A stretch of DNA of 64,000 bases from Euryarchaeota archaeon (GTDB lineage: Archaea > Thermoplasmatota > SW-10-69-26 > JACQPN01). This document shows positions 1 through 64,000 of this stretch, one piece after another. How positions within the stretch are numbered: the first letter of the stretch is position 1; each line of letters starts with the position of its first letter. The notes under the pieces were generated by a model that saw only the letters and a list, made by a program, of their open reading frames with translations, made no database searches and had not been told where the DNA came from. The stretch is from the NCBI GenBank assembly GCA_016207515.1, contig JACQPN010000025.1, positions 124,001 to 188,000 on the forward strand, written 5' to 3'. The position numbers were made by a program, and so were the translations under genes.

Positions 1-156
1 GCGGTTTATCGTGTTGTTGCCCGCTCCTCCGCAGCCCACGATGACGATCTTGGGCTCACCGACTCCTTCGAACTCGAAGTCGGTCTCGGTCGTTTGCGCT
101 TCTTCGCCTTGTGTGTCCGGTGCGTTCTTTATCGCGTTTGTGATCAACGACTGCAT
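1..156 (-). CDS. ftsZ: FtsZ cell-division GTPase, 5' end only (partial)
   Basis: The first 52 codons read leftward from an ATG at 156 and run off the window edge. The visible protein has a short acidic leader of about 35 residues and then PKIVIVGCGGAGNNTINR, the nucleotide-binding start of archaeal FtsZ, the tubulin-like GTPase that forms the division ring. A GGAGG ribosome-binding site lies 9 bases before the ATG, which fixes the start; an ATG 5 bases further upstream is out of frame and stops at once. The next gene upstream on the same strand, at 432-662, encodes a ribbon-helix-helix regulator. The GTPase tail and C-terminal domain are outside the window. Confidence 0.93.
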   Translation of the reverse strand, partial: MQSLITNAIKNAPDTQGEEAQTTETDFEFEGVGEPKIVIVGCGGAGNNTINR

Positions 157-431
157 CCCATCTATCCTCCATTTAGGGACGTTGCTCGTCCCGAGAGCCC
201 GCCCCAGTTCGAGGCGGTCTATCGCGCACACACCGCTTGTGAGGTGGAGACGGGTTTGACCCCGTCTCTCCTCGCGAAGCGCGGCATATCAGTAGCCTTT
301 GAGGGATCTCTCCCTCGGTCTGTGTGCATCCCATTGCCCCATCGGAAGCGTGAGCCTCCGTTGAGGTTCGCAACCCCGTTGCGCCCGGCCCGGCTTTTTA
401 GGCATCCCATCCTATCAGTAAGGCCTGAGTT
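157..431. other. Non-coding gap with four hairpins, possible structured RNA
   Basis: No plausible gene is seen in these 275 bases between the RHH regulator and ftsZ. Four perfect hairpins occur: 176-192 (6 bp), 247-268 (8 bp), 301-316 (6 bp) and 369-383 (6 bp). On the + strand the last is followed by a C/G-rich run and five T at about 395-399, like an intrinsic terminator, but no + strand gene precedes it. The density of stems is more than a simple leader needs. I looked for RNase P, SRP and tRNA hallmarks on both strands and found none. Confidence 0.35.
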
Positions 432-662
432 TCATTTCTTGACAACGTCGTCGAGGTCGATGGTCTCGCTGCGCGCTTGCGATAGGCGCTTGCGAAGTTC
501 CATCGTTTCCAAGGCGTCCTTGGCTTTGGCGCGATAGAGCATCCGGGCCGCCTCGCGCAACGCTTCGCTGCGTGTCGCGAATTGGCCGCCGGAGATGAGA
601 CTGTCAAGATCCGCGAGCTCCTGAATGGGGAGCCGGATTGTGACCCTCTCGCCTTGATCCAT
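432..662 (-). CDS. Ribbon-helix-helix (CopG/Arc-type) transcription regulator
   Basis: A 76-residue protein that starts MDQGERVTIRLPIQEL, the short beta-strand and first helix of a ribbon-helix-helix DNA-binding domain. A second helix follows (SRSEALREAAR-like, about residues 30-45), then a charged C-terminal helix rich in Lys, Arg and Glu. Such proteins bind operators as dimers, the paired N-terminal strands entering the major groove. The gene lies upstream of ftsZ on the same strand with a 275-base gap. A TATA box at 787-797 and two 9-base direct repeats at 752-770 lie in front of it, so it may regulate itself. Whether it controls ftsZ is inference only. Confidence 0.8.
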   Translation of the reverse strand: MDQGERVTIRLPIQELADLDSLISGGQFATRSEALREAARMLYRAKAKDALETMELRKRLSQARSETIDLDDVVKK

Positions 663-751
663 CGTGCATTCCTCTGTTCTTGACGCTCTGGGACATCGGT
701 TGTGCCGACCGAAGTCGTCGAGTAGTCCGAGCGACGCACACTGTGCGCCTA

Positions 752-770
752 TTGTCGGACTTTGTCAGAC
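752..770 (-). promoter_or_regulatory. Candidate operator: two 9-base direct repeats, 10-base period
   Basis: TTGTCGGAC (752-760) and TTGTCAGAC (762-770) differ at one base and are spaced by exactly one helical turn. They lie where transcription from the leftward TATA box at 787-797 should begin. Direct repeats with a turn-length period are a common operator form for ribbon-helix-helix dimers, so this is a good candidate for autoregulation of the gene at 432-662. Confidence 0.45.
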
Positions 771-786
771 ATCAATTGCACATGGG

Positions 787-797
787 AATATAAATAG
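787..797 (-). promoter_or_regulatory. TATA box, leftward
   Basis: On the minus strand this reads CTATTTATATT, a good archaeal TATA element. It predicts a start near 765 and a leader of about 100 bases before the RHH gene. The stretch is also TATA-like on the + strand, but no gene follows there. Confidence 0.5.
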
Positions 798-1095
798 TTT
801 ATCAAACGACGCCGGGCCGCGAAGCGCTCCCGCCGAAAAAATATCCTCGCGAGATGATATTATCTTTCTAAGAGAGCGAAACAGGAACCGCCATTCCGAC
901 CACGTCATCGATAACACCATCGCCGTTCGATTCTATCTGTGCATCGGAATGAAATGCCGTTCCAGTGGAAGCGGGGAGCGGCACCGTTTCCGGCGGAGAA
1001 TGACCCAGCGCCCGAACCTCAACACACGGGGAAGCTGCGCCGCGCCCGCGAGATTCTACGTAGACGCGTCTTGGTGATCCGGCTCGAAGCCACGC

Positions 1096-1242
1096 AACCG
1101 CCAACGGGGACCGACAAGACGGTGTCTTCGAGGTCGCCGCAGGCGGCCGAACCCGGCGAGGATGGAGTGGAAGCCGAAGGCTTCCACGATACGCCCGCCT
1201 TTGGTGCAGCTTTGGCAAAGATGCAGTCCCGCCTCCCGGATT
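1096..1242. repeat. Composite direct repeat, copy 1 (interrupted), with a tRNA-Tyr 3'-end copy
   Basis: Two blocks are repeated from the region next to tRNA-Tyr. A 43-base block (1096-1138) matches 1282-1324 at 40 of 43 positions, and a 51-base block (1192-1242) matches 1321-1371 exactly. In the second copy the blocks abut; here a 53-base segment carrying a perfect hairpin (1167-1187) separates them. The 51-base block contains the last 16 bases of the tRNA gene (copied at 1227-1242), so this is a partial tRNA remnant, as found at attachment sites or after tandem duplication. Confidence 0.8.
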
Positions 1243-1281
1243 CTCGACAATTCGCTTCGCTCGTCCCCTTGGAATCCGGAT

Positions 1282-1371
1282 AACCGCCAAGGGGGACCGA
1301 GAAGACGGAGTCTTCGAGGTCGCCCGCCTTTGGTGCAGCTTTGGCAAAGATGCAGTCCCGCCTCCCGGATT
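1282..1371. repeat. Composite direct repeat, copy 2 (intact), running into tRNA-Tyr
   Basis: The 43-base block (1282-1324) and the exact 51-base block (1321-1371) are contiguous here and run into the 3' half of the tRNA gene. The 43-base block contains GAAGAC-GGA-GTCTTC, a small hairpin that may end the tRNA transcript. Confidence 0.8.
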
Positions 1372-1476
1372 TGAACCGGGCACCTCCTGATGACTGCGCG
1401 CCTGCGACGTGCTGATGTCGAAAGACCGTATGTGACTCTACAGTCAGGCGCTCTAACCAGACTGAGCTAAGGCGGG
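1356..1476 (-). tRNA. tRNA-Tyr (anticodon GTA) with a 46-base intron
   Basis: Read leftward, the acceptor arm CCCGCCT (1476-1470) pairs with AGGCGGG (1363-1357), followed by discriminator A at 1356; CCA is not encoded. The D arm has GCTC/GAGC, the anticodon stem is CCTGA/TCAGG, the loop carries GTA, and the T arm is CCCGG-TTCAAAT-CCGGG. The exons are 1476-1438 and 1391-1356. The intron, 1437-1392, sits between positions 37 and 38, and TGACTG before it pairs with CAGTCA at its end, as expected for a bulge-helix-bulge splice site. This intron position is the canonical archaeal one. Its 3' end is partly duplicated at 1227-1242. Confidence 0.95.
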
Positions 1477-1530
1477 TGATGACCACATGGTCTTTTCCCG
1501 GACCAGGGGTCAGCCTCACAAACGACCGAC

Positions 1531-1540
1531 CATATTTATG
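1531..1540 (-). promoter_or_regulatory. TATA box of tRNA-Tyr
   Basis: On the minus strand this reads CATAAATATG, preceded by a purine-rich BRE-like GGGAAAG. It lies about 55 bases before the mature tRNA 5' end, which leaves a short 5' leader for RNase P. Confidence 0.6.
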
Positions 1541-1587
1541 CTTTCCCAAGGAGAAAAGTCGAGGCGCCTCCCGTTCTCCCAGTCACC

Positions 1588-2427
1588 TCATTTCTTCTTT
1601 GAGCTCTCGTTCTCCGCGCGGGTCCCGAGCTCGGCGCTCCTACGCGTTGCGACTTCGACCGCGTCGATGAGTAGCGCACGTAGGCCGTTACGCTCCATCG
1701 AGTGCAACGCCGCGATCGCCGTTCCGCCAGGAGACGTCACAAGGTCCTTGAGCAGCCCCGGGTGTTGACCGGTGTCCGCCACCATCTTCGCCGACCCGAG
1801 AACGGTCTGTACAGAGAGGATGTTGCTCGTGGACCGGGAAAGGCCCATCTTGACTCCGGCGTCGGAGAGTCCTTCGATTATCTGGAAGATGTACATCGGG
1901 CCCGTACCGGATCGGCCCGTGACCGCGTCCATCAACGATTCGTCCACGGCGACGACGACACCGACGGCTTTGAAAATCGATTCGGCCACACCCGCCTCCG
2001 CGTCGGTCGCGGCCTTTCCCCGGCAAAGGGCCGTCGCCCCGAGTTCAACGGTGGCGGCGATGTTCGGGATCGCCCTCATCACGGCCACGCGCTCGGGAAG
2101 GTGCGACTCGATGAAACTGGTCGGCACACCCGCGGCGATCGACACGACGAGCTGTGGGTGGGCGATCTCGGCGCGGCATTCGTGAAGGACTTGCGAAAGG
2201 ATCTGCGGCTTGACGGCGAACACCACGACGTCGGCGAAGCGCGCCGCCTCGCCGTTGTCGGTCGTGACCTTGATCCTCAACTCTTCTTGTACACGCTTCA
2301 TGCGTTCGGCGTCGCGGCCAGAGGCGACGAGGTTCCCTGGCTTGCACCAATGCGCTTTGAGCATCCCGCGAAGTAGCGCCGTCCCCATGTTCCCGGCGCC
2401 GATGACGGCGATCCGTTTTTGTTCCAT
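1588..2427 (-). CDS. proC: Pyrroline-5-carboxylate reductase
   Basis: A 279-residue protein that reduces 1-pyrroline-5-carboxylate to proline with NAD(P)H in the cytoplasm. The N-terminus has the Rossmann motif GAGNMGTALL (about residues 10-19). The middle has FAVKPQ and the C-terminal dimer domain has the signature region GLLKDLVTSPGGTAIAALH. The length is normal for ProC. The ATG at 2427 has GGAGG immediately upstream; a longer frame to 2562 exists but adds only low-complexity Arg-rich residues. A TATA-like ATATTATC lies about 40 bases before the start. The gene is transcribed away from the RecJ-like gene. Confidence 0.95.
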   Translation of the reverse strand: MEQKRIAVIGAGNMGTALLRGMLKAHWCKPGNLVASGRDAERMKRVQEELRIKVTTDNGEAARFADVVVFAVKPQILSQVLHECRAEIAHPQLVVSIAAGVPTSFIESHLPERVAVMRAIPNIAATVELGATALCRGKAATDAEAGVAESIFKAVGVVVAVDESLMDAVTGRSGTGPMYIFQIIEGLSDAGVKMGLSRSTSNILSVQTVLGSAKMVADTGQHPGLLKDLVTSPGGTAIAALHSMERNGLRALLIDAVEVATRRSAELGTRAENESSKKK

Positions 2428-2570
2428 GTCCTCCCCACTCGCTCGACGTATCGGCGGGGGATAATATCTTCCTAAGGTAGCAAGTGGGCCCTTGGCCACC
2501 CCACGCCGGCGGAGAACGTTCGGCGCCCCCCGGCGGCGAAGCCTTAACTTGGGGACGCTCATTGAGCGGC

Positions 2571-3968
2571 GTGGATGCCTCGTTCCGACCTCTCCTCGAC
2601 CGGGCCTCGTTGATCGCGGAACGCCTGCGCAAAGAGCGCTCCGTTCGAGTCGTCGCCCACATCGACGCGGACGGCCTCACCTCCGCGGCAATCGCGAAGG
2701 CCATGCTGGACCGGGCCGGCGTCACGAACGAGATCGAATTCGTGAAATCACTCACGGATACCGAACTCGCACGGCTGAAGGCAGAGGCGCCCGAATTCGT
2801 CCTATTCGTCGACCTCGGGAGCGGCGCTTCGGAGAGGCTCTCCCCGCTCCAAGCGGCCGTCGCCGACCACCATCATTTCGGCGTGGATTTCCCGTTGCAC
2901 CTCAACCCCCGCATATTCGGGCTCGACGGGAACCGGACCTTGAGCGGGTCGGGCGCGACGTACCTCATCGCGCGTGCCCTCGATCCGGATAACACGGATC
3001 TCGCGGCCCTCGCGATCGTCGGCGCGGTGGGCGACCTCCAAGACAGCGACGACGGCCGCCTCGTCGGCGTGAACCGCTTCATCCTCGAGGAGGGGCGGGC
3101 CCGCGGGGTGCTCGACGTCTCGCTCGACGTGCGCTTCTTCGGACGCGAATCGCGGCCCCTCGGAAAGTTCCTTCAATTCGCCGACAACCCCGCGATTCCC
3201 GGCGTCTCCGGGCGGGAAGATGCGGCGTTTCGGCTCCTGGAAGGTCTCGGGATACGGCTTCGCGAGGGTGTGCGGATGAGACGGTGGATAGACCTCTCGC
3301 AAGTCGAGAAACGGCTCATCGTCACGAAGCTCGCGGACGAGTTGTTGTCAAAGGGCGCCCCGCCTGGATCCGTCGAGCGCCTCATCGGGGAAGCCTACTC
3401 CTTGCCTCGAGAGACCCTGGGAAGCCACTTGCATGACGCAAAGGAGTTCGCGACCCTTCTCAATTCGACTGCGCGCTACGCCAGGGCGGAGATCGGCCTC
3501 GCAGTGGGCCTTGGCGACCGGGGCGAGGCGTACCGGGAGGCGTTGTCGCTCCTACGCGGCCATCGGGGGCATCTCGTCTCGGGGCTGGAGCATGTGCGAA
3601 AGGCCGGCATCTTCGAGCGAAAGAACATCCAGTACTTCCACGCGGGCTCGGCGATCCGCGACACCGTCGTAGGTATCGTCGCCGGCATGATGTTCAATAG
3701 CGAGGGCGTGCGCCGGGACATCCCGATGATCGCGTTTGCCAACGACGAGGAGGGGAAGGTGAAGGTGTCGGCCCGTGCGACGAGGGCGCTCACAGAACGC
3801 GGCGTGAACCTCTCGGCCGCCATCGGGAAGGCGGCGGCGACCGTGGATGGGGCCGGCGGCGGTCACGATGTGGCGGCGGGCGCCACGATTCCCGCGGGTG
3901 CCGAGGAGCGCTTCTTGGACGCGATGGACGCGGCGGTCGGGGAACAGTTGGGCCTTCACGCGAAGTGA
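2571..3968 (+). CDS. RecJ-like single-stranded-DNA exonuclease (DHH/DHHA1 family)
   Basis: About 465 residues. The DHH phosphoesterase domain shows HIDADG (about residues 30-35), DLGSG and the DHHH motif (about 107-110), all metal-binding features. The C-terminal DHHA1 domain ends in GGGHDVAAGATIP. Archaeal members of this family are 5'-3' exonucleases that work with GINS and the replisome, or in DNA or RNA repair. No strong ribosome-binding site is seen. I chose GTG at 2571; TTG at 2562 is equally possible, and the frame remains open back to 2484. The gene is divergent from proC. Confidence 0.88.
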   Translation: MDASFRPLLDRASLIAERLRKERSVRVVAHIDADGLTSAAIAKAMLDRAGVTNEIEFVKSLTDTELARLKAEAPEFVLFVDLGSGASERLSPLQAAVADHHHFGVDFPLHLNPRIFGLDGNRTLSGSGATYLIARALDPDNTDLAALAIVGAVGDLQDSDDGRLVGVNRFILEEGRARGVLDVSLDVRFFGRESRPLGKFLQFADNPAIPGVSGREDAAFRLLEGLGIRLREGVRMRRWIDLSQVEKRLIVTKLADELLSKGAPPGSVERLIGEAYSLPRETLGSHLHDAKEFATLLNSTARYARAEIGLAVGLGDRGEAYREALSLLRGHRGHLVSGLEHVRKAGIFERKNIQYFHAGSAIRDTVVGIVAGMMFNSEGVRRDIPMIAFANDEEGKVKVSARATRALTERGVNLSAAIGKAAATVDGAGGGHDVAAGATIPAGAEERFLDAMDAAVGEQLGLHAK

Positions 3969-4003
3969 CTGGGCCGCTGCCGACGAGCTGATGCGTTTCG
4001 CAA

Positions 4004-4012
4004 CTTATAAAG
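4004..4012 (+). promoter_or_regulatory. TATA box for the gene at 4046
   Basis: CTTATAAAG lies about 38 bases before the ATG at 4046, so it gives a very short leader. The spacer up to the ATG is AT-rich. Confidence 0.6.
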
Positions 4013-4045
4013 CGCACAATATAATAATCACAGGCGGGATGCATC

Positions 4046-4996
4046 ATGAGCGATATTGCTGACCTCCTACGTGTGGCCCTTCAAGGGCGCGGCCTCGACC
4101 GACTCGAAAGATTGACGCCCGCCCGACCTGCCGACGCGACTCAATTCATGGCCACGGGTCCCTCGGCGAAAGCGGTCGTGACCGTGGTCGTGGCCCGTTC
4201 GGCCACCATCGAGGATCTCACCCACACGGAGGAGTTGAGCGCCGAACGCGGCGCGCAAGGAGGCCTGCTCATCGGTCTTGCCGGCATCGACGATCCGGTA
4301 CGCAGCGCCCCAAAACTCACCGGTTTCGAGGTGATGGACGCGCCCCAGTTCGAGACGCTTCTTGGAAAGGCCATCGTGGAACGTTCCATCGCGCGTAGCG
4401 CGGATGTCCTGCCGGATTCCCATCCACCGGCGCCGTTACCCGCCGCCGCCACGTTCCTCAAACCACGTTTCTCGCGCCTTCAGGCGGCGGAGACCGCGCT
4501 CGGACTTCTTCTTCGAGTGGACCATATCGAAGCCGAGCTCGTTCCGTTCCGGAGCTATTCTTTCTATTGGGACAGGCTCGTCGAAGGGAGCCTAAAGACG
4601 GAACGCGTCTCCGGCACCATCCACGTGAACCTCTCGACCGGGCGCTTGGAGGAATTGGCGGAGGGTGCCATGGAACCGTCGGGCCCGGCGGAAGCGCGGA
4701 CCCTCGACGCGAAGGTCACGCCCCAAGAGGCGGAGGCGATAGCGCGGCGCCATATCATCGCCGTCAATTCGAAGGACAGTCGCGTAAGGAGCCAAAAAGG
4801 CGACGTGCTCATGGTGGAGCACCGTCGCGTGAAGCCCAAGGAAGACGAAGTCAAGATCGACTTGAAGGCGACTTTCTATGTGCCCGTGTTCCTCGTCAAA
4901 GGCGACAACGGCGAGGTGCGCATCAACGGCGTTTCGGGCAAGGTCATAGACGAACAATTGAAACGGCCTTCACACGCGGATATCGAGATGGTCTGA
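4046..4996 (+). CDS. Conserved-looking protein of unknown function
   Basis: A 316-residue soluble protein that I do not recognise. Residues 1-115 alternate alpha and beta, with a hydrophobic strand VVTVVVARS and a later GGLLIGLAG. A Pro/Ala-rich linker follows at about 125-140. The C-terminal half (about 140-316) has several amphipathic strands, including TFYVPVFLVKG, and ends in a charged tail. There is no signal peptide or membrane segment. The N-terminal pattern faintly recalls a nuclease-like fold, but I see no catalytic motif. It has its own TATA box and is followed by convergent terminator hairpins, so it is probably monocistronic. Confidence 0.75.
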   Translation: MSDIADLLRVALQGRGLDRLERLTPARPADATQFMATGPSAKAVVTVVVARSATIEDLTHTEELSAERGAQGGLLIGLAGIDDPVRSAPKLTGFEVMDAPQFETLLGKAIVERSIARSADVLPDSHPPAPLPAAATFLKPRFSRLQAAETALGLLLRVDHIEAELVPFRSYSFYWDRLVEGSLKTERVSGTIHVNLSTGRLEELAEGAMEPSGPAEARTLDAKVTPQEAEAIARRHIIAVNSKDSRVRSQKGDVLMVEHRRVKPKEDEVKIDLKATFYVPVFLVKGDNGEVRINGVSGKVIDEQLKRPSHADIEMV

Positions 4997-5094
4997 CGCA
5001 TCGGAAGGCCGGCCCTAGGCGACACCCATCTACATCCAAGATGATACCAGCGGATGCTTTAGAAGACGCTAAATATCGTTTCCCTAGTCGAAAG

Positions 5095-5198
5095 TCAGGG
5101 AGTCGGCTTTTCGTACTCCGCTCCCTGAATCACCCCCCTAGAGCGGGTCCCAAGCCCGCTCCAATCCTCCTTCCCAGGGAGCGTTCCCGCTCGCTCCC
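5095..5198. terminator. Three consecutive hairpins between convergent genes
   Basis: The hairpins are TCAGGGAG/CTCCCTGA at 5095-5128, GAGCGGG/CCCGCTC at 5140-5160 and GGGAGCG/CGCTCCC at about 5177-5198. They lie between the + strand gene ending at 4996 and the minus strand gene ending at 5265, so they may stop transcription from both sides. Confidence 0.5.
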
Positions 5199-5264
5199 CG
5201 CAAGGCGCCACCGTCAAAGCTACCCGCCGAAGCGACATCCGCCGCGCGAGGCATCGGCGACACA

Positions 5265-6311
5265 TCAAGCGTGGTAAGCGTACGTGCTCCCGAACGTCAA
5301 CGTCGTCCCAAAGGCCGACGACGGCTGCGTGCGACTGAACCAGAGGTCCACTTTCCCGGCCCGGTGCGCGTGAGGGCAACCGCCCAAATGGGATCCTTGG
5401 CTGTCATGCGAGTTCCCGTCGTCCGACGCCGTCGAGGTGCAGGCAAGTAGCGACGGCATGTTGGAGATCTTGTTTACCGGCGGGGAACCGAATCCCGGGC
5501 TGCCGCGTATGTCGATGAGCATCGCGAAATTGTATGTCCTCGTATTGCCCCCTTCCCCGGCCGGATTGTGATCGGTGCCACCCGTCGGGCACGAGGGGAT
5601 GCTCGGGACGTCGCCCGGCGCGCACCCGTTCACGTACGTGTTGTCGCTGCCGTTCGGCATGCCCTTTGCGACGTTCAGCGTGGACGCCGTCGTGGTCCCG
5701 CGGTTGGTCGTCCCGCCGGCGAGGTTTCCCACCGAATCGGTCACGGTCGAGCCGATGGTCGTTACCCAGAAGTACCAGCCGCGCCCCCAATATTCGCGCG
5801 TCTCCCATGCGACGCCATTGGGGTCCGTGAAATGGTACTTGAAGGTGTTGAACGAGGATGGGAAGAGGTCGCCCGGATCCGGGCCTCCTTCCTCAATCGC
5901 CACCATGTAACAGTCCTGCGACGCGCAGGGCTCCTCCTCGATGCAAGGCCCGGTGCTGAAGGCCAGGAGCGCCGCATCGATGAAGAACTGGTCGTTGAAC
6001 CACGAGACGTTGTTGTGCCCGTCAAACGTGTCCGGGCAATGATGCAGTATCTCCCGCGCGTAACCCGCGACGGCCGAGAAATTATGTTCGTCGACGAAGG
6101 TAGCGTTGAAGTCGCTCTCCTTCACGATGACGCGGTATGTGGTGTGATCCTCGATGACGTTCCCACCGCAAAGCTGCGGATCGTAGAGGATCGGGCATTG
6201 CGTCTCGGTGAAGAAGTTCACCGGCCGCTCGCGCGTGAAGAACTCGGACGCCGAGACGGCCCCGACCGGGATGAAGAGCAATGCGACAAGCAAGGCTGAA
6301 GTGCGGCTCAC
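5265..6311 (-). CDS. Secreted protein, paralogue 1 of a three-member unknown family
   Basis: A 348-residue protein with a Sec signal peptide (about residues 1-21). Its family blocks are HTTYRVIV (56-63), NFSAVAGYAR (77-86), WFNDQFFIDAA (104-114), FTDPNGVAWETREY (161-174), TDHNPAG (246-252), YNFAMLIDI (260-268), DDGNSH (297-302), GCPHAHRAG (311-319) and VDLWFS (321-326). The same blocks occur in the protein at 7606-8589 and more weakly in the one at 9785-10627. Several Cys and a C-terminal His cluster suggest disulfides and perhaps metal binding. Start: GTG at 6311 with GGAGG 7 bases before it. It lies 43 bases after the regulator at 6355-6864, likely in one operon. I do not recognise the family. 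Confidence 0.85.
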   Translation of the reverse strand: MSRTSALLVALLFIPVGAVSASEFFTRERPVNFFTETQCPILYDPQLCGGNVIEDHTTYRVIVKESDFNATFVDEHNFSAVAGYAREILHHCPDTFDGHNNVSWFNDQFFIDAALLAFSTGPCIEEEPCASQDCYMVAIEEGGPDPGDLFPSSFNTFKYHFTDPNGVAWETREYWGRGWYFWVTTIGSTVTDSVGNLAGGTTNRGTTTASTLNVAKGMPNGSDNTYVNGCAPGDVPSIPSCPTGGTDHNPAGEGGNTRTYNFAMLIDIRGSPGFGSPPVNKISNMPSLLACTSTASDDGNSHDSQGSHLGGCPHAHRAGKVDLWFSRTQPSSAFGTTLTFGSTYAYHA

Positions 6312-6354
6312 CCTTTCGCCTCCTCAGCCTCCGTTCGCCCCATGGTGGCGCCGC

Positions 6355-6864
6355 CTACGGCTCTTTGAGCTTGGTCACGTTCTCAGGAAGGTAGGTGCGC
6401 AGTCGGTTCAAGGAATCGGTCAATTTGTCCTCGTCCGCCTGTAGGAAGCGGCCCTTACCGGCGCCGCGTTCGCGAACCAAGCGCGTATCGAAGAGTTTCC
6501 TCAAGTGCCACGCGATCGTGGGCGACGTGACGCCCAACTCGCGCTTCAACTCGACTCGCATGCAGTCCTTGTGCGCCTTGATGGCCCGAAGCACGCGGAC
6601 GGTCTCGTCGCTTTTCATGATGGCGAGGAAGCGTTTGTCCTCGTCGGAGAGGTCGGAGCGGGACTTGTAGTAGCGGACCTTGTTCCCGTCCACCATCCCG
6701 TTGATGAGCGCCTGTTCGGCGAGCTTCGCGAGATGATAGCTCGCGGTCGAATGGCTGATCTCGAGGGCCCCTGCCACTTCCCGTATCGAGAGGCCCGGCC
6801 TTTCCTGGACGAGCCGGTAGATCCTCAACCGGGTTGTCCCGCCGAGCGCGTCCAGGGACTGCAA
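6355..6864 (-). CDS. Tandem winged-helix transcription regulator (ArsR-like)
   Basis: A 169-residue protein with two winged helix-turn-helix domains in a row. The first spans about residues 8-68 (TRLRIYRLVQERPGLSIREV, then HSTASYHLAKL) and the second about 85-150 (VRVLRAIKAHKDC, then TSPTIAWHLRKL). It starts with TTG at 6864, two bases after the stop of the upstream membrane protein gene, with GGGAGG at the right distance, so the two are translationally coupled. The secreted paralogue at 5265-6311 follows 43 bases later. The arrangement suggests a regulator expressed with, and perhaps sensing through, its membrane partner; that role is inference. Confidence 0.85.
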   Translation of the reverse strand: MQSLDALGGTTRLRIYRLVQERPGLSIREVAGALEISHSTASYHLAKLAEQALINGMVDGNKVRYYKSRSDLSDEDKRFLAIMKSDETVRVLRAIKAHKDCMRVELKRELGVTSPTIAWHLRKLFDTRLVRERGAGKGRFLQADEDKLTDSLNRLRTYLPENVTKLKEP

Positions 6865-6865
6865 A

Positions 6866-7507
6866 TCAGCGCCTCCCGACGACGCTGAATCCTGTGGGTG
6901 TCGCCGGGGTGCGCCGTATCGCGACTAGTGTCGAGTCCTTGACGATGGTCCTTCTCAAGTTCTTATGAGTGAGATGGAGCTCCACCGGGCTTGCACCCTT
7001 GTAGACACCGAAGTTGACCTCACCATAGGCGTCGCGGACACTCTTCAATGCCCAGCGGCCCAAGCGGTAAACGATGTACATGATCATGAGGAACCGGCCG
7101 ACGCTCGACCAATCGACGTGCACCAACTCGGCGTCTTCCGTGATCGCCTGCCTGGGGCCTGACTGGCCGGGGGAACCGCGTCCCGCCGTCGATCCATCGT
7201 CCTCGCTTCCCGGTCCGATGCTCTTGTCAAGCCGTTGGATCCGGCCCGGGGTGAGAGCGACCGTCGCGTCGGGGCCCCTCTTTTGAGGCGCGGCGCCACC
7301 GTCGGGGGCGGGCAGCGAGACGCTTGAGCTTCCTCCACCCAGAGTCGAGATGCTATTGTCCGTACGCGACGACGTCGCGAGATTGTAGACGACGAAGCCG
7401 AAGAAGAGGAACAGGACGGCGTAGATCATGAACCGCCGGCGTCGTAGGACACGTAGGCGCACCCTCTCGAGGGCGTAAGTGCCTGTCCCGGACACGTTCG
7501 GACTCAT
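6866..7507 (-). CDS. Two-helix membrane protein of unknown function
   Basis: A 213-residue protein with a basic N-terminus and a first membrane helix at about residues 27-46 (FMIYAVLFLFFGFVVYNLA). A Gly/Ser/Pro-rich, low-complexity loop of about 85 residues is probably outside the cell. A second hydrophobic segment lies at about 136-152 (GRFLMIMYIVYRLGRW), followed by a basic cytoplasmic tail. No family is recognised. It is the first gene of a likely operon with the tandem winged-helix regulator and secreted paralogue 1. Archaea often pair a membrane protein with a one-component regulator, so a signalling role is possible but unproven. The ATG at 7507 has a weak GGTGAG site. Confidence 0.75.
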   Translation of the reverse strand: MSPNVSGTGTYALERVRLRVLRRRRFMIYAVLFLFFGFVVYNLATSSRTDNSISTLGGGSSSVSLPAPDGGAAPQKRGPDATVALTPGRIQRLDKSIGPGSEDDGSTAGRGSPGQSGPRQAITEDAELVHVDWSSVGRFLMIMYIVYRLGRWALKSVRDAYGEVNFGVYKGASPVELHLTHKNLRRTIVKDSTLVAIRRTPATPTGFSVVGRR

Positions 7508-7547
7508 CGTTTCTCACCGTTCTACTCGTGACTGTAAAGGATAGAAT

Positions 7548-7569
7548 GGAGGGGGTCACCCCCCCTCCA
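7548..7569 (-). terminator. Terminator hairpin after secreted paralogue 2
   Basis: TGGAGGGGG and CCCCCTCCA flank a short loop in this perfect inverted repeat. On the minus strand it is followed by a T/C-rich stretch. It separates the paralogue 2 transcript from the downstream membrane-protein operon. Confidence 0.65.
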
Positions 7570-7605
7570 GGGTTGTTCGATTCGCTTACACTAGCTTAGG
7601 GTCGC

Positions 7606-8589
7606 TTACACGTGGTAGGCGCCCGTGCTGGCGTAGTTGCGGACCAATCCAGCGCCCGCGGGTCCCGCCGTGTGGGAAAACCACAAGTCGACGGCTCCGG
7701 TGCGGTGGCTGTGGCTGCAGCCGTTCGGGTGAGCGCCCTGGCTCGCGTGGGAGTTCCCATCGTCCGAGGCCGGGACTATGCAACCGAGCGGGGTGCTCGC
7801 GTTCGTGATCTTGTCCTCAACAGCGCTGCCGGGACCGGCAACACTGCCGTGGATGTCGATGAGGACCACGAAGTTGTACGCTCGCACGTTCGGGCCAGCG
7901 CCGACCGGGTTGTGGTCAGTGCCGCCGCCGTCAGCGTCGGGGTCGGAGGCGCAAAGGCCATCGCCGGCCGAGCAACCGTTCACGGAGCTGCCGTCGCTGT
8001 CCCCGAGGTTCGGGACGGGCGCCGGGGCCGTGCCGACGTTCGACGTCGCGGGCGGGTTGGCGGCGTTGTTGGCCGCTGCGTCCTGCGTCGTCGCGCCGAT
8101 GGCGACTTCCCAGTAATAGCCTTCCGCGCATGAGAATTCACGGGTGGTCCACGCGACCACGTTGGGGTCCGTGTAACCGTAGGTGAACGTCACGCCGCAA
8201 AGGGTCATGAGGTCGGGGTCGATGTTCCCGGTCTCGGCCGCCTTGACGAAGCAACCGATGGTGCAGTCCTCGTTGACGACCACGACACAGGCGATGCTGT
8301 TCGCGGCGTCAATGAAGAACTGGTCGTTGAACCAGAGAACGCCGTTGTTCTGCGTCTGGGTACACGTCACAGTCCTGTCCAGGTGACGGGCAAATCCCGC
8401 GACCGCGGAGAAGTTGTGGCTCTCCGTGACGGTGTTGTTCGCTTCTCTTTCCCTAACGACGACCGCGTATGTCGTGTGGCCCTCGATGACCGTTCGCGGG
8501 GAAGTCCTGAACTCCGACGCGAAGGCTGTCGCGGGTACCACGAGCATCGCAGCAATCGCCAATATTGCTACAATCGTTTTTGCCTTCAT
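7606..8589 (-). CDS. Secreted protein, paralogue 2 of a three-member unknown family
   Basis: A 327-residue protein with a clear signal peptide (residues 1-24, ending AFA). It shares ordered blocks with paralogue 1: GHTTYAVVV (37-45), NFSAVAGFAR (59-68), WFNDQFFIDAA (86-96), YTDPNVVAWTTREF (139-152), TDHNPVG (224-230), YNFVVLIDI (238-246), DDGNSH (276-281), GCSHSHRTG (290-298) and VDLWFS (300-305). Both end in a short YxYH/AYHV-type tail. At least eight Cys occur in the mature part. A near-perfect GGAGGTGA site precedes the ATG at 8589, which suggests strong translation. It stands alone between two terminator-like hairpins. Function unknown. Confidence 0.87.
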   Translation of the reverse strand: MKAKTIVAILAIAAMLVVPATAFASEFRTSPRTVIEGHTTYAVVVREREANNTVTESHNFSAVAGFARHLDRTVTCTQTQNNGVLWFNDQFFIDAANSIACVVVVNEDCTIGCFVKAAETGNIDPDLMTLCGVTFTYGYTDPNVVAWTTREFSCAEGYYWEVAIGATTQDAAANNAANPPATSNVGTAPAPVPNLGDSDGSSVNGCSAGDGLCASDPDADGGGTDHNPVGAGPNVRAYNFVVLIDIHGSVAGPGSAVEDKITNASTPLGCIVPASDDGNSHASQGAHPNGCSHSHRTGAVDLWFSHTAGPAGAGLVRNYASTGAYHV

Positions 8590-8711
8590 TACTTCTTCAC
8601 CTCCTCTACGATCATGTTGTGATCGAAGAGAGCTGGAAAAATCGCCGACCTGATGGTCGGAGACCGGCTGACGGGCACTCGGGCCCGAGAATGAACCAAG
8701 AATGGGAGGCC

Positions 8712-8733
8712 CTTGGCGGGTTTCCCCGCCAAG
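8712..8733 (-). terminator. 9-bp hairpin with GAAA tetraloop after TrmB gene
   Basis: On the minus strand CTTGGCGGG-GAAA-CCCGCCAAG is a perfect stem capped by a stable GNRA loop. It lies about 140 bases beyond the stop of the TrmB-type gene at 8876. No T run follows, so it may end or stabilise that transcript, or sit in the leader of secreted paralogue 2. Confidence 0.5.
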
Positions 8734-8875
8734 GGGTGGTTGGTGTTAATATGCAAAGCCGGTTCTCGGCCTCCTCTCGACGCGTTGAATGTCATGCCCC
8801 TTACCTCCACGCTTGGCCCAGAAGATTCCCTGAGAGACATTGAAGGGTTCTCTGTAACCGGGGTGAGTGAAACAA

Positions 8876-9721
8876 TCACTGCGCCACCTCCTTGTCCGAC
8901 GCGGGGGCCAAGATGTCGTCGATGCGACGGGCGAGCTCCTGCGACGCGTCCCAGTTTGCCTTGACCGTGGCCTTCATGTCGGCGACGATCGCCCTGTCGT
9001 CCGACCAGATCGCGACGTCCTCACCCTTGAAGAGATGCTCATCGTCGGGCACGTAGTGACAGATGAGGACCTCCGCATCGTCGACTATGAGGGTCGCGCT
9101 ACCCGGTGTCTTCTCCGCGTAGTGGCGCACGCTTCCGAAGTGCGAAAACTCGGTGAGGGTGTCGACGTTGACGTTCGACACAGGGCACAGGAAGCGCACG
9201 TCGACACTCCCTTCGGCCTTCTCCCGGAGGATCGGCATGTAGTAGCTCATCCGCAAGGCCGTGTACTCGCTTCCGAGTTCGAGGATCTCCGCCTTGGCGC
9301 GGGCGATCATCTCGTACTTGCGGTTGACGACGTTCTTCCTACCCTTGAGGACGTTGAAGCTCCCGGCCCGGTCGAGGCTCACGGGTGCTTGGTGGCTCAA
9401 CTGGGCCGAGATGAGTTTCTTGTCTTCCTCTATCTGGCGCAGTTTCGCCTTGTACTGGCGCTCGAAGGATCGGAGGTACTCGTCGAAGGGGACGACCTCG
9501 TACTTCTTCGGCCTCTCCGGGATAATCTCCGTGAGCTGCTTCTGATGGAGGTCGTCGAGTATACTGTATATCTTGGTGCGGGGCACCCGGCTGAGGTTCG
9601 CGATGTCCCTGGCGGTCGCCACCCCGAGGTCAAGTAGCGCCAGGTAGGTCCTGGCCTCGTACTCGCTGAGGCCATACTCCAGCATCTTGTCAAGTCTGTC
9701 TTTCGCGGTCGGATTCGTCAT
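8876..9721 (-). CDS. TrmB-family transcription regulator A
   Basis: A 281-residue protein. Residues 8-75 form a TrmB-type winged helix with ARTYLALLDLG, the recognition helix LSRVPRTKIYSILDDL and the wing IPERPKKYEVVPF. A coiled-coil linker (about 78-105) follows, then a C-terminal domain like the effector-binding part of TrmB proteins. TrmB regulators usually sense sugars, though many have other roles. It is a clear sister of the protein at 11113-11919. I chose ATG at 9721, preceded by AAGGTG and the spacer TTGCCGAA, which recurs in this block. The gene lies between two secreted paralogues, so control of them is the obvious hypothesis. Confidence 0.9.
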   Translation of the reverse strand: MTNPTAKDRLDKMLEYGLSEYEARTYLALLDLGVATARDIANLSRVPRTKIYSILDDLHQKQLTEIIPERPKKYEVVPFDEYLRSFERQYKAKLRQIEEDKKLISAQLSHQAPVSLDRAGSFNVLKGRKNVVNRKYEMIARAKAEILELGSEYTALRMSYYMPILREKAEGSVDVRFLCPVSNVNVDTLTEFSHFGSVRHYAEKTPGSATLIVDDAEVLICHYVPDDEHLFKGEDVAIWSDDRAIVADMKATVKANWDASQELARRIDDILAPASDKEVAQ

Positions 9722-9784
9722 TTTCGGCAACACCTTTTTTGATTCTTACTACGACTTTTTTGGCAAAGTTTGAATGGTAACTTC

Positions 9785-10627
9785 TTACCCGCCGCATTGC
9801 GGGCAGTCCTTCGTCTTGGGGGTCCCGCCGACCCAGAGGTCCACCTCGTAGACTTCGTGCGAGTGGTCCCCATCGGAGGCCTCGTGGCCTTCGTTCGTGT
9901 AGTAGGGTGGATCCACCGGGTAGGTAGAGTTCGGCCCCGTGCGGTTGTGGTTCACCGTGGCATCAGGGCCCGGGTGTGTCCAGCCGCCCGGGGCGGCGAG
10001 GTCCTGCTTAGTGAACTTGCATGTGTCCACAATCGTTACGAAATTGTAGTACACGTGGGGGTCGGAACCGGGGAAATTGTCGACGTCGGCTCCCTTGATC
10101 TCGACGACCCAAGTGTGGAAAATCGCCGTCTGACTTCGGGCCTTTGCGCCGGCGATTCCTGGCGTTGTGACCCCGGGATCGGTATCGACGAGCTCCTCGT
10201 CCCAGGTTTCGCTACTCGGTGACGGTGGCGTGATCGAATTCGAGGTTCCCTCGTACGTGTACTCCGTCACGTTCCAGTTCCTGCCGTTCGGGTCCGTGAA
10301 GTTGTAGAATACACCGGTCGCTTCGAGGACTGCATCCCTCGGGTCGCTCGCGTTCTTCTGCGTCGCGTAGAGCGTTCCGCCGGCTGCATCGAACTCGAGG
10401 AGCACCTGGTCGTTGAACCACATGATCTTGGTCCGCACGATCCCCGCTATCGCGCCTCTACATTGGTCGAAGCCCTCGACGTCGGTGAAGAGCGTGTGCC
10501 CGGTCATCGCTACATCTGACCAGTGGACACCGTGCCCGAGCGCCTGTGGGACGCTTAGGAGCGCTATCGCTCCGAGCATCAACAGTATCTTTCGGCGTTC
10601 GTTTGGCAACTTTTCACTCTCCAGCAT
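9785..10627 (-). CDS. Secreted protein, divergent paralogue 3
   Basis: A 280-residue protein with an N-terminal hydrophobic segment (about residues 14-31). It keeps parts of the family blocks: MWFNDQ (69-74), FTDPNGRNWNVTEY (110-123), YYNFVTIVD, SDGDHSH (about 254-260) and EVDLW. It lacks the NFSAVAG block and much of the Cys content, and ends in CPQCGG, a CxxC motif not seen in the other two. The mature start GHGVHW and the late HSH cluster make it His-rich. It lies downstream of two small ORFs and TrmB gene B on the same strand. The start at ATG 10627 has no strong ribosome-binding site. Confidence 0.8.
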   Translation of the reverse strand: MLESEKLPNERRKILLMLGAIALLSVPQALGHGVHWSDVAMTGHTLFTDVEGFDQCRGAIAGIVRTKIMWFNDQVLLEFDAAGGTLYATQKNASDPRDAVLEATGVFYNFTDPNGRNWNVTEYTYEGTSNSITPPSPSSETWDEELVDTDPGVTTPGIAGAKARSQTAIFHTWVVEIKGADVDNFPGSDPHVYYNFVTIVDTCKFTKQDLAAPGGWTHPGPDATVNHNRTGPNSTYPVDPPYYTNEGHEASDGDHSHEVYEVDLWVGGTPKTKDCPQCGG

Positions 10628-10672
10628 CGAGGGCCCGATTGGGCAACGGGGCCCGGTTCTCTTGGCGTTCGA

Positions 10673-10876
10673 CTACTCTTCTTCCACGTTGACCGTGTCG
10701 CGCATCATGTCGAGCATGATCGCGACCCCGATCCCGAAGCTCACGTTGGACGCTTCCGTCGTTCCCGTCGCCATGTGGTATGAGGCGCGGTTCTCGACGG
10801 ATGCGACCGAGTGGTCCGGTAGTCCTAGTGCGGCCCGCAAGGGGCCCGCGTATGGTTGTTCAGGTTTCGTCTTCAT
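10673..10876 (-). CDS. Small protein of unknown function (67 aa)
   Basis: The ATG at 10876 is preceded by GAGGTG and the spacer TTGCCGAA, the same leader arrangement as TrmB gene A. The product has a Pro-rich start, then SVENRAS (about 26-32) and a C-terminal amphipathic stretch SFGIGVAIMLDMMRD. VEN-x-(A/T)-S followed by G(I/L)GVA also occurs in the neighbouring 66-residue ORF, so the two may be diverged duplicates. It lies between that ORF and secreted paralogue 3. No family is recognised, and its coding status rests on the leader and the neighbour resemblance. Confidence 0.5.
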   Translation of the reverse strand: MKTKPEQPYAGPLRAALGLPDHSVASVENRASYHMATGTTEASNVSFGIGVAIMLDMMRDTVNVEEE

Positions 10877-10889
10877 TTCGGCAACACCT

Positions 10890-11090
10890 CTACTGTCTTG
10901 CACGATCTGACCACAGGGCGGCAACCCCGAGGCCATCGAACGTGCTCGTCGTGTTCTCTACTCGCGGAATAACCGGTTTTGAGAACCCGCCGTCAAGACA
11001 GCCGTATTCACCCGCGGTGAGTACGACCGTGAAGGGAGGGACTCGTACCATCCCTCGCTTCTTGTCGGCCGGGTCCAGGGTCTTCCGCAT
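10890..11090 (-). CDS. Small protein of unknown function (66 aa)
   Basis: The ATG at 11090 has AAGGTGG five bases before it; a GTG at 11099 would add three residues. The gene starts 22 bases after the stop of TrmB gene B and ends 13 bases before the next small ORF, so it looks like part of one transcript. The protein has a hydrophobic middle (PPFTVVLTAGEYG) and the segment RVENTTSTFDGLGVAALW, which resembles the C-terminal part of the 67-residue neighbour. Function unknown. Confidence 0.45.
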   Translation of the reverse strand: MRKTLDPADKKRGMVRVPPFTVVLTAGEYGCLDGGFSKPVIPRVENTTSTFDGLGVAALWSDRARQ

Positions 11091-11112
11091 GACATCCACC
11101 TTCGTTTTGCGT

Positions 11113-11919
11113 TCAGGCGCTCTGCGCCTGGAGTTCTCCGATAGCGGTCGGGACGGTCCTCGTTCCGTTCGCTTCGATGAGGTTCAATACGGCGGCGACA
11201 ATCGCCGCGTCATCGGTCACCACCCCGGTGTCCCCACCTTGGAAGTAGTGGGTGTCGTCGGGCGTCGAATGGGCGGTCAGGAGCTCCCGGCTGTCCCGGA
11301 TGACAATGAGTGCGCTTCCCGCCGACGAGCCGCGCCTGACTTCCGCGAAGCCTGCGAACTCGCGCTCCACGTCCTCGTGGATCTCGTCGGTCACGATCGT
11401 CACGCGCACGCCGGCCTCCGAGCGTTCCTTGAGTATGGGCGCGAAGTAGGCCATGCGCCTCGCTGCGTTCGCGGAGGCGAAGACGGTGAAGGACTCCTGG
11501 GCCGCAGCGCACATCGTCATCAGCTTCGAGGCGACGTTCCCGCGGCCTTTCACGACGACGAACGAACCGTCCTCTTCTTCCCGGTCGGCGTTTCGGGGCG
11601 CGAACTCCAAAGCGATCGCGGCCTTGTTGGTCTCTATCTCCTCGGCCTTCGTGCGGAAGGAGGATTCCAATCCGTCGAGGTAGTCGGAGAACGGGCAGAC
11701 GGCGTACTTCTTCGGGCGTTCGGGGATGACCTTGATGAGGTGCTTGGCTTCGAGGCCGTCGAGCGCTTGGTAGATCTTCGTGCGGGGCACTCGCGACAGG
11801 TCGGCGACCTTGCCGGCGTGGGCGATGTCGAGGTCGAGGAGGGCGAGGTAGGCTCTGGCCTCGTACTCGGTCAGCCCGAATTCCTGCATCCTGTTCAAGC
11901 GGTCGGCGTTTATCGTCAC
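11113..11919 (-). CDS. TrmB-family transcription regulator B
   Basis: A 268-residue paralogue of the regulator at 8876-9721. The winged helix (residues 6-72) shares LSRVPRTKIY, LDxLxxKxL and IPERPKKY with it almost exactly, while the C-terminal domain is more diverged. The near-identical recognition helix suggests that both bind similar DNA sites, while the different effector domains suggest different signals. It is the first gene of a leftward group with two small ORFs and secreted paralogue 3. Start: ATG at 11919, with a GGAGGAATCG-type site upstream. Confidence 0.9.
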   Translation of the reverse strand: MTINADRLNRMQEFGLTEYEARAYLALLDLDIAHAGKVADLSRVPRTKIYQALDGLEAKHLIKVIPERPKKYAVCPFSDYLDGLESSFRTKAEEIETNKAAIALEFAPRNADREEEDGSFVVVKGRGNVASKLMTMCAAAQESFTVFASANAARRMAYFAPILKERSEAGVRVTIVTDEIHEDVEREFAGFAEVRRGSSAGSALIVIRDSRELLTAHSTPDDTHYFQGGDTGVVTDDAAIVAAVLNLIEANGTRTVPTAIGELQAQSA

Positions 11920-12227
11920 TTTCGATTCCTCCAGCAGTGGAACCGAATCTGGCTGCCGCTGGTCCGATGTGGGACGTGAGTCCCGCGAGGCCCGGCGGAA
12001 ACCGCGTTTCCGCGAGGGCCAAGGGACGTATTGTCCCGCCTCTGCAAACGCCCGGCGTGGGCCAGGCTATTGCACAGTTGAACCAGCGGGAAGGAAGTGC
12101 GCCACTTCCGGGCGGCAACCCGGATTCTTGGCGTCTTACCCTGCCAGCACTCGGTTCGGCAACACCATGCTACACCGTGACGTGCTACTCTGTGTCCTTA
12201 AAGCTTGCGGCACGAGTCACCCCAAGC
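11920..12227. other. Intergenic region with three hairpins and a short leader frame
   Basis: No gene is seen. Hairpins are at 11971-11984 (5 bp, GTGA loop), 11995-12013 (GCGGAAAC/GTTTCCGC) and 12093-12109 (GGAAGTG/CACTTCC). The last may terminate the large surface-protein gene at 12228. At 12155-12166 the minus strand reads GGTGTTGCCGAA, the leader element found before two genes of the downstream block. Here it sits in a ten-codon frame starting at an ATG at 12168, and a TATA-like CTTTAAGG lies at about 12199. Confidence 0.5.
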
Positions 12228-15200
12228 CTAGGAAAGACGCCTCTTCACCACGAGGGACAATGCCGCGACTCCCACCAAGAGAAAAACCGGTGACACGTCG
12301 GGAACCCCGACAAGCTCCTTGATAAGACCAGCCCTAACCGCAAGTGGGGGCGAGAAGCTCAACGCGATCTGGTTCCCGAAGTTGTCACTACCGCCCAAAA
12401 CGAGTCGGTACAGCGTAGGCTTCTGGTCCTGTGCGGCCTGCCAAGTGGCCTTCCACCGGCCGCTCTCATACTTCAGGACCGGCTTCACGGGGTCCGGAGT
12501 GACGCCACGCCCGATCGTCGCAAGCGGCGTCCCCAGCTGCGGCGTCATCGAAGAACCGTCAGGGTAGGTCAGGGTGAAACTGTAAGTGACGGGGTCGCCC
12601 GTCCGGATCTCGATCGCCCCTTCGAAGATGAATGAGACGATGGTGGCCGATGCGACCCCGAACTGCGTGGAACTGCCCCGGATCTCGTTGCCGAAACCAT
12701 CCGTCCCCGTGATCAGCGCCTTGTAAGCGATGAGCGGCGTCCCGGGGGCGCTACGCCACCGCGCGATGTACCTGTGGTTCGCAAGGTCGGGGACCTGCTC
12801 GAGGTCCGCGACCTTCTTCCCCGAATTCGCTTCGTACAGGCTGAAGCGGACGAAGACGTCGCCGGGTTCCGCGGGCGCGAAGATCGCGATGTCCTCTGTC
12901 CGGTTGATGAACGTGGAGGAGGTCGTGAGGGCGCGGGGCGCGAACCCTTCCGTGAGCCGAAAGCCTAGCGTGCCGTTGTTCACGAGCACGTTCCCGTAGG
13001 AATCGTTCCCCTCGATCCTCATCTCGTAATCGCCTATCTCCATGGTCGTGTTAGGCGACCAACCGGCCCTCCAGAGGTTTCCAGCCGCCGGTGAGACCAG
13101 GGCGGACCCGACGAGCCCCGAGGGGCCATAGACGTTGACGCCCGGGGCCCCGTCGACGAGGGAAAGGATCGCCCGCGACGGGTAGCGCACCTGGAACGTG
13201 ATGTTCGCCTCGCTGTTACGCTGCGCGGTGGCTCCCGGAGCCTTCACGGGGATCACCTCGAGTTCGAGCGGCAAGAGCGTAACGTTCCCCAAAGTGATGT
13301 TTATCGGGTTACCGTAAGCGTCGCGGCCATTGAACCCGATGACATAGGCGCCCGTCTGCGTCTTCTCGCCCGGGTCCCATTTGAGGACGAACTTCGTAGG
13401 CTCCGTCTGCGGGACGATTCCGGCCTCGCGTCGACCGTCGCGCGAGATCTCCATCGCGAACCCGGCGTCGCCCGACTGGCGAAGGACCTCCGCCGTCACC
13501 GGGCGGCCTTTGCGGGCCTCGGGCGGCGGCAACTGGAGGACCTGCCGTTCGACGGGGACGGGGACGACGGTGAAGTTCTCCGAGAAGGAGACGATCGTCG
13601 CGAACGTCCGGTTACGCCCGATGAGGGCGAACCGGTAGACGCCCTCCGCCGTCGAGAGGTTCGTGCGGAAGACCCCCACGTGGTTGAAACCCTCCTCGGG
13701 AAGGCCCGAACCGCCTTTCGCGTCCCGTAGGCGAAGCCCCCACGACGACGTCGATGCCTCGAACCTTTGGACCTCTATTCGCGCGATGGCGCTACCCTCC
13801 TCCCCCGTGTCGCCCTCCGCGCCCTCGAATACGGCCAAGGCCTCCTCTCCGCGCCTCACGGTCTTCAAAGGGTTCGTGATGACGGAGCGCGGCTCCTGGT
13901 CGATGAAGAGCCTGAAAGTCGCCGAGACCGTGTCCTCTATCTCGTTGCCGAAGCGGTCGCCGCCGGACACTCGCAACTGGTAGGACGTCACGGGGGAGCT
14001 GCGGTTGTGCTCCCACGAAAAACCATAGGTCCCGGAATTGGAGTTGAATTCGAGGAGAAAAGGCCCCGCGACCTCGCGTCGCTGGCCCGTCCCAAGCAAC
14101 GCCTCGACGGTCCCTATGACGCGTCCGCTCGCATCCCTGGGATCCACGGGGACACTCGGCGTGTCCGCGTAATGTAGGGCAAACGAGTAGAAGGCGGGGG
14201 CGGAGCCCGCGAGCATGAGGCTGTTCGGTTCACGGACCACGACCTTTGAGATGAGCGCCCCCGCGACAGTCCTTTTGACGTTCAGGAAGACGACGTTCGG
14301 TTCGGGCGCGATGCGGTCGCGTTCATCGACGCGGAAGAGCCACTCACCCAATGGGTCGTCCTTGATGGAGGGAATCGTGAAAGTGCCCACGAACTTGCCG
14401 CGATCCGCGTCGACGAGCGTGAGCTTCAGGTCGAAGAAGCCCCGGACCTCGCCGAATTCCCCGGCCTTGGTGACGTTGAGGGTCAAGGCGTCACGCGACG
14501 AGGTCGGAAGGCGCGAATTGTTGAGTGCGGTTCCGTCATGGTAGGTCGCGAAGACGAGCACGTCCACCTGGTTCAAGCGCCTCACCGGGTTCTCAGGGGA
14601 GCCGGCCTCATCGCCGTTCACGAGCGTCAAGAGCTTCACCTGGGGCCGCGCGACCGATATCGTGAACGCACCGGTCACCGCCTCGTTATAACCGTTCCCA
14701 TGTTTGTCGAGGCCCGGCCTGAGGCGAAGCCGGTGCTCGCCAAGGTCCGGGAAGTCGATGGCCGGTCGGTAGGTGACGTTCCAGACACCCACCGCGCCCG
14801 TGTAGTTCGCGACCAGGCTTGCGGCCACCTTGCCGTCGGACTCCCGGACGAGGTCGACGCGGAGTTCGCTCGCGTTCTGACCGAGGACGAGGGGGGTATC
14901 GTCCGGGTAGGCGATGCTCAGGTTCAGGCCGATGAAGTGGAGCCTCTCCATGGAGCGGGGCGTTCCCAGGAACGCGGCCCCGAGGGTGGCGGGCGTCAGT
15001 GAAAAATCGGGTGAACTCGCTGGATCCACGGGGTTCCCGTAGCGATCCGTCTGGGAGGGCACGTTGACCCGGTACTTCGGGAACCCGGTGGCGTCGGTGA
15101 GGGCGAGATCCTTGGGAAAGCGCGGGGTCACGACCCAGAAATTGGCGCCCGTTGCGAACCTCGCCGTGTCGTTTCCGACGACCCCGACGCGGCCCAAGGC

Positions 15201-16121
15201 GTCGACTTGGAGAAGGCGCACCTTGAGTCCTTCCGACGTGTTGTCGCCCGGCCCGAACAGGTCCCCATTGACATAGGCGAGCCTGAAATTCGCCTGGAAT
15301 TCCACGGTGCGGTTCACGAAGGCGGGTTCAGCGCCGATCCCCGGGGCGGCAAGCATAGTGACCGTGATGTTCGACGGGCGGACACGGAACGTCAACTCCT
15401 CGGAACCCTTCGAACCATGCGAGATGGTCACGTAATGCCTCAAACATGCCTCGGAGGCGCCAGCGCACTGGAGGTTCGCCGCGTACGACCGTGGGAAAGT
15501 CCAGTTATGCGTCATGAGGCCTGTGGGACCGGCCTTAACGATACGAAGATCGACCTGCGTCCGCAGGCCCGAATCGGTGACGCGCTCCAACTTGACGGTG
15601 ACGTCTTCAAGGGAGGGAAAGCCCGCTGCCCGGATCCTCAACGTGTCCATCGTGCGAAGCGTCCCCCCCGGGAACCGGTAGACGTCCGCGGCCCAGACGT
15701 CGAAGGTGGTCGCCGGGTTGTCGGTCTGCGACGGGGTGCCGTCCGACTCCACGCGTATCGTGTACGTCGCGTTCCATTTCGGCTCGGAGGAAGATAGCGC
15801 CGATGGAAAATCGGTCGGGAAGCGGACGTCATTGTAACGTCTTCCGCCGCCGGCCGGCGAGCTGTCGGTCCCGGCGGCCTCGGTGAGGTTCAAGGAGTAG
15901 ATCGCGGCGCAGCGCGAGCAGCTCACGGAAACGGTCTCGGTCGCGTCCGTCACCGGACCCCACCATACCCTGAAATTCACTTCCGACCCTTCAAGGAATA
16001 TCGAGTCCGAGCGCAAAGCCACATCCTCCCCGATGCCGACGGCCTCCCCCGAGAGAAGGAGCAACGCCCCGACTAGGACAAGCGGTAGGACGAGCTCGGC
16101 TGACCCATGCGGCAACTTCAA
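12228..16121 (-). CDS. Very large surface-anchored protein with Ig-like repeats
   Basis: About 1297 residues. An N-terminal signal segment (LVLPLVLVGALLLLSGEAVG) is followed by a long extracellular region of repeated beta-sandwich-like modules. Recurring patterns such as YxLxVxGxDxFGN (for example YQLRVSGGDRFGNEI, YRLVLGGSDNFGNQI and YEMRIEGNDSYGNVL) mark at least seven or eight modules. Many N-x-S/T sequons occur. A single membrane helix near the end (VFLLVGVAALSLVV) and a KRRLS tail anchor it. There is no PGF-type sorting motif. GGAGGT lies 9 bases before the TTG at 16121; TTG at 16130 is also in frame but too close to that site. A TATA-like GGTTTAAGACC lies at about 16176-16186. It is probably an adhesin or cell-wall protein. 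Confidence 0.85.
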   Translation of the reverse strand: MKLPHGSAELVLPLVLVGALLLLSGEAVGIGEDVALRSDSIFLEGSEVNFRVWWGPVTDATETVSVSCSRCAAIYSLNLTEAAGTDSSPAGGGRRYNDVRFPTDFPSALSSSEPKWNATYTIRVESDGTPSQTDNPATTFDVWAADVYRFPGGTLRTMDTLRIRAAGFPSLEDVTVKLERVTDSGLRTQVDLRIVKAGPTGLMTHNWTFPRSYAANLQCAGASEACLRHYVTISHGSKGSEELTFRVRPSNITVTMLAAPGIGAEPAFVNRTVEFQANFRLAYVNGDLFGPGDNTSEGLKVRLLQVDALGRVGVVGNDTARFATGANFWVVTPRFPKDLALTDATGFPKYRVNVPSQTDRYGNPVDPASSPDFSLTPATLGAAFLGTPRSMERLHFIGLNLSIAYPDDTPLVLGQNASELRVDLVRESDGKVAASLVANYTGAVGVWNVTYRPAIDFPDLGEHRLRLRPGLDKHGNGYNEAVTGAFTISVARPQVKLLTLVNGDEAGSPENPVRRLNQVDVLVFATYHDGTALNNSRLPTSSRDALTLNVTKAGEFGEVRGFFDLKLTLVDADRGKFVGTFTIPSIKDDPLGEWLFRVDERDRIAPEPNVVFLNVKRTVAGALISKVVVREPNSLMLAGSAPAFYSFALHYADTPSVPVDPRDASGRVIGTVEALLGTGQRREVAGPFLLEFNSNSGTYGFSWEHNRSSPVTSYQLRVSGGDRFGNEIEDTVSATFRLFIDQEPRSVITNPLKTVRRGEEALAVFEGAEGDTGEEGSAIARIEVQRFEASTSSWGLRLRDAKGGSGLPEEGFNHVGVFRTNLSTAEGVYRFALIGRNRTFATIVSFSENFTVVPVPVERQVLQLPPPEARKGRPVTAEVLRQSGDAGFAMEISRDGRREAGIVPQTEPTKFVLKWDPGEKTQTGAYVIGFNGRDAYGNPINITLGNVTLLPLELEVIPVKAPGATAQRNSEANITFQVRYPSRAILSLVDGAPGVNVYGPSGLVGSALVSPAAGNLWRAGWSPNTTMEIGDYEMRIEGNDSYGNVLVNNGTLGFRLTEGFAPRALTTSSTFINRTEDIAIFAPAEPGDVFVRFSLYEANSGKKVADLEQVPDLANHRYIARWRSAPGTPLIAYKALITGTDGFGNEIRGSSTQFGVASATIVSFIFEGAIEIRTGDPVTYSFTLTYPDGSSMTPQLGTPLATIGRGVTPDPVKPVLKYESGRWKATWQAAQDQKPTLYRLVLGGSDNFGNQIALSFSPPLAVRAGLIKELVGVPDVSPVFLLVGVAALSLVVKRRLS

Positions 16122-16388
16122 TGGCTTCAAACCTCCAAGGGCAACGCTTGGCGGCGAAAACGCCTCGACCCCACGGGTCTTAAACCTTTGTCACAACCGG
16201 GGTCGGTGACGCGAACCCGTGGCCTCCATGAGACCCCTCCCCGCTTGGGGCGCTTGGGGCCTTTTTCGACCCGGCGCAGGCTCCTCCCCTCCACCAACGT
16301 GTCCCGAAACGCGTTTTCGTCGGCCGTTCGACTCATCGGCTGCAGCGGCGCCCTTTTCCGGCGGGCAAGGGACGAGGACGCGGTCGTC

Positions 16389-17759
16389 TCACCGCCCCGC
16401 GACATTGACGCCCTCGAACCGGACCGAAGGCACGTGGAGGTTGACGGGGCTGAACGAGCCCGACATGTCCCGGTAGTCGTCGGCGACGCCCGTCACGCGC
16501 TTCATTAAATCGGGGAGGTTTCCGGATATCACGACGGGTTTGACGGCGTGCAGGATCTCCCCGTCCTTGATCCTGAAAAGCGTCGCGGCGGTCACGGAGA
16601 AATCCCCGCTCTGCGGGTTTGCCGTGTGGGCTCCCAGCAAATCATAGACGAGGACGCCGTCCTTCGTCGACGACACGAGGGCCCCGAACTTGACGTTGCG
16701 GGCGCGTAGCACTATGTTCCTACCGCAGGTGGTCGGGGGCGCTTTCACGCTGCGCTCCGCGTCGCGCCGCTCGTAGCGGAGGCTAGAACCCAAGGCGGGC
16801 GTTTCGCGGCGCGAAGCGCTTTCCAGGTCGGCGAGGACCCCCGTCAGGCGTCCCTTCTCGATGAGCACGTTGCGCTTCGACCGCACGCCTTCGTCGTCGT
16901 GGCTTGCGCTGTTCGGCATCGCCGGGTCGAGCGGGTCGTCGACGAGCGTCAAGGCGCTACTGGCGACCGTGTCGCCGATCCGCCCGGAGTACACTGATTG
17001 GCCCTTGTCGACCACGTCCGCATGCAACGCCTTGACGAGGAGGAACTCGAAAAGCGTCTCGGACGCGAACGGCGTGAATATCACTTCCTTCGGGGCCTTG
17101 CCAAGGCGTCTAGGGCGCGCGGCTCGAACGGCCAATCCACCCGCATTCCGGCCGACCTTGGCCCAATCGATACGACCGCGCATCTTGGAATCAAAATCGA
17201 AGCCCGTGGCCGAGCCGCCGTTCTTGTAGACCGTGTATGCGCTTGCATGGATGGACGTTGCGACCTCCCGGAAGCGGGCGCCTTCGCTGTTCACGAGCGC
17301 GCACCCGTCGGTGCCCCAGCCTACGCCCGCGCCCGCGACCACAAGATGAGGGTCAACGTCGAGCGCCGCGCGAGTCAGCGTGACGAGTCCCTCGACCCCC
17401 ATCTCGGCCGTGAACGCTAAGATACGCGGGTCCGGCTTCAGGACAGCCGCCGCCTTCTTCTCGCCCGGGAAACGGTATTCGGTGCGCGCCGACAACCGGG
17501 AGATCTTGAGTGCCCGGCCTACCGCCGAGCGCGCCTCGTCGATGCCGGTGTAGTAGGCGAAGCCCAACCGGCCGCCCTTGATGACCCTTATGGCACTTGC
17601 CTCATGGGAGGCCGCGTGGGCGTTGCTCACCGAATCCTTTTCGACGGAAAAACTGGTGCCCGTCGACCACATCCCGAAGGCCTCCGCGGAGTCTGCCCCG
17701 GCGCGAACCGCGAGCCGGACGGCCTTTTCCAGGTCGCCAAGCACTTCAGCGGCCTCCAT
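16389..17759 (-). CDS. pmbA: TldE/PmbA-like partner of the TldD metalloprotease
   Basis: A 456-residue protein of the TldD/PmbA family. It has the paired-domain layout of the family but no HExxxH motif, which fits the non-catalytic partner TldE. Family features include the C-terminal half with KEVIFTPFASETLFEFLL and GDFSVTAATLFRIKDGE. TldD and TldE form a heterodimer that degrades unfolded or short peptides and matures certain modified peptides. It follows tldD by 72 bases on the same strand, so the two form an operon. I chose the ATG at 17759; a TTG at 17795 would add 12 residues. Confidence 0.93.
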   Translation of the reverse strand: MEAAEVLGDLEKAVRLAVRAGADSAEAFGMWSTGTSFSVEKDSVSNAHAASHEASAIRVIKGGRLGFAYYTGIDEARSAVGRALKISRLSARTEYRFPGEKKAAAVLKPDPRILAFTAEMGVEGLVTLTRAALDVDPHLVVAGAGVGWGTDGCALVNSEGARFREVATSIHASAYTVYKNGGSATGFDFDSKMRGRIDWAKVGRNAGGLAVRAARPRRLGKAPKEVIFTPFASETLFEFLLVKALHADVVDKGQSVYSGRIGDTVASSALTLVDDPLDPAMPNSASHDDEGVRSKRNVLIEKGRLTGVLADLESASRRETPALGSSLRYERRDAERSVKAPPTTCGRNIVLRARNVKFGALVSSTKDGVLVYDLLGAHTANPQSGDFSVTAATLFRIKDGEILHAVKPVVISGNLPDLMKRVTGVADDYRDMSGSFSPVNLHVPSVRFEGVNVAGR

Positions 17760-17831
17760 CGCGAGGCATCGGGTGGGCCCGATCCAAGCCGTCAAGAACG
17801 CGCGCGAGCCTCACGCCTTGCGGGACCCCCA

Positions 17832-19214
17832 TCAACCGCCCCCCACCAACGCTTCGCTCATCCTCACGTAAGGGCCGCCGTCTCCGACCGGCACGAGTTG
17901 TCCCTTGCCGCAAAAACCCGGGGAGGCGAGTTCCACTTTCTTCCCGACCGCGTCGATCCTGGCGAGGGTCTCCAGGATGAGACCGTTGATCGAGACGTCA
18001 AGAAGCGGTGTGGTGATCTCCCCACGCTCGATGAGGAACGATTCCTGCGCGCTGAACTGGAAAGTCCCCCGCGCGACGTCCACTTGCCCACCGCGGGTGC
18101 CCATGGCGAGTATCCCCCGTTTCGTGTCCTTTATCATCTCCTCGAAGCCCCAGTCGCCGGCATCGATCATCGTGTTGCTCATGCGCACCAAAGGGCGTAC
18201 TGAGTAATCCTCCGCCCGCGCCCCGCCGTTTGGCTTCATGCCGAGTCTTCCCGCGGTCTCCCGGGAGTGGATGTAACCGGCGAGCTGGCCGCGCTCGAAG
18301 AGCACCTTGCGTTTTGACGGCAACCCTTCGGCATCGAACGGGATGCTTCCGAAAGCGCCTCTCACCGAGGAATCGTCGACTATCGTGACCTCGTCGCTTC
18401 CGAACTTCTCCCCGATGCGGCCGGCAAGTAGACTTTCCCCCGCGATGACGAGGTCCGCCTCGCATGCGTGTCCGAGCGCCTCGTGGGCGAAGACACCCGT
18501 GAGGTCGGGATCCGTTATCACGGGGACCTTGCCAAGAGGCGGGCGTCTTGCCGACAGCATACGTACCGCCGCTTTCGCGGAATGCGCGACCGCTTCCTCC
18601 GGATCTTGCTTGGAAAAGAGCTCCATGCCTTTTGTCCCGCCGATCCTGACGCGATGGGACGTCATCCGGTCGCCGCGACGCGCCCCGATGTCCGATTGGA
18701 AGAGGAGCCGCGTGAGGCCGTGTTCGCGCCGCAACCCTTCGCTGGTCTCGTAAACGGTCTCCGTCCGGGTCATTTCGACGCCCGTGGAGACGGAATTCAC
18801 CTCCGCTTCGCCCTTGGCGGTCTTCCCGACGTCCATGAGGAATTGGATCCATTCCTGCGGGGTCTTGTCGAACGGGTCCTTCTTTGGCTTCCAAAACCGT
18901 CGGGCGGGTGCGGTGGACACGGGCGCGAGCGTGATCTTCTCCTTTGCATGCGGCGCGGCCGAACGAGCGACGCGTAACGCCTTCTCCACGGCCTTGGCCA
19001 CGCCGGTCCTTGTCACATCGGTCGTCGACGATAGGCCCCAGAGCCCACCATAGAGGACGCGTACGCCCACCCCACTCTCGCTTCCCGACACGCAGCGCCG
19101 GATCTCCCCGTCCTTCACATCGAGAACAAAGCGTTCGTCCTTCTCGTAACGGATGTCGGCGAAGGTCGCCTTGCCCTTCACCGCGGCCGCGAAGGCCCTT
19201 GCGTTGACACCCAC
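17832..19214 (-). CDS. tldD: TldD-type zinc metalloprotease
   Basis: A 460-residue protein. The zinc-binding motif HEALGH lies at residues 244-249 and the third ligand is likely the Cys in SPGFCGKGQ near residue 435, as known for TldD. It is the catalytic half of the TldD/TldE protease; the partner gene lies directly downstream. The start is GTG at 19214. The TATA box at 19238-19246 is only about 28 bases away, so the transcript is probably leaderless. Confidence 0.95.
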   Translation of the reverse strand: MGVNARAFAAAVKGKATFADIRYEKDERFVLDVKDGEIRRCVSGSESGVGVRVLYGGLWGLSSTTDVTRTGVAKAVEKALRVARSAAPHAKEKITLAPVSTAPARRFWKPKKDPFDKTPQEWIQFLMDVGKTAKGEAEVNSVSTGVEMTRTETVYETSEGLRREHGLTRLLFQSDIGARRGDRMTSHRVRIGGTKGMELFSKQDPEEAVAHSAKAAVRMLSARRPPLGKVPVITDPDLTGVFAHEALGHACEADLVIAGESLLAGRIGEKFGSDEVTIVDDSSVRGAFGSIPFDAEGLPSKRKVLFERGQLAGYIHSRETAGRLGMKPNGGARAEDYSVRPLVRMSNTMIDAGDWGFEEMIKDTKRGILAMGTRGGQVDVARGTFQFSAQESFLIERGEITTPLLDVSINGLILETLARIDAVGKKVELASPGFCGKGQLVPVGDGGPYVRMSEALVGGG

Positions 19215-19237
19215 GCTATGGCCCTAAGTCAGCGGCC

Positions 19238-19246
19238 TTTAAAAAT
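19238..19246 (-). promoter_or_regulatory. TATA box of tldD-tldE
   Basis: ATTTTTAAA on the minus strand, about 28 bases before the GTG start of tldD. Confidence 0.65.
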
Positions 19247-19310
19247 TACGACTAGAGCGCGCGACGGGGCTCACGTACGACTCGTGGTCTTGGAAAGCCG
19301 GATGACGCCG

Positions 19311-20066
19311 TCACGCCGTGCCGGGCGGGCCGGTGTCGCCGTCGAAGTTCTGGGCCGAGGGCCTGCAGGCTTCGTAGGTGACTTGGGACATCTCGCGCCA
19401 GAGTTCCTTCTCGTACTCTTGGGGATCAGTGGTGTCGATGTACGTGATGAGCAAGCGGTCGCGCGAGCTGGGTCGGTAGAGATCGGGGTCGACCGTGATC
19501 CTTTCCCAGGTCGCGTTCCCCAGGAGGTTTACAAGCGGTGAATCGGATCTGGGTCGCGCCGAGCACGATCCGCCCTCTGAGAAGTCGAAATGTTGGACCC
19601 ACATCTGGACCTCCTTGCCGCCGCCGTTCTTGTATGACCTGGACTGGTCGATGACCAAGGTATCGGTCGTGAGCCTCATTCCCATCGTATGCAGGAAGAA
19701 ACCGATGGAGACGTTGGTCGCATGGAGGTGGGTCACGTCGCCGACCCCGCCTTCGACGTGGACGTGCGAGTCCCTGACCTGGTACTGGGACGCACCGAAG
19801 TTCACAGGTTCGAGACGGTCTACGAAGACGGCGAAGTCTGTGTGCACGTGGGCGCTTCCGACGAGTCCGAGCCCCTGGGAGACCCGAATCTCATAATCAC
19901 GGTCCGCGGAGCGTGGCGCTTTCAGGATGCCCGACGTCAAGGCGTAGCCGATGCCGACCACGATGAGGATGGCGACGAGCGCGAGGATGAGCGACTGCGT
20001 CCGGTTCCCCCCGGCTCCTAGGCCTGCGCCGCCAGATTTGACCCGCCGTCCGACCTTTGCCAACAT
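19311..20066 (-). CDS. Membrane-anchored His-rich extracellular protein, unknown
   Basis: A 251-residue protein. A basic start is followed by one membrane helix (about residues 26-46, LILALVAILIVVGIGYALTS). The rest is predicted outside the cell. It carries a His-rich core: SAHVHTDFAVFVD (about 71-83), SHVHVEGGVGDVTHLHA (about 99-115) and FFLHTMGM. The repeated HxH and HLH pairs suggest metal (copper or zinc) binding in a small beta domain. I do not recognise a named family. It is transcribed alone toward the tldD promoter region. Confidence 0.75.
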   Translation of the reverse strand: MLAKVGRRVKSGGAGLGAGGNRTQSLILALVAILIVVGIGYALTSGILKAPRSADRDYEIRVSQGLGLVGSAHVHTDFAVFVDRLEPVNFGASQYQVRDSHVHVEGGVGDVTHLHATNVSIGFFLHTMGMRLTTDTLVIDQSRSYKNGGGKEVQMWVQHFDFSEGGSCSARPRSDSPLVNLLGNATWERITVDPDLYRPSSRDRLLITYIDTTDPQEYEKELWREMSQVTYEACRPSAQNFDGDTGPPGTA

Positions 20067-20108
20067 AATCGGGCGGCAGAACGACTCGTCGCCCTTAAAG
20101 GCTTTGAT

Positions 20109-20156
20109 GGGCCCGCTTGGGCGAAAGGGTCGGGGCCCGCTGGGGCGAAAGGGTCG
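20109..20156. repeat. 24-base tandem repeat, two copies
   Basis: 20109-20132 and 20133-20156 are identical at 23 of 24 bases. Each copy begins GGGCCCGCT and ends GAAAGGGTCG. They lie in the gap between the divergent genes at 20066 and 20321. Confidence 0.85.
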
Positions 20157-20320
20157 TCAACACGTCGCACAGCCGATGCTGTAAACGGATGCGAAACGCC
20201 GCCCCGCAGGGCGCCCCACAGGAGGCGAGGCCCTTACAGCGGAGGCGCAAAGCCCGCCACCGGGCGAAGAAACCGACGCATTATTATACGAAAGTCGTGG
20301 ATTAAAATGCGGGATGCACG

Positions 20321-20599
20321 ATGTCGACAGCATACATGCTCGTTTGCGCGAAACCAGGCCGCGTCGGCGAAGTCCTTCGCAGGCTGGATGGGGTGCCTGG
20401 CGTCAAAGACCACGAGATCCTTTTCGGGGAGCAGATCGCCGCGAGGGTCGACTTCGCGGGCGTGAGTCTCGAACAGGCCGCCAGCACACTCAAGGCCATA
20501 GACGGGATACTGGAAAGCCGGATGTACGTGGGGAAGCGCTGCCACCTACTGGTCCGACCGGCCCGTTTCTACCCGACCGGTCGTAGCTCCACGAACTAG
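20321..20599 (+). CDS. Stand-alone Lrp/AsnC-type ligand-binding (RAM) domain protein
   Basis: A 92-residue protein that matches the effector-binding domain of Lrp/AsnC regulators: AYMLVCAKPGRVGEVLRRL, a central strand around HEILFGEQIAARVDF, and a second helix LEQAASTLKAIDGI. There is no helix-turn-helix, so it is a stand-alone domain, which in archaea can oligomerise with full-length Lrp proteins or act as a small-molecule sensor. The TATA-like TTATTATAC lies at 20281-20289. The membrane-protein gene at 20609 follows within 10 bases and is probably co-transcribed. Confidence 0.85.
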   Translation: MSTAYMLVCAKPGRVGEVLRRLDGVPGVKDHEILFGEQIAARVDFAGVSLEQAASTLKAIDGILESRMYVGKRCHLLVRPARFYPTGRSSTN

Positions 20600-20608
20600 G
20601 TGTCCGTC

Positions 20609-21178
20609 ATGGCGAAAGGTGTCTCCGAACATTTCGTGAAGATAATGGACGGCGAGGGACGCTCCGCGAGCCGGGGACTGGTCGCCTTCGCAGGGTTGGG
20701 GGCGGCGACCTACTTTCTCGCTGAACTCTCCGACCCCGACGCGTACGGAGCGAACGTCAAGACGTTCGCCGCCGCGCTGGGGCTCGGGGCGGCCCTCGGC
20801 GCCCTCTACGCGTACAGGACGTTCGACGCTTACGCGAAAAGCCTCAGGGCGAAGTGGGACCATTGGATGCGCGATTCCGTCGGGTCGGCAACCTTGGGAG
20901 AGCTCGCGGCCAAGGTCAACGACCGTGAACCGCCCTCCGCCTGGAGGCGGGCCGTAGCGGCCTCCATCTTCATCGTAGGAAACGCGGCCTTCTTCATCGC
21001 CATGTGGCTCGGCGTCGAGCTAGGCGGCCTGGCGACGGCGTTCGCGGGCATCGATGGTCTACTCGTGGGCGCCTTGGCTGGCAAGGCGTTGTGGACGATC
21101 TACTGGACTCGGAGCTTTGACAAGGCCGTCGAGGAACTCATCGGCTCGGGGCGCGTCGGCGTTTGGGGCGATCGGTGA
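20609..21178 (+). CDS. Multi-pass membrane protein of unknown function
   Basis: A 189-residue protein with about four hydrophobic segments: LVAFAGLGAATYFLAEL, FAAALGLGAALGALYAY, AVAASIFIVGNAAFFIAMWL and GIDGLLVGALAGKALW. A charged loop containing two Trp (RAKWDHWMRDS) lies between the second and third. No family is recognised. ATG at 20609 has AGGTG six bases before it; GTG at 20600 directly after the previous stop is the alternative start. It forms an operon with the Lrp-type ligand-binding protein. Confidence 0.7.
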   Translation: MAKGVSEHFVKIMDGEGRSASRGLVAFAGLGAATYFLAELSDPDAYGANVKTFAAALGLGAALGALYAYRTFDAYAKSLRAKWDHWMRDSVGSATLGELAAKVNDREPPSAWRRAVAASIFIVGNAAFFIAMWLGVELGGLATAFAGIDGLLVGALAGKALWTIYWTRSFDKAVEELIGSGRVGVWGDR

Positions 21179-21459
21179 CCGTTGAAGGTCCGAAAACTAA
21201 CAAACGCTTGAAACGACTACTCTGGACTTGCCAACGCAGAAGCGGATAACGTAAGCCAAGGAGCCTGCTCGGGAATCGTTCGCGGTTTCCTGACTCGTTT
21301 CGATGAACGCGTATCTTGCGCCATCATGCCAGAATCACGGGAACGCTCGGAGGGAAAACGCTCAAGCCTTATGAGATGTTTCAGCCAAAGTGAGACAGGT
21401 CAGGTCTTCCATTTCTGAACGATTCCCCCTCCCGCATGATGGAGGAAGGGGAATCAATA

Positions 21460-21780
21460 ATGGAGAACGGAAACAGGAAGAAATGGACGCCTCGGGCAAA
21501 ACTCGAGATCGTCCTCGAAGGCATGAAGAACGAGACCGGCATCGCCGACGTCTGCCGCAAGCACGGGGTCAGTACGACCACGTACCATCTTTGGCGGGAC
21601 CGGTTGTTCAAGAACGCTGGCAAGGTCTTCGAACACGCCAGTCGGGACAAGCCGGACCATGAGGTCGAAGAACTCCAAGCCGAACTCCAACGGCCGAAGA
21701 ACGTCATCGCGGAGATCACGAGCGAGAACCTGGAGTTTAAAAAAACTCCTGGGCGCTGGAAGACGGGCCGCGTGAGATAG
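21460..21780 (+). CDS. IS3-family transposase OrfA (helix-turn-helix)
   Basis: A 106-residue protein starting MENGNRKKWTPRAK. A helix-turn-helix of the IS3 OrfA type lies at about residues 10-55 (KLEIVLEGMKNE, IADVCRKHGVSTTTYHLWRD), followed by a coiled coil (EVEELQAELQRPKNVIAEI) used for multimerisation. It binds the IS ends. An A7 run at 21739-21745 near its 3' end is a natural slippery site: a -1 shift there continues as KNSWALEDGPREIERL straight into orfB. An ATG at 21436 is possible, but the chosen ATG has a purine-rich site upstream. Confidence 0.9.
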   Translation: MENGNRKKWTPRAKLEIVLEGMKNETGIADVCRKHGVSTTTYHLWRDRLFKNAGKVFEHASRDKPDHEVEELQAELQRPKNVIAEITSENLEFKKTPGRWKTGRVR

Positions 21781-21788
21781 AGCGACTC

Positions 21789-22799
21789 ATGCCCCTAATC
21801 GAGGAAACGATCCGGGACACGAGACGGCGCGTCCGATGGCCCACGCGGCTCATCCTCGCCCGACTCGGAGTCCCGAAGGCGTCGTACTACAGGTGGCGAA
21901 AGACGAGCCCGTTGGTACGAGAGGAGCGACCGCCTCAACCGTTCGAGATCCTCCCCGAGGAACGCGAGGCGGTCCTCTGCTACGGCCGAGAGCACCCGAA
22001 AATCCGCCACCGCGAACTCGCGTGGCGGATGGTGGACGAGGACGTCGCGTACGTCTCGAAAAGCATCGTCTACCGGATCTTGAACGAGGAAGGCCTCATC
22101 GCGGAGTGGCAACAGTACCGGCGAGAGAAGAGGTTATTCATCCGGGCGGAGGCGCCCGATGTGAAGTGGCAGTCGGACATCACGTACATCAAACTCGGTG
22201 GACGGAATTATTACCTCATCACGTTCATCGATGCGTACTCGCGGTACATCACGTACTGGGACCTCTTGACCAGGATGGACGGCGACTCGGTGAGCCTGGC
22301 CGCGGAGGCGGCCCTTGGCCGCCTCGCTGGCGGGAAGATGCCGATCATCCAGACCGACAATGGGAGCGGGTACATCAGTCGAGACTTCAAGATCGTCCTC
22401 AATCGGAGAGGCATCACGCATCACCGGATCAGGCCGCATACGCCGACGGACAACGCAATCGTCGAACGCGTCGAGAAGACAATCAAGGCCGAGCTCCAAA
22501 ATCATGAGCCGGAAACACCCGACGCTGCCCGACTCATCATCGAAGGGATCATCCGCTGGTACAACCACGAACGACTACACTCGTCAATCGACTTTCTCCC
22601 ACCGTGGGTTATGTACCGTGGTAATCCCCAAGAGGTCCTCGAACGGCGGCGAGTCAAACTCGCCGCCGCGCGTCACAGGCGAAGGGAACTCAACCTTCGT
22701 CGGCGCCAGTCACGCTTATATCTCGAACAGGGAATGACATTCACGCGGGAACCGGAATCGCAAAGAAACGAGGAGACCCGATTGTCTCACTCATGCTGA
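21789..22799 (+). CDS. IS3-family transposase OrfB (DDE integrase core)
   Basis: A 336-residue protein with the retroviral-type integrase core: D130 in WQSDITYI, D190 in QTDNGSG and E226 in NAIVERVEK (D-D-35-E spacing). The N-terminus holds an HTH_21-like segment (YYRWRKTS). It ends in an Arg-rich tail. The functional enzyme is probably the OrfAB fusion made by the -1 frameshift at the A7 run in orfA, since the orfB frame is open back through that point. All catalytic residues are present, so the element may be active. Confidence 0.93.
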   Translation: MPLIEETIRDTRRRVRWPTRLILARLGVPKASYYRWRKTSPLVREERPPQPFEILPEEREAVLCYGREHPKIRHRELAWRMVDEDVAYVSKSIVYRILNEEGLIAEWQQYRREKRLFIRAEAPDVKWQSDITYIKLGGRNYYLITFIDAYSRYITYWDLLTRMDGDSVSLAAEAALGRLAGGKMPIIQTDNGSGYISRDFKIVLNRRGITHHRIRPHTPTDNAIVERVEKTIKAELQNHEPETPDAARLIIEGIIRWYNHERLHSSIDFLPPWVMYRGNPQEVLERRRVKLAAARHRRRELNLRRRQSRLYLEQGMTFTREPESQRNEETRLSHSC

Positions 22800-22829
22800 A
22801 ACGTTACACCTCCGTGCCCTGTAGTTCAT

Positions 22830-24251
22830 GTGACTAATCATCCAAACATAGATAGCACGCACCGCGCGTTGCGGCGTTCCGTGGGCGCATCCGTCGGTGT
22901 TGGCATCGTCGTCCTCGACGCAGAGGGATGCGTCTTGCTCGCGAGCAACGAGGTCCCAAGCCTTCTTGGCCTCGCGATACTCAACCCCGGAATGCCGCTG
23001 ACTCAAGCGGCTTCGCATCTCCCGGCGCAAGTCCGGAGTGCCATCGACGACGCCGTTCTTCGCGGCCGCGACGCCTCGCTGCGCGCCGTCCGCGCCCCCG
23101 CGCGCGGCCTACTCGATTGGGAGATCGTCGCGCGCACCGATCCGAAGACAAACCGCGTCATTGAGGTCGTGATCACGCTCGCGGAGTCGCCTGCCCGAGG
23201 GGAGCTCTCGTATCAGGCATTCATCCACAGCACGGATGCAATCCTGATCACGAATCGAGCCGGCGTCATCGTCGATGTCAACCCCGCGTTCGAACGGATC
23301 TACGAATTCGCGCGGGAGGATTGCGTGGGCAAGACGCCCCGCATCGTCAAGAGTCCCACGACGCCTCGCGCCATTTACATTCGCATGTGGCGCGACATCC
23401 TCGACCCGGCCATCGGTCGATGGTCGGGGGAGCTGACGAATGTCGACAAGGCCGGAAATGAACACCGTGTTCTGTTGAACATCGACGCGGTCCGGGACGA
23501 GACTGGCACCATCACGCACTTCATGGGCGTCGCGACCGACGTGAGCACGCGTCGCGCCTTGGAGCGGCGTGCGGCGCACGCAGAGAAGCTCGCCGCGCTG
23601 GGAAGCCTCGCGGCCGGCGTCGCGCACGAACTCAACACGCCGCTCGCGAACATCCTACTCCTGGCCGAGAACCTGCGCCGGCGTACGACCGACCCCGAGG
23701 CGCACGTCCGACTCGAGACGCTCATGGCCCAAACCGAGGCGGCCTCGCGGATCGTGGGGAGCCTCCTCGACTTCTCACGCCAACACGAGATACAATTCCG
23801 CGAGCTCGACCTCGTGCCGCTCGTGCGCGACGCGCTGGCGTTCGTGCGCGGGAAGAGCCCGCCCGGCGTCGTCATCCGCGAGGTGCGTGAAGAGGGGACG
23901 TTCCTTGTCCTCGGGGATCGCGACCAACTCACTCAGATCGTCGTCAATATCGTCCATAACGCGATTTACGCGATCGGTGGCAATGGCGTCGTCACTGTTC
24001 GCGTGGGCGGCGACGAGAACCATGCGATCCTCGCCATCGCTGACACGGGGCCTGGCATCCCGCCCGACGTGCTGCCGCGCATCTTCGAGCCGTTCTTCAC
24101 CACCAAACCCGAGGGAAAAGGGACCGGCCTCGGTCTTGCAATCTGCTATGGCATCGTCCAATCGCACGGCGGCGTGATAGAAGCGACGTCGCTTCCTGGA
24201 TCGGGCGCGACGTTCACAATCAGGCTCCCCCGCGCGGAGGTGTCCGCGTGA
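22830..24251 (+). CDS. PAS-domain sensor histidine kinase
   Basis: A 473-residue soluble kinase. A degenerate PAS-like domain is at about residues 15-120 and a clear PAS/PAC at 125-245 ([20 protein letters not shown]). The HisKA domain has the phospho-acceptor His266 in [10 protein letters not shown]. The ATPase domain shows an N box ([14 protein letters not shown]), [24 protein letters not shown] and a final G box. There is no membrane helix, so the signal is probably cytoplasmic. The start is GTG at 22830, 28 bases after the IS element. It overlaps the response-regulator gene by 4 bases, so they form one unit. Confidence 0.95.
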
Positions 24252-25294
24252 AACTGCGGATACTTATCGTCGATGACGACGCGGTCTTCCGTGCCGAGTT
24301 CTCCGACGCACTCAAGGCGGAGGGTCACGACGTTTCCGCGGCACCCGATGTCGCCGACGGGGTCGCCGCCCTCCAAAAGCGGCCCTTCGACGTCGTGTTC
24401 ACGGACCTCCGCATGCCGCGCAAGGGCGGGCTCGATCTCATTCGCCAAGTCAAACGGCGCTGGCCGTCAGTCCTCATCATGGTCGTCACGGGCTTCGCCG
24501 CCATCGACACAGCCGTAGAAGCGATGCGGCTGGGAGCGTTCGACTACGTCCAGAAGCCGTTCCGCATCGACGCCGTCCGCAAGTCACTCGCGCTCGTCGA
24601 ACAGGAGATCGCGTTCGAGCAGCTTTCGCTCGTCGACCATGACCCCGTGGCCCTTGCGGCGGAGATCGCCCGCCGCGAAGACATCGACGTGCTTCTTGTC
24701 TCGCCGGAGCTGCCCACGCCGCTTCCGCCGCGCGTCCAGCACACACCTCTTGAACCCATGCAGCCGTACAAGATCAAGGAAGCCTTCGTCCGCTTCGCCG
24801 AGGGAAAGCCGCGGGCAGGGCTCGTCGTCGGGAACATGGATCGCGTGCTGGCCGTCCACCCTGTGAGCGACTGCGTGGAAATCCTTCGAAGGCTCCGCGA
24901 CGAGGCGCACGGCCGGGGCCCCATCGCGATCGGATTCAACCCGGCGGCCTTGCGACGCGACGCCATCGCGGCGCTACGCGCGGCACTCGCCGCCCCCGAA
25001 CTTCACGGCCTTGTCGAAGCCATCGGCTCGCCCATCCGCCGACGCGTACTCCGTCGTCTCGAAGCGGGGCAAGCATCCTTCACACAGCTTCTCGAGGCGA
25101 GCGGTATCACTGAATCGCCCAAGCTGTCGTTCCATATCCGTCGCCTCGTCGACGTCGGCTTGTTGGGCCAAGCGGGGGCGGACTACCGGCTTACACCCAA
25201 AGGCGCGCAGGCAGTGGGTGTGCTTCATCGCCTGGAAGAGGCCGCGACGCGCGAGCCGTTCTCGTTCATGCTGTTCGGGTCGAACACCGGATGA
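24248..25294 (+). CDS. Response regulator: receiver, DUF835-like middle and winged helix
   Basis: A 348-residue protein. The receiver domain (1-120) has the acidic pair at D9-D11, phospho-acceptor D53 in FTDLRMP and K103 in YVQKPF. The middle part (about 140-255; DVLLVSPELP, GLVVGNMDRVL, RRLRDEAHGRGPIAIGF) resembles DUF835-type archaeal signalling domains. The C-terminus (about 260-335) is an ArsR-like winged helix with SPIRRRVLRRLEAG, SPKLSFHIRRL and YRLTPKGAQA. The layout joins phosphorelay input to DNA binding in one protein, which is unusual for archaea. Its last 70 bases overlap the convergent phoU-like gene. Confidence 0.85.
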   Translation: MKLRILIVDDDAVFRAEFSDALKAEGHDVSAAPDVADGVAALQKRPFDVVFTDLRMPRKGGLDLIRQVKRRWPSVLIMVVTGFAAIDTAVEAMRLGAFDYVQKPFRIDAVRKSLALVEQEIAFEQLSLVDHDPVALAAEIARREDIDVLLVSPELPTPLPPRVQHTPLEPMQPYKIKEAFVRFAEGKPRAGLVVGNMDRVLAVHPVSDCVEILRRLRDEAHGRGPIAIGFNPAALRRDAIAALRAALAAPELHGLVEAIGSPIRRRVLRRLEAGQASFTQLLEASGITESPKLSFHIRRLVDVGLLGQAGADYRLTPKGAQAVGVLHRLEEAATREPFSFMLFGSNTG

Positions 25295-26343
25295 TCCCCC
25301 GGCGGGTCCTCGCCCGCAGCCTCCACGCGTCGGCGCAGCGCGTTGTTCATCGCGGTCTCCCCGATGACCCGGGTGAAGCGACAAACGTCGCGCAGCGCCA
25401 TGGCGCACGCCGTGAGCATCGTGGCGCCGGCGGGGTCGCAGACGCGAGCAAGCACACTTTCGGTGAAATGGACCTTCTCGTGCTCCATCTCGTAGATGCT
25501 CTCGAGGAGGGCGCTGGCGCGCTCCGCGGAGCCCGAAAAGAAGGCGTCGACTCCTACGGCCATGTGGCTGCAGATGCGGTTGACGAACTGGTCAAGTCCG
25601 ACGCGGATATCGTCCGCGATCTTGATGTCTTGATCCTGGAAGCGGAGCACGACATCGGCGACTGTCTCCATGCTGTCGCCGATCTCTTCGAGCGCCTTGG
25701 CCAGGACTCTGCATCCCATGGCCTCCTGCACAGAGTCGAGCCCCATGTGATGCGCGACGGCACGGTCGTTCGTCGCCAGCGTCAGGAAGCGCACCGTGAG
25801 ATAGTAGAGCCGGTCCGTCTGGTCGCCCAAGGCGAGGATCTCGCGGGCCGCGTGCGCATCCCGGTCGGCGAGGATGGGTATCGCGAGCGCCACCATGTCA
25901 TCTGTGACTTTGAGGAGACGATGGACGTGCTCACTGAGCCCGCTCCATGAAGGGTCGAGGTAGCTCTGGACCCGGAAAACGGCTGGCCCGCTCTCGACCA
26001 CCGCGAAGCCGGTGAGCCGTTGGGCCGTCAAGCGAAGTGCGTCGAGTTGCTCGCGCGTGAAGGTGCTCTGCGCGAAGACGTCGACCGTATCGTAGGCGGA
26101 CACGTAGTAGCCGATCAGCACGCGCTCCAGCTCGCGTGGCGAGGTCCCTGGTTCTGTGGTGAACGTGGCGCGAACGGGAGCGACACTACAGCCGTCCGCG
26201 CGAAAGAGGATTAGGGAGGCGTCCTCCTCGTCGCGGAAGTTCACCGCGTCGCCCGCGTTGAGACCGATGCGCTTGGCCCACCTGCGGGGGAGGGTGACGG
26301 CGAGACTATTCGTGCCCACTTTGTGCACCCGACGGACGTCCAT
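25225..26343 (-). CDS. AbrB-PhoU fusion regulator
   Basis: A 372-residue protein. The first 45 residues are an AbrB/SpoVT-like DNA-binding domain (VHKVGTNSLAVTLPRRWAKRIGL, GDAVNF). The rest is two PhoU-like three-helix bundles, rich in the expected E/D and H residues (LLKVTDDMVALAIP, EEIGDSMETVADVV, YEMEHEKVHFTESVL). Archaeal AbrB-PhoU proteins are thought to regulate phosphate uptake or related operons. The ATG at 26343 lies 25-34 bases after a TATA box at 26368-26377 (GGTTTTAAGG), so the transcript is probably leaderless; an in-frame start at 26397 is less likely. It converges on and overlaps the response-regulator gene by 70 bases. Confidence 0.88.
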   Translation of the reverse strand: MDVRRVHKVGTNSLAVTLPRRWAKRIGLNAGDAVNFRDEEDASLILFRADGCSVAPVRATFTTEPGTSPRELERVLIGYYVSAYDTVDVFAQSTFTREQLDALRLTAQRLTGFAVVESGPAVFRVQSYLDPSWSGLSEHVHRLLKVTDDMVALAIPILADRDAHAAREILALGDQTDRLYYLTVRFLTLATNDRAVAHHMGLDSVQEAMGCRVLAKALEEIGDSMETVADVVLRFQDQDIKIADDIRVGLDQFVNRICSHMAVGVDAFFSGSAERASALLESIYEMEHEKVHFTESVLARVCDPAGATMLTACAMALRDVCRFTRVIGETAMNNALRRRVEAAGEDPPGDHPVFDPNSMNENGSRVAASSRR

Positions 26344-26420
26344 ACCCCCTTCACTCGCCCCACAATGCCTTAAAACCAGTAGTCGTTTTGCTTGCATGAG
26401 AGAGCGAAAGTGGGGGCGGG

Positions 26421-26436
26421 TAGCGACTAGTCGCTA
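26421..26436. promoter_or_regulatory. Perfect 16-bp palindrome, candidate operator
   Basis: TAGCGACTAGTCGCTA is a perfect palindrome in the divergent gap between the AbrB-PhoU gene and the propeller operon. A matching half, TAGTCG, lies at 26380-26385 next to the AbrB-PhoU TATA box. Palindromes of this size suit a dimeric regulator; the AbrB-PhoU protein itself is a natural candidate. Confidence 0.5.
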
Positions 26437-26513
26437 TAGTGCGGGTGCTGAGTCAAATCCGTCGCACGGACGACCGAAATAGGTGACACCCGCCTGTTCC
26501 CTTCGGAGATCCC

Positions 26514-28076
26514 ATGTTTAGCCTCCAGAAGACGCACTTCGCAATCGCCGTCGCCGGCATCCTCTTGGGCGCCGTCGCGGCCTACGGCTATGTCAGAGTG
26601 ACTACAGAGGACGAGATAGTGGCCGCCCCGTCCGCGGCAACGGGAGCATCGTCGGGAAGCGGGACCACCTTTCGCACGATGAGCGTTTCCAAGCTCCCGA
26701 CCGAAACGGTCCCTGCGGGGAACGTGCAGAGTCGTCTGGCGACGCCCCCCACTGGATGGGACACGTCCTTCGCCGTCCGTCTCGACGTCAAGCTGCTTGG
26801 CCAATATGACTCCCGCGGTCCCGCCGCGTGGGACGCGGCCAAGCACCCGCTCGTGTACGTCACGACGAACGGCGCGGGCTACGCCGGGTTCTTCTCTGGC
26901 CTCGACCTCCCCGGCATCGCCATCATCGACGCAGACACGTACGAGGTAATCCTCGAGAAGCAGTTCAAGCTTGACGGCGTGGAACCCAAGAAGCACTTCG
27001 AGGACCACGGCGTGGGCGTCTCGCCCGACGGCAAGTGGATCTACCTCCCAACGGCCGACATGAACAAGACCGTCTCGGAACGCGGGCGTCTCCTCATCAT
27101 CGACGCGAAGACGCTGAAGGTCGACAAGGTGATCCAGCCCGCCGGGAACCCCCACCACATCAAGACAGTCGATTACTACGACGGGAAGGCGGTCAAGAAC
27201 CTCGTCCTCGTCGAGATATTCAACTGGAACAACCCGGGCGGCGGGCCGGGTTCCGGCATCTTCGTTCTGGACCCGATGGACGACAACCGCGTCGCCGGCG
27301 GGTTCCGCAGCGAAGACGTCCAAGCTAACCCGTATCTCGCGTTCCCCCACCCAGATGGCCGCCACCTCTTTGTGGGTCTGCCTCCGGGCCCGATCGGCGA
27401 CCCTGACATCAAACACCACGCCGAGGGATGGGTGGCCGTGATTGACATGACGACCTGGAAGCCCGTTGACTTCTACATGGCGGGCTTCGACCCCATCTGG
27501 ACGGCATTTACTGCCGATGGGCAGTTCGCCTACGTCACGGACGGCGGCTCCGACGAGATCTTCAAGATCGACAATGTGGAGCAGAGGGAGGTCGGCACGA
27601 GCCGTTCCTCCGTCCACGGCGCCTACGGCGGCCACCTCAACTGGGACGAGACGAAGCTCTTCACCGTCGAGAAGGGCGAAGCCTCCCACAACCGTGGCAA
27701 GACGCTGGGTGAAGTGGACGTCGTGGGCATGAAGCCGGTGGACAACCACGAGATGCACTGCCTCCGCGGCGATCACGGCCTCATCCACCCAGACCCTGCG
27801 AGGAACGAGCTGTGGATCAGTTACAACAGCAACTTCCGAGATGTCGTCTTCGACATGGAAAAACTCGAGATCAAGACGACGATCAACCACACAGGAAGCT
27901 CGCACAACGGCGCATTCGTCAAGTACGCAGTCGTCCTGGACGGCTCGTGGACCGGCGAAGTCCTCTCCGACCAGTCCGGACTCCACGGCTCCGCACGCGT
28001 GCTGAAGGAAGACATGCTCGGCGTGAAGGAGATCGTCTACGGGGCGACGACGACCCCGGTGACGGTCTTCCGGTGA
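26514..28076 (+). CDS. Secreted beta-propeller with His-lined core, nitrous-oxide-reductase-like
   Basis: A 520-residue protein with an N-terminal signal/anchor (8-27), a Ser/Ala-rich linker and a propeller of about seven blades (WD/YVTN style: VSPDGKWIYLP, TADGQFAYVTD, VIDMTTWKPVD). His residues recur at the inner strand of successive blades: H165 (EDHGVG), H214-H215 (NPHHIK), H279 (FPHPDG), H374 (GGHLNWD), H421 and H425 (DHGLIHPD) and H464 (SSHNGAF). Seven-blade propellers with such His spokes hold the CuZ cluster in NosZ. The next gene encodes a CuA-like cupredoxin, which in NosZ is the C-terminal domain of the same chain. Start: ATG with GGAG five bases before. A split NosZ-like enzyme is the best reading; a lactonase-like or other copper protein is the alternative. 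Confidence 0.72.
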   Translation: MFSLQKTHFAIAVAGILLGAVAAYGYVRVTTEDEIVAAPSAATGASSGSGTTFRTMSVSKLPTETVPAGNVQSRLATPPTGWDTSFAVRLDVKLLGQYDSRGPAAWDAAKHPLVYVTTNGAGYAGFFSGLDLPGIAIIDADTYEVILEKQFKLDGVEPKKHFEDHGVGVSPDGKWIYLPTADMNKTVSERGRLLIIDAKTLKVDKVIQPAGNPHHIKTVDYYDGKAVKNLVLVEIFNWNNPGGGPGSGIFVLDPMDDNRVAGGFRSEDVQANPYLAFPHPDGRHLFVGLPPGPIGDPDIKHHAEGWVAVIDMTTWKPVDFYMAGFDPIWTAFTADGQFAYVTDGGSDEIFKIDNVEQREVGTSRSSVHGAYGGHLNWDETKLFTVEKGEASHNRGKTLGEVDVVGMKPVDNHEMHCLRGDHGLIHPDPARNELWISYNSNFRDVVFDMEKLEIKTTINHTGSSHNGAFVKYAVVLDGSWTGEVLSDQSGLHGSARVLKEDMLGVKEIVYGATTTPVTVFR

Positions 28077-28089
28077 AGGTGCGATCGCC

Positions 28090-28542
28090 ATGACCAAGAC
28101 AGCGAGCTTCCGGAACTTCGGGTTCGTCATCGCTCTTGGCGCCGCAGCCTTGGCGCTCGCGGGGTGCGTCAATAACGACCCGGCGGAAAGCCAGAGCGTG
28201 GTACCATCATCGGGCATGGCATCGTCCTCGTCCACCGATGGCGTAAAACGGTTTGACGTTAACATCACCGAAAAGGGATTCAGGGTGCACGATGGGAAAG
28301 AGCTTCGAGTCAAGCAGGGCGACAACGTCAGTATCGTGTTCCACCACGCGGAACCCTTCGGCGACGATCACCCGATCTACTTCACATGCACGGACCGTGC
28401 CGCGACCGTGACCGCGACAAGCGGGACGGCCACGATGGCTTTCGTCGCGAAGAAGGCGGGCACCTGCGCCTTCTTCTGCACGAACGGAGATTGCGGGCCC
28501 CACAAGAACCTCCAAGATGGAAAACTCATCGTGGAGGCATAG
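28090..28542 (+). CDS. Cupredoxin lipoprotein with CuA-like site
   Basis: A 150-residue protein with a lipoprotein signal (LALAGC, lipid-anchored Cys26) and a Ser-rich linker. The cupredoxin domain spans about 53-150. Candidate copper ligands are H94 (GDDHPIYF), C126 and C130 (CAFFC), C135 and H138 (DCGPH). The order His...CxxxC...His near the C-terminus, then a KLIVE strand, matches the CuA domain of NosZ and cytochrome oxidase subunit II. The usual Met after the last His appears as Leu141 and there is a short insertion with an extra Cys, so a modified site or a plastocyanin-like CxPH site is also possible. It lies 13 bases after the propeller gene, in one operon. Confidence 0.78.
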   Translation: MTKTASFRNFGFVIALGAAALALAGCVNNDPAESQSVVPSSGMASSSSTDGVKRFDVNITEKGFRVHDGKELRVKQGDNVSIVFHHAEPFGDDHPIYFTCTDRAATVTATSGTATMAFVAKKAGTCAFFCTNGDCGPHKNLQDGKLIVEA

Positions 28543-28545
28543 GTC

Positions 28546-29238
28546 ATGGCGCCTCGCGGCCTTGTCGTTGCTGTAGGATCCGGGTTGGGCATCTCGCTCC
28601 TCGCGTTCGCCGCCGTGTTGGCAATTGTCGACGTTTGGGGGGAATCTGTTCAGACGCCGCAGGCGGCAGCAACCGCAACACCCCAGGCACTGCCCTTCAC
28701 GGCGGTCCCGCTCGACGACGATTCCGCATGGACGACCAAAGAGAACGAATCCGGCGCCGCGAGGCTCGTCATCCGCCAATTCGGGACGGAGCTTGGCTAC
28801 GTTCGCATGGGCACGTCGACCTCCATCTGTGCGGAGGTCGTCGACGCGCACGGCGCACCCGTAGAAGGCGCACACGTCGCGTTCGTCGCCCACGGACAAG
28901 CCGCGATCGAGCCCACGAACGCCCTGACGAACGACGTGGGGTCTGCTTGTGCAAGCCTCACGCCACACGCAGGAGGGTCGCTCCATGTGCAAGCGATCGC
29001 CACGAAGGACGGATACGAGCCTGCGAGCGCGGGCAAAGTCTCCGAAGTCGTGGATGCCTCCGAGACAACGCCAGGGCCTGCGGGCGCGAACCTCACGGTC
29101 CCCGCGGTTTTCGCGGGAGTCGCGGGACTCGTGCTCCTCCTCGGCGCAGCGCTTCTTACGCGCGGGGGGGTGGCCCGAAGGCGCTTAACCGAAGAGATAC
29201 CCAGCATGCGTCCCTCAAGTTCTTTACGGAGGTCTTGA
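28546..29238 (+). CDS. Membrane-anchored Ig-like protein of the propeller operon
   Basis: A 230-residue protein with a membrane helix near each end (about residues 7-27 and 185-205) and an extracellular Ig-like domain between them (about 75-165). That domain has the pattern CAEVVDAHGAPVEGAHVAFV and TNDVGSACASLTPHAGG, typical of bacterial Ig-like (invasin/Big-1 style) modules. It starts 4 bases after the cupredoxin stop, so it is part of the operon, and may scaffold the two copper proteins at the membrane. That role is inference. Confidence 0.75.
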   Translation: MAPRGLVVAVGSGLGISLLAFAAVLAIVDVWGESVQTPQAAATATPQALPFTAVPLDDDSAWTTKENESGAARLVIRQFGTELGYVRMGTSTSICAEVVDAHGAPVEGAHVAFVAHGQAAIEPTNALTNDVGSACASLTPHAGGSLHVQAIATKDGYEPASAGKVSEVVDASETTPGPAGANLTVPAVFAGVAGLVLLLGAALLTRGGVARRRLTEEIPSMRPSSSLRRS

Positions 29239-29446
29239 GCGGCGGCTCGTTGACTTTGACCGGCACGCCTCCCCCGGTAACTCCAGGTCCAAAACACGAG
29301 TGCCTTGCCTGCGCGCGAACCACGTGGCCATCGCGACCGCACATCGAGCGCAAGCAGGACGCGCGAGATTTGATCCCGGAGACGACAATGGAATCGGGAT
29401 CTCCTGGCGGCGCGTCGTGAAGCGTGCGGAAGACGTCCGCGCCAGA

Positions 29447-29470
29447 CGGGCGGGGCTGCGTCCCCGCCCG
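29447..29470 (+). terminator. Strong terminator after the propeller operon
   Basis: A perfect 9-bp stem CGGGCGGGG/CCCCGCCCG with a 6-base loop, followed by ACTCCTTTTCCT. It lies 209 bases downstream of the Ig-like gene on the same strand. Confidence 0.65.
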
Positions 29471-30021
29471 ACTCCTTTTCCTCAGCTACTCAGAGATGAC
29501 ATCTAAATCATCCTGCCAAAGAAACTCGGCCCACTCGTGCTCGCAGCAGCTGTCGTCGGCACCTTGATAGTCGCTGCCGTCGCGTGGGCTGCGACGGTCA
29601 CGTTGATGTGCTCGCCGTCGTCCCGTCGGGATGCATGTGGGATCGCGGTCACTCCAGCGCATTGAGCGTCGCGGAACGCGCGGATCCGCGCGAAATTGTT
29701 GTGGTCTCCGGAGAGGTCGAATTACTCATCGATTCCGATAGCGTGGCCAAGCTTGGTCGGGTCCGCTTGGAGCGCATCGACGGCCCCGCACAGCGCTTTC
29801 GTGCGGGTCGTGAATTCCAAGTCCGAAGGGCGCTGTCCATGCGGCGTCCACGACCTGTTGGGCGGACGCGGCCCTCCCTCTGGTCAGCCACCTTACCAGT
29901 CCGGTCAAATCTTCGTCGAGGGGGCAGCCCGTTTTTCGTCGGTGCCGCAGTTGATGCATGACCTTCGAGAAACAGCGACGGACGGCGTGAGGCGCCCGTT
30001 CGAACCCACCGAGCCCAAGGA
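29471..30021. other. Probably decayed DNA, no intact gene
   Basis: No frame here shows a recognisable family. At about 29513-29606 one + strand frame encodes a signal-peptide-like hydrophobic run (LGPLVLAAAVVGTLIVAAVAW) that soon loses the frame, which suggests a broken secreted-protein gene. A crotonase fragment follows at 30022. The longer frames on each strand oppose each other and look non-coding. Confidence 0.5.
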
Positions 30022-30165
30022 ATGGCGCTAAGCGAAATCGTATATGAACACAAGGGGCAGGCGGCATGGATAGTCTTGAACCGCCCCAGGTCGTATGACG
30101 CCTGCACCGTCGCCACCCTCAAAGAGCTATCCCGCGCGGTCTGCAAGGCCAACTCAAGAAAATGA
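30022..30165 (+). pseudogene. Enoyl-CoA hydratase/isomerase (crotonase) N-terminal remnant
   Basis: A 47-codon frame from ATG 30022 to TGA 30165 encodes VYEHKGQAAWIVLNRPRSYD and then TLKELSRAV. This matches the first strand-turn-strand and helix of crotonase-family proteins (usual pattern V-A-x-I-T-L-N-R-P). Real family members are about 250 residues, so only the first fifth remains and the oxyanion-hole region is missing. No continuation is visible in the other frames before the PRC-barrel gene at 30195. Confidence 0.7.
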
Positions 30166-30194
30166 CCGGAACGCTTTCTAGAAACGATCCTGTC

Positions 30195-30506
30195 TCAGGC
30201 CCCAATCTCTTTGGCGCCGTTCTCGCCGGTCTTCTCGCCCGTCGTCGCCTCCTTCTTCTTCGTCAACTCCTCGGGGAAGAAGCGCAGGATCATGACATCG
30301 TCGAAGGACGAGACCCAACGATAGGGGATGGAGACGTCTCGCCCTCCGTCCACGAGGATGGGGTTCGTCTTCCCGACAAGTATCGAGTCGAGTTTCCGCC
30401 CGGGAAGGTCAAGGATGAGGTTCTTCACGTTACCGACGAACGTGCCGTTCTTCGTGTAGACGGGGAGGTTGACGAAACGCGTTATCTCTTCCAATAGTGC
30501 ACCCAA
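30195..30506 (-). CDS. PRC-barrel domain protein
   Basis: A 103-residue protein. Residues 5-78 fit a PRC barrel: FVNLPVYTKNGTFVGNVKNL, LDSILVG, then DVSIPYRWVSSFDDVMIL. A Lys/Glu/Gly-rich tail follows. Archaeal PRC-barrel proteins (CdpB-like) include FtsZ-ring partners and RNA-processing factors; nothing here tells which. The start is TTG at 30506, with a TATA box at 30527-30534 about 25 bases away, so the transcript is probably leaderless. Confidence 0.85.
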   Translation of the reverse strand: MGALLEEITRFVNLPVYTKNGTFVGNVKNLILDLPGRKLDSILVGKTNPILVDGGRDVSIPYRWVSSFDDVMILRFFPEELTKKKEATTGEKTGENGAKEIGA

Positions 30507-30641
30507 CCCGCCTTAGATTGGTCGGCGTATAAAGCCCTTGCTTTTTCTTTCCACGCCCGCGATCCGACGCCTCGGGTCGCGCCTCGCTTCCCCATCGTCG
30601 CCACAAAACATCTTTAGCGGGCCGTCACATGGAGGCCAACG

Positions 30642-33368
30642 ATGGACGTCGGCGAGGTCCTTCTTTACGCCGGGTTGGCCGCCGGCACCGGGGCCATCCT
30701 CCTATACGCTTTCGGCCTCGCCCGCCACGAACAGCGCTTCCGACGCGTCGCCGACCGCCTCCTTCTCGTAACCGCCGCGTCGGTGGCGGGTGCCCTCGCG
30801 ACGCTCATCTCCTATTTCCTCCGCGGCGACCTCTCCTACTATTATGTCTGGAACTACACGAAGGTCGACTACGAGGCGCCGTACCGGCTGGCCGGCGTCT
30901 GGGGCGGTCAGGCGGGCACCCTCCTCCTGTGGGCGACCGTCGCCCTTGCCGCGCTCGTCATGGAACTACGCATCCAAGGCGCGCTAAAACGCGCGCGGAG
31001 CCTCGAGGAGAACGACACCCGCTTCTTCGACGCGATGAAACTCTTCGCCGTAGGGGCGGCCATCAGCCTCCTCTACATGGTCGTCGACTTGGGCCTCTTC
31101 TCGTTGACGGCCGACTATTGTTTCCTCGCGAACGCCGGCACCGGCGACTTCGTCTACGCCCCGGGCTGCAATTCCGCGTTCACCCCGCTTGTCGTGCGGC
31201 CGCAAGGCAACGGCTTGAACCCGCTGCTCATGTCGCCTTTCATGGTGATCCACCCGCCCGTCGAATTCACGTCGTACGGCCTCATCATACTCGCGGGTGC
31301 CGCCGGCGCGGCCTACGTGGCGACAGGGAGCCGCATCTGGAACGAGACCTGCCTTCTCTGGACGCGGCTTTCGTGGCTCTTCCTCACGACCGGGGTCGCC
31401 CTCGGCGCCCTCTGGGCCTACTACGTCCTTTCGTTCGGCGGCTACTGGGCCTGGGACCCCGTCGAGACGGGGAACCTCCTCCCATGGATCGCTTTGACCC
31501 TTCTCCAGCACGCCCTCCCGCAGGAACGGAAGAAGAAAGGGTACGAACATTTCGCCCCCTTCGCGGCGATCACGGCCTTCGCGGCGACGATCCTCGCGAC
31601 GTTCATCACTAGGAGCAACCTCTGGGCCGCGAGCGCCCACGCGTTCCTTCCCGGTGGAAGCAACGACCCCGACCCGTTGGTCCGCCTCATGAGCGTCATG
31701 GCGGTGTCGGAGTCGGTCGCGTACCTTTCCCGCCTTCTCATCGTCATCGTCCTCGGGACGGGTATCCTCTTCCTCTTTCGCTACGTGCGCCACAGGGAGG
31801 GTGGGGGCGAGCGCAGGCCCTTAGTGGCCGTCACCTACATCGGTCTCTACGCCGCGCTAATCATCATCGCCCTCGTCGATGTGCGCACCCTTGCGCAACA
31901 AGGCGCGGCCGCGGTGCATCTCGTGGGCGCCGGGAACACACTATTCGGGTGGGCGCTTCTTTTCCTCGTCTTGATCGGGGTACCGCTCGTTGCGCTCATC
32001 TGGTCCATGCCGGAAGGTGAAGAGAAGGCGTACAAGTCGCCGCTCGAACTCGTGAACATCGACACGCTCATGGCCGCTGGCATCGCGCTGTTTGCCGTCG
32101 GGTTCGCCTTGACGCTTCTGCTCCTTCTTCTTGCCGTGAATTTCCTGCCGAAGGAGATCTACGATACCCGCCTTGCCTACGTCGTCATCCCCCTCGTTCT
32201 CGTCATGGGCGTGACCCTCTCTTGCAGGTTCATCGGGGCGTCGCGGTCGGTCGCGATGGCGTTGGCCGCGTTGGGCGTCGGGGCGATCGGGTATCTTGCG
32301 CTTGGGAACTGGGGTTGGCTTGCGCTCGGCGTCCCCGTCCTGGGCTTCGGATTCGCTTCCACGCTCCACCGGACGATGAAAGCGGCCGAACCATCGGACG
32401 GCGCCCACGCAGGAACACGCGTCGCAGGCTACGCGCTAGTGGCTGCCGGGGTGTTGGGTTTCGTTTTCTGGGCGTCGCCGCCGGCCCGCGTCGGGATACT
32501 CGGCCTCTCTGTGGCCGTGCCCCTGTTCCTTGTCCCTATCGGCCTTGCCGCGGCCGCTTCATCGCTTCTTCTTGCCGTGCCGGTCCTCTCGGGGCGCGGC
32601 CGTAGAGCGCATGTCTTTGGCGCCATCGCCGCCTTTGTGGCGTTCGGATACGGTGCGTCTTTCCTCCTTGGACTTTTCGTCATGGCCAAGGCGGTCGCCA
32701 AGGACACTACTTTGCGACCATGGGATATTCGCCCTCTGCGGTCACAGTTCATGAAGACCGGCCGCTACGCGATGCACGTGGGTGCCGTTCTCATCATCAT
32801 CGGCTACGGGGCGAGCACCTTCTACCAGGAGACCGTGGGATTCAACACGATCTCGTCGTGGGAACGGGGAAGCACGAAAGAGATCGGAGACTACGCGCTC
32901 ACTTTCGTGGACTCGAACGGTATCGACACGGACGGTGATGGGCGCTACGAGGAGGTGACGGCGGTCATCCGCGTCGAGACCAAGAGCGGGCGATTCGTCG
33001 AGGATTCTCCCATGACGCTCTACTGGGAAAAGGACCAGGCACGTCATTTTTCGAGGGAGTACGTCACGCGGGACGGCGTTTTCGACGTCTATCTCAACGC
33101 GGATCCCTTCAATCCCCCGGTGTTCAAGACGGCGGCCGACGGGTGGCAGTCCACTTCGAGCCTTACGGCGGCGGGGCCACGCCAGTTCACGGAAGCCGAC
33201 GTCGAGGCAATCGCGCTCTCGGTACGCACATTGCCGCTCGTAGGGTGCGTCTGGGCCGGTGTGGCCCTCATCGACGTGGGGATGATCGTGATACTAGCGA
33301 CCTTTCCGGGCCGCGCGGCCGTAAGGCCCGCGAGGAAGGACGCGTCGACCGCTCCGGCGCCGGCCTGA
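30642..33368 (+). CDS. ccmF: CcmF/CcsA-family cytochrome c haem lyase
   Basis: A 908-residue polytopic membrane protein. The tryptophan-rich haem-handling motif WAWDPVETGN lies at about residues 269-278, and GVWGGQAGTLLLW (86-98) matches the conserved CcmF N-terminal motif. HPP at about 204-206 and other conserved His in loops probably ligate haem. A large extracytoplasmic domain (about residues 720-865) precedes the last helix. CcmF attaches haem to apocytochrome c outside the membrane. No ccmE, ccmH or cytochrome c gene is in the window. It lies 2.5 kb from the split copper-protein operon. Start: ATG at 30642 after GGAGGCCAACG. Confidence 0.9.
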   Translation: MDVGEVLLYAGLAAGTGAILLYAFGLARHEQRFRRVADRLLLVTAASVAGALATLISYFLRGDLSYYYVWNYTKVDYEAPYRLAGVWGGQAGTLLLWATVALAALVMELRIQGALKRARSLEENDTRFFDAMKLFAVGAAISLLYMVVDLGLFSLTADYCFLANAGTGDFVYAPGCNSAFTPLVVRPQGNGLNPLLMSPFMVIHPPVEFTSYGLIILAGAAGAAYVATGSRIWNETCLLWTRLSWLFLTTGVALGALWAYYVLSFGGYWAWDPVETGNLLPWIALTLLQHALPQERKKKGYEHFAPFAAITAFAATILATFITRSNLWAASAHAFLPGGSNDPDPLVRLMSVMAVSESVAYLSRLLIVIVLGTGILFLFRYVRHREGGGERRPLVAVTYIGLYAALIIIALVDVRTLAQQGAAAVHLVGAGNTLFGWALLFLVLIGVPLVALIWSMPEGEEKAYKSPLELVNIDTLMAAGIALFAVGFALTLLLLLLAVNFLPKEIYDTRLAYVVIPLVLVMGVTLSCRFIGASRSVAMALAALGVGAIGYLALGNWGWLALGVPVLGFGFASTLHRTMKAAEPSDGAHAGTRVAGYALVAAGVLGFVFWASPPARVGILGLSVAVPLFLVPIGLAAAASSLLLAVPVLSGRGRRAHVFGAIAAFVAFGYGASFLLGLFVMAKAVAKDTTLRPWDIRPLRSQFMKTGRYAMHVGAVLIIIGYGASTFYQETVGFNTISSWERGSTKEIGDYALTFVDSNGIDTDGDGRYEEVTAVIRVETKSGRFVEDSPMTLYWEKDQARHFSREYVTRDGVFDVYLNADPFNPPVFKTAADGWQSTSSLTAAGPRQFTEADVEAIALSVRTLPLVGCVWAGVALIDVGMIVILATFPGRAAVRPARKDASTAPAPA

Positions 33369-33502
33369 AGGCGTCGCCGAGGGGCCGGCCAATCATGCGC
33401 TTTTAATTCCCCGGTTCGGCACGTTTCCCGCGGTGGGGCGGGTTTCCCGGGGTTTTCGAAAACGATATCTATCCGCATGATTTTCCGACGCGTAGGCGGC
33501 CC

Positions 33503-33649
33503 ATGCGAAAGATCCGAAAAGTCTTGACGTACATCTGTTGCACCTGCTTTCGTACGTTCCCTGCCGGGGGCGAAGCGAAGGCGCACTGGCGGGAGAAGCA
33601 TTACAAGCCAAAGCCGAAGAGGCCGCGAGGCCGACCTAGGGGTTCGTAA
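33503..33649 (+). CDS. Small C2H2 zinc finger with AT-hook-like tail (48 aa)
   Basis: A frame of 48 residues starting MRKIRKVLTYICCTCF. It contains C-x2-C-x12-H-x4-H, the classic C2H2 zinc-finger spacing, then a basic tail ending PKRPRGRPRGS, in which RGRPRG matches the AT-hook core that binds the DNA minor groove. A weak TATA-like GATATCTAT lies about 35 bases upstream and a perfect terminator follows at 33709. Small single-finger proteins are known from archaea; this one with an AT-hook is likely a DNA-binding protein. Confidence 0.75.
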   Translation: MRKIRKVLTYICCTCFRTFPAGGEAKAHWREKHYKPKPKRPRGRPRGS

Positions 33650-33708
33650 CTCATCGTCTTGCAAAGGCCGATTCTAGGGTTTTGTCGATTTCCAAGAAGG
33701 TAGAGTGG

Positions 33709-33740
33709 CCCGGCGAGTTGAGCTCGCCGGGGCTCTTTTT
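33709..33740 (+). terminator. Intrinsic-type terminator after the zinc-finger gene
   Basis: CCCGGCGAG-TTGAG-CTCGCCGGG is a perfect 9-bp hairpin (33709-33731) followed by GCTCTTTTT. It faces the convergent gene ending at 33769. Confidence 0.75.
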
Positions 33741-33768
33741 CGGGAGGCGAAGATGTCGATCGTCTCGA

Positions 33769-34077
33769 TCAGGCTGCGGCTTCCCCGCGGGAGACCGGGC
33801 TTCCTTGCGCGAGGGGCTTTTCCCTTTGCGCGCGTAGGCTCGCGAGGTGCGCGAAGTCCATGAGTTTGATGTACTCCATGCCGTTGGCGGGGCTGATGTT
33901 CGCTTCAAGGATGAAGCCGAGGGCGACGCTCTCGTCTTGGCCGAGAAGCTCAAGGGTCTCGAGGTCGAGCCCGCAGTCACGCGCCTTCGTCTCGAGGGCC
34001 AGGAGGGTGGCCTTCGGGATGAGGTCGTCGTAGTTGAGGTTCAACAGCGTCCGTCTCTGTTTCAGTCGCGCGTTCAT
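33769..34077 (-). CDS. Small protein of unknown function (102 aa)
   Basis: A 102-residue protein, mostly helical: MNARLKQRRTLLNLNYDD, LLALETKARDCGLDLETLEL, then ANGMEYIKLMDFAHLASLRA and a variable tail. No membrane segment, no Cys pair and no recognised family. A TATA-like CGTTAAATAGAC on the minus strand at about 34168-34180 would give a 70-base leader. The 34078-34313 gap upstream is AT-rich and otherwise empty. Confidence 0.55.
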   Translation of the reverse strand: MNARLKQRRTLLNLNYDDLIPKATLLALETKARDCGLDLETLELLGQDESVALGFILEANISPANGMEYIKLMDFAHLASLRAQREKPLAQGSPVSRGEAAA

Positions 34078-34313
34078 GGTTTTTCCCCTCTCTTTCCACC
34101 CGGAAAGGGTCCGCAGGAGTCAACCAAAAGGTTGAGTTCTGCTTCCAGAAATGAGATGCACAGGTGTCTATTTAACGATTATGGTACGAACGTTTCGAAC
34201 AAAATGACATATGCACGAGCGGATTACGATAATATGACGGACGAATACCAATTAGTCCGGAAATAAGGTAAACAACGTACAGATTAGGCTTTTTTCGGTA
34301 CTATGAGCCAGCT

Positions 34314-35465
34314 TTACCGAAGGACGCCCATCGCGGTCAACTTCTCCGGAAGATACGTGTCGGTCACGTAATCAAGACCGTACTTCGCGAGGGCCTGCTG
34401 TTCGGACTTCTTCCCAAGCTGCAACTGGAGATTGATCTCACCGCGCCAATCCTCGTTCGCAAAGCGCGGGTCCGTGAGTTCGGCCTCGAGCGCCTTCACA
34501 TCCTGCTCCGTCAACTTGTCCGTCGGCAACTCATAGTTCACGATGTCGGACGGCGTGATCCCGAGGTACTGCGCAGCGGGGGTCGCCAAGTACTCGCTGA
34601 TGTGCGCCGTCTTTATCGCCCCGTAGGCCACCGACGCGTAGATGCGGAACGACCACGGGTCGCCATCGGTGAAGACGACCACGGGAAGATCCGACTCCTC
34701 GTTGAGCCTCTTGATGAAACGCCTCGTCGAACGCGCGGGTTGGCCCTTGAGGTGGACGAGGATGGCATCGTTCGTCTCGTCGAAACGGTTCTCTACCAAC
34801 CTGTCGAACATACCACCGGTCTCGATCGCGACGACGAGCTTCGCGTCGATCTCCTTGAAATCGAGCTTTCCTTTCTCGACGTTGTAGGGTATGTTGTACC
34901 CGGCGTCGCCCACATCGTCGCGGCAATTGATGCGCCTGCGTTCGCCAGAGCGCACCGTCTCCTCGATCGTGAGGTTCCCCATGACCCTCGCTCCGTCCTC
35001 TTCGGGCCTGAGCTTGAAGTCCTCCCGTAGCGCCCCCGAGATTATCTCAAGGTCCTCGGCGAGCTTGTCGCTTTCCGCCTGCTCTCCGAACTTCGCGAGG
35101 TCCCACCCTTCCGAGATGTAGTACATCTCTCTAAGGGTCGAGGACTTCCTGGTGTCGATCATCTCCTTGATGAAGTCCACCATGTACATCGTGCGAAGGA
35201 GCATGTAGGCGCCATCGGTCGTCTTCGCCGATCGGGCGCTTTCCGATTCACCGTACTTCCACACGCCATGTTCGTCGGACAGGACTATGTTGGACTTCGT
35301 GCGGACAGGAATCGTAAGCTCGGGGACCTTCAGGTCATCGAACTGATTGTAGACGCTCTCGGCGATCTTGTAGAGTTCTTTGAGAGCGACCTGCTGCCGT
35401 CCCGCCGCGACGTTGTCCATCGACTCCTTCTGCTCGCTTGGCTTGCGGGTCTTGCGGGGGGGCAT
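34314..35465 (-). CDS. top6A: DNA topoisomerase VI subunit A
   Basis: A 383-residue Spo11-like protein that carries out the double-strand cleavage of the type IIB topoisomerase. The winged-helix active site has the Tyr pair at residues 115-116 in [10 protein letters not shown]. The TOPRIM domain shows the Glu in [11 protein letters not shown] and the metal-binding [10 protein letters not shown]. Length is typical. It lies 85 bases downstream of top6B on the same strand, the usual archaeal operon order. Together they relax supercoils and decatenate DNA with ATP. Confidence 0.97.
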
Positions 35466-35550
35466 CAGGCATCAGTCTCCTTGTGACCCTCGGCCGCGAT
35501 GGACTCGCCTTGCTCGTCCATCCGGCCTCGCATATCGCGTCGGCCTCGGC

Positions 35551-37464
35551 TCACGCCTCGACCTCCTTGTATGCTTCGGCCCCTATGACCAATTCTTCAT
35601 CGATGCCCTTCACGTAGAGCTCCGTCTCGTCGAAGTCGTCGGCATCGACCTCCTGCAACTCGAACGCGAAATCGCGCGATTCGCCCGTCGGTATCCGCTT
35701 CACTTCCCAGAGGACCAGGCCGTCACGGAGCTCGGCCGCCTTCGGCTCGACGTCCGCCAGTTTCGCCCCGTGCGGCACGACGGAGATCAGCGAGAACGTC
35801 TTCCCGTGGTGCGTGTAGTTGGTGAGCGTTAGCTTCACACGCGTCGTCCTCTTCGCCTTGTCGTGGAGTATCGAATCGGTGATCATCATGTTGTTCATGA
35901 TCTTCGCGACGACCCCCTCGATGTCCGGGACGGGCTTGCCGACGATCTTCGCCGATTTCGCAGCGATCATGGGGAGGATCTTCCGTATCAACTCCATCTT
36001 CGCCTTGAGGTAATCGTACTTCTTGCGTTTGCTGATGTGGCTCTTCATGCGGCGGGCGCATTCGCGTAGCGCCAACTGCACCTCGTTCTTCATCACCTCG
36101 ATGTCGGCGACCGCCTCCTTCGCTTCCGACGTGAACGGCACGTTGGTGGACGCGACGTGGACCAAGATCACGGCCGGGCCGAACGGGATGCCCTTCCCGC
36201 CACGCTGGTCGAGGTCATACCTACGCCAATCGATCTCCTCCACGGCGTGCGTCACGGCGCAACCGCCCTTGTTGTACATGAGCGGCACGCGGTTGGCGAA
36301 GCGGAAGATGCGGACCTGTTCCTCGCCGTTGAGCTTGCCGCCGTAGGCGATGCCGGCCTCCACCTGGAAAGGATTCCCGGAGTAGACGGCCGCCGGCCTC
36401 GTCGCCGTCACGAAGAACTCGGCCTCCGTGATCTCCTTCTTAAGCCCCTTCTTCACCAGGAGTTCCCCGATGGGCGAGAGGCAATCCGTGGGCGGCGCCA
36501 TCACCTTGACTTTCCTGAAAGCGTCGACGAGCCGCTTGGCGTCGTCGAGTTCGAGTGACTTCGGTTTCGCGTTCTCCTCGAGTTTCGCCGCCTCGATGAT
36601 GTCGCGGGCCGTGCGGTATCCGACACGGCTGAATTCCGTCGTGAGAAAAGAAGTGAGTTTGTTGGTCTCCGTGGCCTTCAACATCTTGAGGAGTGTCCCG
36701 AGCTCTATCCCCTCCGGATGCGGCTTGATCTCCGCCGTCGGCGCGGGAAGCTGGTCCGTTGCGCGCTCGAATATCACGGTCTCGCCGTCCGGTTCCTTGA
36801 AAGTGATCTTAGCATGCGGGTTGACGATCGCCGTCGAGCGTAGGTACTCGTAGACGGATTGCGCGCCGCGTTGGTACTTGGCCTCGAGGTGTACTGCGAT
36901 ACTCGTCCCGTGGGGCTTGTCCCAACGGACCTGGTCCTCTTTGAGGACCTCCGCACGGTTTTTTTGCGTGTCGAGGCGGATCTCGAGCCTGTACGCGGGG
37001 TAATCGGGGCCGATCTTGCTCGTCACGACCGCGTGTTTACCCGTGGTGAGATTCGCATACATCACGACCGCGGAGATCCCTATCCCCTGTTGGCCCCGCG
37101 ATTGCCGTATCTGGTGGAAGCGCGACCCGTAAAGGAGGCGCCCGAAGACATTCGGGATCTGCGCCTTGACGATACCCGGTCCATTGTCCTCGACTGTGAG
37201 GATCAACTCATCCGTCCCGCCCTTCGATATCGCGACGTTGACCTCGGGAAGGATGGAGGCTTCCTCACAGGCGTCAAGGGCATTGTCGACCGCTTCCTTG
37301 ACGGCCGTGATGAGCGAGCGCGTCGACGAATCGAAGCCGAGGACGTGCTTGTTGCGTTCGAAGAACTCCGCGACGCTGATGTCCTTCTGTTTCTTCGCAA
37401 GTTCCGTGGCGATCGGCGCCGATGTAATGGAAGTCGTAGACGTCCCTCCGGGGGCTTTTCCCAT
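35551..37464 (-). CDS. top6B: DNA topoisomerase VI subunit B
   Basis: A 637-residue ATPase subunit. The GHKL Bergerat fold shows [10 protein letters not shown] (57-66, Mg-binding Asn61) and VEDNGPGI (91-98), with the ATP-lid region [17 protein letters not shown]. An H2TH-like insert and a transducer domain follow, and an Ig-like C-terminal extension is present, as in euryarchaeal Top6B. The TATA box at 37491-37498 lies about 30 bases before the ATG at 37464, so the transcript is probably leaderless and covers top6A too. Confidence 0.97.
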
Positions 37465-37490
37465 CCCGGTCGTCCAAGGAGCGGACCCGC

Positions 37491-37498
37491 GTATAAAG
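37491..37498 (-). promoter_or_regulatory. TATA box of top6B-top6A
   Basis: CTTTATAC on the minus strand, about 30 bases upstream of the top6B ATG. Confidence 0.7.
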
Positions 37499-37685
37499 TC
37501 TTTGTTTTTTAACGCGCGCTAAGGAGGAAAAGGCGTTTCACGTCCCTTGCGCCGTCGACCGCAAGCCGCGCGTGATACGCGATACGGCTCAGTTTTCAAG
37601 CCGTCGCATGACGCACGCTTCCCTCCCCCGTGCGGTCATGTGGCTCGCCGCGTCGCCGCCCTCGTTCCAGAACACGCGAAGGGCT

Positions 37686-38600
37686 TCAACGCGTCCGACG
37701 TCTTGCGACCAGTGCCGCGCACGCGAGGACCGCGAGAAACCACGGCTCAAGCCCAGGCACGACGTTCTTTCCCGCAAGTTGGAAACTGAACTTGGGCTTG
37801 TCCCCGATGAGGTCGGGGCGCGTAGGGTGGAGGCTTTCGGCCTGGATCTCCACCGTCCCGCCTTCGTCGGTCGACCAAGGTGTCCTGATCTCGACCTGGA
37901 GGTCGCGCGTGTTCGTCGCGCCGTCCGCGAGGCTTTCGAGGGTCAGTCGGGGTGGCAGCGTGATGATGCTGAACTCGGGGGACGTGGTGAGCCGGAACCG
38001 GACTTCGACGGGCGAGTTCCCAAGGTTCATGAGCGTGAACGGGACGATGATGGGCAGACCGCCGCGAGACGGGATGGATTGGCCTTGGGGGCCTTGGAAG
38101 GCGAGTTTGGAGATGAAAAGAGGAATGACGTCTTCCTTGGTGGCCTCGCATTGCGTCGTGGGCATGTTCCCGTTCGCTTCGAAGGACGCCCTGACCGTGA
38201 TCGCGCCTCGAACCAACGCCGGCGCACGAAGACTTGCATTCAGGAACATATCCGTCTCGTTCGTCTTTGAGTTCCCGAAGACGTTTCGTGCCTCGACATC
38301 GAAGGCCAGCGTGACGTTGTGGATTGTGTAATTTAGCCACTCGGGCTGGGAGACGACCTCAAGGCGCGCGATGCTTCGAGCCGGCGCCTGCCGGCCTTGG
38401 TCGACGCCAGGAGCTGATCCCGGGCTGAAGATGTAGTCGACGGCCACCTTCATCGCCTGCACCCGATTTGGCACGAGCCCTGCGCCGAGGTCACCTAGCC
38501 GCACGTTGCAACTTGTCATCGACTGTGCGTGAACGCCCGGTAGCGCGACGGCCGCGAATGGCATCAAAATGAGGATAACAAGAAGTATGCGCTGGGACAT
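37686..38600 (-). CDS. Secreted anchored protein with PGF-CTERM-like tail
   Basis: A 304-residue protein with a signal peptide (1-25, ending VHA), beta-rich modules with CARDB-like patterns (FTLMNLGNSPVEVRFRL) and N-glycosylation sequons (NYT, NVT, NET, NAS). The end is VPGLEPWFLAVLACAALVARRRTR-like: a P-G-x-E motif, one hydrophobic helix and a basic tail, a variant of the PGF-CTERM signal handled by archaeosortase. Function unknown; likely a cell-surface structural or binding protein. It has its own promoter region between pan and top6B. Confidence 0.8.
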   Translation of the reverse strand: MSQRILLVILILMPFAAVALPGVHAQSMTSCNVRLGDLGAGLVPNRVQAMKVAVDYIFSPGSAPGVDQGRQAPARSIARLEVVSQPEWLNYTIHNVTLAFDVEARNVFGNSKTNETDMFLNASLRAPALVRGAITVRASFEANGNMPTTQCEATKEDVIPLFISKLAFQGPQGQSIPSRGGLPIIVPFTLMNLGNSPVEVRFRLTTSPEFSIITLPPRLTLESLADGATNTRDLQVEIRTPWSTDEGGTVEIQAESLHPTRPDLIGDKPKFSFQLAGKNVVPGLEPWFLAVLACAALVARRRTR

Positions 38601-38705
38601 CGACGCCCTTTGCTAGGCCGGAACCCTACTTAAGAATATTGGGAATGGGGCAGGATTGACCTGTCGGCGGCCGGGCGGGAACCGGCCCAGAGCAGCGATT
38701 CTTCC

Positions 38706-39941
38706 CTAGGCGAACGCCGCGTCCTTGACCACTTTGTCGGTCTCGCGCATCCTGTGCCCGAGGATCTTTTCGATGGCGCGCTCGAAGTCGTTCATGCTGA
38801 TCGTCTCGCGCTCTTCGCGTATGGCGAACATGCCGGCCTCGGTGCAGACCGCCTTGATGTCGGCGCCGCTTGCCGTGACCGGGCATTCGCTTGCGAGGCC
38901 AGCGAGGTCGACGCCTTCGGCGACACTCATCCTTCGCGTGTGGATCTTGAATATCTCCAACCGACCGGTCTCGTCGGGGAGTTTCACCTCGATCATTCGG
39001 TCGAAGCGGCCTGGGCGTAGAAGCGCCTGGTCGAGCATGTCCGGGCGGTTCGTCGCCGCGATGATCTTCACGTCGCCGCGGGCGTTGAAGCCGTCCATCT
39101 CGGAAAGAAGCTGCATAAGGGTCCTTTGCACTTCGCGATCCCCGCTCGTCGACGCTTCGTAGCGCGACGCCCCGATGGCGTCGAGTTCGTCGATGAAGAG
39201 GATGGTCGGACCCTTTTCGCGTGCCATCTGGAAGAGTTCGCGCACCAGGCGAGCGCCTTCCCCGATGTACTTCTGCACGAGTTCGCTACCGGCGAGTTTG
39301 ATGAACGTCGCTTCCGTGTGGTGGGCGACGGCCTTTGCAAGAAGCGTCTTTCCCGTCCCGGGCGGGCCATAGAGGAGAACCCCTTTCGGCGGGTCTATCC
39401 CGACGCGTTCGAAGAGTTCCGGGCGTTTCATCGGAAGCTCGACGGTCTCGCGGATCTCTCGCACCTGGGTCGTCATCCCACCTATCTCGTCGTAGGTGGT
39501 CGTCGGCGCGTCGATGACCTCCGCGCCGTAGACTAGTGGATCCATCGATGGCGGGAGCACACCAACCACAGAGAGTGATTGTTGATTGAGAGCGACGCGA
39601 GTTCCCGGGACAAGCGATTTGCGGTCGATGAATTCCGCCGCTTGGACCACGAAGTGGGGTCCGGTGGAGCTTTTCAAGACGATGCGTCCATTCTCGAGCG
39701 TGTCTTTGACGTAACCGACGAGTAGCGGCGGTGTCTTGAGTTTCTCGATCTCCGCGCGGAGTGCTTTTACCTCGCGAAGAAGCCTTTGGCGGTCCATCTC
39801 TGCGAGACGGTATTGGCTTTCGAGACGGCGTTTCTGCTCCCGGAGTTGCGCGTTACGATCCTCGAGGGATTTCAGTGGGTCGTCCGACTCGACCTGTTCC
39901 TTTCCCTCCGCCTCGTCCCCCACGTCACGCTCCTCTGCCAT
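38706..39941 (-). CDS. pan: Proteasome-activating nucleotidase (PAN-type AAA ATPase)
   Basis: A 411-residue ATPase. A coiled coil (about 25-70) and OB domain (72-127) precede the AAA domain with Walker A GPPGTGKT (192-199), Walker [12 protein letters not shown] and the arginine-finger region RPGRFDR. PAN unfolds substrates and opens the 20S proteasome gate. The C-terminus is DAAFA, not the HbYX (hydrophobic-Tyr-any residue) tail that most PANs insert into the 20S ring, so gate opening may differ. No 20S genes are in the window. A TATA box TCAATATATA lies at 39991-40000. Confidence 0.93.
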
Positions 39942-40167
39942 GGACTAAATACCGCCTAAAGCCGACCGGCTCATAAGTCCTCTTAGGCCGTATATATTGA
40001 TTGTGTTACATCGGATGGTCGGGCGTGGGGACCATCGGAATCGACACCGACATGCCCCGTGGCCCGCCCCAAAAGGGGGCTCCGAAGCGCGACGTCGGGC
40101 GGCCTCCTTTCGGCCGCCGCACGCGTGACCTTTAAAGGCCCGCTCCAGATTGTGGGGCGAGCGTGGA

Positions 40168-40677
40168 ATGCTGGAGTGCGAGATCTGTGGGAAAACGGTC
40201 CCAAACGTAAGAAAAGCCACCATCGAGGGGACCATCCTCAACGTCTGCGGTGATTGCGCCCGCTTCGGTGTGGAGCACGTGGGGCCCGCGATGGAAGTGA
40301 CCAGAAGAAGCGCGGTCGTAGAAGCTCTGCGCAAGCGCGCCCAGCGGGGGACGAGCCGCGACGTCTACAAGGAGATGGTCATGGAGCTCGCGCCCGATTA
40401 CGGTGAGCGGATACGCACGGCCCGCATGGCGAAGGGCTGGTCGGTGGAGGATCTGGCGTTGAGGATCCTTGAGAAGAAGGGCGTGCTCGCAAAGGTGGAG
40501 CATGGGTTACAGCCGCCGAGCGACGACCTGGCCCGCAAGCTCGAGAAATCGTTGGGGATAACCCTCTTCGAGAAGGTCGAGGCGAACTTGCCTACTGGCA
40601 AAGGCAGCGGGAACCCGAACATCACGCTCGGCGACCTCATCAAACGCCAACTTGGAAAAGGAGGCCAAGAAAAATGA
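40168..40677 (+). CDS. Multiprotein bridging factor 1-like regulator
   Basis: A 169-residue protein. An N-terminal zinc ribbon (C4-x2-C7 and C27-x2-C30) is joined by a basic linker to a Cro-type helix-turn-helix (about 75-135; YGERIRTARMAKGWSVEDL, KVEHGLQPPSDDLARKLEK). This is the archaeal MBF1 layout. A TATA box at 40129-40138 gives a short leader. The gene overlaps the aminopeptidase gene by 4 bases (ATGA), so they are co-translated. Confidence 0.93.
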   Translation: MLECEICGKTVPNVRKATIEGTILNVCGDCARFGVEHVGPAMEVTRRSAVVEALRKRAQRGTSRDVYKEMVMELAPDYGERIRTARMAKGWSVEDLALRILEKKGVLAKVEHGLQPPSDDLARKLEKSLGITLFEKVEANLPTGKGSGNPNITLGDLIKRQLGKGGQEK

Positions 40678-41570
40678 CGCTCACGGCTGAGGAGGTCGAG
40701 AAGATCAAGAAGGCAGGGGCGATCTCCGCCAACGCGCGGCGGCACGGCGCCAAACTTCTCAAGGAAGGCGCGAAACTTATCGAGATCGCGGAAGAGCTCG
40801 AGAACCTCATGCGAAAGGAGGGCGCGGAACCGGCGTTCCCATGCTGCCTGACTTTGAACCGCGACGCGGCCCATTACACGCCAAAGCCCGGCGACGAGAC
40901 CGTCCTCAAGAAGGGGGACGTCGTGAAGTTGGACCTTGGAGCCCATGTGGACGGCTACATCGGCGACACGGCAGTGACCGTCGAGGTGGGAACGGACCAC
41001 CACGCCAAACTCATTTCGGCAAGCCAGGAGGCGCTGAAGAACGCGATCGCGTTGGTCAAGCCAGGCCGTAAGATCGCTGAGATCGGCGGCAGCATCGAGG
41101 CCACCATCCGAGGATTCGGCTTCAAGCCCATCGTGAACCTTACAGGCCATTCCATCGAGCCCTACCTGCTCCACGCGGGCGTCTCCATCCCGAACGTCGG
41201 CCGGGGCGCGGGCGTCTTAGAGGAGGGCATGGTCATCGCGATCGAACCGTTCGCAACGGATGGCGTGGGTCGAATCAAGGAGTCGAACGACGGGAACATC
41301 TGCCTCTTCCTCGATGCCCGGCCGCAACGAGTGCCCGGCGCCAAGGCCCTCCTCTCCGACATTGAGAAGGCGCGGCCCAAGCTTCCTTTCGCCTCACGCT
41401 GGATGAAACGGCCCGGCGACGATCGGTTCGAATTCAACCTCATGACGCTCGTCCGGTCCCGCGCCGTGTTGTCTTACCCGGTCTTGCGGGAGGAGGCCGA
41501 CGGCATGGTGAGCCAAGCGGAGCATACGATCATCGTGTCAGGCGATGGCGCGATCGTGACGACGGCGTAG
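40674..41570 (+). CDS. map: Methionine aminopeptidase, type II
   Basis: A 298-residue enzyme that removes the initiator Met. The metal ligands are visible: D in KLDLGAHVDG and in YIGDTAV, H in LTGHSIEP, E in IAIEPFAT and E in SQAEHTII. A type II insert of about 60 residues lies before the last ligand (about 205-265). The gene overlaps the MBF1-like gene by 4 bases. Archaeal length and layout are normal. Confidence 0.97.
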   Translation: MTLTAEEVEKIKKAGAISANARRHGAKLLKEGAKLIEIAEELENLMRKEGAEPAFPCCLTLNRDAAHYTPKPGDETVLKKGDVVKLDLGAHVDGYIGDTAVTVEVGTDHHAKLISASQEALKNAIALVKPGRKIAEIGGSIEATIRGFGFKPIVNLTGHSIEPYLLHAGVSIPNVGRGAGVLEEGMVIAIEPFATDGVGRIKESNDGNICLFLDARPQRVPGAKALLSDIEKARPKLPFASRWMKRPGDDRFEFNLMTLVRSRAVLSYPVLREEADGMVSQAEHTIIVSGDGAIVTTA

Positions 41571-41900
41571 TGACTTGCCGAAGCTGGCGGGGAATGCGTG
41601 CGAACGTGCATCGGGCGTCGTCGCGAAAACAATTCGACGTAATAGGGCGAAAGCTCGGGGAGAAAAGTTGGAAGGGGTGCTGGCCTCACTAGGAGGGGAT
41701 GGGATGCACTTAACAACTACCAGCCGGGCCCTTCCATGTGTTATTACCCTTGCTAACTATAAATAACTTACGAAATTATTCAAGCGGGATATATAAATGT
41801 AGAATTTCCCGAACTTGTGAACAACGGCGCTTACATTTCAAGCCCGCCGCCTTCCATGCCCACTTATCGCGCGACCAATATTCGATGAATTCTTATTAAA
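41571..41900. other. AT-rich gap with two TATA-like elements, no gene seen
   Basis: The 330 bases between the converging map and Sm-like genes hold CTATAAATA at about 41757-41765 and GATATATAAATG at about 41789-41800. Both could drive a rightward transcript starting at about 41790-41825, but no open frame follows. A small non-coding RNA is possible; I see no C/D-box or tRNA signature. Confidence 0.35.
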
Positions 41901-42116
41901 CTATTGCGGATTGATCGTGACCACGTTGTTGCCGCGAAGCACCACGGTGCCGAGGCGGCGATTATTCTCGTTGGCCCGCTCCTCTGTCTCTTCCAAGACG
42001 AGGTTCATGTATTGGTCGTACCCGACCAATTTCCCCTCCAAAGTCCGGCCGTCCTTGAGCATGAGGGACAGACGTTTGTTCATGTGTTTCTCGAGGACAT
42101 CGAGGGGCATAGCCAT
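41901..42116 (-). CDS. Archaeal Sm-like (LSm) RNA-binding protein
   Basis: A 71-residue protein with both Sm motifs: Sm1 around KRLSLMLKDGRTLEGKLVGYDQYMNLVL and Sm2 LGTVVLRGNNVVTI. Such proteins form heptameric rings that bind U-rich RNA. TATA box at 42145-42152, about 32 bases before the ATG. Confidence 0.95.
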   Translation of the reverse strand: MAMPLDVLEKHMNKRLSLMLKDGRTLEGKLVGYDQYMNLVLEETEERANENNRRLGTVVLRGNNVVTINPQ

Positions 42117-42221
42117 GATAATCCCGCCTTGAAAGCGGTCGAGGGTATAAAGCCGTTCCTTAGGAAGGGCCGGGAAGCCCGCCGCGACGCCGGGATCCCT
42201 CGAAACCCATCCAACACGGCG

Positions 42222-44312
42222 TCAGGCGGAGCGATTGGCGTGCCTTGACTCGAAAAAGCCCCGTACCTCCGCGTCTGGGTCGAGCGACGCGTGGAGTCCC
42301 TGGATATCGCCTGCAAGCCTCTCGGCGCGCCGATCGAGTATGAGCAGGACGCCACGATCCGTTTCGCTCCTTATGAGCCGCCCCGCAGCCTGCAGCAGCC
42401 GCCGCTTCATCGGTGCTTCCACAGCGTACTCGAAGCCTCTGCCGAACTTTGCATCGTAATAGTTCTCCAATGCCTTTAGGCGAAAACTCGGCTTTGGATA
42501 CGGAAGGCCCACGACGACGACCATTTCCAGTTCGTCGGCGGGAAAGTCCATCCCTTCGGAGAGGCGCCCGCCGATGACGCCGAGAAGCGCCCTGCCGCGT
42601 TTCGACCGGAACTCCGTCACAAGCCCCATGAGCTCCCCTTGGGTCATCGCCCTGCGTTCGGCGAGACTCACCGTGAGGTCGAGACTGGGGGCGACGCGCT
42701 CGAGCAGGTCGTAGCTCGGGAAGAAGACGGCACAACTTCGGCCCGCGGCCCGCAATGCGCCGTTGATGCGGTTCGCGAGTTTCGAAGCGGCCTGGGGGTC
42801 CCGAGCGACCTCCTCGTGCTTTGTGGAGACGTCTCTTGCGAATATCGCCAAACGGTTAACGGCCGGGAAAGGGGACGGAATGGAAAGCAGGGGCGTGTTC
42901 GGCGGGAGCCCAATGGAGTCCCGGTACTCTTCCAGAGGGCGCAATGTCCCCGACATGTGGATGCTCGCGTGCGCCTCCAGGAGCGAACGCGTGACGAGGC
43001 TCGGGTCCAGGCACGCCGCGGTAAGCTCCGGACCGCCCGACGAACGGGTGATGAGTTTGACGTGCGCTTCATCGGCGAGCGATAGCCAACTCTCAAGGAA
43101 GCTCCCAGCGGAGTGGATGTAGCTACGCGGGAGCTTGCCCTGCTTCCTTTTTCTCTCCCGGATGCTCTCGCCGAAGTCCAACATCCGCTTGATGGCCTCC
43201 CGTAGCCGCACCGTCGTGGTGCGCAGTCGGCTCAGGAGCATCGCCTCGAAATCGCCGTCAGCGACTGGGGCATCCTCCTCGACGAGCGACCCGTCGGCGA
43301 GTTCCTCGATGGCGGAGCGCAGTTCCGCAAGGAGCCTTGTCAAAGGAACACCTTCCAGCACCTCCAGGTCTCCGAATGAACGCGTCTCGGACATGGCGTG
43401 ATCGATCGAACCGCGTGAAAGCCTGTAAGTCAGGATGTCGCGGGCGTAATCAGGAAGGTTGTGGGCTTCGTCGACGACCACGACGAAATCGGTGATCTGT
43501 CCGCCGGTCCATGAGAGAAGTGAGCGTCGCAGCTCCGGGTGGAAAAAGTAGGCATAGGGCGCTACGACTAGGCTAGCGTCCTTTAGAAGAAGTTTCGTGA
43601 ACTCGTAGGGGCAGACGCCTTCGCGACGCGCCGCCGCAACGACCTCCTCGCCCGTCGGATTCGCGGAGCGCGCCCAATCTTCAAGGCCGTCCAATGACCG
43701 GCCCCACATGTTGCCATAAAAGCGGCATGTGAGGCGGGCGGCGGAACTGGACGAATCGCCCAGCCGAGACCCAGCGCTTCGGAAGGGGCGCCTCGCATCG
43801 TTGCCACCTGTCGATCGCGCCGTCCTCCACTGATCCCGACTGCCCGGGGACTGCCTTGCGCTTCCCGGCCCCGCGTTCCACGTGACGTCGCCCACGCGGT
43901 GTGCTTCCTCGACGCCACGTTTCCGGTCGCGGCACATCTTCGCAAGCTCTTCCGCATCGGCGCCATCGAACTCACGCTCCTCGTCGGCGAGAAGGCAGAG
44001 GTTGCGGCGTCCTTGCAGTGCGACTGCGTGGATCGGGAGCCCTGCCCGCTCGCGGATCGCCCGGAATTCTCGTATTACCTGTACGGCTTGGCTGTTCGTC
44101 CGCGTGAGGTAGAGGATGCGCTTCGCCTTCGGAAGCGCCGCTTCGAAAACGCCCGTGAGCGCACAGACGGTCTTTCCCATGCCGGTGCCCGCCTCGACGA
44201 CCACGTGGGCTTCGCTTTCGACCGCTCGTTGGAAGAGCGTCATCATCTCTTCTTGCCCGGGCCGGGGCACGTAGGGGAAAAGACGCACACGCCGGAGAAG
44301 GTGGCGGCTCAT
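42222..44312 (-). CDS. XPD/Rad3-like DNA helicase with Fe-S domain
   Basis: A 696-residue superfamily 2 helicase. Walker A AGTGMGKT lies at 41-48 and the DEAH box is in VVVDEAHNLPDY. Four Cys that should hold a 4Fe-4S cluster are C106 (NLCLL), C127 (KMCRD), C196 (LTCRFY) and C234 (GVCPYE). Between C127 and C196 lies a low-complexity, Arg/Ser/Gly-rich insert of about 60 residues (134-193) not normal for XPD. Later motifs include IGGRLSEGMDFP and QAAGRLIRSETDRG. It unwinds DNA 5' to 3', likely in repair. The ATG at 44312 is preferred over the 46-codon longer frame. Confidence 0.92.
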   Translation of the reverse strand: MSRHLLRRVRLFPYVPRPGQEEMMTLFQRAVESEAHVVVEAGTGMGKTVCALTGVFEAALPKAKRILYLTRTNSQAVQVIREFRAIRERAGLPIHAVALQGRRNLCLLADEEREFDGADAEELAKMCRDRKRGVEEAHRVGDVTWNAGPGSARQSPGSRDQWRTARSTGGNDARRPFRSAGSRLGDSSSSAARLTCRFYGNMWGRSLDGLEDWARSANPTGEEVVAAARREGVCPYEFTKLLLKDASLVVAPYAYFFHPELRRSLLSWTGGQITDFVVVVDEAHNLPDYARDILTYRLSRGSIDHAMSETRSFGDLEVLEGVPLTRLLAELRSAIEELADGSLVEEDAPVADGDFEAMLLSRLRTTTVRLREAIKRMLDFGESIRERKRKQGKLPRSYIHSAGSFLESWLSLADEAHVKLITRSSGGPELTAACLDPSLVTRSLLEAHASIHMSGTLRPLEEYRDSIGLPPNTPLLSIPSPFPAVNRLAIFARDVSTKHEEVARDPQAASKLANRINGALRAAGRSCAVFFPSYDLLERVAPSLDLTVSLAERRAMTQGELMGLVTEFRSKRGRALLGVIGGRLSEGMDFPADELEMVVVVGLPYPKPSFRLKALENYYDAKFGRGFEYAVEAPMKRRLLQAAGRLIRSETDRGVLLILDRRAERLAGDIQGLHASLDPDAEVRGFFESRHANRSA

Positions 44313-44534
44313 AAAAGGGGTTTGAAGAGTGGGCCGAAAGTAGCGACGGCCAGTGGAGGCTTCGCCTATAGGAAGCGACGGGCCGTGGAAGCGTCGGAAA
44401 GCCATCGACGCAACGGGCCATGCCGCGTTCGATGATGGACGGCCCAACAAGTCGAAGGGCTGACGCTAAGAAAACAGGAACAGGCGGCGAGACGACCTCG
44501 CCGTCAAAACGTCCGAAGTCTGCGTTTCGAATCC
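44313..44534. other. Gap upstream of the XPD-like gene
   Basis: No gene is seen. A small hairpin (GGCGAG/CTCGCC) lies at about 44484-44500. The XPD-like gene probably starts close to its transcript start. Confidence 0.5.
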
Positions 44535-44680
44535 TTACATGCGGATCCGAGCGGCCGAAGCCGCGCGCAGGCGGCGAGGCTAGCGGATGAGGATGCCTAC
44601 ATCCGAATCCGGGCAGCCGCAGGCCGCCTCAGCGGCCGAGGCAAAGCGCAGACGCTCACATGCGGATGCGCGCAGCCCAG
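44535..44680 (-). repeat. Three tandem copies of a gene tail encoding AARIRM-stop
   Basis: On the minus strand, AARIRM followed by a stop codon is encoded three times, ending at 44656 (TGA), 44597 (TAG) and 44535 (TAA). The spacing is 59 and 62 bases. The first is the true C-terminus of the gene at 44656-45063. Codons differ between copies, so they have diverged since duplication, and the repeated units are not in an open frame. Confidence 0.75.
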
Positions 44681-45063
44681 ACGTCCTCGGGAAGTTCCGA
44701 GTATATCTGGAATTCCGTGTCTTTGTCGCGCATCTTCTTGCGGAGCTCCTCCGCCGCGCCGAGGATCTTGTCCTTCCTAAAGAGCCAGTAGTGCGTGCGC
44801 CACTCGCGGCCGTCGTAGAGGGTCGTCTCCTCACGTTCGGTCGTCAAAAGGCCTTCCTCTTCGAGTATGTAGAAAAGTTGACGGTCTTCGGGTTCAAGCA
44901 CGTTGTCGATGATGCGGTCGTTGAAACCGAATATGTCCATCACGAACTCGGCGTCGCGATCGGCTTCCTCAGGTACCAGGCCGATACGGTCCTGGACGGC
45001 CTGGGAAAGGTCCTCGACTGTAATGATCTCGGTGTCTGCCTCCCGAATCTCCTGCCTCGACAT
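44656..45063 (-). CDS. Conserved archaeal protein, possibly DUF6015
   Basis: A 135-residue acidic protein. It contains ADRDAEFVMDIFGFNDRIIDN and LEPEDRQLFYILEEEGLLTTEREE, then an aromatic-rich YDGREWRTHYWLF. The EEEGLLTT plus aromatic strand suggests a winged-helix-like fold. I think it belongs to the archaeal family called DUF6015, but this is from memory only. TATA box GTATTTATAG at 45087-45096 is 25-30 bases before the ATG, so the transcript is probably leaderless. Its 3' tail is tandemly repeated downstream. Confidence 0.8.
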   Translation of the reverse strand: MSRQEIREADTEIITVEDLSQAVQDRIGLVPEEADRDAEFVMDIFGFNDRIIDNVLEPEDRQLFYILEEEGLLTTEREETTLYDGREWRTHYWLFRKDKILGAAEELRKKMRDKDTEFQIYSELPEDVWAARIRM

Positions 45064-45476
45064 CGGACGATAGTGTGTGACTGCCCGTATTTATAGCTTA
45101 TTTTGGCGCTGTACAGATGAGGCTGCGAAATTCGCGCTCCAGAAGGCGCCTACGCCGGAAACTTCGTGAGATTGTATGAGGGACGGGAATCCATGGACCG
45201 GCGTTGATTTCGGGCTCGGGGACGACCCGCGACGGATTCGCTGGCGGACCGACAAGAATTGGCGAATCCATCGGAGTTTCTACGGTCCATTGCCGACCGC
45301 GACGCCCCCCGAATTAGGGGTCCGCCTTACCGCGCGACGATCGGATTTCGCGAATGATGGCTTTTCCTCCAGCGTCTCAGCATGGAATCGCGCGAAATCG
45401 CCTCATGCCACCTAATCAACGTTAAATACAAAGACTCTGATGGCACCTTCCCTTCTAAAGATAAGGAGACTCTCAC
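45064..45476. other. Divergent promoter region, no gene seen
   Basis: The gap holds two promoters: GTATTTATAG (45087-45096, leftward) and GTTAAATAC (45421-45429, rightward, about 50 bases before S8e). AAGGAG at 45463-45468 is the S8e ribosome-binding site. A 79-codon frame at 45176-45415 has no family resemblance and I do not accept it. Confidence 0.55.
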
Positions 45477-45860
45477 ATGGCAATCTGGCAGGCCGAATCG
45501 GTCCGGATGAACAGCGGCGGACGAAGGATACGAAGCCACAAGAAGCGCCGCTTCGAGATCGGGCGCGAGCCCCACCCGACTGGCCTCGGCGAGACCAAGC
45601 GCAAGACCGTGCGCGTGCGCGCGGCTTCGACGAAGACCCGCCTTCTCCAAGGGAACGTCGCTTACGTGACGGATCCCAAGACCGGGACCACCAAGAAAAG
45701 CGAGATAAAGACGGTGGCCGAGAACGCGGCGAACCCGAACTACGTGAGGCGAAACATCCTCACGAAGGGCGCCATCATCGTGACAGGCCTTGGCAAGGCG
45801 CGAGTGACCAGCCGGCCGGGCCAGCGCGGTGTCATTAGCGCCGTCCTTCTCGGGAAATAG
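45477..45860 (+). CDS. rps8e: Small-subunit ribosomal protein S8e
   Basis: A 127-residue basic protein beginning MAIWQAESVRMNSGGRR, the archaeal S8e start, then RSHKKRRFEIGREPHPT and the conserved YVTDPKTGTTKKSEIKTV and NPNYVRRNILTKGAIIVT. It is part of the archaeal 30S subunit. AAGGAG lies 8 bases before the ATG. The srp19 gene follows 35 bases later. Confidence 0.97.
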   Translation: MAIWQAESVRMNSGGRRIRSHKKRRFEIGREPHPTGLGETKRKTVRVRAASTKTRLLQGNVAYVTDPKTGTTKKSEIKTVAENAANPNYVRRNILTKGAIIVTGLGKARVTSRPGQRGVISAVLLGK

Positions 45861-45895
45861 GGTTTATCTGGGACAGCGGGCCTCCCGGGGTCAAG

Positions 45896-46225
45896 ATGGT
45901 GTCCAAAGACGACGGCGTCTACGTGTTGTACCCGGAATACTTTGATAGACGAGCGAAGCGGCCTGTAAGGCGCGTCGCCGTGGCCGCCGCCCTCGACAAC
46001 CCGACCGCCGACTTGATCGCTAAGGCCGCCCTCGAGATGCACTTGTCGCCCACGATAGAGAAAGGGACTGGCCACCCCGCGACCTGGGAAAGGCAGGCCG
46101 GTCGGGTCCTCGTGAAGGCCGTGGGCGCGAAGAGCGCAATCATACAACAGATTGCCGAAAAGATCCGCGTGATCCAACAAGCCGAGCGCGAGCAATCCAA
46201 GCTGGACGCTGCGCGGAAAAAGTGA
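45896..46225 (+). CDS. srp19: Signal recognition particle subunit SRP19
   Basis: A 109-residue protein with the SRP19 start YVLYPEYFDRRAKRPVRRVAV, a middle LIAKAALEMHLSP and the GRVLVKAV strand, then a basic Lys/Arg tail. SRP19 binds the 7S RNA and lets SRP54 attach. It is adjacent to rps8e on the same strand. The SRP RNA itself was not found in this window. Confidence 0.93.
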   Translation: MVSKDDGVYVLYPEYFDRRAKRPVRRVAVAAALDNPTADLIAKAALEMHLSPTIEKGTGHPATWERQAGRVLVKAVGAKSAIIQQIAEKIRVIQQAEREQSKLDAARKK

Positions 46226-46230
46226 GTCGG

Positions 46231-46965
46231 CTAGCCGGTTCGCTTCCTTCCTACGACCGTCACGAACTGGTTTCGAGGACTAGATACCGCCTTCCCGATG
46301 GCGTCGTACGCGCTTATTAGCGGCCTCGCTCTCTTCCTGATGAGGTGGCGAAGATGGGGATAGAGGAACGGGCCGTGGTACATGGTCGCCAGATGGGTAA
46401 ATCCTGCGCCCGATAATAGACCGCGAAGTTCGGGTCCGGAGAATTCCGTCTCCCATCCCGGCGGCCACCTGTTCAACGCCATCAGCCCTTTCTTGTACAA
46501 TGTGTAGAGGTTCCACCGCTGCGGGACGTCGACCATCATGAGGCCTCCGACCTTGATGACGCGCCCTGTCTCCGCGAGGAATGGCGCCGGGTCGCGAAAA
46601 TGCTCCAAGACACCGACCGAATAAAGTGCGTCAAAGGTGCCGTCCTTGTATCCGAGTTGAAGGGCGGACATCGTCGCGATCGTGGCGTCTACGCCTTTCG
46701 CCCCGGCCGATCTCACCGATAACCGTGATGCCGCGGCCGAGATATCGATACCGAAGCCCCGGACGCGACGTTCCTTGACTAGGTCCGCAAGGCCGGTGCC
46801 GCTACCGCAACCGATCTCAAGGACGCTCATTCCGGGCTGCAGGTGCTCCTTGAAGAACCTCCTGACACCGTCCGCCGCATCCGGCGTCCAATCGCCGGCG
46901 CCTGCCCTCTCCACGTCCTTCCAATGTGAGTCGAAGGCGCCTTGCGAGCGGGCCTCGACGGTCAC
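46231..46965 (-). CDS. Class I SAM-dependent methyltransferase
   Basis: A 244-residue protein. The SAM-binding motif I LEIGCGSGTG is at 49-58, an acidic GIDIS end of strand 2 follows, and SVGVLEHFRDPAPFLAETGRV matches the UbiE/Methyltransf_11 pattern. The C-terminal part is basic. The substrate cannot be told from sequence; it could be a lipid or a small molecule. The start is GTG at 46965. It converges on srp19, the stops being 5 bases apart. Confidence 0.87.
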   Translation of the reverse strand: MTVEARSQGAFDSHWKDVERAGAGDWTPDAADGVRRFFKEHLQPGMSVLEIGCGSGTGLADLVKERRVRGFGIDISAAASRLSVRSAGAKGVDATIATMSALQLGYKDGTFDALYSVGVLEHFRDPAPFLAETGRVIKVGGLMMVDVPQRWNLYTLYKKGLMALNRWPPGWETEFSGPELRGLLSGAGFTHLATMYHGPFLYPHLRHLIRKRARPLISAYDAIGKAVSSPRNQFVTVVGRKRTG

Positions 46966-47044
46966 GGGGTCATTGGTCGACGTCAGGATCTCCTCGCACT
47001 TGCTCCGCTAACCCATCAAAGTATAAGAAAAAATGGAGGAAGAG

Positions 47045-47068
47045 GGGCGCGAACCCTTGCTCGCGCCC
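47045..47068 (-). terminator. Terminator of the S-layer-like gene
   Basis: GGGCGCGA/TCGCGCCC, an 8-bp stem. On the minus strand a T-rich tract follows, reading CTCTTCCTCCATTTTTTC. It is 22 bases beyond the stop at 47090. Confidence 0.75.
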
Positions 47069-47089
47069 GACTCCCGAGCGTTTTTAGCT

Positions 47090-50000
47090 TTAGTTCCTGC
47101 GGCGCCTGATGACGAGCATCGCGGCCCCAATGGCTGCGATCGCGGCGAGCGCTTCGAAGCCAGGCGTCGAGGGTTTCTTGACCTCATTCACCTTGAGCGT
47201 CGTGGCCGCTTGGTCGCCGACGGTCACGGAGTAGGTTCCTTTCTCGGCGATCTGCAGGTCGAAGCCGACCGTGGTCTCTTCGCCTGCGCCGAGCGTCACC
47301 GACTGGGTCTGCTTGGTGACACCGTTCACCTTGAGCGCGACACTTGAGGTGCCGCTCGCCGTGCCGGTGTTCTTGACCTTGGCCGATACTGCCACAATGG
47401 CGCCCGCGTCGACTTCCGTCTTCGAGAGCGTCAAGCCGCTGTAGGTGAAGGTCGCCGTGGGCTTCGAGACCGTCATGGTCTTCGCCGACGCCGTGCTGAT
47501 GGTCACCACGAGTGCGCCTTCCTTGGTCGTGATGAACTGGAAGGTGCACTGCTTGGAGCTACCGGCGTTCACCGTCACGTCCTTGCTGTCGACGGTCGTC
47601 CCGTCGACTTTGAGGTCGCACGTGAAGGTTCCGGCTTGGCCACCAGTGTTGGTCACGATCGCCGATACGAGGACCGTGTCACCGAGGTTCGCGGTGGCCG
47701 GCACTTCGAGTGTCGTCACCGTGAAGGCGGCGGGCCCGACCGGGGTCACGACCGTGAGCGTCTTCGAGGCGCCCACGAAGGTCGCCTTCGACGCGTTCAC
47801 CGTGTAGTTCCCAGCCGCGAGTGCCGTGAAGGTCAGCGTGCCGTCGTTTCCGGTTGTTCCGGCTACGACGCCATCGACCGTCACGGTCGCGCCCGACACG
47901 AATCCAGCGGTGGTTCCCCTCTGGATGACGGTCACCTTGACCGTGTCGCCCGGGCTGTAAGTCGCTTTGTCGAAGGACAGCGTCAAGCCACCTACGGGCG
48001 TGAACGAACCGGCGGAGTCGCCGTTCACCAGAACGTCGATCCTCGTGCTACCCGTGGGTAGCACCGTGAATGTCGCCTGGCCAGCCGCGTCCGTGATCGC
48101 GGAACCGAACCCGCCCGTGAGGGTCACGTTCGCGCCCTCGATAGGCGTTCCCGCGACCGACCTCGTCACGGTCACCGTTATGATGTTCGATTCACCGACG
48201 AAGATGTTCGTCGGCGTGATCGTCACCGTCGGTGCTTTGACCGGGAGGTTACCCGTCACGTTGTGGTAGGAGCTACCGGACACACCGGACTTGAACGCGA
48301 AGTAGATGGTCCCGAGGGAACCGCTTGCGTTCATCCTATCCATCCTGAAGACGCCGTTCACCACCGGGAGGGTGATGTTCGCCGTCGTCGGCGTAATCGA
48401 GAAGCCCGTCGTGTAGGTGGTCGGGCTCAAGGATCCACCGGTCTGGCTGGTGTTCGTCCAGCTCGCGTAGTATTCGGTCGTGTTACCGGTCACCACTGCG
48501 ATCGTCCCGTTCGGCAGGGTGCCGTTCGGGTTCGTCACTGTGCAAGTGATCGTCGCGTTCCTATCTACGCCCTTGTCGAGCACATTCGGGGAGCACGAGA
48601 TCGTCGCGTTGGCAACGGTCACGGTCGGTTCGCTGCCGAGGTTGTCGTGCTTACCGTCGCTCGTGCGCGTGTAGACCTTGTAGGTGCCCCAGGCGAGCGT
48701 CGCGGTCGTCGTCGTGTTGCCGATGTTGCTCGACGATGGCGTCGAGACAATGGCGGCAGACGGCAACGTGTTGTTGTTCGTCAAGCTCGCGTACGCGGTC
48801 GCGTTGAGGAAGTACACATCCGCGGCCGTCGCAGTAGCGACCCCGCTGATGGTCCTCGTCGTGTTGACCGTGTAGACGGTCGACTCGCCCGCAACCGATG
48901 CGGACGGGCTGATGGCAACGCTCATGTCGCGGCCCGGCGAGACCAGGATCTTCGCGTAGGAGTAGTAGGTCTGCGTTCCAGACGTGAACTGTCCTACGGC
49001 GATGAGGTGGTCGTTCGCCAGCGTGCTGTTGATTCCGCGAATGAGGTATTGGCCGTTCAGACCGTTTCCAGCAGTTCCGTTCCCGGTCGTGCCGTTCACG
49101 AGTGCGCCCGTGTCACGCCTAAGGAGCGAGACGTTACCGAACCCTTGGAGCAGGGTGCCCGTCGAGTCGGTCAACGTGAACGTGATGTCCGTCGGCGTGT
49201 CCGACTTGATCTCGCTCACCGACGCCGTGATGACGCCGCCCGTCGCGATGCTGATGGTCTTCGTGACAGTCGCGTTGTTGCCCCACTTGACACCGATCGT
49301 GATGGTGCCGCTTCCGCGCGTGGGCGCGATGGTCAAAGTCCAGTTGCCGGTCGCGTTGTTGTCAGTCGGGCTCGGAGCGACCTGTGTCGCGTTGAACGGG
49401 AAGAGAACGTCTCCCGTCACCGTGAACACGTCAGTGATCGCGCGCGGGCTCGTGCCGGAATTGTCCGTCGTGAGCCGCGTGTAGCCACCGAAGGTGGTCT
49501 CGGTCGAGCCGAGGACCTGGAGGCCGATCGCCACCGTGGACTGCGGGTTGGCGCTCGTGCCCGGGGCGCCGACCGCCGCCGTTGCATTGGCGGGGCTGAT
49601 GACATTAACATTCACTGCAGCCGGTGATTCCACCGTGAAGGTGACGGCCTTCGTGTACTCGAAGCCGTTGTTCACATCGGTGGTTCCGCCGGTGAAGTTC
49701 TGTTGGACAGTTAGCGTCCAGGTACCGGTACGGTTCCAGTTGCTCGTGATGTTGAGGTTCGTCACAACACCGAATGTCTGGAGGCCGAAGGTAACGTTGC
49801 TGCCCGAAGAGACTGATGTGCCCGTTCCATTTGTGATGGTTATCGGGAAGCTTGACGAAGTCACGTTTTGGGTGCGGTACGTATTTGTTCCGTCCGTCAA
49901 CGTGATGTTCGTTGGCTTGCTCCAGTTAATGCCCTGGGATCCGCCGGGGTACGTAATGTTATATGTCTTGTTGGAGGAGAAGCCGCTCTTTGCCGTGCTA

Positions 50001-50869
50001 CCTGACGTGAGATCCGTGATGGAGAGAACGTCGGCGTTAACTGGAATGAGCTTCCAGTCCGTCCGTTCCGCGGCCGATGTCCCGGTCGTGTTCTGGGTGG
50101 CCGTCACGTTCAGGTTCTGGGCGCCGGCGGCGATGAAGGAGGAAGCTTTCACCCAGGAGCTCTTGCCGGCGTCATTCGTGGAAACTGTCGTCGTGACCGT
50201 GGCTCCGGTCCCATCAACGTAAGATATCGTTACGTTCACTCCGTTGTACTCACTGAGCGATGTGCCGGCGGCATCCGCGACAGTGATAGTTAGGGTCGAA
50301 TCCCCCAACTGGGCATACGTAAGGGACGTAGGTAGAACGCTCACCACCAGGGTTCTCGCGGCGTTCACCACGAAGGCCGCCGCGTGTTTCTGGTTGTAGT
50401 CAAGGACAATCCAGGTGCCGACCTCACTGAAAGCACGCGAGGGGAACGTTCCGTTACCATTCCCGTCCATGGTCTTGGAGTCAGTGTACTTCGTGGAGTT
50501 GATATCGCCAACCTGGCCTGCCGCGACCTGACTAGGTGAGTATAAATATACGTCGCCACCCGTTCCTGAGCCGTATCCGCCCACGGCAGACCCATTGGCA
50601 ATTCGAAGGGCCACATTCGCGTTGTATTCCGCGCTTCGAGCGCGGGTCGCGCTGGCGCTGTCGTAGACGTCAAACACATCGGTGATCGTCGCCAGACAGT
50701 AGCTACCGTAGGCGGTCGAGCCGCTTTGCGTTGTGCATCCCGTGCCGCCGACACCGTGACTGGCGTCCGCAGAGCCGGCGATGAAGTCTACCGGTAGGAC
50801 CGTCAGCACCGATGTGGTGAGAAGCGCTACCAAAATTGCAGTCTGAATCTTCCTCGGAACATTGCTCAT
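47090..50869 (-). CDS. S-layer-like surface protein with PGF-CTERM-like tail
   Basis: A 1259-residue protein. The signal peptide (about 1-36) ends near GSADA. A Thr/Ser/Gly/Asn-rich ectodomain with many N-x-S/T sequons and Ig-like/CARDB modules follows (for example VLVSAIVTNTGGQAGTFTC). The C-terminus is STPGFEALAAIAAIGAAMLV then RRRRN, a clear PGF-CTERM sorting signal. It has little Cys and Trp. These traits fit an archaeal S-layer glycoprotein. The ATG at 50869 has GGAGGAAG seven bases upstream, and a strong terminator follows, as for a highly expressed single gene. The adjacent glycan locus supports glycosylation. Confidence 0.88.
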   Translation of the reverse strand: MSNVPRKIQTAILVALLTTSVLTVLPVDFIAGSADASHGVGGTGCTTQSGSTAYGSYCLATITDVFDVYDSASATRARSAEYNANVALRIANGSAVGGYGSGTGGDVYLYSPSQVAAGQVGDINSTKYTDSKTMDGNGNGTFPSRAFSEVGTWIVLDYNQKHAAAFVVNAARTLVVSVLPTSLTYAQLGDSTLTITVADAAGTSLSEYNGVNVTISYVDGTGATVTTTVSTNDAGKSSWVKASSFIAAGAQNLNVTATQNTTGTSAAERTDWKLIPVNADVLSITDLTSGSTAKSGFSSNKTYNITYPGGSQGINWSKPTNITLTDGTNTYRTQNVTSSSFPITITNGTGTSVSSGSNVTFGLQTFGVVTNLNITSNWNRTGTWTLTVQQNFTGGTTDVNNGFEYTKAVTFTVESPAAVNVNVISPANATAAVGAPGTSANPQSTVAIGLQVLGSTETTFGGYTRLTTDNSGTSPRAITDVFTVTGDVLFPFNATQVAPSPTDNNATGNWTLTIAPTRGSGTITIGVKWGNNATVTKTISIATGGVITASVSEIKSDTPTDITFTLTDSTGTLLQGFGNVSLLRRDTGALVNGTTGNGTAGNGLNGQYLIRGINSTLANDHLIAVGQFTSGTQTYYSYAKILVSPGRDMSVAISPSASVAGESTVYTVNTTRTISGVATATAADVYFLNATAYASLTNNNTLPSAAIVSTPSSSNIGNTTTTATLAWGTYKVYTRTSDGKHDNLGSEPTVTVANATISCSPNVLDKGVDRNATITCTVTNPNGTLPNGTIAVVTGNTTEYYASWTNTSQTGGSLSPTTYTTGFSITPTTANITLPVVNGVFRMDRMNASGSLGTIYFAFKSGVSGSSYHNVTGNLPVKAPTVTITPTNIFVGESNIITVTVTRSVAGTPIEGANVTLTGGFGSAITDAAGQATFTVLPTGSTRIDVLVNGDSAGSFTPVGGLTLSFDKATYSPGDTVKVTVIQRGTTAGFVSGATVTVDGVVAGTTGNDGTLTFTALAAGNYTVNASKATFVGASKTLTVVTPVGPAAFTVTTLEVPATANLGDTVLVSAIVTNTGGQAGTFTCDLKVDGTTVDSKDVTVNAGSSKQCTFQFITTKEGALVVTISTASAKTMTVSKPTATFTYSGLTLSKTEVDAGAIVAVSAKVKNTGTASGTSSVALKVNGVTKQTQSVTLGAGEETTVGFDLQIAEKGTYSVTVGDQAATTLKVNEVKKPSTPGFEALAAIAAIGAAMLVIRRRRN

Positions 50870-51135
50870 TTTTCTTCCTCCATGTATGCGTTTCCCATCT
50901 CTCTTTTCAGGAGACGGCGCCAAGATTAGCACGAGTGCTATCTTGCGTCGGAACCCGGAAACAAGTGGTGGTAGATAACCGTGTCGGTTGTGGTGAATCC
51001 ACGAATATTTCCAGGTTTACTCCTTCAACCGCGGTGCAGAAACCCCACTAGTCTAAACTGTTGGCGTGTTCCGCGAGCCTGAGCACGATTTCGAGAGTTA
51101 CGAGCAAACGAGACCTCGGGCACCGTGGCATTTAG

Positions 51136-53040
51136 ATGAAGGCCAGGGTGGGAAACAATTATCCCCCATGGGCGGCGTTGCCCGCTGTGCCGCTCGACGC
51201 GGGCTCAATTCTCTGGTTCAGCGCGGCATTCGTCGCGCTCATTGGTCTCCCAGGCATGGTCCTCGGCCGACTCCTTTTCCGGAAATCCACATGGAGCGTC
51301 CGGGGGCCGGCGGGAATCACCTGCCACGTGGTCGCGTGGGTGTTTGTCGCTTTGGTACTTAATAGGGCCATCGAACTGAGGCCCGATTTCGATGGGGCGG
51401 GCCTGTCTTTTCTAGTTGTCACGGTGCCGCCGCTCCTTGTGACCGCTTGGGGGTTGGCGCGCGAGCGGGTCTCTTACCGGACGTTGATCCCCCGGTGGAA
51501 CCAGGTCGTGGCCAGGGTCCCCGCCCTCGTCGCGGTCGCCGGGGTCGCCGCCGTCGTGACCGTGGTCACTTACGCGCCGCATGCGTCCTACCCGCTGCCG
51601 ATCCATTCCGATGAATGGATCCACTGGTCGCAGGCCGGTTGCCTTCTCGACGAGACGAAGATCTGCGTTCTTGGTCAAACGTCGGGAGCCGGCTCCGCTC
51701 AAGTCTCCCATTACGAAGGGGGCTTCCACATGTTCACGGCACTTTTCGCGTCGCTTGGCTTTGGCGGCGAGGACGCGGGGTTCCTGCCGATCTTCCTTCT
51801 GATGCCCACGGCATTTGCGTTGGTGCGCGCGAGTTCCGCATTCGCGATTGGACGCGGCGGTCCGCTGGATTACGGCTTGGCCGCGGCTCTTCTCGTCGCA
51901 TTCATCCCGACGAGCACGCGCTTCCTCGGTCCCGGCATCTACGTGCCACTCGCATTCGGTCTTTTCCTTTTGATGGGTCTTCTCGTCATCGCAAGATATG
52001 CGACTAAATGGTTCCAATTTGCATTTGTTCCATTGACGCTTCTCGTCATCCTGCTTTCGCACCCGCATTCGTCGGTGGCGGGGGCCTCGATCATGGTGGC
52101 CTGCGCTTTCCTGTTCATCGTCAGCAAGGATTCGAGGCGCAAAGGGCTGACCCTCCTCGCAAGCCTAATAGCGGCCGCCGTAGTGGGCTTCGCCCTGTTT
52201 CCATCGACGGGTGCTGCCCTCCAAGGGATTCAGAGTTTTGTCGCGGGTTCTCGAGAGGCGACGCTTGCGGGGGATCCGTATTCTCCGACCGCCCTGTATT
52301 TGGCCCGCGGTCTCGGCGCGTCGGCGCTGGTGCTTGTGGTCGCCGGCGCCGCGGTGGCCGTCGGATCCAAGAGGTCTGCCTTTGAGAAGGCGATGCTCCT
52401 TGCCGGCGCAGGATATTATTCGATTGTAGTCGGTTTCACGGATTTTGGATTGCCGTTCGATCGGCTGTACGACCGCGCTATGACGTTGCAGTTTGTCCCA
52501 CTGATCTTGATCGCCGGATTGGGCCTCGTGTTCCTCCTCGGCGTTGGCGAACGGGTCCTCGATTCCGCCTTGGCCGCCGGCCGGATCCGCCGAGGGGCAC
52601 GCGGGTTGACGCTTTGCGTTTCGGGATTCTTGGTGGTCGGCTTCGTGTTGTCCGGCGCGATGCCCGCGCACTTGAGTGAGGAATACTACCGGTTGGTGGA
52701 GCCGGAGCATTTCGAGAACATGGTGTGGTTGCGCGACAACATTGCAGGTTTCCGGGACGCCGACCACGCGTATTCGAGCGCCGCCGTGGGCGTCACCGAA
52801 TCAAACGCGTTCTGGAGCATCACGGGCATCCGGACCTCCGTCGGCATTTGGCCGCCGTTCGGCACAGATCTTGTGATTCCGATGCGCCGTTTCCTTTACG
52901 ACGCTTGTCGTGACCAGGCTTTCCTCAATCAGCATGGAATCACGGTCGTGTTTCACCCCGCCGGGTGTGACGTTGCCTCGAATCGCAACCTGACCGAAAT
53001 CCATTACGGAATCTACCTCGTTGACCTTCCGCCCAGATGA
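51136..53040 (+). CDS. Polytopic membrane glycosyltransferase-like protein (GT-C type)
   Basis: A 634-residue protein with at least ten hydrophobic segments and a soluble C-terminal part. After the third or fourth helix an extracytoplasmic loop carries HSDEWIHW, an acidic DE motif in the position where GT-C enzymes (PMT and oligosaccharyltransferase families) hold their catalytic acid. It lacks a WWDYG motif, so it is not AglB. It probably transfers a sugar from a lipid carrier. It opens the glycan locus and is divergent from the S-layer gene. Confidence 0.75.
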   Translation: MKARVGNNYPPWAALPAVPLDAGSILWFSAAFVALIGLPGMVLGRLLFRKSTWSVRGPAGITCHVVAWVFVALVLNRAIELRPDFDGAGLSFLVVTVPPLLVTAWGLARERVSYRTLIPRWNQVVARVPALVAVAGVAAVVTVVTYAPHASYPLPIHSDEWIHWSQAGCLLDETKICVLGQTSGAGSAQVSHYEGGFHMFTALFASLGFGGEDAGFLPIFLLMPTAFALVRASSAFAIGRGGPLDYGLAAALLVAFIPTSTRFLGPGIYVPLAFGLFLLMGLLVIARYATKWFQFAFVPLTLLVILLSHPHSSVAGASIMVACAFLFIVSKDSRRKGLTLLASLIAAAVVGFALFPSTGAALQGIQSFVAGSREATLAGDPYSPTALYLARGLGASALVLVVAGAAVAVGSKRSAFEKAMLLAGAGYYSIVVGFTDFGLPFDRLYDRAMTLQFVPLILIAGLGLVFLLGVGERVLDSALAAGRIRRGARGLTLCVSGFLVVGFVLSGAMPAHLSEEYYRLVEPEHFENMVWLRDNIAGFRDADHAYSSAAVGVTESNAFWSITGIRTSVGIWPPFGTDLVIPMRRFLYDACRDQAFLNQHGITVVFHPAGCDVASNRNLTEIHYGIYLVDLPPR

Positions 53041-53227
53041 GGGAACCACTGGTGCGCCCGCCCGACGCGCACAAACGCATTTATAGAAGGTCGCGGATTG
53101 TCGCGTCGGTGGGAACAATAATAGTATTTAGTGGCAACTGTGCCGACCCCGTTGATGCGCCGCTGCACACGGGCTGGGGATCGCCAGGCGACATGATTCG
53201 CCCCACGCTTCGGAACCGCTGAGCCCG

Positions 53228-53767
53228 ATGGGTGGCTTGACATCGGTCATGATGAAGGCCAGGGAACCGCCCACGCCAGAAGGGCCGCCCGACATCGGAG
53301 ATGCCGTCGAATCGCAAATCGCGGTCGAGATCATCAAACGGGTAGAGCAGCGCGACGCCGAGACCGTCGGGGCTCACCGAGGGGTCGCCGCCTTGAGCTC
53401 GATCCCAAGGCATGAAACGGCGGAACCCAGGTCATGGCCGTGGCTGCCGACGGTCGACGACAACCACCTCGCGCCGCACCCCTTCTGCGCCCATTGCGGC
53501 TTCGTCAAGTACGTCGGTTCGTACAGGGCCCTTCCCCTCGGTGGCCTCGTCAACTTGGCGAGTGCCCTTGCCGAGCGGGCCCGTGAGATGGGCCGGACCG
53601 TGACGCAGACCCAGATGCGCCTCATAATCAAGAGACTCCAGTCCGGGGGCGCGAACGACACTTTCACCCTGTCAAAACCGGTGCAGGAACGCCTCCTCAT
53701 CGACGCGTTCGCAGCCTGCACCGGACTTGGCAAGCCCTGGCTCGAGAACCTCCTGCGCTCATGCTGA
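53228..53767 (+). CDS. Conserved-looking small protein with CxxC zinc site
   Basis: A 179-residue protein. The first 75 residues look disordered. PHPFCAHCGFVK (about 83-94) is a likely zinc knuckle, followed by LPLGGLVNLAS, TQTQMRLIIKRL and a helical end KPWLENLLRSC. The patterned second half suggests a small helical domain seen in other archaeal proteins, but I cannot name it. A TATA-like AATAGTATTTAG lies at about 53120-53132. It stands alone between two glycan genes and may be unrelated to them. Confidence 0.65.
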   Translation: MGGLTSVMMKAREPPTPEGPPDIGDAVESQIAVEIIKRVEQRDAETVGAHRGVAALSSIPRHETAEPRSWPWLPTVDDNHLAPHPFCAHCGFVKYVGSYRALPLGGLVNLASALAERAREMGRTVTQTQMRLIIKRLQSGGANDTFTLSKPVQERLLIDAFAACTGLGKPWLENLLRSC

Positions 53768-53913
53768 ATTGAGTGACTCCACTTTGATAAGAGGGTGGGC
53801 GCGGCTAGCGGGGGCTGGGACGAGACGTTTTCAACCCACTCAGAATGATCAGGGGTGTCACGCAGGTTCCCACCGCGTGGCATCCCCTCAGATTCTCAAA
53901 CAGGGACCGGAAA

Positions 53914-55347
53914 ATGGAAAGCATGAGTGCGACGGCGGCCACGCAAGGCCAGGATTCCCACGCCGAGGCGAGGCAGATAGGCGCCCGGCTTCTCTCGGGC
54001 GGCGCGTGGGCGCTTCTTGGCCGCGCAGTTCTCGCGGTCACCGCCTTGGTCGCAAACGTGATCCTCGCCCGGTTGCTCTCGCCGGCAGAGTTTGGGACCT
54101 ATTTCCTCGCTGTGACCATCGTTTCGGCGGGCGGGATGCTCGCGCAGTTCGGCCTTGGACCGACGCTAATCCGGGTCGTTGCCATCGACGATTCCCAGGA
54201 GTCGCGAAAAGGGGTGCCCTCGACCGTGCTCGCGGCGCTTCTTGCCTCTGCCGGCATCGGAGCGCTTCTTGCGGCCGTCCTTCTCGTGGGCCCCGGCGCC
54301 CGGCTCGCCGAGGACGTGTTTCATTCGGGCCCGCTTGTAGGCGTTTTGGGGTTTGCTGCCGCCTGGATGATCGCTCAAGCCCTCGTGGTCCTCGTTGCCG
54401 AGAGTTTCCGCGGGCTTTCGGACATCCGCATGGCATCGCTTCTCGGGCCCTCACTCGCCTCACTGTTGAACGCCGTCGTACTAGCCGCAGTTTTTGTGTT
54501 AGACGGGCGCGCTTCGCTTGAAGCGGCAGTCTTCGTCGGGGCGGGAGCCGCGGTGGGAAGCCTTCTATTGGGCGGCGGCCTTCTCGCCTTGCGTCTTCGA
54601 AACGTGCCGCTCGGAAACGGTGTCCCGACCGCGCGACTCCTTTCCCTTTCCATGCCGATCCTCGTTGCGAACGGCACCCTCTTCGTGTTGAATTATGCGG
54701 ACGTCGTAATCGTCGGCGCGTATCGGGGCGCCACCGACGTGGGCGTCTACGCGGCGGCGCAAAGGCTTGCGGGCGTTGCGGTAATCCCGTTTCTTATCAT
54801 GGACGCGGTCGTCCCGCCGATGATTGCGAGTCAGCACGCGCGGGGAAACACGGCCGGAGTGGCGCGTATTCTCCGGACGGCTGCGACGCTTGGCGCCGTT
54901 CCCGCGATGGCCGCCCTTTGCCTCTTTGCCGTGGCTGGCGGTCCGATCCTTTCGCTCATTTACGGCGACTTTTACGCCCAAGCCGCCTTGATACTCGTGG
55001 TGCTCGCGGCAGGAGACGCATTGAACGCGTGCGGAGGATCCGCCGGAATGGCCCTCTTGATGACAGGCCGCCAACGGTCTGTGATGTTTATCATGGCGGC
55101 CACCGCCATTCTGGGCGTGGTCGGATCCGTCGCTGGCGTGACGTATTTCGGGACACTGGGCGTCGCCGTCGCCACCAGCCTCGCCGTCGTCTTTCAAAAG
55201 GCGCTGCTCGTCCGGGCGGCGCGTCGCGAGGTAGGTGTCTGGACCCACGCTAGCTTGGATGCAAACGTAATCACTTCAATCAGGGAAATGGGCGCATCGG
55301 CCCGCGCTTTTGCGAGGAAAAAAAGTGAAACAAGTAGCCGTGTCTGA
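53914..55347 (+). CDS. Wzx-type polysaccharide flippase (MOP superfamily)
   Basis: A 477-residue protein with 12-14 hydrophobic segments of the MATE/RfbX type. ILARLLSPAEFGTYFLAVTIV near the start is the classic flippase motif, and NYADVVIVGAYRGATDVGVYAAA is the second-half counterpart. It should flip lipid-linked sugars across the membrane. The frame is open back to 53845; I chose ATG at 53914. The end overlaps the GT2 gene by 23 bases. Confidence 0.88.
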   Translation: MESMSATAATQGQDSHAEARQIGARLLSGGAWALLGRAVLAVTALVANVILARLLSPAEFGTYFLAVTIVSAGGMLAQFGLGPTLIRVVAIDDSQESRKGVPSTVLAALLASAGIGALLAAVLLVGPGARLAEDVFHSGPLVGVLGFAAAWMIAQALVVLVAESFRGLSDIRMASLLGPSLASLLNAVVLAAVFVLDGRASLEAAVFVGAGAAVGSLLLGGGLLALRLRNVPLGNGVPTARLLSLSMPILVANGTLFVLNYADVVIVGAYRGATDVGVYAAAQRLAGVAVIPFLIMDAVVPPMIASQHARGNTAGVARILRTAATLGAVPAMAALCLFAVAGGPILSLIYGDFYAQAALILVVLAAGDALNACGGSAGMALLMTGRQRSVMFIMAATAILGVVGSVAGVTYFGTLGVAVATSLAVVFQKALLVRAARREVGVWTHASLDANVITSIREMGASARAFARKKSETSSRV

Positions 55348-56428
55348 ACAAGCAGTTCGGAAGAGCCTTCCGACGCTCGAGGACTTGCCGCCCCCACCGC
55401 CGGGCCGGACCGGCTGGCCGTGGACGGACGCAGCTCCGCCGCAACCGTCGACCATGCCAGACGGGCGACCATGGCCCCGCATCAGCATCATCACCGCGAG
55501 TTATAACCAGGGGCGGTTCATAGAAGAGACGATACGGTCCGTGCTGTTGCAAGGCTACCCCGACATCGAGTACTTCATCATGGACGGGGCGAGCCGCGAC
55601 AAGACGTCGGAAATCGTCGGCGCTTACGGTCGGTGGATTACCAAGTTCGTGAGTGAACCCGACGATGGGAACGCGTATGCCATCAACAATGGGTGGCGGT
55701 TGTCGACCGGTGAAATCATCGGACTCCAAGCGTCAGACGATCTCTACGAGCCCGGTGCGTTGCATGCGGCAGCACTGAGCCTCGCGTCCCATCCGACCGC
55801 CGCGATGACCTTTGGTCGGTGTGCGGTGATTGACGCAAAAGGTTCACAAACCGGGCTGCTCGTCGGCTCGCCATGGAGCTCCCGCGAATCCCTTCGGACG
55901 ATGGTGAACAATTGCGCTACGCCTTCCGCCTTCATACGGTCTTCCGCGCTTGCCGCGGTGGGGTTCATGGATCCGGGCGCGGGGAAAACAATCGATTGGG
56001 AACTCTGGCTAAGGCTTTCACTCGTCGGAGACATCCAACATGAGTCGGCAGTTTGGGCGCGGTTCCGGTTGCACGACGCCTCTGTGACTGGCCGACAACG
56101 ATCTACGTTCGGCGTCGACAAGTTGCGGATCATCGACCGGCTATTCGCCGATTCGAACACGCCCATGGAATTTCGCGAAGTGGAAAAGGAATCGCGGGCC
56201 AGTGGGAACATGTGGGCGATGGTCGACGCTTACAGGCGCCGCGACTGGGGGGCAACCCTTGAACATCTTCGCAAATCTGTGCAGTACGGCGGAATAAGAT
56301 TCGCACCGCGACTACTTCGCGCAGGAATGCACATGATCATAGGACCCCGGCGAATCTGGCCCCTGCGTCGTGCGTTTCGACGAAACGAAAGAGCGGTTCG
56401 AATACGCGCAGGAAGGAGCGTCCCATGA
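55325..56428 (+). CDS. Family 2 glycosyltransferase
   Basis: A 367-residue protein. After a Pro-rich leader, RISIITASYNQGRFIEETI and QGYPDIEYFIMDGAS are typical GT2 strand motifs, and a D-D pair in LQASDDLYEPG is the metal-binding motif. Later KTIDWELWLRLSLVG supplies the general-base ED/DW-type region. GTG at 55325 has GAGG seven bases before it. It overlaps the upstream flippase and the downstream epimerase (4 bases), so the genes are co-translated. Confidence 0.9.
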   Translation: MKQVAVSEQAVRKSLPTLEDLPPPPPGRTGWPWTDAAPPQPSTMPDGRPWPRISIITASYNQGRFIEETIRSVLLQGYPDIEYFIMDGASRDKTSEIVGAYGRWITKFVSEPDDGNAYAINNGWRLSTGEIIGLQASDDLYEPGALHAAALSLASHPTAAMTFGRCAVIDAKGSQTGLLVGSPWSSRESLRTMVNNCATPSAFIRSSALAAVGFMDPGAGKTIDWELWLRLSLVGDIQHESAVWARFRLHDASVTGRQRSTFGVDKLRIIDRLFADSNTPMEFREVEKESRASGNMWAMVDAYRRRDWGATLEHLRKSVQYGGIRFAPRLLRAGMHMIIGPRRIWPLRRAFRRNERAVRIRAGRSVP

Positions 56429-57405
56429 CGACCATTCTTCTCACCGGGTCCGCCGGTTTTATCGGCTCGCGGACGGCGGAGCTCCTTCTCGATGCAGGCC
56501 ATTCGGTGGTCGGCGTTGACAACCTCAACTCGGCCTACGATGTCCGGCTGAAGGAGTGGCGTCTTTCGCGACTGTCCAGCCGGGAAGGCTTCAGCTTCGT
56601 CCGCGGCGACGTGACAGATCCGACGACTATGAAATCCGTCTTCGCGAAACATCGCTTCGACGCCGTGCTCAACCTGGCCGCCCGGGCCGGTGTCCGTCAA
56701 TCGATCGCTGACCCTCGCCTGTATTGCCAAACGAACGTCGACGGCGCCATCTCGCTCTTCGAGGCATGCCGTCACCATGATGTGAAAAAGATCGTGCAAG
56801 CCTCCACGTCGAGTCTCTACGGCGCGGACACGCCGCGCCCGTTTCGCGAGGACGCGGCCACGTCTCGTCCTTTGTCGCCCTATGCGGCGTCGAAAAAGGC
56901 GGCTGAGACGTTGGCCTTCACGTACCACCATCTCTACGGCTTGGACTTCACAATTCCCCGGTACTTCACCGTCTATGGCCCCGCCGGACGACCCGAGATG
57001 AGTATCTTCCGGTTCGTACGTTGGATCGCCGAGGGCGAACCGCTTCTTCTCCAAGGGACCGGTGCGCAGGAGCGCGATTTCACGTTCGTCGAGGACATAG
57101 CGCGTGGAACGATCGCGGCGATGACGCCGCTCGGTTACGAGATTATCAATCTCGGGAGCGACGCGCCCACGCCGCTTTCCACCGTGATCTCCAAGCTTGA
57201 ACGCCTGATAGGGAAGACGGCCACGTTCGACCGGCAGGCGATGCACCGCGCGGACGTCCAGGCGACGTGGGCCGACATCTCGAAGGCCAAGAAACTCCTT
57301 GACTGGAAACCACAAGTTGACCTGGACACGGGGCTGCGCGCGACCGTCGACTGGTACATGGGGAACAGGGATTTCGCCCAGACACTGAGGATCGACCGAG
57401 AATGA
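56425..57405 (+). CDS. NAD-dependent nucleotide-sugar epimerase
   Basis: A 326-residue short-chain dehydrogenase of the extended type. The NAD motif GSAGFIG is at 8-14, and the catalytic Tyr153 and Lys157 are in YAASKKAAE. The segments NLAARAGVRQSI and ERDFTFVEDIARG match UDP-glucuronate/glucose 4-epimerases. Together with the downstream dehydrogenase it probably makes an acidic sugar. Overlaps both neighbours by 4 bases. Confidence 0.93.
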   Translation: MTTILLTGSAGFIGSRTAELLLDAGHSVVGVDNLNSAYDVRLKEWRLSRLSSREGFSFVRGDVTDPTTMKSVFAKHRFDAVLNLAARAGVRQSIADPRLYCQTNVDGAISLFEACRHHDVKKIVQASTSSLYGADTPRPFREDAATSRPLSPYAASKKAAETLAFTYHHLYGLDFTIPRYFTVYGPAGRPEMSIFRFVRWIAEGEPLLLQGTGAQERDFTFVEDIARGTIAAMTPLGYEIINLGSDAPTPLSTVISKLERLIGKTATFDRQAMHRADVQATWADISKAKKLLDWKPQVDLDTGLRATVDWYMGNRDFAQTLRIDRE

Positions 57406-58703
57406 CGACCGAAGTAACATCTCCGATAGCCGTCGTCGGGCTAGGCTACGTCGGGCTCCCGCTCGCTCTCGCCTTCGGGCGCGAAACGCAGACGATCGGA
57501 TTCGACATCGACGACGCCCGCGTGAAAGAACTTCGAAGTGGGCTCGACCGCAACAAGGAGTCCACGCCCGAGGAAGTGACCGGAGCGAAGGTCGAGTTCA
57601 CTTCGGATGCCGCTCGACTTCGCGACGCGAGATTCATAATCATCGCCGTGCCCACGCCAGTCGACGAAGTGAACCAACCTGACTTTGGGCCACTTTTGGC
57701 GGCGAGCCGGACCGTGGGCGCCAACCTCACGCGCGGACGCATCGTCGCATACGAGTCCACCGTCTATCCCGGCTGCACGGAAGAAAAATGCATCCCGATC
57801 CTGGAAAAGGAATCGGGGCTTAAGGTCGGCAAGGATTTCGGGGTCGGGTATTCGCCGGAACGCATCAACCCGGGCGACCGCGCGCACACTATCGACAAGA
57901 TCGTCAAGATCGTATCCGGAAGCGACCCCGCCACTTTGGATGTGGTGGCGCGCACATACTCGCTCGTCGCGAAGGCCGGCGTTCACCGCGCGCCCGACAT
58001 CAAGACCGCGGAGGCAGCCAAGGTCATTGAGAACATCCAGCGAGACCTCAACATTGCGCTCATGAACGAGCTCTCCGTGCTCTTCCACAAACTTGGCATC
58101 GACACCCGCGAGGTGCTCTCCGCCGCACGGACGAAATGGAATTTCCTCCCGTTCCAGCCCGGTCTCGTGGGCGGGCACTGCATCCCGGTCGATCCGTACT
58201 ACCTTACGTACAAGGCGACGGCCGTGGGCTATCACCCGGAGGTCATAGTCGCGGGTCGTCGGATCAACGATGCCATGGGCCGCCACGTGGCGGCCGAGAC
58301 CGTGCGTCTGATGGTCGCTGCGGGAAAGGCGCCGCGCGGATCCCGTGTACTGGTCTTGGGTCTCGCCTTCAAGGAGAATGTACGTGACACGCGGAACAGC
58401 CGCTCGTTCGATGTCATACGTGAACTACGCCGCCATGGTATGATCATCGCCGCCCACGACCCGATAGTCGATGGCCGCACCGTCACGGACGACGAACTTG
58501 CTCTCATCGCCGACCCCTTCACCGAGCGCGCCAAGTACGACGCGATTGTCGTCGCGGTCCCACACGCCTCGTTCGTTGAGCGCGGGCTCGGGAGATTGAT
58601 TGAACTGCTTTCTGGGGAAGGAAAGGAGCGCGTGTTCGTCGACGTGAAAGGCGTCTACGCCGATGACCCGCTGAAGGGAAGCGTTTCATACTGGAGCCTC
58701 TAA
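57402..58703 (+). CDS. UDP-sugar 6-dehydrogenase (WbpA/TviB-like)
   Basis: A 433-residue nucleotide-sugar dehydrogenase. The NAD motif GLGYVG is at 13-18. The catalytic Cys260 lies in GGHCIPVDPYYL, and the central domain has YSPERINPGDR and KTAEAAKVIENIQRD. It oxidises a UDP-sugar C6 alcohol to a carboxylate, giving a UDP-uronic acid such as UDP-N-acetyl-hexosaminuronate, a typical archaeal glycan sugar. It follows the epimerase with a 4-base overlap. Confidence 0.93.
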   Translation: MTTEVTSPIAVVGLGYVGLPLALAFGRETQTIGFDIDDARVKELRSGLDRNKESTPEEVTGAKVEFTSDAARLRDARFIIIAVPTPVDEVNQPDFGPLLAASRTVGANLTRGRIVAYESTVYPGCTEEKCIPILEKESGLKVGKDFGVGYSPERINPGDRAHTIDKIVKIVSGSDPATLDVVARTYSLVAKAGVHRAPDIKTAEAAKVIENIQRDLNIALMNELSVLFHKLGIDTREVLSAARTKWNFLPFQPGLVGGHCIPVDPYYLTYKATAVGYHPEVIVAGRRINDAMGRHVAAETVRLMVAAGKAPRGSRVLVLGLAFKENVRDTRNSRSFDVIRELRRHGMIIAAHDPIVDGRTVTDDELALIADPFTERAKYDAIVVAVPHASFVERGLGRLIELLSGEGKERVFVDVKGVYADDPLKGSVSYWSL

Positions 58704-58706
58704 ACC

Positions 58707-59558
58707 ATGGTGTCTACAACGAACGAGAAGAGCGCGGAATCACCAACCTTCGTGATACAACCAAGTCGGGGATGGGCGCCGCTGAATCTCAAGGAGCTCT
58801 GGGCCTACCGCGAATTACTGTACTTCCTCACGTGGCGCGACGTGAAGGTTCGCTACAAGCAAACTGCGCTTGGTGCATCTTGGGCAATCATCCAACCTTT
58901 TTTCACGATGGTCGTCTTCAGCGTGGTCTTTGGCCAATTGGCGAAAATGCCATCGGACGGCGTGCCTTACCCGATCTTCGCCTTCTGTGCACTCGTCCCT
59001 TGGCAACTTTTCGCGTTTTCGCTTAACGAGTCGTCGAATAGCCTCGTTGGGAACAGGAACCTATTGACCAAGGTCTACTTTCCGCGGCTCGTGATACCGT
59101 TTTCCGCGATTCTGGCAGGACTCGTCGATTTCCTCATAGCAGGCGTTGTCCTCGTTGGTATGATAATCTACTTCGGAATCGTGCCTGGACCCCAGATCCT
59201 TTTGCTGCCCTTCTTAGTGCTCTTGGCTGTGGTAACCGCCCTCGGAGTCGGGCTGTGGCTGTCCGCACTCAATGTCGAATTCCGAGACGTCCGCTACGCG
59301 GTCCCGTTCCTCGTACAGTTTTGGTTTTTCGCGACACCAATCGCGTACCCGTCGAGCATCTTCCCCGAACCGTTCCGAACGCTCTCCGCCCTTAACCCAA
59401 TGGCTGGCGTTGTGGAGGGCTTCAGATGGGCCCTCCTCAGGACCGAGACCGCGCCGGGACCCTTGATCGCAGTGAGCGCCGCGGCGGCCCTAATCATCTT
59501 TGTGACGGGTGCCTTCTACTTCAAACGCATCGAGCGCCACTTCGCCGACGTCGTATGA
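58707..59558 (+). CDS. ABC-2 polysaccharide export permease (Wzm-like)
   Basis: A 283-residue membrane protein with six hydrophobic segments. YRELLYFLTWRDVKVRYKQT and the conserved GASWAIIQPFFTMVVFSVVFG are the standard start of Wzm/TagG permeases. It starts 4 bases after the dehydrogenase stop. It works with the ATPase gene that follows at 59668, exporting a lipid-linked polysaccharide. Confidence 0.94.
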   Translation: MVSTTNEKSAESPTFVIQPSRGWAPLNLKELWAYRELLYFLTWRDVKVRYKQTALGASWAIIQPFFTMVVFSVVFGQLAKMPSDGVPYPIFAFCALVPWQLFAFSLNESSNSLVGNRNLLTKVYFPRLVIPFSAILAGLVDFLIAGVVLVGMIIYFGIVPGPQILLLPFLVLLAVVTALGVGLWLSALNVEFRDVRYAVPFLVQFWFFATPIAYPSSIFPEPFRTLSALNPMAGVVEGFRWALLRTETAPGPLIAVSAAAALIIFVTGAFYFKRIERHFADVV

Positions 59559-59667
59559 TGCACGCGCGGTGCCTTTGAGGAACCAACTCGCGCAGTATGG
59601 ATCCACTAGTCGGGAGCCGGATCGCGAAGGCGTACGAATGAACGGAATCGTTGGACAGGTATAGAAC

Positions 59668-61044
59668 ATGGCGCAAGACTCGAAACGACAGGATTTGCCC
59701 GGGATAGCCATGAATTCAAGAATTGACCCCCCCGAACCGGGCGAGGCGGTCCCATCTGTGAAGAGCCGCGTCAGCTCAAGCACGCCAAGTCAAGCGGCAA
59801 TCACGGTAGAGGGCCTCGGGAAAACCTACCGCCTCGGCGAACGCGGCCAGCAGCAAACCCTGCGCGAGTACTTGACGGACAAATTTAAGCCACGTGCGCG
59901 CGGCAGAGGCCGACGGGAGACCTTCTGGGCGCTCACAGACGTCTCGTTCGAGATACCGACGGGCCAAGTAGTGGGCATCATCGGCCGCAACGGCGCCGGA
60001 AAAAGCACACTCCTGAAAATCCTTTCCCGCATCACGCAACCAACAACTGGTAGGGCATTCATTCGCGGTCGCGTGGGCTCTTTGCTTGACGTCGGAACCG
60101 GCTTTCATCACGAGTTGACCGGGCGAGAGAACACCTTCTTGAGCGGCGCAATCCTAGGCATGAAACGAGCCGAAATCACTGCCCGATACAACGCCATCAT
60201 GGATTTTGCCGAACTCGAAAAGTTTGCCGACACGCCGGTGAAGTTCTATTCCAGCGGCATGTACCTGCGGCTGGCCTTCGCCGTGGCGGCCCACCTCGAG
60301 CCCGACGTCTTGCTAGTCGATGAGGCGTTGGCCGTTGGCGACTCCGCCTTCCAAAGGAAGTGCCTTGGACGCATGAACGAGGTCGCGGCGACAGGTCGCA
60401 CCGTGTTATTTGTGAGCCATTCGCTCCCATCCATCGTCTCACTTTGTGACCGGACGATCCTCCTTGAACGCGGACGCGTGAAAATGGATGGCGCAACGCG
60501 GGAAGTCGTGGAGAAGTACGTGGCCGAGGGGTTGGCGACCGGAGCCGAGACGACATGGGCGCCCGGAACGGGGCCTGGGTCGGAGTTCGCCGAGATCCGG
60601 GCAGTGCGTATCAAAGACGAGGCGGGCAAGGTGTCTGGCACCCATGACATAGCGAGGCCAGTGACCCTTGAGATGGATTTCTACTGCAAGAAAGATGGAA
60701 CGCGTCTGAACGCCAGCTTCCAAGTCCACAACGCGATGGACTTGCTTCTTTTTGCCACGGCCAATTTCCATGAACCAAACTGGGGTGGCCGCGTCTACTC
60801 CGAAGGGCTCTACAGAACGCAGTGCACGATCCCAGGCCGTTTCTTGGCAGCCGGCCTACACAAGTTGTCTTGCCTATTGATGAAGGATGGAAGGCCGGGG
60901 GCGGGGATGATCGCCAATGTCCTGGCGTTTGAAACAATTGATGACGGGGAAGGAATCGGCGACTATCGGGGCCCCTCATTGGGCGTGGTCCGGCCTGTCC
61001 TCCCCTGGCTTACGCACCCCGATGACGGAGGCGCCAGCGATTAG
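59668..61044 (+). CDS. ABC polysaccharide export ATPase (Wzt-like) with C-terminal binding domain
   Basis: A 458-residue protein. Walker A GRNGAGKST is at 106-114, the signature region is YSSGMYLRLAF (194-204), and Walker B LLVDEALAVGD (215-225). These match the TagH/Wzt ATPase subfamily. Residues 290-440 form a Wzt C-terminal beta domain, which in bacteria recognises the terminal modification of the exported chain. The 110-base gap to the permease is short but not overlapping. Confidence 0.94.
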   Translation: MAQDSKRQDLPGIAMNSRIDPPEPGEAVPSVKSRVSSSTPSQAAITVEGLGKTYRLGERGQQQTLREYLTDKFKPRARGRGRRETFWALTDVSFEIPTGQVVGIIGRNGAGKSTLLKILSRITQPTTGRAFIRGRVGSLLDVGTGFHHELTGRENTFLSGAILGMKRAEITARYNAIMDFAELEKFADTPVKFYSSGMYLRLAFAVAAHLEPDVLLVDEALAVGDSAFQRKCLGRMNEVAATGRTVLFVSHSLPSIVSLCDRTILLERGRVKMDGATREVVEKYVAEGLATGAETTWAPGTGPGSEFAEIRAVRIKDEAGKVSGTHDIARPVTLEMDFYCKKDGTRLNASFQVHNAMDLLLFATANFHEPNWGGRVYSEGLYRTQCTIPGRFLAAGLHKLSCLLMKDGRPGAGMIANVLAFETIDDGEGIGDYRGPSLGVVRPVLPWLTHPDDGGASD

Positions 61045-61348
61045 CATGCCTGCACGGGTCGCGCTTCCGAATTGAGACGCCTTCCATGGTCTGGGCAAAA
61101 TCGTTCGCGCCAGTCTGCATGGCGCGTGAAAGCTAGACTCCTGATTCACGACGGGCCTTCTTGGTGTTCGGCGCTCCGGATTGACGACCCCGCCCCCTGT
61201 TGCGGAAAGGCGCGTTTACAAAGGGTTTCATTCGGCCTTGCCTTGGAACGCCGTTCTCGCAAAGTGCCTCGCCGGAACATGGGCCAAGGGCGTTCGCCAA
61301 CTGTACGACGCCCGTCCGTTGCCTTGCGTCGCCGATGGAGAATGTGAA
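61045..61348. other. Gap before the glycosyltransferase gene
   Basis: No gene is seen in 304 bases. The + strand frame from 61181 is open into the next gene, but its product before 61349 has no family resemblance. From here on, base composition is visibly less GC-rich than upstream. Confidence 0.5.
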
Positions 61349-62647
61349 ATGACGCCCAACCCACATACGATATCAACGGCGATGGCAGGAGAGACCTCGA
61401 TGAGGGAAGTCGGTGACGCCGGACTCGAGCCAGCCTACGTACTGTTAACCGACTCACCACCTCCCCTCGAGAATTCATTCGGTGCGGCCGCAAACCTGTT
61501 CCAACTAGTCCACTCGCCGCCCAATTTTCCTCGGCTCGTCGTGTATGGCGCTCAGCCATGGAAGGAGGACGTCGCGCCAAGAACACCCCATTGGGAAAGC
61601 ATTTTTGTCGATTTATGTTCATCCGACAGGTGGCGACCCTTTCGACGAGTTCTTTACGAGACCGGGATGAACCAACTTCTTTCCCAACCGTCCGCATGTG
61701 CGTTGGGAAAACGTATTAGCGAACTGGGCGACGTTAGATTGCTTATCCACACTGGGTACGGTTTCGAGTTCATGCGGTTCCTGGCAAGATTGCTCCGGGA
61801 AATCCCGAAGCACAGGGCCGCCATTTGGGTAGCTGACGAACCGACGGTCCATGTTGAGCAAGTGTTGAGAGGCGGGAGAAAGAAGAGGTTCAACGCGGCC
61901 TTCAAATTCGTGCTCGCGCGGTGCGACCCTAGGTTCGTGTCGTGTGAACGAATGAGACGCTCCTATGAACAGCGTTACGGCCTCCCGTTCGATGTGATGT
62001 ACAACCCAATTCATGACGAAGCCCTTCGCCGGCACGAGAGTCGCGAGTTCCCGCCCCCCGGGCCCATGGATCGTCCCACGGTCTTCATATCCGGAAACAA
62101 CGGGCACCTCGGCGAAAGCTTCGGCACTTTGGCGCGTGCTTTCGATCTTGTTGAGCGCCAAGTGGGCCGCAGACCTCTTCTAGTGGCGTCCGGGAATGTG
62201 GCCAAAGGGGAGTTTCTTAGGTTTGGGTTCGAAGAGCGGGACATCAGGTTCCTTGGCAGGCTCAGAACCAAGGCAGACGTGATCCGCGCAGGGCAACAAG
62301 CGTCGTGCGCGTTTATTGCAAGCACCTTCGCCGAAACGACCCGACAAAACAATTGCGGGTGCCCATCACGAGCGTCGGATTATCTCGTCGCAGGCGTACC
62401 AATCCTGGCGCACGGTGGACCGGATACTGGCATTGTCGATTACATGGAAGCGAACGATCTTGATTATGTCTGTCAAAGCCTCGCCCCGAAAGATCTGGCC
62501 GCCACGCTTTCCGAGGTCGTGTCACTGGGCCCTGACGACAGAGCCGCGCTGAGGCGGAAGTACCACGGCGTTGCGCGGCGCCAGTTGGCCAGCGTCCAAC
62601 GAGCAAAGTTCCTGGGAATCGACAAAGCAGGGGTCAATGCGAGATGA
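61349..62647 (+). CDS. GT-B-like glycosyltransferase
   Basis: A 432-residue protein. A disordered start is followed by two Rossmann-like halves. The second half has VFISGNNGHLGESF, a sugar-nucleotide-binding-like DIRFLGRLRTKADVI and SRASDYLVAGVPILAHGGPDTG, the E/G-rich loop seen in GT4-like enzymes. It has no signal peptide or membrane helix. ATG at 61349 is preferred; starts further upstream are possible (frame open to 61181). It lies in the glycan locus and should add a sugar to the exported chain. Confidence 0.75.
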   Translation: MTPNPHTISTAMAGETSMREVGDAGLEPAYVLLTDSPPPLENSFGAAANLFQLVHSPPNFPRLVVYGAQPWKEDVAPRTPHWESIFVDLCSSDRWRPFRRVLYETGMNQLLSQPSACALGKRISELGDVRLLIHTGYGFEFMRFLARLLREIPKHRAAIWVADEPTVHVEQVLRGGRKKRFNAAFKFVLARCDPRFVSCERMRRSYEQRYGLPFDVMYNPIHDEALRRHESREFPPPGPMDRPTVFISGNNGHLGESFGTLARAFDLVERQVGRRPLLVASGNVAKGEFLRFGFEERDIRFLGRLRTKADVIRAGQQASCAFIASTFAETTRQNNCGCPSRASDYLVAGVPILAHGGPDTGIVDYMEANDLDYVCQSLAPKDLAATLSEVVSLGPDDRAALRRKYHGVARRQLASVQRAKFLGIDKAGVNAR

Positions 62648-62934
62648 AACGTTCGCGACTCACGGGCGGCCGTGTTCAAGCCATCCTGGGGGACACCACG
62701 GATGCCATGCGGGGCCATGTGGGACAAACGGCACCGAGCCGCGGCGATTCTCCCGCGGCCCGTCGCACAATAACGCGCGCTCCATGGCTAAAGACGGCGG
62801 CAACCTAGCTATCAGGAAAGTCGACGATGCGAGATAATTCGAAGGGATTGCCGACGAAGCCATGCGTATGGACAATCGGGCGCCGACGTTGGGCGAAATG
62901 AGACCGCTTACGGATTCGTCGACGAGTCAAGGGG

Positions 62935-64000
62935 ATGAAAGTGGCAATTAGAAGTGCCGTCGTCGTCGGTGGGTATCCACCTTCGGAGTCGGGCAGCACC
63001 GGCAACGTCCTCAAGGCCCTGATTGGTGGAGCACCCACAAAGCCACGAATGGTCGCATACACGGTCAAACCTCGCAAGGCAGAGGAAGAATCGAAAACCA
63101 ACGGGATGAAGCTGGTGCACCTTTCATCGCGGCTTTCAACTCCGTGGATCGCCAGAGCTTTGGCATCGTTAGGAGCAGATGCCACGCTGGAGCCTTCGCC
63201 ACGGCGCCTCGCCCGCATGCTCGACGAGCACGAGATCGACCGTCTCCTCCTCCATCCGAACGGCGACGCCCTACTAGATTTCTACATGGCGGCCCTTTGT
63301 CGACGGCTTAACAAGCGCGTGGACCTCCGTTACTGGCTCGGCGACTACACCATTTGGCACTCTCGGACGTCAAAGAATCCGCTATTCCACCGCGCCAGGA
63401 TGGCTGCTCTTCGTTCCATTGCCAGCCGCGCCTCGGCGCGCTTTTCGGGAAGCAATGCCTCATCATTGCGCTATTCCGCTCAATTTGGGCACCCGGTTCG
63501 TGTTCAAAGCACGCCACTTCAGGATTCCGTGATTGATGCCGCGTGGAAATGGACGCCTTTCCCGCGGGACGTGAACGAACCGTTTCGAATATTCCTTCCA
63601 GGAACACCCCGCCCTCATTTTCGGCAAAACATTTCGATTTTGGGTGCAGCAATCGCAAAATTAAGGACAGCCAGTGCCAAGAAAATCGAGCTCGTGACCT
63701 GCGGCGATTGGACTCGAGACCTGTTGACTTCATGGGGGGTTCGAGACAGTCAGTTTGCGGTCCATGGCTGGGTGCGAGACCGCGATACCGTCCTCGAGTT
63801 GGCGTCGCAATGCGATTGCATCTATCTGCCGGATTCGCTGGACGAGTCGTACGAGACATCCATCGATGCGCCTTCACGCATGGTGGATTGCCTTGCAGCC
63901 GGCCCACCAATCGTGATCCATGGAAGCGCAAGTTCGTTCGTCATCCGGTATTTCAACGAGAACGCCTTGCGTTTTTGCGAGACGGGCAACGCTCCCGAAC
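62935..64000 (+). CDS. Second GT-B-like glycosyltransferase (3' end missing)
   Basis: The frame starts at ATG 62935 with GGGG just upstream and runs 355 codons to the window edge without a stop. The start is MKVAIRSAVVVGGYPPSESG, a GT-B N-terminal loop. Later segments AVHGWVRDRDTVLELASQ and DAPSRMVDCLAAGPPIVIHG match the C-terminal donor-binding half. It resembles the gene before it in layout and is also in the glycan locus. The C-terminus is cut off. Confidence 0.85.
   Translation, partial: MKVAIRSAVVVGGYPPSESGSTGNVLKALIGGAPTKPRMVAYTVKPRKAEEESKTNGMKLVHLSSRLSTPWIARALASLGADATLEPSPRRLARMLDEHEIDRLLLHPNGDALLDFYMAALCRRLNKRVDLRYWLGDYTIWHSRTSKNPLFHRARMAALRSIASRASARFSGSNASSLRYSAQFGHPVRVQSTPLQDSVIDAAWKWTPFPRDVNEPFRIFLPGTPRPHFRQNISILGAAIAKLRTASAKKIELVTCGDWTRDLLTSWGVRDSQFAVHGWVRDRDTVLELASQCDCIYLPDSLDESYETSIDAPSRMVDCLAAGPPIVIHGSASSFVIRYFNENALRFCETGNAPE

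Follow-up and report, generated by a model that had tools for sequence, protein, structure and literature searches.

A repeated tRNA-Tyr end in an archaeal genome and its resemblance to hairpin-bearing units at other tRNA gene ends

The repeat beside the tRNA-Tyr gene in the 64 000 nt stretch of archaeal DNA analysed here (the window) is linked to a recurring arrangement at the ends of tRNA genes, which was found in six of ten archaeal genomes sampled and is matched in Escherichia coli and in three viral contigs. We suggest, with a probability of roughly 0.4, that the locus is a hairpin-capped unit resembling the RtT repeats of E. coli, inserted at the DNA level by way of a folded single strand, a mechanism that we infer. 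Mobile DNA enters genomes mainly at the ends of tRNA genes, and copies of tRNA tails are usually taken as integration scars; small units that duplicate tRNA ends with no obvious element would change the reading of such copies, and archaeal units would give the RtT repeats of E. coli relatives with which their origin could be tested. The genome to which the window belongs (G000) is a bin of 25 contigs that total 2.67 Mb, with a completeness of 98%, and the window is C25:124001–188000.

The tRNA-Tyr gene, which runs from 1476 to 1356, was missed by ARAGORN as run and found by the Rfam model, its anticodon (GTA) and intron being read by eye. Its tail, here called T1 (1356–1371), covers the discriminator, the acceptor strand, the T-stem strand and some of the T-loop. 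An earlier reading made from the letters of the DNA (the sequence-only reading) had described an exact 51-base repeat that includes the last 16 bases of the gene, and self-comparison returned just this (1192–1242 and 1321–1371, 100% identity): the last 16 nt of the tRNA plus the 35 nt downstream, with an offset of 129 nt between the copies and a gap of 113 nt between the two tail copies. We infer that an exact 51 nt copy at this distance is not chance, the search itself giving no probability. The second repeat of that reading, a 43-base block with three differences, was likewise recovered (1096–1138 and 1282–1324, 93%), as was the 53-base hairpin-bearing segment that separates the two blocks in the distal copy (1139–1191, hairpin at 1167–1187). 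In the tRNA-proximal copy, where the blocks had been said to abut, they do adjoin but with a 4 nt overlap (1321–1324). The parts of the locus, and one further hairpin of the same family, are as follows.

1356–1476, minus strand: tRNA-Tyr, intron-bearing (Rfam RF00005, 54.4 bits)
1321–1371, minus strand: first copy of the 51 nt repeat, made up of the 16 nt tail and the 35 nt beyond it (self-comparison)
1282–1324, minus strand: first copy of the 43 nt block (self-comparison), containing the hairpin GAAGACTCCGTCTTC (by eye)
1273–1296, minus strand: weak inverted partial tail copy, T' (score 15.9, shuffle p 0.318, 23rd among 48 tails; by itself not significant)
1243–1270, minus strand: core hairpin region with AAGGGGACGAGCGAAGCG, a relative of the C-hairpin family (17.1 bits with model R1; window-wide E 0.027)
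1227–1242, minus strand: T2, an exact second tail copy that starts in the T-loop (self-comparison, tail-copy scan)
1192–1226, minus strand: repeat of the 35 nt next to the tRNA's 3' end, the start of a second, degenerate unit (self-comparison)
1139–1191, no strand assigned: 53 nt insert with a perfect 9 bp hairpin at 1167–1187, GAA triloop and CGCC on both sides (hairpin by eye)
1096–1138, minus strand: second copy of the 43 nt block (self-comparison)
35489–35531, minus strand: further C hairpin of the same family, away from tRNAs (model R1, 40.9 bits, E 1.1e-8; one of the model's own 24 training rows)

The 51 nt copies and the 43 nt blocks repeat in order, as adjacent direct copies, which is the arrangement of a tandem duplication. 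The local tandem duplication that had been offered as the alternative to an attachment site accounts for the second copy in the window (the unit plus 35 nt) but not for the same anatomy at other tRNAs. Two parts of the locus also have relatives elsewhere in the genome, which the sequence-only reading had not noted: 1236–1285 is similar, at 82% over 50 nt (E 3.5e-5), to a unit that adjoins a different tRNA, and the 53 nt insert is similar, at 89% over 36 nt (E 6.6e-5), to a segment some 220 nt upstream of the tRNA at C9:67436.

A search of the genome with 661 nt around the locus gave a second tRNA with a repeated 3' end beside a similar hairpin. All tRNA genes were then compared by a single test, in which the last 30 nt of each tRNA are aligned with the 300 nt downstream of its own gene and of every other tRNA gene, a score of 24 or more counting as a copy. 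There were 52 tRNA matches in G000, from which two partial ones were dropped (they were kept in the hairpin scans described below), and 24 of the remaining 50 genes have a copy of their own tail downstream, against 90 of 2450 other-pair comparisons; two of the 24 are short copies that start less than 30 nt from the gene (C9:67436 and C19:27236). The tRNA's own tail was found in the 200 nt upstream of none of the 50 genes, and copies of the tRNA's own 5' end were found upstream of seven (control 11/2450). Chance is ruled out by the other-pair, upstream and shuffle controls. In nine further genomes the samples were partial and biased to high-scoring tRNAs (30 of 43 matches in G001, 30/39 in G004, 30/41 in G005, 26/42 in each of G002 and G010, 20/31 in G006, 25/41 in G029, 26/44 in G049 and 10/43 in G074), and the other-pair controls gave 0.7–2.5%. 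Five of these genomes lie above control: three of the same order (G001 4/30, G002 5/26, G004 5/30), one of the same class (G005 9/30) and one of the same phylum (G010 4/26, one of the four being a neighbouring tRNA). Four do not, namely G006 (0/20, and of the same family as G005), G029 (0/25), G074 (0/10) and G049, where the one hit among 26 is a neighbouring tRNA. Copies of the 5' end were seen at 4/30 tRNAs in G005, all four of which also have a 3' copy, at 3/30 in G001, 2/26 in G002, 1/30 in G004 and 1/26 in each of G010 and G049, and at none in the G006, G029 and G074 samples. Comparison with relatives, by which the sequence-only reading had proposed to decide its case, covered four tRNA-Tyr loci of the same order: the one in G001 has a 13 nt repeat just below threshold (score 23) and the other three have none by eye in the stretches viewed. 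Relatives of the neighbouring proC at five loci gave no empty site, the nearest, in a Euryarchaeota bin, being 56% identical and beside a tRNA-Thr.

Anatomy was studied in a set of 48 units from six genomes, which leaves out the two short copies of G000 and the neighbouring-tRNA copy of G010. The typical unit runs in the order T1, hairpin A, T', hairpin C (at the apex, marked by tandem G·A mismatches), T2; some loci, the window included, have two or more such units in tandem, and at 5' ends the mirror image is found. The inner break lies 16–19 nt from the 3' end, that is in the T-loop, in 24/48 units and the outer end within −1 to +4 of the discriminator in 28/48, the others extending further, often since a second unit follows; at 5' ends, 8 of 18 copies in the six genomes end at nt 22–26, in the D arm. 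The inverted partial tail copy T', which lies between the gene and T2, reaches a score of at least 28 in 13/48 units (17/2256 control pairs) and of at least 24 in 21/48 (133/2256), and by shuffling it has p < 0.01 in 26 units and not in the other 22. Where the tail has TTCGAA, GATGAG, which leaves the helix with a tandem G·A mismatch, is present in 8/25 spacers (0.62 expected by shuffling) and the perfect complement GATTCGA in 2/25; where the tail has TTCAAA, GATGAG is found in 0/19 and the perfect complement in 7/19. Thirty units have a clear T'. Over their 427 positions T2 departs from T1 at 10 and T' at 34, and since T' follows T1 at 8 of the 10 sites at which T2 and T1 differ, and T2 at only one, there is no sign of co-evolution between T' and T2. 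The 5' acceptor strand pairs better with T1 in seven of the 48 units, with T2 in none and equally well in 41. The possibility that the unit is an intron in the T-loop, T2 being the functional 3' end, was rejected on this ground, although MFE folds often join the 5' acceptor strand to T2 rather than to T1.

Hairpin C has a strand. When it was picked by its fixed letters alone (GACGA..AGTC) near G000 tRNAs, 24 instances within 300 nt downstream were on the tRNA strand and one on the other, and upstream ten were on the opposite strand and seven on the tRNA strand. At least three of the next four base pairs form in 21/24 of the downstream tRNA-strand set and 10/10 of the upstream opposite-strand set (0.15 expected by chance), and in 3/7 of the upstream tRNA-strand set. 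Tandem G·A hairpins in G000 were also counted by a scan of their own, which gave 22 on the same strand and three on the opposite strand downstream (0.2 after shuffling) and two and 12, respectively, upstream, so that the hairpins face outward from the tRNA at both gene ends. Counts elsewhere, given as same/opposite strand downstream and then upstream, were 3/0 and 0/4 in G001, 2/1 and 0/2 in G002, 0/1 and 0/0 in G004, 4/2 and 0/0 in G005 and 1/1 and 0/1 in G010, with no such hairpins near tRNAs in G006, G029, G049 or G074. The covariation value of the stems (0.457 against 0.096 shuffled) is circular, the rows having been picked beforehand by a scan that demands most of those pairs, and the pairing counts by fixed letters are relied on in its place. 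Model R1, built from 24 hairpins, has 67 matches in the genome, of which 37 lie within 600 nt of a tRNA (about 1.7 expected, an enrichment biased by training hairpins that came mostly from near tRNAs) and 30 lie farther away. The 37 comprise 21 on the same strand and one on the opposite strand downstream, 12 opposite and one same upstream, and two inside tRNA-like genes. Across 389 genomes of the phylum, with 16 candidates per genome scored, at least five have a match, our own included.

The nearest known counterpart is the RtT repeat (RF00391) of E. coli K-12, where the tyrV tail recurs at +159, +337 and +515 as 19 nt with the encoded CCA, starting in the T-loop. Each unit of the tyrTV locus contains GGGGAAGGATGAGAA, the inverted tail with TTCGAA changed to TGAGAA (p 0.004), and a tandem G·A hairpin (by eye). 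The two systems have in common tandem units after a tRNA, each closing with a copy of that tRNA's tail. For the inverted tail copy, p is 0.004 in E. coli, below 0.01 in 26/48 archaeal units and 0.318 in the window. They differ in that E. coli was checked at this locus only, while the archaeal genome has copies at 24/50 tRNAs, at both gene ends and with other hairpin sequences. At E ≤ 1 the Rfam model for RF00391 had no match among 12 archaeal unit loci (the E. coli control gave four matches of 133–138 bits), and it had none in the window at gathering score; the window unit has the architecture of the E. coli RtT repeats but by covariance model it is no member of RF00391. In the literature searched we recognised no description of such tRNA-end units.

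A pattern of T arm plus GGATGAGAACC was matched by three viral contigs and by none with a scrambled version, and all three carry, by eye, a tail, its inverted copy, hairpins and a tail copy. One (L365) has a whole tRNA by ARAGORN and the other two (L366 and L367) the tail alone; in L367 a tyrosine recombinase gene lies beside the tail and units, as expected of a prophage border, and the units of all three may be host sequence beside integrated virus. The 6321 nt contig L366 has by eye a Zot-like, filamentous-phage-like protein, and in it an RtT-like unit comes after a tRNA tail. The pattern GGATGAGAACC..GGTTCGA without the tail is mostly chance (20 viral contigs against 17 for the scramble, with flanking repeats in 2/20 and 0/17). 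A 40-mer of the window repeat had no match in the viral contigs, and the C-hairpin pattern had one, which resembles coding sequence.

On the reading that we favour, a folded single strand (hairpin T'–C–T2) would enter the gene as DNA at the T-loop or the D arm and in doing so would duplicate the gene end, so that the tRNA stays intact. T1 would remain the working copy and T2 would be free to decay; the tandem G·A pairs would let only one strand fold, and the tail copies would permit unequal exchange, by which units could multiply or shrink. The 5' units lie on the strand antisense to the tRNA, and the cause should therefore act on DNA. That the arms match each tRNA favours local copying, while the recurrence of the hairpin and the TTCGAA/GATGAG rule favour recognition of a structure, and we count for insertion that GATGAG occurs in the E. 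coli unit as well. Several results count against it. Neither a Y1 transposase nor a Cas1 was found in the genome bin. T' is locus-specific and would not be brought by a unit jumping between tRNAs, so some local copying must occur; moreover T' has p ≥ 0.01 in 22/48 units and is not significant in the window, and G006 has no tail copy among its 20 tRNAs sampled. The lack of T'–T2 co-evolution, the 30 of 67 C-hairpin matches more than 600 nt from a tRNA and the frequent pairing of T2 with the 5' acceptor strand in MFE folds also weigh on this side. A wider claim, which we hold to be doubtful, is that RtT-like units form a widespread non-coding class of Bacteria, their viruses and Archaea at both tRNA gene ends, in which a G·A-marked folded strand would enter the T-loop or D arm and copy the gene end twice, once inverted, while the tRNA survives; the tyrT repeats of E. 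coli would be one member.

The nearest rival to folded-strand insertion, although in itself rather unlikely, is template switching at replication, in which the growing strand would fold back on the palindromic T or D arm and copy the end backwards (T') and then forwards (T2), a by-product of mutation with no element involved. It would account for arms that match each tRNA's own end, for the direct–inverted–direct order, for outward polarity on both strands and for the apparent protein gene end at C4:12413 that by eye has the same pattern. It does not predict that the C hairpin should recur with stems whose letters change while pairing is kept, nor the recurrent change of TTCGAA to TGAGAA, nor the same anatomy in E. 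coli.

Less likely again is a functional RNA, that is, trailer hairpins that might have a role within the tRNA transcript, such as in 3' processing, in stability or as a released RNA like RttR, the rttR of E. coli being an annotated small RNA. The paired stems of hairpin C with their changing letters and the position of the downstream hairpins on the transcript strand speak for such a function, but the units at 5' ends, being antisense to the tRNA, cannot be explained in this way; about half of the tRNAs manage without a unit, and T2 and T' drift independently.

Remnants of attachment sites seem to us improbable to a slightly greater degree. Here tyrosine-recombinase elements would have integrated at the T-loop or, if of the pTN3 type, in the 5' half, and been deleted to leave tail copies and hairpin-rich ends. 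A locus-specific inverted copy is not known as a part of attachment sites. According to PMC8371274, the T stem-loop and 3' end are among three tRNA regions used by integrases, the archaeal ones targeting the T stem-loop and pTN3-like ones the 5' half. In this respect the old attachment site of the sequence-only reading is supported, since the duplicated part runs from the T-loop to past the discriminator (1227–1242/1356–1371, 16 nt) with the gene left intact and the break is often in the T-loop; 14 of 18 5' copies also reach upstream of nt 1, seven of them by at least 22 nt, and L367 has its integrase gene beside tail and units. A single decayed integration at tRNA-Tyr is not supported: tail copies at 24/50 tRNAs, which also dispose of a lone attachment site, mirror 5' copies at 7/50 and often inverted copies and a recurring hairpin stand against it. 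PF00589 (tyrosine recombinase) has five matches in the genome at E ≤ 0.001 and none in the window. Four recombinase genes (C13:3905, C5:81089, C18:3277 and C25:338297) lie 117–290 nt 3' of tRNA genes and are likely integrated elements, and one of the tRNAs that they adjoin (C18:2915) has a 5' copy, but none of the four tRNAs has a 3' tail copy within 300 nt or a convincing distant copy in the flanking stretches examined. The 3' units themselves end 56–298 nt from the gene and carry no integrase. The likeness to attachment sites is set against copies with no element between them, an inverted copy with hairpins, and occurrence at about half of the tRNAs examined.

Casposon or Cas1 integration (PF01867) and a REP/RAYT system with its Y1 transposase (PF01797) were both rejected, each having no match at E ≤ 0.01 in the 98% complete bin. 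Integron attC sites are palindromic hairpins that fold on one strand only and occur in tandem arrays, and in this they resemble the present units, which differ in that no cassettes were seen and the arms match the neighbouring tRNA. REP/BIME palindromes are short, transposase-free repeats. The small mobile repeats (SMRs) of Haloquadratum, described in PMC3119063 as transposase-free and with a target preference, are similar to them and to our units in this, but the units here are bound to tRNA ends with tail copies.

Some minor observations were made alongside. Between ORFs at C21:120650–120860 (L005, L319), with the closest tRNA match some 18 kb away, is an array of alternating hairpins with three C hairpins. 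At C4:12200–12460 (L346) two A–C hairpin units stand at the 3' end of the apparent protein gene, with arms that by eye copy its last bases. Class II tRNA-like genes with odd anticodons (CAT, GAA, CTA and CCA by eye) were seen at C12:158450–158900, C12:166799–168594 and C9:75095–75220 (L088, L089, L092, L339); those on C12 have similar upstream sequence in common, and three of the genes have a two-hairpin insertion near nt 9–10, which would make them intron-bearing or pseudogenes. In the window, beyond the repeat, 432–662 on the minus strand encodes a small ribbon-helix-helix protein (PF01402), and 5265–10627 holds three minus-strand ORFs (5265–6311, 7606–8589 and 9785–10627) that by eye resemble one another, sharing a WFNDQ motif, with regulator-like ORFs, also by eye, between and beside them.

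Follow-up and report, generated by a model that had tools for sequence, protein, structure and literature searches.

To our knowledge, propellers that contain more than one copper occur in only few enzymes, whose small-molecule substrates matter for climate or industry. In the nitrous-oxide reductases NosZ of clades I and II (models TIGR04244 and TIGR04246), one gene encodes a secreted propeller and a CuA cupredoxin, and the CuZ center has seven His residues, i.e. an adjacent HH pair and five further ones. A lactonase-type nitrous-oxide reductase, L-NosZ, forms clade III (He et al. 2025, doi 10.1038/s41586-025-09401-4, as cited in PMC13122619); its profile covers a YVTN/lactonase-type propeller and a C-terminal cupredoxin, again in one chain. 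In thiocyanate dehydrogenase, which is secreted as well, the propeller houses three coppers in its central tunnel and cytochrome c is the acceptor (PMC9456337), and these coppers are held by His residues including an HH pair, with His135, 136, 206, 381, 437, 482 and 528 in the sequence (PMC6504805). Cytochrome cd1 nitrite reductase has an electron-transfer domain fused to its propeller, and CoxB is the CuA subunit of the haem-copper oxidases.

The operon studied here (26514-29238) lies in a DNA stretch of 64,000 nt, referred to as the window, from a Euryarchaeota archaeon whose genome has 2.67 Mb and is 98% complete. Like NosZ and L-NosZ it encodes a secreted propeller and a CuA-like cupredoxin, but as two separate genes, followed by a third gene (Table 1). 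The three genes are on the forward strand, separated by 13 and 3 nt, and the Shine-Dalgarno-like sequences GGAGATC, GGTG..GATC and GGAGG precede genes 1, 2 and 3, respectively. An earlier note on this DNA had described a three-gene operon with a lipid-anchored cupredoxin and a two-anchor Ig-like protein; the open reading frames, the LAGC lipobox and the two hydrophobic ends with a Big_1 domain confirm this description, and every residue named in that note is present under its number.

A gene for a PhoU/AbrB-type protein lies upstream of the operon on the opposite strand; a PRC-barrel gene and, at a distance of 1.4 kb, a gene for a CcmF/NrfE-type haem lyase lie downstream. We also observed an IS3-type two-frame transposase (21436-22799, +) ~3.7 kb upstream of the operon, a possible sign of a mobile neighbourhood, and between the two the gene of a histidine kinase, which overlaps that of a response regulator whose output domain is an archaeal HTH (22830-25294, +). 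Elsewhere the window encodes topoisomerase VI B (35551-37464), a sign of its archaeal origin, and, on the reverse strand, three secreted paralogues with a common His-rich ending of the C.HxHRxGxVDLWFS type (5265-6311, 7606-8589 and 9785-10627), which alternate with TrmB-like regulators (8876-9733 and 11113-11919). An Rfam tRNA match of 54 bits on the reverse strand (1356-1476) takes 121 nt for a 71-position model and was missed by ARAGORN; it is probably an intron-containing gene.

Table 1. Features of the archaeal operon and of the bacterial locus. Positions refer to the window unless a locus is named; residue numbers are those of the respective protein.
Feature	Position	Strand	Basis
Gene 1: 520-aa beta-propeller, secreted or N-terminally anchored, about eight repeat units, multi-His	26514..28076	+	open reading frame, YVTN-type repeat match, repeats, bacterial homologue
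H165 codon (DHGVGVSPDGK), conserved	27006..27008	+	aligns to H256 of the L204 homologue
H214-H215 codons (NPHHIK), conserved His pair	27153..27158	+	align to H307-H308 of the L204 homologue
H421 codon (GDHGLI), conserved	27774..27776	+	aligns to H510 of the L204 homologue
H464 codon (SSHNGAF), conserved	27903..27905	+	aligns to H553 of the L204 homologue
H491 codon (SDQSGLHG), conserved	27984..27986	+	aligns to H576 of the L204 homologue, DQ-x-x-HG
Gene 2: 150-aa lipoprotein cupredoxin, CuA-related	28090..28542	+	LAGC lipobox; weak Cupredoxin_1; NosZ profile matches
H94 codon, candidate N-terminal CuA-type His ligand	28369..28371	+	matches NosZ CuA His region, hmmsearch alignment
CuA-length metal loop C130-TNGD-C135-GP-H138-KN-L141	28477..28512	+	aligned with CTNFCSALHQEM, CTWFCSALHLEM (NosZ) and CTEYCGTGHAFM (CoxB)
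Gene 3: 230-aa protein, hydrophobic anchors at N- and C-terminus, Big_1 Ig-like domain	28546..29238	+	PF02369, E 5.5e-9; hydropathy
Bacterial homologue gene, 589 aa: signal peptide, cytochrome c domain, then propeller	L204 805-2574 (genome G851)		
Pieces of the G851 cluster	L205 16483-19061; L204 805-2574; L206 1642-14718		

By sequence, the propeller protein is not recognizable as NosZ, L-NosZ, thiocyanate dehydrogenase or cytochrome d1. In Pfam it matches no more than a WD40-like repeat below threshold, and among the NCBIfam models it has weak matches, to L-NosZ and to generic propellers. Searches of the PDB with the single sequence and with a profile of the two propellers returned, at E up to 10, generic propellers only and no chain of NosZ or thiocyanate dehydrogenase. 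Its only hydrophobic segment is N-terminal. The protein carries a Sec-type export signal and no Tat signal, unlike thiocyanate dehydrogenase, which uses Tat. AlphaFold runs without relatives gave a pLDDT of 35.8 for propeller residues 79-520 and 44.9 for the cupredoxin, too low for a trustworthy model, so we infer the convergence of the His residues at the propeller axis.

A homologue of the propeller was found in only one other genome. None is present in 390 genomes of the host phylum, where the remaining matches are isolated YVTN repeats. One bacterial phylum, reached via a Massilia locus and presumably Pseudomonadota as judged from the centre genome, has a single homologue in 359 genomes (G851:C1:290080-291138, E 3.7e-24), with 31% identity to the window propeller over residues 137-500; with the protein at locus L204, BLAST aligns residues 121-492 of the window propeller at 27% identity and E 5e-26. 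The N-terminal domain of this bacterial protein has the motif AMCSACHGED and matches the NCBIfam cytochrome c models, with Pfam Cytochrom_C below threshold (E 0.005). Its gene has no cupredoxin neighbour in G851. Upstream of it lie two genes, one for a DsbD-type membrane protein and one for a YncE-like propeller exported via Tat, and downstream a phosphate/phosphite/phosphonate-type (PhnD-type) transporter followed by C-P lyase genes (PhnM, PhnJ and others). An exact-peptide scan of 84,980 species, plasmid searches with the window genes, and a search of viral contigs with the alignment of the two propellers gave no match. The bacterial homologue matched one plasmid protein, a YncE-type propeller with 24% identity.

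The two propellers share part of their His residues. In this two-sequence comparison the homologue has 11 aligned His, and 7 of these fall on a His of the window propeller (hypergeometric P 5.5e-8, or P 0.02 against the mean identity), more than expected by chance for this part of the His set. The seven are the six listed in Table 1, of which H491 stands at the extreme end of the alignment, and H284, which is in a turn. H279, H368, H374 and H425 are not kept, and two of them, H279 (PHPDG) and H425 (HPDP), sit in A-B turns away from the inner-strand entry. According to a repeat alignment with unit boundaries set by hand, H165, H214/215, H421 and H464 are at blade entries, H491 is near the C-terminus, and about five of the eight repeat units have a His at the entry. 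The earlier note had placed a His at the inner strand of almost every blade, which is too strong for these data. From its list H165, H214, H215, H421 and H464 are conserved while H279, H374 and H425 are not, and H491 was absent from it. The same note had named homologues that lack the His and never co-occur with the cupredoxin as evidence against its reading; the sole homologue keeps the six His but has a cytochrome c in place of the cupredoxin, and so agrees with that reading on one point and departs from it on the other.

The lipoprotein encoded by gene 2 is related to CuA domains. Its best profile is that of the NosZ CuA (TIGR04246, NosZ residues 57-142, E 1.9e-4). A comparison with 10 NosZ proteins gives an hhalign probability of 89% for their CuA end and, with hmmsearch, 19.6 bits to the NosZ CuA, the NosZ-profile alignment spanning the whole cupredoxin. 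This kinship goes beyond chance. The metal loop has the same 12-residue span as those of NosZ and of the CoxB encoded in the host genome (C25:311057-312439), which has an intact CuA; the common form with CoxB is CTxx..CG..H..(M/L). H138 at +8 and L141 at +11 from C130 are where CTNFCSALHQEM and the CoxB loop CTEYCGTGHAFM have their His and Met. In contrast, C135, the second Cys, follows C130 at +5 where CuA has +4, giving C-x4-C-x2-H-x2-L versus C-x3-C-x3-H-x2-M in the NosZ CuA, and the cupredoxin differs from CoxB also in being a lone-domain lipoprotein. Since FFC130-TN aligns on the YYC-TN/TW of NosZ, the first Cys of the CuA site is C130. The CuA kinship and the change of the CuA Met to Leu described in the earlier note stand, and the candidate ligands H94, C130 and H138 are in place, but the Cys pair is C130/C135 and not C126/C130. 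C126 lies four residues ahead of the loop; it probably faces the barrel interior, and C100 may be its partner. Judged by alignment, the site may be a dinuclear CuA variant, or the shifted Cys and the Leu may give a mononuclear type 1 site or another kind of site, or may impair copper binding.

A DNA pattern for this variant loop in the form G-x3-[FY]-x-C-[ST]-[NDEK]-G-x-C-G-x-H gave 10 matches in 84,980 species, all due to chance by translation, and hence the loop was found nowhere else in this collection. The cupredoxins of the neighbours G002 and G004 are ordinary type 1 proteins.

The earlier note had read the operon as a split nitrous-oxide reductase, i.e. a highly diverged CuZ-like propeller with a separate CuA lipoprotein that reduces N2O to N2. 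The part that stands is a redox propeller with an electron carrier, since the bacterial homologue has an electron-transfer domain of its own; membership in the N2O reductases is distinctly unlikely in our opinion. The CuA kinship of the cupredoxin and the NosZ-like HH pair with single His in further blades argue for it, as does H165, which aligns within the NosZ motif PHGVxVSPDGKY. Beyond this one repeat motif, however, sequence kinship between the propeller and NosZ is undetectable: the hhalign score against the 10-NosZ profile is 33.1, no better than that of shuffled sequences (20 copies with an average of 18.6 and a best of 40.1), and a circular permutation of NosZ, made to fit the His order, brought no gain. 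At a cut-off of 625 bits for TIGR04244 and TIGR04246, the cupredoxin reaches 12.5 and 19.9 bits and the propeller has no match. On the L-NosZ model NF052460 (cut-off 700) both window proteins touch the profile weakly and in the same order with 11-20 bits (19.7 and 17.6). On this model ordinary YVTN propellers in the host phylum score 30-76 bits, real cupredoxins as much as 58 and canonical NosZ proteins 72-184, and the window proteins are thus below background. Searches for true L-NosZ sequences for a comparison of ligands returned only canonical NosZ and generic propellers. In addition, the altered Cys spacing and the lost Met of the CuA loop, and a bacterial relative that has cytochrome c and adjoins a phosphonate locus, speak against N2O reduction. 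So does the genome, which has no NosL, only a single COX1-family protein with no second homologue of the nitric oxide reductase type, and no denitrification context in view; in all but about 9 kb of its 2.67 Mb, NosR has no convincing match and NosD, NosF and NosY have only generic weak ones. As a separate observation, a 453-aa YncE/lactonase-type propeller without a cupredoxin domain in genome G739 (L203 1027-2388, +) has His at six blade entries (SHG, AHG, SHI, THG, NHL and SHE), matches NosZ with an hhalign probability of 94% and scores 132 bits on the L-NosZ model.

The propeller could also be a multi-copper oxidase or dehydrogenase for a small S, N or P compound that passes electrons via the cupredoxin, or via cytochrome c in bacteria, to the terminal oxidase. 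We regard this as possible though rather improbable in that specific form. Thiocyanate dehydrogenase (PDB 5F75) provides the precedent, a three-copper His propeller with an HH pair that donates to cytochrome c and, like the window propeller, a secreted single chain with many His; the cytochrome c domain of the bacterial homologue and the haem-copper oxidase encoded in the archaeal genome fit as well. Against it, the thiocyanate dehydrogenase chains in the PDB were not matched, the His spacing is different, and the Tat signal is missing. Six His do not prove that the metal is copper, as there are also propellers that bind iron with four His and propellers that bind haem. A mononuclear iron propeller or a non-catalytic metal-binding one, for instance a sensor or a metal carrier, with the cupredoxin merely co-located, is unlikely; multi-His propellers do bind single metals and the bacterial homologue has a weak RPE65-type match (E 0.009, under the cut-off), but the fusion to cytochrome c points to redox work and the operon includes a CuA-derived carrier. 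Least probable, and very unlikely indeed, is a cd1-like or other tetrapyrrole-binding propeller in which the cupredoxin stands in for the c domain. The layout of the bacterial protein, cytochrome c plus an eight-unit propeller, resembles that of cytochrome cd1. The host phylum moreover has a 600-aa lipoprotein (L015 169-1971, reverse strand, genome G278) with the intact CuA motif CSVFCGDLHNDM ahead of a cytochrome d1 propeller; it appears to be an enzyme akin to nitrite reductases in which CuA takes the place of cytochrome c. Yet that protein matches PF02239 (Cytochrom_D1) with E 2.8e-45, whereas neither the window propeller nor its homologue matches this family at all. L015 was also considered as a fused homologue of the operon and rejected, being a CuA-d1 protein; what it and cytochrome cd1 share with the operon and the bacterial protein is an electron-transfer domain that goes with a propeller.

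Our best explanation, which we hold to be about evenly balanced, is that the operon encodes an extracytoplasmic oxidoreductase made of a metal-binding, probably copper-binding, propeller and a CuA-derived electron carrier. The oxidase or dehydrogenase for S, N or P compounds is a special case of it. The His residues H165, H214, H215, H421, H464 and H491 of neighbouring blades would bind a metal center in the central channel of the propeller, most likely with two or more copper ions. The membrane-tethered cupredoxin would shuttle electrons between this center and the respiratory chain, gene 3 would probably provide an anchor or scaffold, and in the bacterial relative the fused cytochrome c domain would do the job of the cupredoxin. 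A redox enzyme with a His-held metal center is the simplest account of conserved His with a swapped carrier across two domains of life. The CuA-derived partner favours copper, and so does the precedent of NosZ and thiocyanate dehydrogenase, whose propellers bind copper through several His. The lipobox, the operon spacing, the single COX1, the CoxB with its intact CuA and the nearby gene for a CcmF-type haem lyase also fit our explanation. As the bacterial relative has no cupredoxin neighbour, the pairing of propeller and cupredoxin is seen in this one operon, and the two proteins may work together. The archaeon encodes, besides its haem-copper oxidase, a multihaem cytochrome c with 13 CxxCH motifs in a 914-aa frame (C9:21588-24329), and electrons could hence flow either way. 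By analogy, small inorganic molecules such as N2O, thiocyanate or other N, S or P compounds would be the natural candidate substrates.

On the whole, the operon does not amount to a proven split nitrous-oxide reductase but seems to encode a redox enzyme of a rare kind that has no name yet. We tentatively speculate that copper propeller oxidoreductases of this kind might form a family of their own, apart from NosZ, L-NosZ and thiocyanate dehydrogenase, with few members dispersed over one archaeal and one bacterial phylum. Its six-His propeller would work with unrelated carriers, a separate CuA-derived lipoprotein in the archaeon and, in the bacterium, a cytochrome c domain fused to it. If this is true, a further six-His family with an interchangeable carrier would offer a direct test of the origins and capabilities of such copper centers. 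Even without copper, the swap between a cytochrome c in bacteria and a CuA-derived lipoprotein in archaea would be a clean case of modular electron transfer.
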